DNA from: Candidatus Woesearchaeota archaeon
GTDB lineage: Archaea > Nanobdellota > Nanobdellia > Woesearchaeales > ARS49
NCBI GenBank assembly: GCA_016203305.1
Contig: JACQMY010000019.1
Coordinates: forward strand, 1 to 37,268
DNA length: 37,268 bases
Direction of reading: 5' to 3'
Below the pieces are notes generated by a model that saw only the letters and a program-made list of their open reading frames with translations, did not search any database and was not told the origin of the DNA. Numbering within the stretch: position 1 is the first letter of the stretch; each line of letters opens with the position of its first letter. Both the position numbers and the translations under genes were made by a program. Shown here in pieces: positions 1 to 37,268 of the stretch.

Positions 1-615
1 AAATTTTTCACCACGATATTCAAACTAGGTCCAAGACAAAACTTCAAGCTCGGCCTCTACGGGCCACCAAACTCTGGAAAAACAACACTAGCAAACAAAA
101 TTTGTCTGGACTGGCTAGGGCAAGAAATGGGAGCGGTTTCTCCAATAGCACATGAAACACGCGAAATAAACATCAAAGAACAAATATCAATCAAAAGCAA
201 AGACGGCAAAGAACTCCTATTCAATCTTGTTGACACGCCAGGCATTGCTACAAAAATAGACTATGAAGACTTCATGAAAACAGGTATGAGCGCAGGCAAG
301 GCAAAAAAACGAGCACGAGAGGCAACAAAAGGAGTCATTGAAAGCATCAAATGGCTAGACAACGTCGACACAGTGCTGGTAGTTCTTGACGCAACAGAAG
401 ACCCGTACAGCCAAGTAAATGTTACTATTATAGGCAATCTTGCAGCAAGAAACATACCAGTCATGATAGTGGCGAACAAATCAGACCTCAAAAAGGCAAG
501 CATAAAACGCATACAATCAGCATTCCCACAATACGAAGTACTAGGCATCTCAGCAAAATACGGCAAAAACATGGAAACATTCTACGACAAACTATTCGAG
601 CTGGCAGGTAGATAA
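1..615 (+). CDS. Era-like small GTPase, 5' truncated by window start
   Basis: Frame open from base 1; P-loop GPPNSGKT upstream of the listed ORF start, DTPG (G3), NKSD (G4), SAK (G5); stop TAA 613-615. Confidence 0.9.
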   Translation, partial: KFFTTIFKLGPRQNFKLGLYGPPNSGKTTLANKICLDWLGQEMGAVSPIAHETREINIKEQISIKSKDGKELLFNLVDTPGIATKIDYEDFMKTGMSAGKAKKRAREATKGVIESIKWLDNVDTVLVVLDATEDPYSQVNVTIIGNLAARNIPVMIVANKSDLKKASIKRIQSAFPQYEVLGISAKYGKNMETFYDKLFELAGR

Positions 616-995
616 TGGTAACATTACACATAGTGCCCTACACAGAAATCGAAACGCTCAGTTCTCTTGGAAGAATACGAAAACTGCTCACTATAGCCAA
701 AGAAAACAAGATAGTTCTTTTGCAAGGAAGATTACGCAAAGAAGAAGAAGCAGAACTAATCAAAACCACGATGGAAGAAATAAACAAAGAATTCAAAGGC
801 ATAGAATTGGCAGTCATCAACCCATCACAAACAGCACAAGATGGACTGCAAAAATTCAAACACGATCTAGTAGGACTATTCCTGGGAGAACAACAAGGAC
901 TCACCATCATCGGACCAAGCACGATAGTCAAAAGCATCCGCAAAGACCCAACCAAAATAGAACTTCTCACACAAGAAAGAAAAAAAAGAAAGTAG
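615..995 (+). CDS. DUF2073 family protein
   Basis: 126 aa, start overlaps GTPase stop (TAATG); archaeal DUF2073-like sequence next to Era-like GTPase. Confidence 0.75.
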   Translation: MVTLHIVPYTEIETLSSLGRIRKLLTIAKENKIVLLQGRLRKEEEAELIKTTMEEINKEFKGIELAVINPSQTAQDGLQKFKHDLVGLFLGEQQGLTIIGPSTIVKSIRKDPTKIELLTQERKKRK

Positions 996-1046
996 GTATT
1001 AGGCGTTAGGACGTAGGTATTAGGACGAAGGCGGAAGGATGAAGCT
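992..1046 (+). repeat. STRR-like degenerate short repeat array, locus A
   Basis: gtaggtattaggcgttaggacgtaggtattaggacgaaggcggaaggatgaag. Confidence 0.85.
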
Positions 1047-1057
1047 GGCGAAATAAA

Positions 1058-1576
1058 ATGGCAGAAGAGCTCATTGAAGAGATAGACGAAAAAGGAAATA
1101 CCATCGCGGTTCATCCGCGCTCAGAACTAAAAAAACGCATGTTCCGCCACAAAGCAGCACTTATAATTCCAACACAAGGAGAAAAACTTGTCCTCTGCAG
1201 GAGAGCGAAAGACAAGCACCCCTTCCCAGACACTTGGTGCTGTGCAGTAGGCGGAAAAGTAATCGCTGGCGAAACATTCGAGCAAGCAGCACAAAGAGAA
1301 ATGCAAGAAGAAATCGGAACAACTGCTGTGCTGTCGCACGTCGTCACATTCAACTACAACGGACAAGAATACCCCTCGCGCTTTGCAGTGTTCACCACAA
1401 CGCTCCCAAAACAACTCGCCCTTGACCCGACAGAAATACAATACCTCAAAGCATTCACGGCAGAAGAAATAAACAAAATGATCATCCAGAACCCAAACGA
1501 GTTCGCGCCAACATTCAGAGCGGCATTACAAGAGTTTCTCAACGCAACAATTAAAAGCAACACGCAAACACACTAA
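1058..1576 (+). CDS. NUDIX hydrolase (IPP isomerase-like subgroup)
   Basis: Nudix box GGKVIAGETFEQAAQREMQEEIG. Confidence 0.9.
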   Translation: MAEELIEEIDEKGNTIAVHPRSELKKRMFRHKAALIIPTQGEKLVLCRRAKDKHPFPDTWCCAVGGKVIAGETFEQAAQREMQEEIGTTAVLSHVVTFNYNGQEYPSRFAVFTTTLPKQLALDPTEIQYLKAFTAEEINKMIIQNPNEFAPTFRAALQEFLNATIKSNTQTH

Positions 1577-1579
1577 ACC

Positions 1580-1966
1580 ATGCCACACCAATGCGTAAGA
1601 TGCAGCAAGCTCTATGAAGATGGAGCGCAAGAAATCCTAAAAGGATGCACGTGCGGAGCACGACTGTTCTTCTTCATCAAAAAAGAAAAACTACAAGAAG
1701 CACAAAAAGTCATAGATGTTAACCTGAAGCCAGAACAAAAACAACAAATTGAAGAGGATGTACGAGAGTTGATTGGACAACCAGCGAATGACGCACCTGT
1801 AATTCTAGACTTTGAAAGCGTAAGAATAAGCAAGCCAGGCAAGTACGAACTAGACCTGGTAAAACTATTCCAACCAGACAGCCCATTAATATTCAAGCTA
1901 GACGACGGCAAGTACGTCATTGATATAGGGCAAAGCTTTGAAAAGCTCAGGAAAAAGGAAAGATAA
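1580..1966 (+). CDS. Zn-ribbon containing archaeal protein
   Basis: N-terminal CVRCSKLYEDGAQEILKGCTCGARLFFF zinc ribbon. Confidence 0.75.
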   Translation: MPHQCVRCSKLYEDGAQEILKGCTCGARLFFFIKKEKLQEAQKVIDVNLKPEQKQQIEEDVRELIGQPANDAPVILDFESVRISKPGKYELDLVKLFQPDSPLIFKLDDGKYVIDIGQSFEKLRKKER

Positions 1967-1974
1967 TACTGCGC

Positions 1975-1989
1975 AACATTTAAATATAG
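1975..1989 (+). promoter_or_regulatory. TATA-like promoter element for 2039 gene
   Basis: aacatttaaatatag about 50 nt upstream; SD-like GAGGTGAT at 2025-2032. Confidence 0.5.
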
Positions 1990-2038
1990 GAAGCGGTTAT
2001 TCTCCTTCTATCAGGTTAATAAATGAGGTGATTATAGT

Positions 2039-2533
2039 ATGGAAGACGAGCACAAAGGAGTGGCCCTTGTTATTCTCGGCATCATCGCAATCATTGCCGT
2101 CATCGGACTAGTGCTGATGTTCTCAGGCGCTAAGAAAAGCGCAGGAGCAGTTCCAACATTACTCGGAGAAGCACCATCTGGATTCTGTGACAGTCCATGC
2201 ACGTTCGCATTCGGCGCATCACAAAGCGAAGTTGCAATGCAAACACAAAGATTCAGAGCACGTGGATTCGTCCCAGTAGGACAAGTAGAGTTCACCTACA
2301 TCGCGGACAACTTCCCACTCTACGGACAATGCTTATGCCCAGGAGAAGGAATCCCACAATTCGCGAACACACCTGAAGACGAGCAAATCGTGTACGGAAC
2401 ACCATTGTCAGGCAGAACACCGGGAACACCAAGCCCGATGTACGTCGAAACACCTGCGCCAACAATCGGCCAGTACCCACTTGACGAGCAAAGCCCGCCA
2501 AGCTACCCGTACCCGGCAAGCTTGAACAAGTAA
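2039..2533 (+). CDS. Membrane-anchored extracytoplasmic protein, function unknown
   Basis: N-terminal TM (ALVILGIIAIIAVIGLVLMFSG), Cys-containing ectodomain, Pro-rich C-terminus; SD upstream. Confidence 0.75.
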   Translation: MEDEHKGVALVILGIIAIIAVIGLVLMFSGAKKSAGAVPTLLGEAPSGFCDSPCTFAFGASQSEVAMQTQRFRARGFVPVGQVEFTYIADNFPLYGQCLCPGEGIPQFANTPEDEQIVYGTPLSGRTPGTPSPMYVETPAPTIGQYPLDEQSPPSYPYPASLNK

Positions 2534-2584
2534 CTTTTACAAAACCCGAGGCACAACGCCCGGGAAATCTTTTCTTTTATTCTC

Positions 2585-2920
2585 ATGCGCACAGCACTAT
2601 TCGCAATAATCGTAATTGTCGCTATCAGCAGTCTTTCTCTAGTACTTGTCGATAACATCACAGGCAACGTAGTCAACACAGCAAACTGCCCAGGAGGCCA
2701 CACATACGCATTCTACCGCACACTAGAAGAACGCACGCGCGTAGAAGCAATGTGGAGAAAAGCAGGCTTTCTGCCAATAGCCTCCGAACCAGTCCCAGAA
2801 AGCTTCAAAAGCACAGGAGAGCCAAGATTCCTGTGCTTACGACGCATGACAAGACAAGAAATGGAAAGGGACCACATGCGCATCAGGGAAAGCGTGACAA
2901 CGAAAGGAAGCTCGGTTTAG
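2585..2920 (+). CDS. Small membrane-anchored/secreted protein, apparent paralogue of the 2039 product
   Basis: N-terminal TM; C..GHTYAFY...RVEAMWRKAGFLPIA...FLCL resembles CTFAF...SEVAMQTQRFRARGFVPVG...CLC. Confidence 0.65.
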   Translation: MRTALFAIIVIVAISSLSLVLVDNITGNVVNTANCPGGHTYAFYRTLEERTRVEAMWRKAGFLPIASEPVPESFKSTGEPRFLCLRRMTRQEMERDHMRIRESVTTKGSSV

Positions 2921-3012
2921 GTGGTAGGTATTAGGATGTAGGCATTTAAGTGTTAGGACGTAGGTTGTAGGGAGAAGACGGAAGGACGAAGATTGGCTGT
3001 TGGCTATTCGAA
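2918..3012 (+). repeat. STRR-like degenerate short repeat array, locus B
   Basis: taggtattaggatgtaggcatttaagtgttaggacgtaggttgtagggagaagacggaaggacgaag plus ttggctgttggctattcg module. Confidence 0.8.
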
Positions 3013-3515
3013 ACCAAGTGTTTATTCGCATACAACCATCTAAAACACAAATCAAGCTGAGGATGAATCTTCTCGCCACTGTTTACCAGCTCCATAGCAT
3101 CATCCATGCTGAAAAACTGGCCAGAAGCCACCTCACCATCCTTAAAATCAATCCCCGAATCAGCGAAGGCGATGAATAGCTCGATAAATCTATCGTGACC
3201 ATTAATCACAAAATTCGTCCGATGGACCTTCTTCACAGGAACTTCAAGTCCCAGTTCTTCCTTCAACTCGCGCATAGCAGCACGCTCATAAGACTCACCA
3301 GAACGCACATGGCCACCGGCAGAAGTGCAATAAAACCCAGGTAAGTACGACTTACTATCAGAACGCTTCTGAAAGTAAACCTCTCCAGTCATTGGATGAA
3401 TCACGAACACGTGCACGATACGATGAAGAAGCTTCTTCTCGTAAAGCTCAGACATGTCAGTTTGACCAACCACATTGTCGTTCGCGTCAACAACATCTAA
3501 AACTTCACTGCTCAT
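2946..3515 (-). CDS. NUDIX hydrolase
   Basis: Nudix box GGHVRSGESYERAAMRELKEELG; likely start MSSEVL at 3515 (ORF open to 3533); C-terminal ~21 aa lie in the repeat array. Confidence 0.88.
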   Translation of the reverse strand: MSSEVLDVVDANDNVVGQTDMSELYEKKLLHRIVHVFVIHPMTGEVYFQKRSDSKSYLPGFYCTSAGGHVRSGESYERAAMRELKEELGLEVPVKKVHRTNFVINGHDRFIELFIAFADSGIDFKDGEVASGQFFSMDDAMELVNSGEKIHPQLDLCFRWLYANKHLVSNSQQPIFVLPSSPYNLRPNT

Positions 3516-4425
3516 CCATAACCAGTCGTGCAACGTTATTCGTCAACGTTATCATTGTCCTGAAAAGTTCAGCAACGCCTGCTGGAAGCTCACCTGCCTC
3601 TTTCAACAAAGCTTCACGATCTAACGCAACAGCGTCGGCAAGCTTCTTGTCCTTAGTGAAGTAAGCTTTCATCACGTCAACATAAGACTTTTCAACACGG
3701 CCAAACACAGTCTTCAACTTGTCCTTCTTTTTCTCCTTAGCCAAGTACTCAACAAGCTGTTTTGCAGCATCTGCAAAATTCTCCAAGTTAATAGTCAAAT
3801 AATAATAACTCAAAACCTTCTCGTTCGTCAATTGGAACAAGTCAGCAATCTGCTTGTTCGAAAAAGCAGACTTAAGCAAACGCAACAACAAAAAGTACGC
3901 ACGGTTGACCTCATAATCACGAACCTGCACGCTCTGAGCAAGACTCGGATCGTCGAGAGCAGCAACAGAATCCTGAATCATGCTACGAACAAGCATGTCC
4001 ATCCTGCGCAAAGTCTTGTCAACACTAATCTCCTTCAAGTTCAACAAGTCCTTCGCAATAATGCTCTTGTTGGTTTGATCAGCAACTTCCAAAGCAACAA
4101 AATCATGCAACATCTTACGAATGTCCTTAGTCTTCTCAGTAATACTGTCGCCTGACAAAACAATCGTGTTATAATTGTTAATGTAAGCACTTGTTATCTC
4201 ACGGCCGATAGTACTCATTTCCTTGTCATCAACAGGAATCACGATTTCCTTTGCAGGAGCCTGCTCGTCAGGCTTGGACTCAGGAGTCACGACAAGCTCC
4301 TTGTCTCCCCGCTCATGCAAATAAACCAAGTCTCCTTTTTTCAGTTTATGACGATCAAGCCACTCTTTAGGAAGAGAAATAGTATGCGACGCTTGTCCCG
4401 CCTTTACCAATCTGCGAATAATCAT
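3505..4425 (-). CDS. SpoVT/AbrB-domain + PhoU-like regulator
   Basis: MIIRRLVKAGQASHTISLPKEWLDRHKLKKGDLV AbrB-like N-terminus followed by helical PhoU-like domain. Confidence 0.85.
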   Translation of the reverse strand: MIIRRLVKAGQASHTISLPKEWLDRHKLKKGDLVYLHERGDKELVVTPESKPDEQAPAKEIVIPVDDKEMSTIGREITSAYINNYNTIVLSGDSITEKTKDIRKMLHDFVALEVADQTNKSIIAKDLLNLKEISVDKTLRRMDMLVRSMIQDSVAALDDPSLAQSVQVRDYEVNRAYFLLLRLLKSAFSNKQIADLFQLTNEKVLSYYYLTINLENFADAAKQLVEYLAKEKKKDKLKTVFGRVEKSYVDVMKAYFTKDKKLADAVALDREALLKEAGELPAGVAELFRTMITLTNNVARLVMDEQ

Positions 4426-4470
4426 TGCACATCACCTTTTTGTATATACAACCGTACATTATGTGCCATA

Positions 4471-4483
4471 AGTATATATAAAT
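4471..4483 (+). promoter_or_regulatory. TATA-like promoter element for the structured leader/DHH gene
   Basis: agtatatataaat. Confidence 0.5.
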
Positions 4484-4528
4484 CTTGCGCCACAATAAGA
4501 GTATCAAGCTGGCGTATCACAACACAAC

Positions 4529-4658
4529 GGCAACGAAAGTTGCCAAAACATCACTCAGGTAGGTCCTCACGGACCTGCCATTTATACTGACATCCCCCCT
4601 CCATTGGCGCGAACCCACAACTCATTCTCGCGCCAATTTACACTCACGGCCAGAGGCC
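4529..4658 (+). other. Four successive inverted repeats upstream of the DHH gene (possible structured leader or ncRNA)
   Basis: GGCAAC-GAAA-GTTGCC (4529-4544); AGGTCC-TCAC-GGACCT (4561-4576); ATTGGCGCGA/TCGCGCCAAT (4603-4612/4628-4637); GGCC-AGA-GGCC (4648-4658). Confidence 0.6.
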
Positions 4659-4664
4659 ATTAGC

Positions 4665-5753
4665 ATGATGAACAACGAAGAACTTCTATCACGCGTTGAC
4701 AGATTTTTCACAGACATCACACCAGACGACAAAGTTTGCATAATCCACGACAGCGACAGCGACGGAATAAGCTCAGCGGTGATAATTGCAAAAGCAATAC
4801 AACGACTACGCAACAAACCAATAGACCTCCACACACCACTCGACCGCAAAACAAAAGGAATAACACAAGAAAACATAAAACAAATACACAACAAAAAAAT
4901 AACACACCTGATAACTTGCGACTTCAGCCCAGACCAAGACCCAGAAACAATCAAACAATTAGAACAAAAAACAAGCATACTGGTAGTAGACCACCACAAA
5001 GTGTACCATGACATCAGCAGCGAGAAGACAATCTTATACAAACCACAATTCTTCACAGACATAGACCCTCCACAATACTGCACTGCAAAACTAGCATTAG
5101 ACGCAGCAGCACGCGTTATAGACGTAGAAGACCTTGAATGGCTTGCTGCTGCTGCAAGCATAGCAGACATAGCAACAGCACCCTGGAAAGGATGGCTATT
5201 ACACGTATTCAAAAAATATAACGACAAACCAAAAAAAGACCTATTCCAAACAAAACTTGGCGAAATAGCCTCAATAGTCAGCAGCACAGAAGTCTACGAC
5301 GAAAACCTAGTCCCAAAACTATTCAAAGCATTCTCAAAAGCAAGCACACCAGAAGACATACTCAACTCGTCATTTGGAAAATACAAAAAGATTATTGACA
5401 AAGAACTCAACAAACACATAATTGCGTTCAAAACCAAAGCAGAAAAACACGGAAAACTCTCCATTTACGAATTAACCAGCAAGTATAGAATAAACAGTCC
5501 ACTAAGCACAATACTAGGGTTAAAGTATTCCGATCGCATAATAATACTCATCAACACAGGACTGCCGTTCATCAAAGTCAGCGCACGCAACAACAGCAAA
5601 AATCCGCCTGTCAACAACCTCCTAGAGCAAGCAATCATAGGCTTTGACGATGCAAACGCAGGAGGCCACGCGCCAAGCGCAGGAGCAGGATTTCCCAAAA
5701 GGTATTTAAAACAATTCAAGCAAAGAATAATAGAATTGGCAAGTAGTTTGTAG
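4665..5753 (+). CDS. DHH family phosphoesterase (RecJ-like)
   Basis: IHDSDSDGISSAVII, VVDHHK, GGHAPSAGAGF motifs. Confidence 0.92.
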   Translation: MMNNEELLSRVDRFFTDITPDDKVCIIHDSDSDGISSAVIIAKAIQRLRNKPIDLHTPLDRKTKGITQENIKQIHNKKITHLITCDFSPDQDPETIKQLEQKTSILVVDHHKVYHDISSEKTILYKPQFFTDIDPPQYCTAKLALDAAARVIDVEDLEWLAAAASIADIATAPWKGWLLHVFKKYNDKPKKDLFQTKLGEIASIVSSTEVYDENLVPKLFKAFSKASTPEDILNSSFGKYKKIIDKELNKHIIAFKTKAEKHGKLSIYELTSKYRINSPLSTILGLKYSDRIIILINTGLPFIKVSARNNSKNPPVNNLLEQAIIGFDDANAGGHAPSAGAGFPKRYLKQFKQRIIELASSL

Positions 5754-5845
5754 TTAGTTGTGTGTAGTTTGTAGGTATTAGGACGAAGAGTGTAGGTATT
5801 AGGTTGCAGGCATTAGGACGAAGGTGTTAGGAAGAAGGGCGAAGT
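5741..5845 (+). repeat. STRR-like degenerate short repeat array, locus C
   Basis: gtaggtattaggacgaagagtgtaggtattaggttgcaggcattaggacgaaggtgttaggaagaagggcgaag. Confidence 0.85.
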
Positions 5846-5950
5846 ATGGAACAGACAACACTCGCAGTCACAAGCATAATAGCAGTAATGGCACTATTCG
5901 CACTCATCCTAATCATCAGCGGAAGAGAAGTAATGATTATTGTTCTTTAG
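5846..5950 (+). CDS. 34-aa putative single-TM microprotein
   Basis: MEQTTLAVTSIIAVMALFALILIISGREVMIIVL, complete ORF between two repeat arrays; not in the supplied ORF track. Confidence 0.5.
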   Translation: MEQTTLAVTSIIAVMALFALILIISGREVMIIVL

Positions 5951-6036
5951 GAGTTAGGTTGTAGGATGAATGCAGTAAGTAGTGTGTGGGTTGTAGGCGA
6001 CCAACTGCGCTCTACAAACTCGGGCTGTAGGACGAA
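5948..6036 (+). repeat. STRR-like degenerate short repeat array, locus D
   Basis: taggagttaggttgtaggatgaatgcagtaagtagtgtgtgggttgtagg...ggctgtaggacgaa. Confidence 0.7.
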
Positions 6037-6040
6037 AATC

Positions 6041-9000
6041 TTACTGCACTGAAACCAATCTTACCTTGAAGTGCAAGGTCTTATTGCCAAGCGGGTGAGC
6101 AACAGGATCAACACCATAACCCTCTTCAGGCGGAACAACGATGGTCCTCGTCTGGCCAGCAGTCATGTTCTCAATACGCCTCTCAAAACCAGCAATCAAC
6201 TTCCCTTCCCCAAACACAAACTCAAGAGGCTTTGTCACTTCAGAAGTCAGCAAAGTATCAGAAGTCACGTTCAAAGACTGCCAATTAACAATGCTAGAAT
6301 CAAACACTCGGTCATTATCAGTCCAGCCAATATAGTCAACCTTCAACAAAGCACCAGATTCAACCTTTGTCTTAGGCTTGAGGTCCTCAGGAACAAAAGG
6401 CTCAAGACCATTCCAGTCAACCTTCCAAACAGAAATCTTACCACCAAACAACTGGTTATCTTCAGCGAAATGACGGAAATTACGCAAGCCAAGCCCGTTC
6501 ATGTAGAACAGCCGCGTAAACATGCTCTCTGAAAGATCCTTCACAGCCGGCATGGCAACCATTTCGCGACCACGCGGCCACATCAAAACAACCAAACCAG
6601 CATTACCCCCATTCAACTTTGTCCTGGAAACATTCCCCTTCTTATCATAAGCAACAAGCTCGCCAGCAGAAGCCAAACCCTGGCTGACCTGAATCAAAGC
6701 AGACTTACCAGAAGCGTTAATAGCTACACTCCCACACCTCAACAAACCAGCATCAGGACCACAAGAAGCAGGCTCGCCAATATAACCATTCCACGGACTA
6801 ATCCATTGGTTAGCCTCCTCCTCAGAGCCAATACCAACAGCATGATTATAAATCTCACCTGCGTACTCCTCAGTCCAGTTAAACCGCTTCGCCATCTGAG
6901 GAACAGCATCGCCCTCAGGCAAGTCCTTCCACTTTATCCATACTTCAGCACGCTCAAAATCCCACATACCAAAATGGCTCCAGACACCAGCCTTGCCAAC
7001 CATGTCAGCACTAGTGATGAAAAAATCCTCAGGAGCATCACAATGAGTGAACAACAAAACATTCTCTGGAACACCCTCGCGCTTTGCTACTTTACGAGCA
7101 GACTCTTTGTCCAGCATGATCAACTCCTCAACAATCTGAACAGAACGGTAATGATCCTGAGTCACGTTAAACACGGCATCAAACGCGTTATTCGCACCAC
7201 AATCCAACATGCGCAAAATACCAACAGCCTCCTGCTCACTCGAAGTCTGCAAAGCACGACCAATCCAGTGCGCCTGAGGAGAGTTCTGCGTCGAACCATC
7301 AAACGTCACAGCACGATCAGAAATGTACTTGAAATGATGACCAAAGTCCCACCAAGAATTAACAATAGCATCAGGCGTAGACTTATCCTTAATCTGAGTC
7401 ATAACATTCCACCAAGCATCATTAACAATAGGAACATCACGAGTTGATTCCGCAAAAGAAACCTTGACCATATGAGGACCGGCCTGAACAGGACCAATAA
7501 TGGCAAGGCCGAGTAACACGATCAACAAAGCGCCAGTCAACTGCTTGCTTATATGAAGTTGTCGCTCGCCAAAACCACCCAAACGCTGATACAACAAGCC
7601 AGCAGCAGAACCAAAAGCAACAGCAAACGCAGGACCAATAAGCAAAATAAAACGAACACCCTTCAAAGAAGCATAAGTAGTTCCTAAAAACCACAAAGAC
7701 AACAACACAGTGTAAGTAACGTCAAACTTTCCATGCTCGTCAACCCTCATCAACAACAAAACAAGACCTAAAAGCGCAATGCCAAACATCAACGTGCCAC
7801 CAACAGACGCAACCACATCATCAAACCTGCTAGGATTCAGCTCAGCAACAGTAGTGTAAACGTTCGGCCACAAGTCAGGACGCGCAGCATTTTTGATAGA
7901 AGTAAAGGAAATAGCTCCCTGGAAACCACTCTCCAAAAAAGGACCAAGACCAATGAACAACCAGCCGAATAGCAGGCAAGCAGCAAAAAATACTCCGCCG
8001 ATAACCAAAAACTTACGCAAGTGGAAATTATGCAAAGCCTGGCGTATATTCTGTTTGCGCACGTGCAAAAACAACTCCAAAACGAATGCAACTGCCAAAG
8101 CAGCCAGGATAAAATCAAACAAATACCACCAGCCCGACCAAAAACGAGTATACAAAGCAATCGAAAAACCAGTTAACAAAGCAAAAACACCCTGCGCTTT
8201 CCAAGACTTTGCAGCCAGACCCTCACACAAAAGCCAAACAACAAGCAACGGGAAAAACACCTGGTAAATATCAGTATCAGCATGACCAAACAAAGTCCTG
8301 CCAGTAATCGCAGGCAAAACAGCAAGAGCAGTAGCGGCAAAAAAACCACCCAAAGGACCAGAAACCCTATTAGCAACCAAAAACGCCAAAATAATCGACA
8401 AAAACATGAACACAATAGGAAGATAATTTGCAGCCTCCATCACAGTAATGTTCTTGTCAAAGACCGAAAATACGAAGTATAAAGCAGCCATAACGTGCGG
8501 GTGCCAAGAAGGATCAACAGGCAAGCCAACAGGAGCATACATATGATTGTCCCAAGCCTCGCCATTCCGCAACTCATCATACACCTGGCCTTTTTCAACA
8601 ATATTCCTAGCTAAACGCAAGTAAAAATACGGGTCAATATCAGGCATGTAATTATAAGTCACACCATCACTCTCATACTGGAAATGCTTCTTAATCTCGG
8701 AAGTCAATCTGCTCTTTTCGCTCTCAAACTGAACACCAGCCTCAGAACGCAACTTCTTCACCAAATCATCAATAACACGAGCACGATTCGCATCAGGCAA
8801 ATTAGGATACTGCTGGCCAGCCAAAACAGTAGCCTGCTGGCGCAAGAAGTTATCAACACTCGAACCAGCAGTAGCATCTGCAAACGGCAAGTCCTGCGTC
8901 AACATGCGCATGTGCAAACCGCCCCACGGATACGTGCCACTACCATTCGGCAAAAACTGTAAAACAACAACCAACAACAAAGCTAACAAAACAGCGTGAC

Positions 9001-9181
9001 CTTTTGCAAAAGAAACAGCTTTCCTCATGTAAGGAGCCACCTTTTTTAGGGCATACAATGCCCCCTGGCTGTCAGAAACGATAGACTCATTATTCGACGT
9101 TCGTTGTTCGTTATTCGAATTCGGTGTTTCAGCAGATGAATTCCCTGACTCCTTTTCGTCCATAACACGCACAACCAGCAA
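6041..9181 (-). CDS. aglB: Archaeal oligosaccharyltransferase STT3/AglB with C-terminal FKBP-type peptidyl-prolyl isomerase domain
   Basis: 1046 aa; multi-TM, DPYFYLRLARN, HADTDIYQVFFP, WWDFGHHFKYISDRAVTFDG; C-terminal VDYIGWTDNDRVFDSS...PLEFVFGEGKLIAGFERRIENMTAGQTRTIVVPPEEGYG. Confidence 0.92.
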   Translation of the reverse strand: MLVVRVMDEKESGNSSAETPNSNNEQRTSNNESIVSDSQGALYALKKVAPYMRKAVSFAKGHAVLLALLLVVVLQFLPNGSGTYPWGGLHMRMLTQDLPFADATAGSSVDNFLRQQATVLAGQQYPNLPDANRARVIDDLVKKLRSEAGVQFESEKSRLTSEIKKHFQYESDGVTYNYMPDIDPYFYLRLARNIVEKGQVYDELRNGEAWDNHMYAPVGLPVDPSWHPHVMAALYFVFSVFDKNITVMEAANYLPIVFMFLSIILAFLVANRVSGPLGGFFAATALAVLPAITGRTLFGHADTDIYQVFFPLLVVWLLCEGLAAKSWKAQGVFALLTGFSIALYTRFWSGWWYLFDFILAALAVAFVLELFLHVRKQNIRQALHNFHLRKFLVIGGVFFAACLLFGWLFIGLGPFLESGFQGAISFTSIKNAARPDLWPNVYTTVAELNPSRFDDVVASVGGTLMFGIALLGLVLLLMRVDEHGKFDVTYTVLLSLWFLGTTYASLKGVRFILLIGPAFAVAFGSAAGLLYQRLGGFGERQLHISKQLTGALLIVLLGLAIIGPVQAGPHMVKVSFAESTRDVPIVNDAWWNVMTQIKDKSTPDAIVNSWWDFGHHFKYISDRAVTFDGSTQNSPQAHWIGRALQTSSEQEAVGILRMLDCGANNAFDAVFNVTQDHYRSVQIVEELIMLDKESARKVAKREGVPENVLLFTHCDAPEDFFITSADMVGKAGVWSHFGMWDFERAEVWIKWKDLPEGDAVPQMAKRFNWTEEYAGEIYNHAVGIGSEEEANQWISPWNGYIGEPASCGPDAGLLRCGSVAINASGKSALIQVSQGLASAGELVAYDKKGNVSRTKLNGGNAGLVVLMWPRGREMVAMPAVKDLSESMFTRLFYMNGLGLRNFRHFAEDNQLFGGKISVWKVDWNGLEPFVPEDLKPKTKVESGALLKVDYIGWTDNDRVFDSSIVNWQSLNVTSDTLLTSEVTKPLEFVFGEGKLIAGFERRIENMTAGQTRTIVVPPEEGYGVDPVAHPLGNKTLHFKVRLVSVQ

Positions 9182-9203
9182 GCAGCTTAAAAATGTTGCT
9201 GTC

Positions 9204-9366
9204 CATTAGGCGAAAGGATGAAGGTTGTAGGTACTAGGACGAAGGATGAAGGTGGAAGGTATTAGGCGTTAGGTTGTAGGTACTAGGACGTAGGCTATTG
9301 GCAATCGGCTGTTGGCAGGTTGTGTGCAGTGGGTAGTTTGTAGTGCGTAGGTAGTAGGAAGAAGAA
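9204..9366 (+). repeat. STRR-like degenerate short repeat array, locus E (longest)
   Basis: ttaggcgaaaggatgaaggttgtaggtactaggacgaaggatgaaggtggaaggtattaggcgttaggttgtagg... plus ctattggcaatcggctgttggcagg module. Confidence 0.85.
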
Positions 9367-9390
9367 TCTTCACCCTTAGACCTTACACTT

Positions 9391-10470
9391 TCATCCTAAG
9401 GCGTGCTTTGCAAACGCCAACAAACGAGGCTCAGCCAAAGCCAGACGCCACAAGAATCTCGAAGGATACTCGCGGGGATAGTCAAACAAAATACGCTTCA
9501 CACGAGGCTTCTGCATAAGCTCAACAAGCCTTTCGTAATCAGCATCAGAAAACCTATCCAAATAATTACGCAAATGCTCATGCAACCACAACTCCCTACG
9601 CAAAGGATTCAACGCCTTAGAGTAACTCTTTCCAGACTTTAAGCACTCAACCAGGGCGCGCGCAGACCAGATGCCTGTGATGATTCCGCCACCAGTAGTG
9701 TTTTTACACACACCAGCAGCATCACCAACCAAGTAAATATTGCCCTTCTGCACATGCTTCGCGCCATCATAAATAGGAATGGGGCCAGCCTGACGCTCGA
9801 TGATTTCACCACCAAATTTCTGCCGCAACAACTCAAAATACTGGTAAACATGCTTTTTAGTAGCAACACCAACCCTTGCCAAGCTCTCACTCTCCGGAAC
9901 AGCCCAAGCAAAAAAACCAGGAGCGCAACCACCAAAAAAAGTCAAAAACCACCTCGGATCATAATTTCCTTTAATCGTTGCTTGCGAGCCAACATAATAT
10001 TGCCGGCCATCCAACAAACCAGCAGCCCTGCCAACAGCAGAAAACGGGCCATCAGCACCAACCAGAATGTCGAACTGTTTCTTAATCACTTGCTCGCCAT
10101 GCTTAAAAAATGCCTTGCCATCCTTAACGCCAACAAACTTATGCCGTGCTGAAATTTTCACACCAGCATGCTCTGCCTGTCTCGCTAAAAAATTGTCAAA
10201 CTTGTCACGACAAATAACAAACTCCTTCAACGGAATGTCAACAACCCTTCCAGAAGGAGCATAAACTTTGACCCCATCCAACTCGTTGATGATGAAAGAT
10301 TGGTCCTTTTTCACAAAATCAAATAACACTTTTGTGACAATCCCTGTGCACGCAATCGGTCTGCCAATCCGCTCGTGCTCCTCAAAAAGCTCAACAGAAA
10401 AACCAGCACTTGCCAAATCAAGAGCAACAACACTTCCAGCAGGACCAGCACCAACAACCAACGCATTCAT
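9391..10470 (-). CDS. Geranylgeranyl reductase family FAD-dependent oxidoreductase
   Basis: GAGPAGSVVALDLASAGFSVELFEE Rossmann motif; GADGPFSAVGR; LVGDAAGVCKNTTGGGI. Confidence 0.92.
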   Translation of the reverse strand: MNALVVGAGPAGSVVALDLASAGFSVELFEEHERIGRPIACTGIVTKVLFDFVKKDQSFIINELDGVKVYAPSGRVVDIPLKEFVICRDKFDNFLARQAEHAGVKISARHKFVGVKDGKAFFKHGEQVIKKQFDILVGADGPFSAVGRAAGLLDGRQYYVGSQATIKGNYDPRWFLTFFGGCAPGFFAWAVPESESLARVGVATKKHVYQYFELLRQKFGGEIIERQAGPIPIYDGAKHVQKGNIYLVGDAAGVCKNTTGGGIITGIWSARALVECLKSGKSYSKALNPLRRELWLHEHLRNYLDRFSDADYERLVELMQKPRVKRILFDYPREYPSRFLWRLALAEPRLLAFAKHALG

Positions 10471-10494
10471 AAAGTTAAAAGAAGAAGAACACTA

Positions 10495-13269
10495 TTAATC
10501 TCTTTCGATCACGCCGTCAACCAGGGTTTTCGCCTCATCCTGGTATGCAGAATTGTCACGGTCAGCATTATCATCAAAATGCTGGTAACGCAACTCGCCC
10601 AAACGCCTCAACGTATCCAAGTAAACAGCATCATCATCACCCTGAAGCTTACTATCAAAGTAAGCACGGCGCAGCCGACCAACTTCACGCAAGTGCCACT
10701 CCTCACGCACGCGCATCCTCGTTGACAATGCGACATCCTCCCTGTTCCCCAAAGCATCAGCCTCAGTATGCGCTTCAGTCCTCAAATGATCTGCTTCCTG
10801 AAGGCAAACCGCGCGCCTCGTCAAAGGAGTATTACGCAAATAATCCTGCTCTGGAACATCCAACACTTGATCTAGACTTGCCCGTTCTTCAGTCAAACGC
10901 CTATCACGCTCAGTCTCGGTCATCCTCCTCAAAACAGTATCGCGATAAATCAAACGAACCCGGGCACCATACTTTTGAACAGCACGGAATGCCTGCTCAG
11001 TACGCTCACCACTGGTCTCATCACGCTTTGTTTCCGCATCAACCACAAAACGACGCGCGAGCTCCCGCAGCGCCTCAGCACTCTCTGGACGAGGAACGCC
11101 CAACTGCAAAGACGCTTCAACAGCCACAACACTAGGCGCATATTCAAACGCCAACTGCACATGCTCAGCAGCCTCGGCAAACCTATAGTCCTGGACAGCA
11201 GCACGATACCTCGGCATGAGTTCCTCTGCACGCTTCATGTTCTGCTCGCGCGTCAGCAGAGCATCCAAGTTCCTGCGTACCCCTTCAAGTTGTGCGCGGG
11301 CATCAGCACTCTCAGCACTTCTAGCACGACGAACCCAAGCATCAACCTCTGAAGAAGCACTGCCCGCCTGAGCGATAGCTGCTTCGATAGGCGCAACGTT
11401 CGCAGAATGCACACGCGCAAGATCAGCAGACAAACCATCATATTGACCTCTAGCGACGGCTGCGACATCCATTGCTTCACGACGGATTCGGCGCGTCTCG
11501 CCCCACTGGAAAAGACCATACACTGTGGCAGCAATTCCAAGCACACCTGTAGCTATTACTGTTGCGAACTTTCCGGGATTACGCTTCATCCAACGATAGG
11601 TCGGACCTCCTTCCAGCCATTCTTCTAGTGCTTTCGAAACATCATCCATTGATTGGTATCGATCCTTCTGCTCTTTTGACATCATCTTCGAGATAATCAT
11701 CGAAAGTCCCTTATCAACACCTGGATTCACCACGTGCGCAGGTTTTAGCGGAGCTTCGATTACACGCTTCAACAGCTCGACGAGATCCTTTGCTTTTTCA
11801 GCATGCTGATAGGGCAAATGCCCTGCAAGTATACGGTACATCAACGCGCCCAACTGATACACATCAGTCGTTGCATTAATCCGCTCGTTATCACCCATTG
11901 CCTGCTCGGGCGCCATATACTGCGGAGTTCCGATAAGCGCGCCCCTGATATTCTTCCTTTCCTCCTCTGTCAACTCCTGCTGAACGAGCAATGCCAAACC
12001 AAAATCCACCACCATCGGGTGTTTGTGATATTCGTCCTTGAACATTATATTCTCCGGCTTAATATCACGGTGCACCAATCCACTCTTGTGTGCTTCACTA
12101 AATGCCTGCGCAAGAATCATCCCCAACTTTGCAGTGTCACGTTCAGTTAGTTCGTCCCCACCTCTCAAGTACTGCTTTGGAGAATCGTCTTCAGGGATAA
12201 CAATCGCTCTTGCCATGGCTGGCACAAAACGAGAAGTGCGTCTGCTAGAATCCGTCTTGACGGCATGTCCTTCCTGCTTCTCAAGCAACTTCTCCAAATC
12301 TCCACCTGGTAAGTATTCCATCGCGATAACTTTCAATCCATTCCATTCAATGACATCGTGCACGTGACAAATGTTTGGGTGGCTTACTTCACACATCGCT
12401 CGTGCCTCGCCCAAGAACTTCTGTTCCAAATCAGGATCCTTCTGTTCATTCATCAAGAACTTTAAAGCGGCAGGTCTTTCTAACGTTTTGTGTTTTGCCA
12501 AGTAAACGACACCCATTCCTCCCCTCTTCACATACGCGTGCGGCTTCCGACGCTTGCCGTCCTCTTCCTTTGGTCCGTTCGCATCTATAATTAGGTAGTT
12601 CCCAATGGTCTCGCCACCCTGCAAGAGCTCCGCAGGAGATGGCTGCCGTGGTTCAGGCTTCTGCGTCCCCTTCGGAGCAGGAACATCAACTGTAGGACTA
12701 TGCGCGGCAGGACCCTCTGAATCAATTATGGTTTGTGCTTCACCTTCAACCCTCTTAGGAATTCTTGACGGTTGATTCACGGTCGGCATTGTAGAATCAG
12801 CATTCTCATCCTTAACGACTTGAGTAATAGGCGGGCCTGTTGGAGCAGCCGGTACAAAACCCTCGCTCAATAAGACCGGAGGCTCAAAATCTTCTAATCC
12901 ATCAATTTTTCCATCCAAACCAGTTGGTGCAGAGGTTGCAGGCGCGCCAGGAGCAGGAAGGTTAATTGTCGCGTCGAGAGCGGGTGGTGCAACATGTGCT
13001 TGTGGTTGAAAAGGCTCTGGAGCACCGCCAAGAAGTCGTGCTGCCATTTCTGCATAAGGATCGGCAGCAGTAGCTGGACTTGGATCAGGAATTGGGCCAA
13101 TAAAATCAGGGTCGTGAATACTTGGTAGCTGGCCAACAATAAAACGCTCGCCTTTTGGAACAACTGGTGCTGCTGGATCTGGAGCTGCTTCTGGTGGCAA
13201 ATCTACATATCCTTCTGGTTCGTATTCTGCAAGAAAGCCCAATGGATCGTCTGGCATAAGCTGCGGCAA
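10495..13269 (-). CDS. Bacterial-type (PknB-like) Ser/Thr protein kinase with TM and C-terminal coiled-coil ectodomain
   Basis: GGMGVVYLAKH, AALKFL, LVHRDIKPENIMF, VVDFGLALL, GTPQYMAPEQ; TM FATVIATGVLGIAATVYGLFQW; long Pro/Ala N-terminal linker. Confidence 0.93.
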   Translation of the reverse strand: MPQLMPDDPLGFLAEYEPEGYVDLPPEAAPDPAAPVVPKGERFIVGQLPSIHDPDFIGPIPDPSPATAADPYAEMAARLLGGAPEPFQPQAHVAPPALDATINLPAPGAPATSAPTGLDGKIDGLEDFEPPVLLSEGFVPAAPTGPPITQVVKDENADSTMPTVNQPSRIPKRVEGEAQTIIDSEGPAAHSPTVDVPAPKGTQKPEPRQPSPAELLQGGETIGNYLIIDANGPKEEDGKRRKPHAYVKRGGMGVVYLAKHKTLERPAALKFLMNEQKDPDLEQKFLGEARAMCEVSHPNICHVHDVIEWNGLKVIAMEYLPGGDLEKLLEKQEGHAVKTDSSRRTSRFVPAMARAIVIPEDDSPKQYLRGGDELTERDTAKLGMILAQAFSEAHKSGLVHRDIKPENIMFKDEYHKHPMVVDFGLALLVQQELTEEERKNIRGALIGTPQYMAPEQAMGDNERINATTDVYQLGALMYRILAGHLPYQHAEKAKDLVELLKRVIEAPLKPAHVVNPGVDKGLSMIISKMMSKEQKDRYQSMDDVSKALEEWLEGGPTYRWMKRNPGKFATVIATGVLGIAATVYGLFQWGETRRIRREAMDVAAVARGQYDGLSADLARVHSANVAPIEAAIAQAGSASSEVDAWVRRARSAESADARAQLEGVRRNLDALLTREQNMKRAEELMPRYRAAVQDYRFAEAAEHVQLAFEYAPSVVAVEASLQLGVPRPESAEALRELARRFVVDAETKRDETSGERTEQAFRAVQKYGARVRLIYRDTVLRRMTETERDRRLTEERASLDQVLDVPEQDYLRNTPLTRRAVCLQEADHLRTEAHTEADALGNREDVALSTRMRVREEWHLREVGRLRRAYFDSKLQGDDDAVYLDTLRRLGELRYQHFDDNADRDNSAYQDEAKTLVDGVIERD

Positions 13270-13328
13270 ACACTATATTATATAAACATTTCCCCAGTTC
13301 ATCATTGAATAGTGGTATAATTCGAAAG

Positions 13329-13338
13329 GTTTTTATAA
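13329..13338 (+). promoter_or_regulatory. TATA-like element, start of divergent + strand lipoprotein operon
   Basis: ttttataaaa-like sequence about 25-30 nt upstream of the ATG at 13360. Confidence 0.45.
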
Positions 13339-13359
13339 AACACTCTTGCAAGCACGAAT

Positions 13360-14136
13360 ATGCAACTCTTTAGTCTTCAAGGACGCGTGCGTGCAGCAAT
13401 TCTCGCACTAGGTATTGGATTAATGGGGTGCAGTTGGGGAGAACAATTACGCACACTGCGCAAAGATTATGATGATTCCCAAGCAGCTCACACTGCATTT
13501 GTAACCAGCAGTGTGGCGTTCATACAAAGCGCGTCGAGAACAATTGCTCGTCTAGACGAAGAAAAAGCAGCACTAGAAAGAGAACTGGCAACAGTCAAGA
13601 TAACAGTCGGCTATGTTGAGCTCAGAGACGATGAAGCCCTTCATAGGAGAATCATGGAAGACTACCGTACAGCATTTAAACGCGAAGTAAGGCCAGAACT
13701 GGACGCAATGGGAAAAGCCAGACGGGAAACCGTAGACTTCGTTGGCACCACAGGCTTGGCACTTGAAGAGTTCAGACGACTCATAGGAGAAGCGGCAGGA
13801 CCACCTGATGGAAGACCAACAGGCATTTACCAAGACAGAGTATTAGACGGAGAACAGAGCGGATTAATTGCAGGACTAACTGGCCGTGTCGAATCCATAG
13901 AACGCACGGACAGAAACGAAAGAGAACGACAATTAAGAAGCTGGCGCATGTTCTACCAAAACAACCAAGCAGCACGCACACTGGTTGAAGAACTACGCGC
14001 ATACATGGTGGACCCAGCACACAACCGCGACCAACGCGCAGCATACCTCACAACCTGGTGCAGACGAAGAGACACATTATATAGAGAACATTACAGAGCA
14101 CGCGGGCGAGAATTCCCCGGCGGAGGGCCAAACTAA
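13360..14136 (+). CDS. Predicted coiled-coil lipoprotein
   Basis: N-terminal signal with lipobox-like LMGC; Arg/Glu-rich helical body. Confidence 0.7.
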   Translation: MQLFSLQGRVRAAILALGIGLMGCSWGEQLRTLRKDYDDSQAAHTAFVTSSVAFIQSASRTIARLDEEKAALERELATVKITVGYVELRDDEALHRRIMEDYRTAFKREVRPELDAMGKARRETVDFVGTTGLALEEFRRLIGEAAGPPDGRPTGIYQDRVLDGEQSGLIAGLTGRVESIERTDRNERERQLRSWRMFYQNNQAARTLVEELRAYMVDPAHNRDQRAAYLTTWCRRRDTLYREHYRARGREFPGGGPN

Positions 14137-14137
14137 C

Positions 14138-14887
14138 ATGATGGGCTATCTGGCAAATATAGCACGACGTGCGTATGAATCAGTAACCGCACGAGTGTCA
14201 TCACGACGCGCATCAGGCATACTAGTAATTCCATTCCTCGGAGGACTGGCAGCGTGCGTAAGCACAGCAACACACGACGCGCTCAAAACAAGACATGGCC
14301 AGACTGTTGCAGACCTCACAAGTGCAATTGCAACATTGAGCTCAGCAGTGAAAACAATCGGTCGTCTTGAAAGCGAAATGGGCACTTTACGCAGACGACA
14401 AGCAGAACAAGACCAAAGATCAGGAGCATTTGCGTACGGACTAACACTGCTTGAAGACCAACATAATCGAGACCTTGCAGACGTCTATGGACATGTAACT
14501 CGAGAGGATGCAGGGCTTGCAGGAGAAACTGCGGCAGCAGAAGGACGCGCAACAGCACGAGCAGAACAAGCAGAGCGTGATGCAAGAGCATATGCAGACA
14601 GATTAGACGTTGCAGGACGCGCATACACAAATGGAACAGTCGCAGGGCTAGACAGCGAAAGCATAGCACGAGTTGGTTCTGTTACTGCAGTCAGGGACGC
14701 AGCAGCAACAGCACTTGACGCTTACAAAAGAGAAGAAGCAGCACGTGAAGCAGAACAAAACAGACGTCTTGGTGCAGCAGAAGCAGGCATCCGTGCGGTT
14801 GGACGACCTGAACCAGAACGCGCACCGCCTCCAGATCCTAACGACGCATTAAACCGTTTTGTCCGCGAAAGAAGCGGCCAGAAATGA
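14138..14887 (+). CDS. Predicted coiled-coil lipoprotein, operonic with the preceding gene
   Basis: ATG at 14138 just after TAA; signal with lipobox-like LAAC; Ala/Arg/Glu-rich helical body (ORF track start 13985 is upstream of this). Confidence 0.68.
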   Translation: MMGYLANIARRAYESVTARVSSRRASGILVIPFLGGLAACVSTATHDALKTRHGQTVADLTSAIATLSSAVKTIGRLESEMGTLRRRQAEQDQRSGAFAYGLTLLEDQHNRDLADVYGHVTREDAGLAGETAAAEGRATARAEQAERDARAYADRLDVAGRAYTNGTVAGLDSESIARVGSVTAVRDAAATALDAYKREEAAREAEQNRRLGAAEAGIRAVGRPEPERAPPPDPNDALNRFVRERSGQK

Positions 14888-14940
14888 AGCATTTGGGGAC
14901 AAATAAGTGAGTTAACTTCTGAGTAGTAACATATAGAAAA

Positions 14941-14950
14941 GCTTAAATAG
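14941..14950 (+). promoter_or_regulatory. TATA-like element for 14997 gene
   Basis: gcttaaatag; SD cgggggt about 8 nt before the ATG. Confidence 0.5.
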
Positions 14951-14996
14951 AAGTATTCATGATAACAGTGTATTAATACCACTCGGGGGTAACAAA

Positions 14997-16175
14997 ATGA
15001 TCAAAGATGCTTTTTCCAGCGTATACCAAACAGTTCGTGACAGAATTCTTCTTCCAACAGCACTTGCAGTAGGCATGTCAACACCAGTAATCGCACAAGA
15101 ATTCCCACTACCAGGCAGAGATCCAGTGCCAAGACCAACTGCGCCGGCACCAGCAGATACTGCAAATCCACCACGCAATCCAGCAAACGATCGCATAAGC
15201 CTCGATGACAACTTGCGAAGGCCGCATTTTGGACTCCTAAGCGAAAGAGGAATAAACAGTGTACAATTAAGAGGATTCGGAGACCTTGACTCAGCAGTCG
15301 GAGACCTTGATGTTGCACTCAGGTTAAGACCAGCAGACAGAATACATCTAGGACTATTTGCAGGAGCAGACGGCGGAGCACACAACCTGGGAGAAGACAA
15401 CAAATTTGATTTCGCACACGGCAATGTTTCATTCCAACCAGGAGTAAGCATCGTCGGCGGAAGAGACGGCAGATGGTTCTACGGAAGCCCAGAACTTCTT
15501 GTTTACGGCACAGCAGGATTTGAGTACACCAACAGATTGGGCAACCCAGTAGATTTGAAAGACGGAACCTTCAACCTCGGCGGCGGAGCACTACTAATCG
15601 GCGGACCATTCCAACTAAAACTAGACGGAACAGTGCAACTTGATGCAGGTCTAGGCCAAAGCGCAGTAAGAGATGGAAGAGGAAGACGACTAAGCCTTGC
15701 AGTCGACGGTTACACCCTTGACGCTCAAGCAAGCCTTGACCTTGGACATGGAAATGACGTCGGACTAGCACTACTCGCAAACGGCGGTTTCCGTATGCAA
15801 CGACGCAGGCGCGAAGGAATGCGAAACAACCAGCCAGCAGAAGAAGTCGAAACAAGCACGCAACACCGCGCAGGCGGAGCAATCGTGCTATACTGGCCAA
15901 GCGGCAACGTACGCCTAGGCGGCAGTTACACTGGCGGCGAACAAGAAAAAGAATTCGAAGGAGCAGGATTCCGCGACGGCCAAGGAAGACAAAGACCAGG
16001 CAGAAGCCAAACGCTAAACATATACCGAGTAAACGGCAGATTGTACCAAGTTGTAAATGAGAGCGATGGCGGCGCGTTGGCATTCTATGTTGACTTGGGA
16101 TACGAGCACAACAGACACGCACACAAGCCAGACAATGCAACAGCAGAAGCAGGCATAGTCTTGCGCTTCAAATAA
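14997..16175 (+). CDS. Secreted beta-rich protein resembling an outer-membrane beta-barrel
   Basis: Signal peptide ending near VIAQEF; alternating amphipathic strands (AGGAIVLYWPSGNVRLGGSYTGG, GALAFYVDLGYEHN); C-terminal strand AEAGIVLRFK. Confidence 0.6.
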   Translation: MIKDAFSSVYQTVRDRILLPTALAVGMSTPVIAQEFPLPGRDPVPRPTAPAPADTANPPRNPANDRISLDDNLRRPHFGLLSERGINSVQLRGFGDLDSAVGDLDVALRLRPADRIHLGLFAGADGGAHNLGEDNKFDFAHGNVSFQPGVSIVGGRDGRWFYGSPELLVYGTAGFEYTNRLGNPVDLKDGTFNLGGGALLIGGPFQLKLDGTVQLDAGLGQSAVRDGRGRRLSLAVDGYTLDAQASLDLGHGNDVGLALLANGGFRMQRRRREGMRNNQPAEEVETSTQHRAGGAIVLYWPSGNVRLGGSYTGGEQEKEFEGAGFRDGQGRQRPGRSQTLNIYRVNGRLYQVVNESDGGALAFYVDLGYEHNRHAHKPDNATAEAGIVLRFK

Positions 16176-16188
16176 TATTTTTCATTTT

Positions 16189-16213
16189 AGTAGAGAATAA
16201 AAGGTTCTCTACT
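16189..16213 (+). terminator. Candidate hairpin between beta-rich protein gene and next gene
   Basis: AGTAGAGAA-taaaagg-TTCTCTACT perfect 9-bp stem. Confidence 0.45.
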
Positions 16214-16217
16214 CGAG

Positions 16218-16244
16218 GATAGTAACTTTTAAATAGTTGCTATC
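16218..16244 (+). promoter_or_regulatory. TATA box inside an inverted repeat
   Basis: GATAGTAAC-ttttaaata-GTTGCTATC (one mismatch). Confidence 0.45.
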
Positions 16245-16285
16245 TGCCAGTGATTGAAAGTACCTTTCAACGGAGGGTTTACAAA

Positions 16286-18775
16286 ATGGATCCAGCAAAA
16301 ACAGTAATTTTCGGCGCACTCAAATTTGATAGTCATGGAAATCTAGTTCTTGACGACAGAATCCTTGCAGAACCAAGCAGATCAACAGACAGAAAAGTTC
16401 CTCTCTTCCCAGATCTTTGGGGCAAAGACAGAGAACGCGAAGGCAACAAATACGTTTCAAACGAACAATGGAATGCACGTCACAGCCCAGATTGGAACCA
16501 AAAAATGTCAGAAGACGAAACACTAGCAATGCGCGTACGTCAAGTACAAGACGCAGCACTCCGAAACAGAGACCTCAAAGGACGCCTCGTAGACTACGCA
16601 TGTGATATGGTTTATTCAGCTGCACCAGTTGATCCAGTAGCGCCTATTGCCCCTGCACCTGCGGGACCAGCAGTTCCGAGTTTTGGATTAGCACCTCAAG
16701 TAGCTCCAGCAGCACCAGTTGCACCAGCAGCACCTGCACCAGTTCCAGATCCAGCAGCGCCAAAAGTTGGCGACCAAGTAGCAATTGATGCTGTCGCAGA
16801 AGGACTCAAAGACGTTAAGGGTGATGTAAAAGAAATTAAGACCGTTATTGAAGGCCTGGCAGAAAAACTAGTCAAGGATGCAAAAGAGGCACTAGGCGAA
16901 GGTCAAAACGCACCACCAAAGGTCACTCAGCCAGCCGGAAAACCAGAAGATGCGCCAATCAAACTACCGGTTCAGCCTCCAGCAGCGCCGGGCGACCAGC
17001 CAATCAAGATCATGCCAGTGCCAGGACCAGGAAAACCTCCTGCAGCAGGACAACCACCTGCACAGCCACCGGCAGCACCGCCAGGGGGAGTCATACCACC
17101 ATTTGTTCCACCTCCGCCAGGAGTATTACCTCCAGTTCCACCAGTGCCACCATTCGTGCCAGGAGTGCTACCGCCACGACAACCGTCAAACAGCGGTTGC
17201 CTTGCAGCCTTAATCGCAACCGCAGTAGCGGTTCCATTATCAGTAGTTGGATACCAAATGCTAACGGCGCCAAGCACTCCGCCAGTAGCACCAGCACCAC
17301 CAGTGCCGCCTGTTCTGCCGGTGCCACCAGTTGCAAGCGTTGCAGACGTAACAACCCTGAGCAGGGCAATACAATACAGAAACAACATCCAGAAAGACAC
17401 TTCGCCAAACGCAGTAAGGCAGCAAGCAGCCAACGCGCTCGGCGACGGACAACTAAGCCTTGAACAACGCGTAGGAGTGCTAAGCTTTGCAATCAGCACA
17501 CAACCAGCAAACAGCCCACACGTGACAGGCTACTTTAACATGGCCGTACAAATAGTCAACGGAGTTCCTGTTTCAACGCCACAGTTCATACACGGATTGG
17601 CAGAAGTAAGAGACCTAGTCATGGTTGACCACTTCAAAGCACTCCGCGGAAACGACGTTAGAAAATGGGCAGCGGCGTACAGCACAGTCCCAGGAATAAC
17701 AGTATTCCAAGATGGAAGCAACTTCCTAGTAGACCTAACAGGCAGTAACACAAACCCGTCCAGCATGCCAAACGGAGAAGTCTACATAAGAACCAACGGC
17801 GCAGAATGGGAAGTCACAACCGGAGCAGACGGAACCCGCAACAGAACCGGAATGGTAAGACTGCCAGCAGTCAACATGGCACGAACCGGCAGCATCGCGT
17901 ACGTCACAACCGGCACGTTCGCAAACGGGCAAACAGCAGGCGGAGGCTTTGTAGAAAGCACACGCCTAGCAAACATGCCAGGAACGACAGCATACCGAGA
18001 AGAACTCGAAAGAACAGTCGGCGGCACAACACTTGGCGGCAAACGCATACAACGCTTGTTCGAAGGACAACTACTTGGAGAAAACAACCAAGAAATAGCA
18101 GGCAAAAATGCAAGCCCGGCAAAAAGCGACCTTTTCGCACAACTCGAAGACGGAACAGTAGTTTACGTCGGCAGAGAACGCGCAGAACAAGCACGAGACA
18201 TGCTACAAGCCAGAGAAGCATACGCAGACTCTGACAATGGAAGATTCGCACTCTTGGCAAGAGAATACCAACGCAGAGCACGTGAAGGCAGGCTAGCAGA
18301 TGATTTCACTGCACGCGCAAAAGCAGCAGTAACAGTCTACCTAAGAAGCGACGAAGGAGAAGGCATAACAGTCTATCTCGGCGTGCGCGAAGTAAGAGCA
18401 AGCGGCAGACTGCGCGAAATGGGCATCTCGAGACCACTCGTGCGCATGACAGCGGCAAACACAGCACGCGCAGTAGAACAGGGCTTACTGCCTGTTGACA
18501 AAGCTCTTGAAATGCTCGCAGAGCAGCCAACCAACTTTGTAGCAGGAGCAGTAGACGCAGAAGGCGAGAGACGCGTAACAGATGCTCAATACGATGCAGA
18601 ACTCGATCGCAACTTCGCAAGCCTAGGACTAGTACGCGGCTATGATGCACTTGTAAGAAGCGGACTCATGCAACGCGCAGCAGACGGACAAGTCGTGCGC
18701 GCACCAGCAGACATTCACCGAGAGATACTAGTTGCAGGACAGCTTGGACTTTACGGCCGCGCCGGAAGACGATGA
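16286..18775 (+). CDS. Large Pro/Ala-rich single-TM protein with unknown C-terminal extracytoplasmic domain
   Basis: SD ggaggg before ATG 16286 (ORF track start 16250); Pro-rich linkers; TM GCLAALIATAVAVPLSVVGYQML. Confidence 0.75.
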   Translation: MDPAKTVIFGALKFDSHGNLVLDDRILAEPSRSTDRKVPLFPDLWGKDREREGNKYVSNEQWNARHSPDWNQKMSEDETLAMRVRQVQDAALRNRDLKGRLVDYACDMVYSAAPVDPVAPIAPAPAGPAVPSFGLAPQVAPAAPVAPAAPAPVPDPAAPKVGDQVAIDAVAEGLKDVKGDVKEIKTVIEGLAEKLVKDAKEALGEGQNAPPKVTQPAGKPEDAPIKLPVQPPAAPGDQPIKIMPVPGPGKPPAAGQPPAQPPAAPPGGVIPPFVPPPPGVLPPVPPVPPFVPGVLPPRQPSNSGCLAALIATAVAVPLSVVGYQMLTAPSTPPVAPAPPVPPVLPVPPVASVADVTTLSRAIQYRNNIQKDTSPNAVRQQAANALGDGQLSLEQRVGVLSFAISTQPANSPHVTGYFNMAVQIVNGVPVSTPQFIHGLAEVRDLVMVDHFKALRGNDVRKWAAAYSTVPGITVFQDGSNFLVDLTGSNTNPSSMPNGEVYIRTNGAEWEVTTGADGTRNRTGMVRLPAVNMARTGSIAYVTTGTFANGQTAGGGFVESTRLANMPGTTAYREELERTVGGTTLGGKRIQRLFEGQLLGENNQEIAGKNASPAKSDLFAQLEDGTVVYVGRERAEQARDMLQAREAYADSDNGRFALLAREYQRRAREGRLADDFTARAKAAVTVYLRSDEGEGITVYLGVREVRASGRLREMGISRPLVRMTAANTARAVEQGLLPVDKALEMLAEQPTNFVAGAVDAEGERRVTDAQYDAELDRNFASLGLVRGYDALVRSGLMQRAADGQVVRAPADIHREILVAGQLGLYGRAGRR

Positions 18776-20361
18776 ACATAAAAAACGTCAAAACACTTTT
18801 TGTATTGTTGTTTTTACTAATCGCGCCCCTAGCAACAGCTGACGACTGGGGAGACTCAGGAAGTGCGGGCAGTGATTGGGGTGATTCAGGATCAGCAGGT
18901 AGCGACTGGGGCGATTCTGGCAGCGCAGGCAGCGACTGGGGAGACTCAGGATCAGCTGGAAGCGATTGGGGCGATTCTGGAAGTGCAGGCAGTGACTCAG
19001 GGGGATCCACTGACTGGGGCAATGACTGGAATTCAGGAGACAACGGAAACACTGATTTCGGCAATGACTGGAGCAATCCACCAGGCAGCGACTGGAACAA
19101 TGATCCGCAAGACAACCAAAACGATTGGACTCCGCAGCCACAAAACCCGCCACAGCCAACCAACAACGCGCCAGTTCTAGCATCAATAGGTAATAAAGCA
19201 GTCAACGAAGGACAATTCTTACAGTTCACAATCACGGCAACAGACGCAGACAACGACCCATTGACATTCACAGCAGCCAACATTCCAGCAGGAGCAAGTT
19301 TCTCAGGACAAACATTCAGCTGGACACCAGACCTGAGCCAAGCTGGTTCGTATACAGTAACATTCACAGTCGCTGACAGCAAAGGAGCAACAGACAGCGA
19401 AACCATACAAATAACCATATTCAATGTTGGCGATGTCCCGCCACCGCCTCCACCACCTCAGCCACAGCCAATAAACAACGTTCCAATTATTCTAACACAG
19501 CCGGTCACAGATGCAACTGTTGGAAGACCTTATACTTACCGCGTAATGGTATTTGACGCAGATGCAGATGCAATCAGGTTCTCACTCGAGCAAGCACCAG
19601 ACGGCATGGAAATAAACGACGTGTTCAGCAACGCAGTCGTGCTATGGGAAATAGTTGAAGAAGATGAACAAGAAGAATTCACGAGCCTTGCAGGAACAAC
19701 TTACTCAATCACACTCAATGATGTTGACGATGAAACTTGCGATGTTATAGTAAACGGCCAACGTTTCAACGCACAAGAAGGCTCTGATAATGTGCTTGCA
19801 GACAGAGCCAACTTTATTGTTTCATTCGCAAATGAAGACGACGATGAATGCTTCTTTTACATCAGAGACCCAAGAGTAACAGTAGCATTCCTTGACTGGG
19901 TGCCAAGCGGCAGACAGCGTGGAGAAAACCCAGTAACCCTTGCAGTCAGCGACGGTAAAGCAACAGTAAGGCAATCATTCACGATAAATGTAACTGTTGA
20001 CGCTTTTGTTACCGGCTCAAAAGACGAGCAGCCAGACATTGACAAGAACGTTCATGTTGCGACCATCGCGCTCCCAGACTATGCACAACAGGGAGAAACA
20101 ATTACAGTCACACTATCGTTTGAGAACGATGGAAATGACAAGCTTGACGACGTCAAAGCAAAAGTCACGATTCCAGAGCTAGGCATAAGGTCACCAAGCG
20201 TAGGGCCTATTGACATCCGCGTCCACAAAGACGTCAGCAGAACCTTGGTGCTCGAGATTCCAGAGGATGCAGAGCCAGGAACGTACACTGTTCGCGTCAC
20301 CATCGACGGGGACAGTGTACACAGGGTTATTCATCGAGAAATTGAAATCCTCGAGTATTAA
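18772..20361 (+). CDS. Secreted surface protein with DWGDSGSAGS repeats, Ig/cadherin-like (He_PIG-type) and CARDB-like domains
   Basis: Signal peptide; ATGA overlap with preceding gene; five identical decapeptides; NNAPVLASIGNKAVNEGQFLQFTITATDADNDPLTF. Confidence 0.82.
   Translation: MNIKNVKTLFVLLFLLIAPLATADDWGDSGSAGSDWGDSGSAGSDWGDSGSAGSDWGDSGSAGSDWGDSGSAGSDSGGSTDWGNDWNSGDNGNTDFGNDWSNPPGSDWNNDPQDNQNDWTPQPQNPPQPTNNAPVLASIGNKAVNEGQFLQFTITATDADNDPLTFTAANIPAGASFSGQTFSWTPDLSQAGSYTVTFTVADSKGATDSETIQITIFNVGDVPPPPPPPQPQPINNVPIILTQPVTDATVGRPYTYRVMVFDADADAIRFSLEQAPDGMEINDVFSNAVVLWEIVEEDEQEEFTSLAGTTYSITLNDVDDETCDVIVNGQRFNAQEGSDNVLADRANFIVSFANEDDDECFFYIRDPRVTVAFLDWVPSGRQRGENPVTLAVSDGKATVRQSFTINVTVDAFVTGSKDEQPDIDKNVHVATIALPDYAQQGETITVTLSFENDGNDKLDDVKAKVTIPELGIRSPSVGPIDIRVHKDVSRTLVLEIPEDAEPGTYTVRVTIDGDSVHRVIHREIEILEY
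18844..18993 (+). repeat. Five tandem 30-bp repeats encoding DWGDSGSAGS
   Basis: Read directly; copies begin at 18844, 18874, 18904, 18934, 18964. Confidence 0.95.
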
Positions 20362-20431
20362 GACCGAAAGCTTTATATACTTAATTGTCACTGTTCAGTG
20401 AATATACAATAAGACTACTGAAGGATGGAAA

Positions 20432-20444
20432 AACTTTAATAGGG
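20432..20444 (+). promoter_or_regulatory. TATA-like element for 20481 gene
   Basis: aactttaataggg; SD agggggt before the ATG. Confidence 0.45.
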
Positions 20445-20480
20445 CTTTCCGTTTCGTCAGACAAACAGGGGGTAAATAAT

Positions 20481-21707
20481 ATGAAAGCAATTCACGCAAT
20501 CATCGCGGCAATGCTCGTTTTTGCAACAATAGTCTCTGCCGCAGCAGCAGAAGTACCAATTGACATCGATGAAGTAGAAATTGACGACACGGTTCTAGAT
20601 TCAGACAACGAAAACAGGCTAAGCCTCGAGCGTGGAGAAGAATACGAAGTCCGCGTAAGACTAACCCCCTACGCAGACGTTGACAACCTCGAAATCAGAG
20701 TCTTTATCGCAGGATACGAATTCAGCGACACAGAAGACATCGAAGACACAACCCCTCTTTTTGACGCAGAAGAAAACGTCACATACGTAAAAAAGCTCAA
20801 GATCAGAATACCGGATGAAGTAGAGCGCGATAACTACAAGTTAAGAGTAGTCTTCAGCGACCGATTCAACCAAGCACTAGTGGAAGAATTCAACCTCAAG
20901 ATAGACGTGCCGAGAAACGCGGTACGCATCGACGACGTAGTCTTCAACCCGAGCAATGCAGTACGCGCAGGAAGCGCATTGCTAGCAAAAGTCCGCATTG
21001 AAAACAAAGGAGAAAAGACACAGCAAGACGTCCGAGTAACAGTAAGCATACCGGGACTCGGCATCAGCGGCACACAATACATCGAAGAAATCGATGATGA
21101 AGACGAAGAGGAAGAAACAGAGGAAATATTCCTACGCATACCAAAGTGCGCAAAGCCAGGAACCTACGATGCACTAGTTGAAGTAGAATTCCTAAACAGG
21201 CACAAAAAAGTCAGCGAGCGCAAAACCATAACTGTGCTCGAAGACGACACGTGTGTAGAGAATAAGCAACAGACAAGCATAACGCTAGGAAACCAGCTGC
21301 AAAACGCGCAACCAGGACAAACAGTAGTTTATCCGGTCACCATAACAAACGCAGGAAGAACAAGCAAAACGTTCACCATAACAGTGCCAAGCACGGACTG
21401 GGCAAGCGTGACAATAACGCCAACCAGCACAATGGTAATGCCTGCAGGCCAAACGCAAACAGCATTTGTCAACGTTCAAGTTGGCGAAGAAGCACTTACT
21501 GGCGCGCATAGCATTGTAGCAACAGTGGCGAGCAAAGACAGCACACAACAGCTAACGCTCACCACGAACGTACAAGCAGCACCAACAAGCGCATCTGACG
21601 TACTTGAAGTAGTCCTCGTCATCCTTGTCGCACTCCTCGTAGTGCTGGGCGTCGTAATCGGCGTAGCACACTTGCGTGGCAAGGAACAGACGGAAAATTA
21701 CTACTAA
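20481..21707 (+). CDS. S-layer-like/CARDB-domain surface protein with C-terminal TM
   Basis: ATG 20481 after SD (ORF track start 20385); signal AAMLVFATIVSAAAAE; beta-rich ectodomains; TM VLEVVLVILVALLVVLGVVIGVAHL. Confidence 0.78.
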   Translation: MKAIHAIIAAMLVFATIVSAAAAEVPIDIDEVEIDDTVLDSDNENRLSLERGEEYEVRVRLTPYADVDNLEIRVFIAGYEFSDTEDIEDTTPLFDAEENVTYVKKLKIRIPDEVERDNYKLRVVFSDRFNQALVEEFNLKIDVPRNAVRIDDVVFNPSNAVRAGSALLAKVRIENKGEKTQQDVRVTVSIPGLGISGTQYIEEIDDEDEEEETEEIFLRIPKCAKPGTYDALVEVEFLNRHKKVSERKTITVLEDDTCVENKQQTSITLGNQLQNAQPGQTVVYPVTITNAGRTSKTFTITVPSTDWASVTITPTSTMVMPAGQTQTAFVNVQVGEEALTGAHSIVATVASKDSTQQLTLTTNVQAAPTSASDVLEVVLVILVALLVVLGVVIGVAHLRGKEQTENYY

Positions 21708-21711
21708 GGCA

Positions 21712-24153
21712 ATGCGTATGAAGCGCTACATTTTTTTATTCCTATCATTGCTCATTCTTACGAGCGTAAGCGCTGACTATAACGCATTCGGCGAAACAAA
21801 CCTGGCAGTTGAGCCATGCACGAGCCACAGCCGCAACATAACAATACAAAACCTAGACAACGAGCAGCGCGATTACGAAATCTCAGTTGACGGGTCAGCA
21901 TCAGACTTTGTAACGTTCAGCACTATAAATTTTGGTTTACAACCAAGCCAAGCAGCAATAATACAAACATTCTACGCAATACCATGTAGTGCGGCTCCTG
22001 ACACGTACAACCTAGACATATTCTTTAACGACGGAACAGACGAGAAAGTCCTCAGCCAAGAAATTCTAGTCAGCTTCCCAGACACGATAAACCTAACAAT
22101 CGAAACACAAAGCAACGTCATCCCTCCATGTGAAACAGCAACATATCCAATAACAGTAAACAACCCAGCAAACTTTACAGAACTCTACACAGTAGAAGCA
22201 GAAGGCCATCCTAACGTACACGTAGGCCAGCAAAACCTCGTCATACTCCCAAAACAAAGCAAAACCTTTGAAGTAAGCGTAACGCCAGATGACTGCACGC
22301 AATCAGGCAACTTTCCATTAACACTAACAATTGAAACCGAGAAAAGCAAGCAGCAAAAAGAGATCCCGCTTGAATTCATATTAACAGCCACGGACATCGC
22401 AGAACTCGCGCCAGGCATAAACACTATACGAACCGATTATGGAGACAACACAGCAGAGCTCACCATCCGAAACATAGGAGACAGACAAACAACATACACA
22501 CTAACAATAGATGGTCCAAGCTGGGCAAGTATCAGTCCAGGAACAGTAACACTAAAACCAGGCCAAAGCCTTGCACTCGCGTTACGGCTCACGCCTATAA
22601 ACGGCACACCTGAAGACAACCACCCGCTCACCCTTACAGCAAGCGTGCAAGAAACAGGAATAACATACACCAAAGAAATAATTCTGAAGCTAAAATCACC
22701 AACATTCTTCGAGAAAAACCCAACATTGACAATTCTTATCATAATAATAGCCATTGCACTAATTGTAGGAATAGTATTCCTGGCTCGCTACCTGCTCAGC
22801 TCACAGTTCAAAGAAACACTCGCGCGAATCAAACAAAAAATGGCTGAAAAAAGAGCAGCAAGGCAAGCACGAAGAGAGCAAGCAAGAAAAGAAAACGAAA
22901 AACGAAAAGCAGAAAAAGAAAAACAAAGAAAAGAAGAAGCAAAACGCAAAGAACAAGAACGAAAAGAACTTGAGCAAAAAGAAAAACTATCCAAAGAAAA
23001 ACGAGAACAAGAAGAACAAGCAAGAAAAGAACGCGAAGACAAAATAAAAGCACGATTGAAATCACAGGTTGAAAGCGAGTACCTCAAAGAATACCTTGTC
23101 GTTGCGCGCAAAGATATTATTACGGCAAGGAACAAAGGAAACCCGAAGAAAACAGCAACAATTGTCATAATACTGGCAATACTGGCACTTGCCACGCTAT
23201 TCTGGAGCTACCTTGCGCCAAACCTAACAAGCGTAGCAGTTGGAATAGTATTACTCTTAGCAATCGCTCTCACAAGACGCATAATCAGAACCAAAAAAAT
23301 AACTGTAAGATGGAAAATACTCCCCGCAGAAAAAACCGTAACACTAAAACTCTGGAAAAAAGGAATAACACAACTAGCAATAACTCCAGACAAGACAACC
23401 AAAAACCTCACGATAACAGTGCAAAAAAGGAAGCCAACAGTAGCACCTGCACAATATGTGTATCAAAGCTTCGGAATAGCAGCAAACGCATCTGTGAAGC
23501 TAGCACCAACACTTCGCGTAAGCAAAAAATGGCTAAAAAGCATAAACGCATTACCTGAAGATATAAGGTTTGGAGTGTACAGAAACAACACCTGGAAAAC
23601 AGTCCCTATTGAAAAAGTAGGAGAAGACAAACAATTCATACACTATACAGCACAAACAACAGCAGGAATGCACGCAATATATGCCAAAGTCAAGCCAAAA
23701 AAACCATCGCCACGCAGAAAAATTATTGCGGGCATAATCCTTCTAGCAGTACTTGCGGCAATTGCAGTAACATTAAACACTCCACAACCATTAGGAATAA
23801 TACCTCCACAAACATGGAAACAAGACACAGTACACGCGCTTGAGCTAAAATCATACTTCAAAGACCCGGATGGTGATTCGCTCAACTATAAGGCGACACC
23901 GACGCCACACATAACAGTAGACTTTGTTAACAGCAAAGCAGTGCTAACGCCTCAAAAAGGATGGAGCGGCGAAGAACAAACAAAATTCACCGCAGACGAC
24001 GACAAAGGAGGAGTCATAAGCAGCAACACGGTCTCGTTACGCGTTGTAAAAACACTGCTCCCGCTAGAATTCAAGCCAACGGCAACATTCCTGATCGCAA
24101 TACTGTTCATTCTAGTGCTCATCTGGTTGGCACGTTCACAAAAACAGAATTAA
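21712..24153 (+). CDS. Multi-domain membrane protein: NEW3/CARDB-like ectodomains, K/E/R-rich cytoplasmic coil, several TMs, PGF-pre-PGF-like and cadherin-like segments
   Basis: Signal peptide; TM IIIIAIALIVGIVFLARYLL followed by ~90 aa charged coil; further TMs; FKDPDGDSLNYKA cadherin-like segment; start 21712 or 21718. Confidence 0.75.
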   Translation: MRMKRYIFLFLSLLILTSVSADYNAFGETNLAVEPCTSHSRNITIQNLDNEQRDYEISVDGSASDFVTFSTINFGLQPSQAAIIQTFYAIPCSAAPDTYNLDIFFNDGTDEKVLSQEILVSFPDTINLTIETQSNVIPPCETATYPITVNNPANFTELYTVEAEGHPNVHVGQQNLVILPKQSKTFEVSVTPDDCTQSGNFPLTLTIETEKSKQQKEIPLEFILTATDIAELAPGINTIRTDYGDNTAELTIRNIGDRQTTYTLTIDGPSWASISPGTVTLKPGQSLALALRLTPINGTPEDNHPLTLTASVQETGITYTKEIILKLKSPTFFEKNPTLTILIIIIAIALIVGIVFLARYLLSSQFKETLARIKQKMAEKRAARQARREQARKENEKRKAEKEKQRKEEAKRKEQERKELEQKEKLSKEKREQEEQARKEREDKIKARLKSQVESEYLKEYLVVARKDIITARNKGNPKKTATIVIILAILALATLFWSYLAPNLTSVAVGIVLLLAIALTRRIIRTKKITVRWKILPAEKTVTLKLWKKGITQLAITPDKTTKNLTITVQKRKPTVAPAQYVYQSFGIAANASVKLAPTLRVSKKWLKSINALPEDIRFGVYRNNTWKTVPIEKVGEDKQFIHYTAQTTAGMHAIYAKVKPKKPSPRRKIIAGIILLAVLAAIAVTLNTPQPLGIIPPQTWKQDTVHALELKSYFKDPDGDSLNYKATPTPHITVDFVNSKAVLTPQKGWSGEEQTKFTADDDKGGVISSNTVSLRVVKTLLPLEFKPTATFLIAILFILVLIWLARSQKQN

Positions 24154-25263
24154 CTGGTATAACATACCAATACCAAAAATAACAAGCAGAAACCCATACC
24201 CTATTGTTCCAATTCTAATAGAATACTCTGGCTTTCTCTCACTCCTCCTGCGCGCAGCAGCATGCATTGCAACAATCAACACCCCTGCAGTGCCACCAGC
24301 AAAAGCACCAGCAACATCCAACGTTCTAATAAACCCTGCACCTAAAAACAACAACATAGCCGGAACTGCAACAACCAACGACCAAGCCTCAAGCTCAGGA
24401 AGCCTAAAATCCTTCAAGTAAACCTGTTTTAACGCAAAACCCAACGCGACAAAAGCAGTAGTCATAGCAGCAATTCCGAATAAGTGCAAGAGAAAAAAGC
24501 CAACAGGGCCAACAAAACTGCTCAATCCAACACTAGCAACCTCAGTTGTAAAACCACCAGAAACACCAATAGCCGCAGCAGTAAATAAAGCATATGCCGC
24601 AATCGGAATCAAAGAGCCAATGATTAATGCTCGCTTAGTAAGCAAAGCGCACTTTTTCAATTCCTCACGTACTTCGGGAATGGCAGCAGTGCCCAAAAAA
24701 GAAAACAAAATCACACCATAAGGCAGAAGTAATTTTCCAAACGAAAAACCAGTCCAACGCGAAGAAGAAAAAGATGAGGAAGAGAACAAAACTATTAGCA
24801 CTAAAATCAAAACAACAAACTTAAACGCATCAACCCACAACTCAAAACCAGCAAGCACGCGCAAACCACCCAGCAAAACAATAGCCATGAACAAATAAAA
24901 TAAAACACTCCACGCCCAAGGAGAAAGACCAAACAAAGCAGACAAACTCTCACCAACACCAAGAGTGTAAGCTACCAACGCACCATACACGCCAACAACC
25001 ATTGACAACAACATACCAATCTTTCCCTTCCTACCAAGAAACTTGCCGGCCAAACCAACCAGTTGATGGCATTCCTTAGCACGCAATGACACCTCGCCTG
25101 CAAGCAAATGTATGACTAGAGTGACAAAGCCCAGCACTAACAACACCAACATACCAGTCCAAAAACCAGAACGAACCACAACATAAGGAATAGCAAGAAT
25201 GCCCGCACCAACAATACAACCAGTCATGGTTGCTATAGCTTCATAATACGCGCGCGGCATCAT
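24136..25263 (-). CDS. Amino acid permease (aromatic/SLC38-like)
   Basis: About 10-11 TMs; N-terminal ATMTGCIVGAGILAIPYVVVRSGF. Confidence 0.85.
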   Translation of the reverse strand: MMPRAYYEAIATMTGCIVGAGILAIPYVVVRSGFWTGMLVLLVLGFVTLVIHLLAGEVSLRAKECHQLVGLAGKFLGRKGKIGMLLSMVVGVYGALVAYTLGVGESLSALFGLSPWAWSVLFYLFMAIVLLGGLRVLAGFELWVDAFKFVVLILVLIVLFSSSSFSSSRWTGFSFGKLLLPYGVILFSFLGTAAIPEVREELKKCALLTKRALIIGSLIPIAAYALFTAAAIGVSGGFTTEVASVGLSSFVGPVGFFLLHLFGIAAMTTAFVALGFALKQVYLKDFRLPELEAWSLVVAVPAMLLFLGAGFIRTLDVAGAFAGGTAGVLIVAMHAAARRRSERKPEYSIRIGTIGYGFLLVIFGIGMLYQLILFL

Positions 25264-25820
25264 TTTGCCAACTCCAACACTGAATCCAGCGCGGTTCTTA
25301 ACGACTTCATCCCAGCACTATAATGGCCTTGCTTGTGCTCGACGATAACTTTTGCGTTAAGTTTTTGCTTGAACAACTCTGCATTCATCACAGGAATCCA
25401 AGGATCATTGTCCGAGAAAATACCGATAATATTCTGCTTTTTCAAAAACGCAAGATTGTAAGGCTTCAGCCAAGGAGTCATAAGCTTGATGTCCTCTTCC
25501 GAAGGAGGATTCGGCCAAGTGATCTCAAAAAAGCCAGCAACCAAAACAACACCACCAACCTTTTCCTTAACATTCTCCAAATAACGCAAAATAGTCGCGC
25601 AACCAATACTATGGCCAACAAAGAATGTTTCCTTGTCAAGAGTTCCAACCAATTTTTCCAAAAAAGGCACCCACGCTTCTATCCTTGGATGCTCGGTGTC
25701 AGGCATCCTTGGAACGTAAGTCTTGAAACCCTCCTTCTCCAACTCGCCAGCAAGCCACTCATACCAGTGCTCTTGCGGAGAACCGCCCCAACAATGAATG
25801 ACGAAAACACGCTTGACCAT
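25260..25820 (-). CDS. RBBP9/YdeN-like alpha/beta hydrolase
   Basis: VFVIHCWGGSPQEHWYEWL, FVGHSIGCATILRYL, GHYS near C-terminus. Confidence 0.88.
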   Translation of the reverse strand: MVKRVFVIHCWGGSPQEHWYEWLAGELEKEGFKTYVPRMPDTEHPRIEAWVPFLEKLVGTLDKETFFVGHSIGCATILRYLENVKEKVGGVVLVAGFFEITWPNPPSEEDIKLMTPWLKPYNLAFLKKQNIIGIFSDNDPWIPVMNAELFKQKLNAKVIVEHKQGHYSAGMKSLRTALDSVLELAK

Positions 25821-25931
25821 ATGACCTCCTTTAGCTGTCGTGATGCTTTAAGTTTAATAAGGCTTTTGTCGATAGTGTGTATAAGAATTTATACGTGGAG
25901 TATAAAAGAAAAGATTTAAATGCGCGACATT

Positions 25932-26049
25932 CCACTCCTCTATTGATGAGTGGTGGACTGACGCTGAGTCAAAACTCGCGAGCTTTTGACTATTCCGGAA
26001 ACCAGCATTCCTAATAGAAACTATTCGTAAAAATCCGTAAACTTTCCGG
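25932..26049 (+). other. Cluster of inverted repeats (candidate structured RNA or operator region)
   Basis: CCACTC/GAGTGG (25932-25953); GTCAAAA..TTTTGAC (25968-25990); CCGGAAA/TTTCCGG (25995-26001/26043-26049); TATA-like agatttaaatg just upstream. Confidence 0.5.
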
Positions 26050-26095
26050 TTTTTCCGTCGATGGGTCTATAAATGCAATCACGAACGTCGTTTTC

Positions 26096-26356
26096 GTGGT
26101 CAACAAACACATTCAGGACATGATTAGGTGCATGTATAGCACCAGGCGCATCGGCGGACGGCACACCGAGGAAAGAAACATCACAAAACGGCTTAAGCAT
26201 CTTCCACGCGAAGAACAAAAGGAGGCACTCGAAGCATGGGAAAATTGCATCAGGGCGGGGGTAATATTACGGAAGAAAAGCACTGGAGAAAACCACGTGA
26301 GTCTCAATCCCAGATACCTCAGAGAACTGCTCGCGCTAATCGAGGAAGACTTATGA
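26096..26356 (+). CDS. Small hypothetical protein, operonic with HTH gene
   Basis: 86 aa from GTG 26096 (possible ATG 26120); tctataaatg TATA about 25 nt upstream; ATGA overlap with next gene. Confidence 0.6.
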   Translation: MVNKHIQDMIRCMYSTRRIGGRHTEERNITKRLKHLPREEQKEALEAWENCIRAGVILRKKSTGENHVSLNPRYLRELLALIEEDL

Positions 26357-26679
26357 CTGGAATATTTTGCGAAACATTCGGGCATACAAATCGAAATAAG
26401 ATTCTTGAATTCTTTCTTGAAATGAGCAATACCGACTATGGGCTAGCGGACATTGCACGACTGCTGAACATGAACAAAGCAACAGTTTACAACACTGCTG
26501 GTGAGCTCATCAACAAGCAAATTATAACGCCGCACAGAACCCTTGGCAGAACACAAACATACATACTCAACAAAAAAAACCCAACTGTCCAGTTTCTCAT
26601 CCAAACATTCCACCAAATGCTCAACACGATCTGCGAACAAGAAGCGAAACTCCTCCTTTCCCAGCCATCAGCTTTTTAA
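26353..26679 (+). CDS. Winged-helix DNA-binding protein
   Basis: NRNKILEFFLEMSNTDYGLADIARLLNMNKATVYNTAGELINKQIITPHRTLGRTQTYIL. Confidence 0.82.
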   Translation: MTGIFCETFGHTNRNKILEFFLEMSNTDYGLADIARLLNMNKATVYNTAGELINKQIITPHRTLGRTQTYILNKKNPTVQFLIQTFHQMLNTICEQEAKLLLSQPSAF

Positions 26680-26706
26680 ACCCTTTGTGTTCCAACTCTT
26701 TTATAA

Positions 26707-26779
26707 GGGGACGTAGTTCAATCTGGTAGAATGGCCGGCTCCAACCCGGCAGATTCGGGTTCAAATCCCGCCGTCCCCA
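26707..26779 (+). tRNA. tRNA-Trp(CCA), intronless
   Basis: Acceptor GGGGACG/CGTCCCC, D stem GTTC/GAAT, anticodon stem-loop GCCGG-CTCCAAC-CCGGC, T-loop TTCAAAT. Confidence 0.92.
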
Positions 26780-26908
26780 CTTTACAAGAATGAACATAGT
26801 GCCAAACCTGTTAGAAACTGCGGGATTTGAACATCCTGAAAATTCTGCGAATTTTCAGTCCCGTCTCGTGATCTACGTCACTTCGGCGGAATCCCGCCGT
26901 CCCCACTT
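26764..26908 (+). repeat. 19-bp direct repeat of the tRNA-Trp 3' end (att-like)
   Basis: aatcccgccgtccccactt at 26764-26782 and 26890-26908. Confidence 0.85.
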
Positions 26909-27078
26909 GATTTTTTGTATAAGTGTTGAAATTTGGCGCAGACAATTATGTGATTTTCAACAACCGCGTAAACATTTAATTGACGCGTGGAAAGGAGAAA
27001 ACTAAAATCAGCTAAAAAGGGGAGAAATTTGTTGCAATTCTCAGAAGATTTATCAACTAGGTATTTTTGTACTTGCCC

Positions 27079-27627
27079 ATGCGATACATTATTCATTGCT
27101 TGTTAGAAGGACGTGTTGCAGCGTACCAGAAAAGATTGGTTAGTAATATCTATCAAGAATTTGGCTTAAATATCACTAAGGAAGAGAATTTACAAACGCA
27201 CTTTACCATCAAATACTGGTTTGAAACAGAGGACATGGTCGAAGTTGAAAGAATTATTGAGGAATTTTGCAAGAAACACAAAAGTCAGCCTATTCGCGTT
27301 GGCGGTTTTGGTTCGTTTCCACCAAAGGTGGTCTTTATTAATGTTCAGCTATCTGGCGCAGCAAAAAAGGTCTTTTTCGAATTAATCTCAGAACTTAGAA
27401 GAATCAAGTGGATGCCATGGGATAAGTATGATGCCGAAAATTTGCACTTTCACTCCACAATAGCAGAGGAATGTAACGAAAGATTTGATGCAGTTCAAGA
27501 GTACGTACGCGGTAAAGAAAAGTACTTCAACTGTAAGTTTGATAACATAACTATACTTAAGCAGGTCGGAGGAGAGAAACATTTCGGACGATGGGAAATC
27601 CACAAATCATTTTCTCTAGAAAGATAA
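27079..27627 (+). CDS. 2H phosphoesterase / 2'-5' RNA ligase superfamily protein
   Basis: Paired H-x-T and H-x-S/T-type motifs HFTIKYWF and HFHSTIA; ATG 27079 (ORF track uses TTG 27067). Confidence 0.75.
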   Translation: MRYIIHCLLEGRVAAYQKRLVSNIYQEFGLNITKEENLQTHFTIKYWFETEDMVEVERIIEEFCKKHKSQPIRVGGFGSFPPKVVFINVQLSGAAKKVFFELISELRRIKWMPWDKYDAENLHFHSTIAEECNERFDAVQEYVRGKEKYFNCKFDNITILKQVGGEKHFGRWEIHKSFSLER

Positions 27628-27679
27628 AATCAGTAACTTTCACCCTTCAATAGTCCCTATATTCTCGGTTGATCAATAA

Positions 27680-27771
27680 TAGCAGAGCGCATTAATAATG
27701 GAAAAATAGTGCGTTCTGCTAGTATAGCAAATCTCACAAAATCCCTTCCAAAATTAATGAGATTTGCTATA
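27680..27771 (+). other. Two tandem inverted repeats (candidate terminator, ncRNA or recombination site)
   Basis: TAGCAGAGCGCA/TGCGTTCTGCTA (27680-27691/27710-27721, one mismatch) and TATAGCAAATCTCA/TGAGATTTGCTATA (27723-27736/27758-27771, perfect). Confidence 0.75.
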
Positions 27772-27838
27772 ATAGCACTTTTTGTCGTTTTTTGCAAACC
27801 TTTATATAGTCGTTTTGACTACACTTTTGTAGACACCT

Positions 27839-28048
27839 ATGTATTTCACCGAGATCAGAAAATCACAACATTACATTGAACATCATGAACATGAAATACC
27901 GTGGAGCAGGGTTGTTGAGATCATTTTCACAACGAAGAATAAACGTAAGAAAGGAGACAAGATCGAGATTGAAACAGACAGGTATTATCTTTTATGCGAG
28001 CTCAAAGACAACGTACTTTGGGTGATCAATGCAAAGGTGACAAAATGA
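27839..28048 (+). CDS. DUF4258-like putative toxin of a toxin-antitoxin pair
   Basis: 69 aa, IRKSQHYIEHHEHEIPWSRVVEII...YYLLCELKDNVLWVINAKV; TATA tttatata about 35 nt upstream. Confidence 0.65.
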   Translation: MYFTEIRKSQHYIEHHEHEIPWSRVVEIIFTTKNKRKKGDKIEIETDRYYLLCELKDNVLWVINAKVTK

Positions 28049-28368
28049 AATGCCCAGACTGTAAAGTGCAAATGAAAGAAGTACAAGTAAAAGTAGAAGG
28101 AGCAGACCAAAAAGTGAAGAGCTATCAGTGTCCTTCATGCGATCATGTAGATTTCGAACCAGAAACGTCAAAAAAGGTCATTGCCGAGCTCAAAGCGAAA
28201 GAAACACCGCTCAAAATTAAGCAAAAGATAGTGAAGCTCTCTCAAGGAAGAGTTGGCATATATTTCAACCGTCACGTCGTTGAAAGCCTGAATCTGAAGC
28301 CAGGCAACCAGATCGCAATATCCGTTCCTGACAAAAAGCATATCGTGCTTAGCATAGACAACAACTAA
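28045..28368 (+). CDS. YgiT-type zinc finger + AbrB-like putative antitoxin
   Basis: CPDCKVQM...YQCPSCDHV zinc finger; C-terminal RVGIYFNRHVVESLNLKPGNQIAISVPDKKHI; ATGA overlap with 27839 ORF. Confidence 0.72.
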   Translation: MKCPDCKVQMKEVQVKVEGADQKVKSYQCPSCDHVDFEPETSKKVIAELKAKETPLKIKQKIVKLSQGRVGIYFNRHVVESLNLKPGNQIAISVPDKKHIVLSIDNN

Positions 28369-28370
28369 AA

Positions 28371-28718
28371 TTACTTCAAAATCTGCACAACATCGCCAAC
28401 TTCTGTTTTGCTTTGCGCTATCGTGCCAACAGGTAGCTCTAACAAGAACAAGGCTGGCCTGAAAGAATGGTATGAGCTTTTTGGTTCCCACTCAGAACGC
28501 ATCTCAACAACCTCCCAGGCATCGTTAAGAAAAACAAGGTCCATTGCGCCAGGGCAAAACCATGAATGCAAGCGGATGGTCTGTTCTTTCTCGAAATGGA
28601 AAACCAAAGGTATGACTTCCTTGCGAAACATCATGCCACGAGTTTGCTCCCAAAAAGTTCTGCACTCCTCGAAAGACACTGCAAGAATGGTCTGCCTTGT
28701 AGCATTCAAAATTGGCAT
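28371..28718 (-). CDS. DUF192 family protein
   Basis: RGMMFRKEVIPLVFHFEKEQTIRLHSWFCPGAMDLVFLN. Confidence 0.82.
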   Translation of the reverse strand: MPILNATRQTILAVSFEECRTFWEQTRGMMFRKEVIPLVFHFEKEQTIRLHSWFCPGAMDLVFLNDAWEVVEMRSEWEPKSSYHSFRPALFLLELPVGTIAQSKTEVGDVVQILK

Positions 28719-28812
28719 ATGTTCCTGATACGTACGAGATATAAAAAGTTCTCGCTTCCGCCCATTAGGTGGTAACGAAGAATTTAAGTAATGCTTATAC
28801 TATTTTGCCATT

Positions 28813-29073
28813 ATGACTTTCAACGACCAAATACGGGCATTGCCAAATGGCACTGCAATAGAAATAGTCAAAAAAGATGGTGAACGAATAATAGGCTATT
28901 ATGCGCGTTTCACAGAGGAGGGAGAATACGGAACAACCATCGACACTGGGCATTACATCACCAAGCAAGGAATCGAGGATCCCTCCCAAGAATACCGCGT
29001 TCTGCAGACAAAAGTAGAAGATGTCGCTTATGTCTTAATCCTAAAGCGCGGCACCAGCATCAAAAATGAGTAA
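28813..29073 (+). CDS. Hypothetical small protein
   Basis: 86 aa intact ORF, convergent with 29074 ORF. Confidence 0.6.
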   Translation: MTFNDQIRALPNGTAIEIVKKDGERIIGYYARFTEEGEYGTTIDTGHYITKQGIEDPSQEYRVLQTKVEDVAYVLILKRGTSIKNE

Positions 29074-29349
29074 TCACAATTCATTCACGATCTTTTCCTG
29101 CATGAACTTCATGAAGTCCAAATGCTTAGCTAATGGACGCATCGCACGATTATTAGTCCCCTCTCGACCAGACTTCAAAGCATCCAGCTTCTTCTGCGTT
29201 TCAACCATCTCAGCTTTAAACACCTGCTTCAACTGATCCACAGAAGAAATTTTCTCATCAGAGCACCACTTCAAAAAAACAGAGAACTCAGGCAACTTCT
29301 GAACACTTTCAGGAACCTTGTTGCGTAGAACTTCTTTCATAGTACTCAT
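29074..29349 (-). CDS. Hypothetical helical protein
   Basis: 91 aa intact ORF directly upstream of polX. Confidence 0.6.
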   Translation of the reverse strand: MSTMKEVLRNKVPESVQKLPEFSVFLKWCSDEKISSVDQLKQVFKAEMVETQKKLDALKSGREGTNNRAMRPLAKHLDFMKFMQEKIVNEL

Positions 29350-29355
29350 ACATTC

Positions 29356-31071
29356 TCACCTTCTTAAAAACCTTTCCAACTTCTTCAACGGCCAAGCATT
29401 GATAACATCCTTCACACCGGCCCAACCCCTTCTGGCCTGGGCAATACCAAGCTCCATGTGCCTCAAATGATCCGTAGCATGACTATCGGTATCTATTGAA
29501 ATCTTACAACCCCTCTCGATCGCCATTCGAACATGAGAATCCTTCAAATCAAGCCTTGTTGGATAACAATCCAACTCCAACGCAATACCCTGCTCCTTTG
29601 CTTTTGTCATGACTTTCTCCAAATCAAGCTGGTAAGGCTCGCGCTGGTTAATCAATCTGCCAGTCGGGTGCACTAAAATGTTAACGTACTTGTTATCCAA
29701 TGCTTTCAATATACGCTTGGTCATTTCCTCACGTGAACTCTTAAAGCGAGAATGCACTGCAGCAAGAACAATATCCAACTCTTTCAGTACATTATCAGCA
29801 AAATCCAGTGAACCATCAGGCAGAATGTCAACCTCTGCGCCCTTCAAAATCTGAATGTCCACCTTTTCCTGCACTTTGTCAATCTCCTTAAGATAGCTTT
29901 TCAAACGCTTTTCATCCATGCCATTAGCGATCCGCTCACTCTTTGAATGATCAGTAATAGCGATATACTTGTAGCCTCTGCTCTGCGCGGCACGCGCCAT
30001 CTGCTCAATCGAATGCAAGCCATCACTCCAATTGGAATGCATGTGCAAATCTCCTTTCATCGCGTCAAAAGACAACAACTTGGGAAGCTTGTTTTTCTGA
30101 GCGGCTACGATCTCGCCAGAATTTTCACGCAACTCCGGAGGAACCAATTTCAAGCCCAACTTGGAATAAACTTCCTCCTCAGACCTGCCGCACACGTATT
30201 TATCCTTCCTAAACAAGCCATATTCTGACAATTTGAAACCCTTTTTGATCGCCAACTGGCGCAACGCAACATTATGCTCCTTACTGCCAGTAAAGTATTG
30301 CAATGCCGCACCAAAACTCTTTTCCTCCAACACGCGAACATCTGCCTGCAAGCCATCCTTGAGGATAACAGTACTCTTCGTCTGGCCTTTCGCTAATATG
30401 GTTTGCACCTCAGGCATGCCAGTGAAAAAGTCCATCACGCGCTCAGAATTTTTGCTGATCACCAAAATATCAATATCTCCAATAGTTTCCTTCAAACGAC
30501 GCACACTGCCAGCAGGCTCAGCCCTAATCACTCCATTAACCCTCGACAAGCGCTGAGCAAACTCCCTTGCCAACGGCAGCGCAATGCTTAACAACTTCCT
30601 CTCTGAACCCTGCTTTAACAAGCCAAGACCGCGCAAAACATCCTGCTCACTCTTCTCACCAAAGCCAGGAAGCTTACTCAACCTTCCTTCTCTTGCAGCC
30701 CTTTCCAAATCCTGAACGTTCCTAATCTTCAGCTCTTTGAATAAACGCATCACCTTCTTAGGACCAAGACCAGGAACGTGCATCATCTCCTCAACACCAC
30801 GAGGAATGCTGTTTATCAACTCGTCAAACTCCTTCATCATGCCTGTTTTGAGAAACTCCTCAATCTTCTTAGCCAAACCCTCCCCAACACCAGGAATTTC
30901 CCTCAAACCCTTAACACCAGACTCAGCATACACCTGCTCAACAGGCAGCTCGAGGCTTTCCAAAGAACGAGCTGCTTTCCTGTAAGCATTAGGCTTCCAA
31001 TCAACACCCTTCATCTCCAGAACATCAGCCATCTCGAAGAACATGTTTGCGATCTCTTTGTTACTGCCCAT
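29356..31071 (-). CDS. polX: DNA polymerase X family with PHP domain
   Basis: HhH motifs (IPGVGEGLAKKIEEFL, VPGLGPKKVMRLF), GSVRRLKETIGDIDILV, PHP DLHMHSNWSDG, ITDHS, DTDSHA. Confidence 0.95.
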   Translation of the reverse strand: MGSNKEIANMFFEMADVLEMKGVDWKPNAYRKAARSLESLELPVEQVYAESGVKGLREIPGVGEGLAKKIEEFLKTGMMKEFDELINSIPRGVEEMMHVPGLGPKKVMRLFKELKIRNVQDLERAAREGRLSKLPGFGEKSEQDVLRGLGLLKQGSERKLLSIALPLAREFAQRLSRVNGVIRAEPAGSVRRLKETIGDIDILVISKNSERVMDFFTGMPEVQTILAKGQTKSTVILKDGLQADVRVLEEKSFGAALQYFTGSKEHNVALRQLAIKKGFKLSEYGLFRKDKYVCGRSEEEVYSKLGLKLVPPELRENSGEIVAAQKNKLPKLLSFDAMKGDLHMHSNWSDGLHSIEQMARAAQSRGYKYIAITDHSKSERIANGMDEKRLKSYLKEIDKVQEKVDIQILKGAEVDILPDGSLDFADNVLKELDIVLAAVHSRFKSSREEMTKRILKALDNKYVNILVHPTGRLINQREPYQLDLEKVMTKAKEQGIALELDCYPTRLDLKDSHVRMAIERGCKISIDTDSHATDHLRHMELGIAQARRGWAGVKDVINAWPLKKLERFLRR

Positions 31072-31462
31072 GATTTTTCAGAAAAGCATCCGCTTTACTT
31101 AACACCTCCTTCGCGTTCTTGTAAGTCAACTGGTTGATTGCCTCCTTGAATGGCAGCCATTCAAAACCAATATGCTCGTAGGAAAGCTTGACAGTTGAAG
31201 ATTTCGCCTTGCCCACAAAAAAGACGACTTCCTTCCGAATGAGCTTACCCTCCCGCTTATAGAAATAGCCAATCTTTTCCTCAAAACCAGGAATAATATC
31301 GGCACCAATACCTGCCTCTTCTTCTACCTCGCGCAAAGCAGCCTGCTCATCAGATTCGTCCTTCTCAACATGACCCTTAGGAAAATCCCAATGGCCCGCC
31401 TCATAGTGCAACAACAAATACTTGTTATCGTGAAAGACGACAATACCGGCAGAGCGCTCCAT
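31061..31462 (-). CDS. NUDIX hydrolase (Ap4A hydrolase-like)
   Basis: GHVEKDESDEQAALREVEEEAGI; overlaps polX start by 11 nt. Confidence 0.9.
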   Translation of the reverse strand: MERSAGIVVFHDNKYLLLHYEAGHWDFPKGHVEKDESDEQAALREVEEEAGIGADIIPGFEEKIGYFYKREGKLIRKEVVFFVGKAKSSTVKLSYEHIGFEWLPFKEAINQLTYKNAKEVLSKADAFLKNHGQ

Positions 31463-31526
31463 GCATGTGATAATCGCCGAGAAGTATTAAAACCTTGTTG
31501 ATAATGAAAACAAAAAAATAAAATGT

Positions 31527-32597
31527 TCACTCAGCCTTAACAGGCACGCCATTCTCGATCTGATGGATTTCTTCCTTGACGCTCCTGCTAATGCCGTCAG
31601 GACTCATAGTCAATGTTCCAGTAAGACCTTCATAGTCCTTCACAGAGTACAAGTGCTGCTTTAGCGCATCGTAGTCAGCATTCTGCAAGCCCTTTGCCAA
31701 GACATGCATGGCATCGTATCCGGTAGCTGCAAACAACAACTGGTCAGGCTCCTTGCCAAACTTTGCCTTATACTTAGATATGAACGCGGCTTCTGCAGCC
31801 TTGTCCGCAGGAGTCCAACTGGTGAAATAGAGCCCCTCGTATGACTCGCCTGCATTGCTCTTGAATCCCTCTGAGGTAGACGTATCGATGGCCAAAGCTG
31901 GTGATTTAAGGCCAATCTGCCGTGCCTGTTTGAGTGCTAAGCCTGCTTCGTCAAAGCCAATGATAAGCAAAGCATCAGCATCCTTCAACTTCAACAGCTG
32001 AGTCCTGAAATCCTTATCTTCTGGGGTGTATTGCTCTTTCACAGGCATTTTCCCAGTCAGTTCCTTGTACTTCTCCTCGAATGCTCGGACAACAAGCAAG
32101 ACGAATGGGTCAACGTTGTTGTAGAGGATTCCGGCTTCTTGGCTCTTGAGGTCATTTGCTGCAAATTCAGCAAGAGAATAACCAATACCCTCGTCGTAAA
32201 TGCCAATGCCAAACGCCCCCTCGCCAGCCTGCGCAATCTCCTCGTTCGTGTCAAGGCTGTCAATAATTATGACCTGGTCTGTTTCTGTCTGAGAGCCGAG
32301 TGCCAGTACTCCACCATAGGTAACAGTCAGCAAGGCAGCAATATCATTTGTTTGCCGCATTTTTTGATATGCGGTCAAGGTCTTTTTCTCGTCAAACTGA
32401 TCGTCCTCGACCACTAGCTTCAGAAGAGGGTCGTTAAGCTCGTCGAGAGCCAACTGGACTCCTCTGAGATTCTCAATTCCTATGATAGCGTAGTCTCCTG
32501 TGAGCGGTCCAGCCCAGCCGATGGAAACCTTTTCTGTCTTTTCTGTGCAGCCTGCGAGCAAAAGTGCAAGCACAACAATGCCGAATAGTTGTTTCAT
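31527..32597 (-). CDS. ABC-type branched-chain amino acid substrate-binding lipoprotein (LivJ-like)
   Basis: MKQLFGIVVLALLLAGCTEK lipobox; VSIGWAGPLTGDYAIIG; start 32597 (ORF open to 32660). Confidence 0.87.
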   Translation of the reverse strand: MKQLFGIVVLALLLAGCTEKTEKVSIGWAGPLTGDYAIIGIENLRGVQLALDELNDPLLKLVVEDDQFDEKKTLTAYQKMRQTNDIAALLTVTYGGVLALGSQTETDQVIIIDSLDTNEEIAQAGEGAFGIGIYDEGIGYSLAEFAANDLKSQEAGILYNNVDPFVLLVVRAFEEKYKELTGKMPVKEQYTPEDKDFRTQLLKLKDADALLIIGFDEAGLALKQARQIGLKSPALAIDTSTSEGFKSNAGESYEGLYFTSWTPADKAAEAAFISKYKAKFGKEPDQLLFAATGYDAMHVLAKGLQNADYDALKQHLYSVKDYEGLTGTLTMSPDGISRSVKEEIHQIENGVPVKAE

Positions 32598-32728
32598 GAT
32601 GCCTCCGAGCACGACTCCCAATAGATTAGTCGTCACTCTTAGGTGAGTACTTTTTGGCAAGTATATTAAGTATTGTCGTACTATATTGGTACGAAAAGAT
32701 TTTAAATGAGACGCTCATACGTGGCACG

Positions 32729-33502
32729 ATGATCAAAACAGTCATTGCAGTTCTCAAGGGAATAGGGCTCACCGACAATGAGATTACAATATATCTTGCC
32801 CTGCTTCAGGGAGGATTAAGCACAGCGTATGACCTGGGTAAAAAAACAGGAATATACCGCGTTCACGTCTATGACAAGTTAGAACAACTCACTACCAAGG
32901 GTCTTGTCACTTCTGTATACATGGGTGCGAAAAAACACTTTCAGGCAACATCGCCTGAAAAAATCATACAGTACCTCGAAGACAAAAGGAAACATTTAGA
33001 CATACAGGAAACAGAAGTTGTGCAATTACTGCCGGAGCTACGTTCTTTGATGCAGACGCCCAAGGAAGACACAAAAGTGGAAGTATTCAAAGGCATAGAG
33101 GGCATGAAATACTTTTTGCGCGACGTGATAAAAATGAGAAAAGAAGTACTAGTCACAGGCATAAACGACATAAAATACAAAGAATACCTTGGCGTCGCAA
33201 TGCTACAATACTTCAGAGATTGCAAAAAGTACGGCATCAAGGAACGCGTGATTACAGTTGACAAACCAGACGTATTCCGTTTTCCGGTGGATGTCGCGTC
33301 CAAAACAGAGTACAGATTCCTTGCGGAAAAACAGTTCAACCCAACAAACACCTTTGTCTACGGAGACAAGGTAGTAATCGTAACTTGGGGAGTGCCGGTG
33401 ACGGCCATCATGATACAGAACAAAAACATAGCAGAAACGTATCGTAGCAACTTCGAATATTTATGGAACATTGCAAAAACCACGCCAACGCAAGCACAAT
33501 AA
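32729..33502 (+). CDS. TrmB family transcriptional regulator
   Basis: LKGIGLTDNEITIYLALLQGGLSTAYDLGKKTGIYRVHVYDKLEQLTTKGLV; ATG 32729 about 30 nt after TATA attttaaatg. Confidence 0.87.
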   Translation: MIKTVIAVLKGIGLTDNEITIYLALLQGGLSTAYDLGKKTGIYRVHVYDKLEQLTTKGLVTSVYMGAKKHFQATSPEKIIQYLEDKRKHLDIQETEVVQLLPELRSLMQTPKEDTKVEVFKGIEGMKYFLRDVIKMRKEVLVTGINDIKYKEYLGVAMLQYFRDCKKYGIKERVITVDKPDVFRFPVDVASKTEYRFLAEKQFNPTNTFVYGDKVVIVTWGVPVTAIMIQNKNIAETYRSNFEYLWNIAKTTPTQAQ

Positions 33503-33534
33503 AGCTTAAATAACCCTCGTCAGTCCTTTTCGTC

Positions 33535-34425
33535 ATGAAAGCAGGTGTTGCATTAATACTACTAATCCTGGCAGCATGCGCTGCACCTGAAGTCAACGAA
33601 GAAAGCAAGGCAAAACAGCTGGCAGAACAACTAAGACAACAAGCAAGCGAAGTCGTGGCAAAACCAACAGCTGAAGTACAACCCGCGCAAACATCAGAGC
33701 CAACAGCCCAGCCCGCAACAGAACCTACACCAGTCACGCCTGAACCAGTTTCGATTCCAGCAGAACAGCCAGTTGCACCCACTGCAGTCCAAGAAGAACA
33801 AACAACGCCGGCAGAACAGTCAGGCATAATGTACCAACTACTCGACACGTTTGCCAAAAAAGTAACAGGCTACCAGTTCATCAGAAACAAGGACGACTAC
33901 TTAGTAAGAGGGCAAAGAGCCAAAATCAAGCTTGACAAATTAGTCCTACTCAAAAATATCGCATTGCCCAACGGAACAACACTAGGATTCTACTACTACG
34001 ACACAGTCTATGTCGACAGAACAACAAAGACAGCAACTGCATACTGTGAAGGCCATACGGACTATGTGAACAGGCAATGCGCTCAATACAACCTCTACGA
34101 CCTTCCCTTAACAGTCAATTACAGCAAATACAACATCATGCTCCCTGAAGACTGGCTGTTCGCAAACTTGAACCAAACACCAGCAAGAACAGAGAAGGAC
34201 AAATACTACGTCGACGGAAGAAGAGTGCTATTGGTAGCGTTCAGCGACCTAGAACTATACTTTGACACGACAAACGGGCTGCCAATACGAGCAGACCAGA
34301 AAAGCAACAACGCACTAATCAAAAGAGAAGACTACGAAAGCCTAGCGAGCAACAAAGTACGAGACATTGACGTAAGGCACAGAACAAAAGAAGAAATACC
34401 GAGCAGTGAAACGTTCTATAGATAG
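33535..34425 (+). CDS. Predicted lipoprotein, function unknown
   Basis: MKAGVALILLILAACAAPE lipobox; low-complexity Pro/Thr/Glu/Gln spacer; globular C-terminus. Confidence 0.75.
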   Translation: MKAGVALILLILAACAAPEVNEESKAKQLAEQLRQQASEVVAKPTAEVQPAQTSEPTAQPATEPTPVTPEPVSIPAEQPVAPTAVQEEQTTPAEQSGIMYQLLDTFAKKVTGYQFIRNKDDYLVRGQRAKIKLDKLVLLKNIALPNGTTLGFYYYDTVYVDRTTKTATAYCEGHTDYVNRQCAQYNLYDLPLTVNYSKYNIMLPEDWLFANLNQTPARTEKDKYYVDGRRVLLVAFSDLELYFDTTNGLPIRADQKSNNALIKREDYESLASNKVRDIDVRHRTKEEIPSSETFYR

Positions 34426-34510
34426 GTATTAGGACGAAGGCGGAAGGTTGTAGGCGTTGGGCATTAGGTGTTAGGACGCAGGTTGTAGGATGAAGGCGGA
34501 AGGGTGAAGG
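34423..34510 (+). repeat. STRR-like degenerate short repeat array, locus F
   Basis: taggtattaggacgaaggcggaaggttgtaggcgttgggcattaggtgttaggacgcaggttgtaggatgaaggcggaagggtgaagg. Confidence 0.85.
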
Positions 34511-34547
34511 CGATAGCTATATAATCCGTGCTTGCCTTTACTAACAC

Positions 34548-35063
34548 GTGCCAGATTCACTCAAACTCATATCAGAAGAAGTTCGCACGTGCAAGAAATG
34601 CCCACTCTACAAGCATGCAACTCACGGAGTGCCGGGAGAAGGACCAAAAGATGCGAAAATATTCTTCATTGGACAATCCCCAGGACGAATGGAAGACCAG
34701 ACAGGAAAACCATTTGTCGGAAGGGCAGGACGGTACTTGACCAAAATGATAGGGTCAATCGGGCTCAAACGCGAAGAAATCTTTATCACCAGCATAGTGA
34801 AACACTACCCGCCAGAAAACAGGGCGCCAAAACCAAACGAAATAACAGCATGCAAGCCCTACCTGCTAAGACAACTAGCAATCATAAATCCTAAGATAGT
34901 AGTTCTCCTTGGCAAAACTGCGGAAACGCTCAGAAATGAACCAGTTCTCAAAGACAAAAAAGTCATCACAACAGTGCATCCAGCAGCGGCAATGCGGTTT
35001 CCGAAGATGAAGAAGAGAATGCAAAGGGATTTCAAAGCGCTTAAAAAGCTTGTTTGGGCATAG
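34548..35063 (+). CDS. Uracil-DNA glycosylase family 4
   Basis: CKKCPLY, GEGPKDAKIFFIGQSPGRMEDQTGKPFVGRAG, HPAAAM; GTG start, TATA ctatataat about 30 nt upstream. Confidence 0.93.
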   Translation: MPDSLKLISEEVRTCKKCPLYKHATHGVPGEGPKDAKIFFIGQSPGRMEDQTGKPFVGRAGRYLTKMIGSIGLKREEIFITSIVKHYPPENRAPKPNEITACKPYLLRQLAIINPKIVVLLGKTAETLRNEPVLKDKKVITTVHPAAAMRFPKMKKRMQRDFKALKKLVWA

Positions 35064-35096
35064 CTTTTTAAATGTCCTCAATTTAAACGTGCTATC

Positions 35097-35489
35097 ATGG
35101 TGAAAGGGGAGTTTGAAAGAGAACTGGAACAGTACTTGCACGCGCGCAAAAGCTCGTCATGGAACATCAAAAGATGGTTTTCCAGCCTTGTGCCAAAGGC
35201 AAAACCGAGAGAAACAATAGAACTCCCACAAGAAGTCGAAGTATACGAAGAACCAGAAAAAGAAGAGAAAAAGCAAACATTCCTCGAACGCATCTTGCCA
35301 TCACGCAAAGAAGAAACAACACTTGCACAAATGCAAGCAGAATCAGCAGTACAAGACATGAAAGAAGTAGCGAAAATAACATTAGGAATGATAAAACAAC
35401 TCCCAGATGAACAATTAAAAACATTCAAACAAAGCCAAGAATTTGAAAAGCTAAAACACATTCTAAGGAAGCATGAGTTGATTAGGTAG
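35097..35489 (+). CDS. Hypothetical charged helical protein
   Basis: 130 aa ORF with TATA-like tttttaaat about 30 nt upstream. Confidence 0.7.
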   Translation: MVKGEFERELEQYLHARKSSSWNIKRWFSSLVPKAKPRETIELPQEVEVYEEPEKEEKKQTFLERILPSRKEETTLAQMQAESAVQDMKEVAKITLGMIKQLPDEQLKTFKQSQEFEKLKHILRKHELIR

Positions 35490-35533
35490 GCATTAGGCGT
35501 TAGGTATAAGGACGAAGGGTGAAGGATGAAGAT
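35484..35533 (+). repeat. STRR-like degenerate short repeat array, locus G
   Basis: aggtaggcattaggcgttaggtataaggacgaagggtgaaggatgaag. Confidence 0.85.
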
Positions 35534-35535
35534 TG

Positions 35536-36417
35536 TTATTCAACGTCCGTTTTTTGACTTTCGTTCCATAACCTTTCGAACTCCTGCTCAAACAATTCCG
35601 CAACCCGTTCATCATGTATGATCAGCACGTTCTCGTCATTCTGCTCATCACCATTCCGTGTTGGGTTATAACTTCCAGTCACTAAGATCTGTCCGTCAAC
35701 GATAAACACCTTATGGTGCACCTTTGTGATGCGCGACAGAGCTGCCAGTCTTTCATACTCGCTATGCGATTCCTTCCGAGGGTCAAAAACCCCTCTTACG
35801 TCTAGCCCTTCTCGTGCCTTTTGCTCGACGAGCTTCCCAATATCATCATCTGTGAAAGAATAAGTCATGAAATGAACTGACTTTTGAGCGCCCTTCAAAA
35901 CCTTAATAACAGCGTCCTTACAACCATCTTCAGGGCAAAAGAATGCCTCGATCAATGAACCGTTAACAATAGCATTTGCAGATCCCTTTCTACCACCATG
36001 AAAGACCCCTGAAAGCAGCTCGTCAAGCTCTGCCTGGTAAGCAGCAGTAATCGTCGGACTCTGGACTATGACAGCATTATTTGGCAAAGTCATCCTTTGG
36101 GAAGGGTTCCAAGAGCCAGTCCACACCTTGCCACCAAGCACGCAGAACTTATTATGCATCAAGCCTTCACCACGCTCGGAAACAGCACCCTTCACGCGGT
36201 GCTCGCCGTCGACGACTAATTGCACGTCCTGGTCTACAAGCATGGCGCCCAGCGTTCCGGTATTATACATGGCACACCCCTCAATATTCTCGGCCAACAG
36301 AAGATGCTCACAATCCACCTGGTCGCAGAAAAACACAGCTATGCTGCCTTGTTCTATGGGAATGGATGTCATGCCTGAGACGCAGCTTGTCAACAGCAGC
36401 AATGTAAGCCAGCGCAT
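35536..36417 (-). CDS. Secreted/lipoprotein phospholipase D-like protein with two HKD-type half-sites
   Basis: Signal with LLTSC; MHNKFCVLGGKVWTGSWNPS and VHHKVFIVDGQILVTGSYNPT. Confidence 0.85.
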   Translation of the reverse strand: MRWLTLLLLTSCVSGMTSIPIEQGSIAVFFCDQVDCEHLLLAENIEGCAMYNTGTLGAMLVDQDVQLVVDGEHRVKGAVSERGEGLMHNKFCVLGGKVWTGSWNPSQRMTLPNNAVIVQSPTITAAYQAELDELLSGVFHGGRKGSANAIVNGSLIEAFFCPEDGCKDAVIKVLKGAQKSVHFMTYSFTDDDIGKLVEQKAREGLDVRGVFDPRKESHSEYERLAALSRITKVHHKVFIVDGQILVTGSYNPTRNGDEQNDENVLIIHDERVAELFEQEFERLWNESQKTDVE

Positions 36418-36474
36418 ACTTCATCTAGTACACATGACTTTAAAAATTTGCGTGCGGCGCTCCGCGCCTGATTA

Positions 36475-37268
36475 TTAAACGAGAGGCTCGCCTCCGGCTC
36501 GCACTGATAGCGGACGCACACGAGCGAAACGGCCATAGTTGCTGACGTCGTCGTTGCCATCCGCAATCGAATCGACGCCATCGAGCAGCACCAACGGCCG
36601 CAACTGGTCTACTTCTGGCCGTTTTCCAAGCACCCAGAAGTTCATGAAATACTTACTAAAATCATTGCCCCGTTGTCGAGCTTCCCTTTCTGCTCGTGCA
36701 ACAAACCTATCGAGCAAATCCTGATTATAGCCAGCAGCGGCAAGCCAAGGACAGTGAATACTCGCCTGCTCAGGAGAAAGAACAGCATTACACCTGTGCT
36801 GGTTTGTCCTAAAAACCTCACCACCATACCTATCAAAAGGAACCTCAACATACGCGTTATCACCCAAACCAAGCAGCTCTACAGCCAAAGGCACGATCTT
36901 GAACTCAGTTATATCATCCTCATTGGGGCGTTCTCCCTTGTATAACACTCCTGAAAACGTGCCAAAATGATTATTCCACAATACTGAATCTTGACAGTCC
37001 AGCTTTGCCTCCAAGGTTTCTGAAAACAACAACGGACAAGGAAGGCCATTGTAAAAAGGATGCGCCAAATCATCATCCGGCTCTCTCAAGTCCCGCTTGC
37101 ATGCAGTACGAAGCAAGTTCAAACCCTTACCGTACGCTGGAAAACCAGTTTCGCCAGACACTGCATAACCACCACGCAAAGAAAGATCCAAAGGACCATG
37201 CAGTCCTGCCTGCTTTAGCGCATGACGATACCTAAGTAGATCAGCACGCTCCCCTGTCTCCCTCATAC
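36475..37268 (-). CDS. Hypothetical protein, probably 5' truncated by window end
   Basis: Open frame of at least 263 aa reaching the window edge; no family recognised. Confidence 0.6.
   Translation of the reverse strand, partial: MRETGERADLLRYRHALKQAGLHGPLDLSLRGGYAVSGETGFPAYGKGLNLLRTACKRDLREPDDDLAHPFYNGLPCPLLFSETLEAKLDCQDSVLWNNHFGTFSGVLYKGERPNEDDITEFKIVPLAVELLGLGDNAYVEVPFDRYGGEVFRTNQHRCNAVLSPEQASIHCPWLAAAGYNQDLLDRFVARAEREARQRGNDFSKYFMNFWVLGKRPEVDQLRPLVLLDGVDSIADGNDDVSNYGRFARVRPLSVRAGGEPLV

Follow-up and report, generated by a model that had tools for sequence, protein, structure and literature searches.

A predicted outer-membrane-type beta-barrel protein encoded at a conserved locus in one family of Woesearchaeota

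Beta-barrel membrane proteins are found in bacteria, mitochondria and plastids, and we know of no archaeal member of the outer-membrane barrel fold. Porins were described as absent from archaea in a review from 2010 (PMC2910488), while archaea go unmentioned in a survey of 76 families of outer-membrane pores, which spans bacteria and organelles (PMC4827864). The question whether an archaeon can nevertheless encode such a protein is raised by an ORF on a stretch of 37,268 nucleotides (contig JACQMY010000019.1), hereafter the window, for which an earlier note had proposed a barrel-like protein in an archaeal genome. The archaeal origin was borne out: the source genome (G000; 1.13 Mb on 40 contigs, 100 % complete and 1.3 % contaminated) belongs to the Woesearchaeota, an archaeal phylum which is counted among the DPANN. 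Contamination or misassembly of the locus was rejected, since each of the 26 family genomes covered contains a homolog of its CARDB gene and the flanking synteny is kept wherever the locus was assembled.

The ORF, P0001 (14997..16175, + strand), is real; it encodes 392 amino acids, starts with ATG and contains no internal stop. By eye and from the sequence only, a TATA-like promoter element (AGCTTAAATAGAAG, 14940..14953, +) was recognized, whose TTAAATA lies about 54 bp upstream of the gene, as well as a Shine-Dalgarno-like GGGGGT (14985..14990, +) just ahead of the ATG, both at archaeal-style distances. The deduced protein begins with a signal peptide, read from the sequence as residues 1-34 (MIKDAFSSVYQTVRDRILLPTALAVGMSTPVIA) with cleavage before QE (...STPVIA/QE), followed by a Pro-rich linker of residues 35-84, the end of which is approximate, and by a Gly-rich (15 %), amphipathic beta region with the C-terminal end EAGIVLRFK, for which AF2 predicts 14 antiparallel strands between residues 88 and 391. 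The mature chain contains no Cys and hence lacks the lipobox Cys of Lgt/LspA lipoproteins. ORF, AF2 model, Foldseek matches, strand alternation and beta-signal together led us to class P0001 as a putative exported protein of the OMP barrel type.

The locus around P0001 comprises genes for AglB, a Ser/Thr kinase, lipobox proteins, the barrel-like protein, surface proteins with Ig, CARDB and FixG_C domains and a permease. Its flank is formed by AglB (STT3), an oligosaccharyltransferase with a fused C-terminal FKBP domain (6041..9181, -); FKBP-type prolyl isomerase tails of this kind are also visible on the AglB C-termini of several relatives. The PknB-like Ser/Thr kinase (10495..13269, -) has one TM segment and an extracytoplasmic C-terminal part, and a one-TM kinase of this type accompanies the barrel gene in the source genome, in G384 and in G012. 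The extracytoplasmic part of the window kinase is long, and to our knowledge PknB-like one-TM kinases with such a part are uncommon in archaea. Between kinase and P0001, two lipobox proteins are encoded. The first (LMGC; 13360..14136, +) is low in Gly and Pro and probably helical or coiled-coil; lipobox proteins occur at the same position in G384 and G012, with heptad z values of 5.0 and 4.6 in relatives and a weak 1.4 in the window. The second (LAAC; 14138..14887, +) is rich in Ala, Glu and Arg. Downstream of P0001 follow a Pro-rich one-TM protein with a homolog in G384 (16286..18775, +), an exported Ig-like (He_PIG) protein which is a conserved anchor of the locus (18772..20361, +), the CARDB/NPCBM_assoc protein with a C-terminal TM segment (20481..21707, +) and a large membrane protein whose beta domains resemble FixG_C (21718..24153, +). 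A shorter second copy of the CARDB protein is encoded at G000:C30:13070-13858 and in most members of the family.

Comparison of the locus between genomes revealed that, in most loci whose contig reaches upstream of the CARDB gene, the exported Ig-like protein lies there and is followed further upstream by a variable slot, with GGR and/or AglB as its border. In the source genome, in G384 (Candidatus Woesearchaeota of the same genus, contig QZIM01000023.1) and in G378, G012 and G040 this slot holds a barrel-like protein, usually together with lipobox proteins; in G277, G149 and G385 it holds sequence-unrelated proteins of similar character, which were not joined to the P0001 family by hhalign. 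In at least seven other relatives the assembled slot contains no protein of the barrel-like kind, so that the barrel is not universal in the family. A search of the 353 genomes of the order with the single sequence returned one homolog in G384, with 31 % identity, and another in G378, 35 % identical over 120 residues, and those of G040 and G012 were first located by their gene position. With a five-member profile, full-length members were found exclusively in the source genome, G384, G378, G012 and G040, all of one Woesearchaeota family, and the four relatives of P0001 always occupy the same place in the locus, beside AglB and surface-protein genes, a conserved position that speaks for the barrel reading. 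In the rest of the order, the profile gave only matches to the signal peptide region and one false match to the C-terminus in G449, where the locus has genes for glycosyltransferase- and methyltransferase-like proteins, and a phylum sample searched with the single P0001 sequence yielded no relatives. No bacterial homolog or donor appeared in a pattern scan of GTDB genomes, which is weak evidence because the scan needs exact peptide patterns. Phage origin was rejected: P0001 matches no phage or viral contig, and a viral fold library gave only weak OMP-like matches.

P0001 has no match in Pfam, in NCBIfam, among the PHROGs or among the sequences of the PDB, and no homology to a known OMP family was detected at the sequence level; the homologs returned nothing of note from the profile and PDB-sequence databases; Ig, PKD, CARDB and S-layer profiles, although present in the neighboring proteins, match neither P0001 nor its homologs.

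The two-residue alternation of hydrophobicity in P0001 exceeds that of shuffled sequences (z=3.0, matched by 10 of 2000 shuffles), and the signal peptide with Gly-rich amphipathic beta strands behind it, described in the earlier note, is confirmed. All eight slot proteins alternate beyond their shuffles (z 1.8-5.4), the sequence-unrelated ones of G277, G149 and G385 likewise (z=3.7-5.1). However, soluble Ig/CARDB beta-sandwich neighbors alternate strongly as well (mean z about 2.2), and we therefore take alternation as a sign of amphipathic beta structure and not as proof of a barrel, and have downgraded it as a barrel test. The C-terminus is more specific. The last strand had been likened to the C-terminus of bacterial OMPs, and EAGIVLRF indeed fits the bacterial beta-signal, defined here as polar-x-G-x-x-hydrophobic-x-aromatic, with a chance of 0.9 % given the composition of the protein. 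Four of the eight slot proteins have such ends, P0001 and that of G040 exactly, those of G012 and G385 loosely, each with a chance of 0.4-1 %, while none of 90 assigned neighbor genes match. The four matches are not fully independent, since G385 was chosen partly by its look. In G385, a lipobox protein of 260 amino acids encoded after the barrel-like gene (3053-4147, -; L051) has the beta-signal-like end GMGIEWSF.

Structure prediction and fold comparison, both suggested by the earlier note, favored an outer-membrane-type barrel. For P0001, AF2 predicts 14 antiparallel strands with a mean pLDDT of 60.6 (mostly 74-88 from residue 231 onward) and a pTM of 0.58, a medium-confidence model from a shallow alignment of the eight slot proteins. 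A separate run for the divergent G012 homolog, which shares 18-23 % identity with the other members, also gave 14 strands (pLDDT 65.9, pTM 0.64), again at medium confidence and from a shallow alignment of five sequences. Both models show the even-numbered antiparallel meander of OMP barrels, and their matches to closed barrels suggest that the ring would be closed. Compared with the PDB by Foldseek, the G012 model has 173 matches at E<=0.001, nearly all of them bacterial outer-membrane barrels, headed by CymA (E=1.5e-8, TM 0.57/0.63) and followed by EstA, EspP, OmpG, BrkA and NalP. The best matches of the P0001 model are CymA, EspP and TonB-dependent receptors with a probability of 1.00 at E about 1e-3, none being below 0.001 and TM reaching just 0.27-0.51; because of these values the fold of the window protein leans partly on the better-modelled G012 homolog. 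The models, the dominance of OMP barrels among the Foldseek matches and the profile searches speak against a beta-sandwich, a propeller and an S-layer or adhesin family, the outcomes named beforehand as contrary to a barrel. Given the two divergent 14-strand models, their OMP-dominated matches and the beta-signal, the predicted fold is best explained as a barrel of the outer-membrane type.

The search for Omp85/BamA which the earlier note had recommended found Omp85 (PF01103) in none of the 26 family genomes, whereas the control was positive in seven bacteria, and neither POTRA nor TamB exceeded the cut-off in the same 26 genomes. Insertion would accordingly need another, Omp85-independent route. 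Furthermore, P0001 has a modest share of aromatic residues (8 %, with few Trp), and several of its strands show a weak hydrophobic face, so that a lipid-exposed belt is not obvious.

The undetected Omp85 and the modest aromatics are the main reasons why we keep as a serious, though rather unlikely, rival a barrel that is real and not in a membrane: an extracellular beta-barrel or curled sheet, anchored by lipid or linker, which binds ligands or surfaces and belongs to the glycosylated cell coat beside AglB and the Ig-like proteins. The weak hydrophobic faces, the lipobox anchor of the relatives together with the Pro-rich linker, and the neighboring Ig/CARDB surface proteins would all suit such a protein, but both models are 14-strand up-and-down meanders matching monomeric outer-membrane channels, and the C-termini resemble beta-signals. 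Clearly improbable is a pore or adhesin which a symbiotic Woesearchaeon sets into the membrane of its host, with the lipobox proteins tethering its own side. Cultivated DPANN archaea are contact-dependent ectosymbionts according to PMC11291902, and the slot proteins diverge fast (20-30 % identity), as interaction surfaces do; the loops of ordinary OMPs, however, typically diverge fast too, and this family has no known host or contact structure and, apart from Sec, no known secretion signal. Least probable of all is that the models mislead and that P0001 is an ordinary secreted protein of amphipathic beta structure with another fold (sandwich, propeller or repeat), as the shallow alignments, the medium pLDDT and the strongly alternating Ig/CARDB proteins would allow, since two divergent members modelled separately agree on strand number and OMP verdict and the Ig, adhesin and S-layer profiles are without match.

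We consider it moderately probable that P0001 is an exported 14-strand up-and-down barrel of the outer-membrane type, native to one Woesearchaeota family and probably working as a pore or receptor of a bilayer that lies outside the cytoplasmic membrane. Gene, synteny, predicted fold and the undetectable Omp85 are supported by computation. The chain would be exported by Sec and its signal peptide cut by signal peptidase I, while the chains of relatives such as G012 and G378, which keep the lipobox Cys, would be cleaved by LspA after lipidation by Lgt. Outside the cytoplasmic membrane, the C-terminal approximately 300 residues would form a monomeric barrel of the size of CymA or OmpG behind a flexible N-terminal linker and, by analogy with these proteins, would provide an aqueous pore or a receptor in a lipid bilayer, likeliest the outer membrane of the cell itself and alternatively the membrane of a partner cell. 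We infer that the adjacent lipobox helical proteins could serve as spacers or tethers, comparable to the OmpM stalk, and that the one-pass kinase could be a sensor for the envelope. Points that count against the barrel reading are the medium-confidence models from eight and five sequences, the P0001 matches not below E=0.001, the undetected Omp85, POTRA and TamB, the modest aromatics with weak hydrophobic faces, and the relatives whose slot lacks a barrel-like protein; nor did we find electron microscopy of such cells.

Export signals assigned by eye are signal peptides in P0001, P0006 and the G040 member and lipobox signals in the members of G378, G012, G277 and G385, and these lipoboxes, together with Lgt and LspA in the family genomes, argue for the barrel reading. 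LspA exceeds the cut-off in 22 and Lgt in 23 of the 26 family genomes. In the source genome, the bacterial-type Lgt (G000:C2:42867-43577, L094), which bears HGGL and GRIGNFINGE segments, and LspA (G000:C22:37323-37703, L093) both pass the NCBIfam equivalog cut-offs. Homologs of bacterial lipoprotein biogenesis have not been identified in archaea according to PMC12186497, and Haloferax uses AliA/AliB instead of Lgt (PMC12186497). As a separate observation, 311 of the 353 genomes in the order carry Lgt, as do 171 of the 180 with good quality, which runs against a statement from 2026 that Lgt is absent from archaea (PMC13251419).

Among known systems, CymA, the cyclodextrin channel of Klebsiella oxytoca (4d51 and related entries), is the top Foldseek match of both models and of similar length. 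It is a monomeric outer-membrane barrel of 14 strands which is assembled by BamA; CymA sits in a bacterial outer membrane, and no sequence similarity to P0001 was detected. OmpG and the beta-domains of the autotransporters EspP, NalP and BrkA, up-and-down barrels of 12-14 strands, are the next-best fold matches, again with no detected sequence relation, and the autotransporters carry a passenger domain which P0001 lacks. NalP is also a lipoprotein. As in bacterial and haloarchaeal lipoproteins, lipobox signal peptides occur beside and within the P0001 family, with Lgt and LspA encoded. The tether-porins OmpM of Veillonella and SlpA of Deinococcus combine a barrel with an envelope stalk or tether function (PMC10628300, PMC9388160). 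In these, stalk and barrel form one chain which binds the cell wall, whereas at the P0001 locus the barrel and the helical lipobox proteins are encoded by separate adjacent genes and binding would be expected by analogy. Diderm archaea are listed in PMC8871954; the outer membrane of Ignicoccus, a lineage separate from the Woesearchaeota, is comparable in that a second membrane in an archaeon would depend on pores.

The fold itself is known; new are the archaeal lineage, the lack of sequence kin and the undetectable Omp85. Tentatively, and with somewhat more doubt than confidence, we envisage that this Woesearchaeota family possesses an archaeal counterpart of the diderm envelope, with native outer-membrane-type barrels inserted free of Omp85 into its own or a partner's membrane, lipobox-helical tethers and a partly bacterial-type lipoprotein pathway. 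If true, a native archaeal barrel family would pose the problem of barrel insertion in the absence of Omp85, and would serve either to mark a second membrane in DPANN archaea or as a candidate for the molecule by which these archaea contact their hosts.
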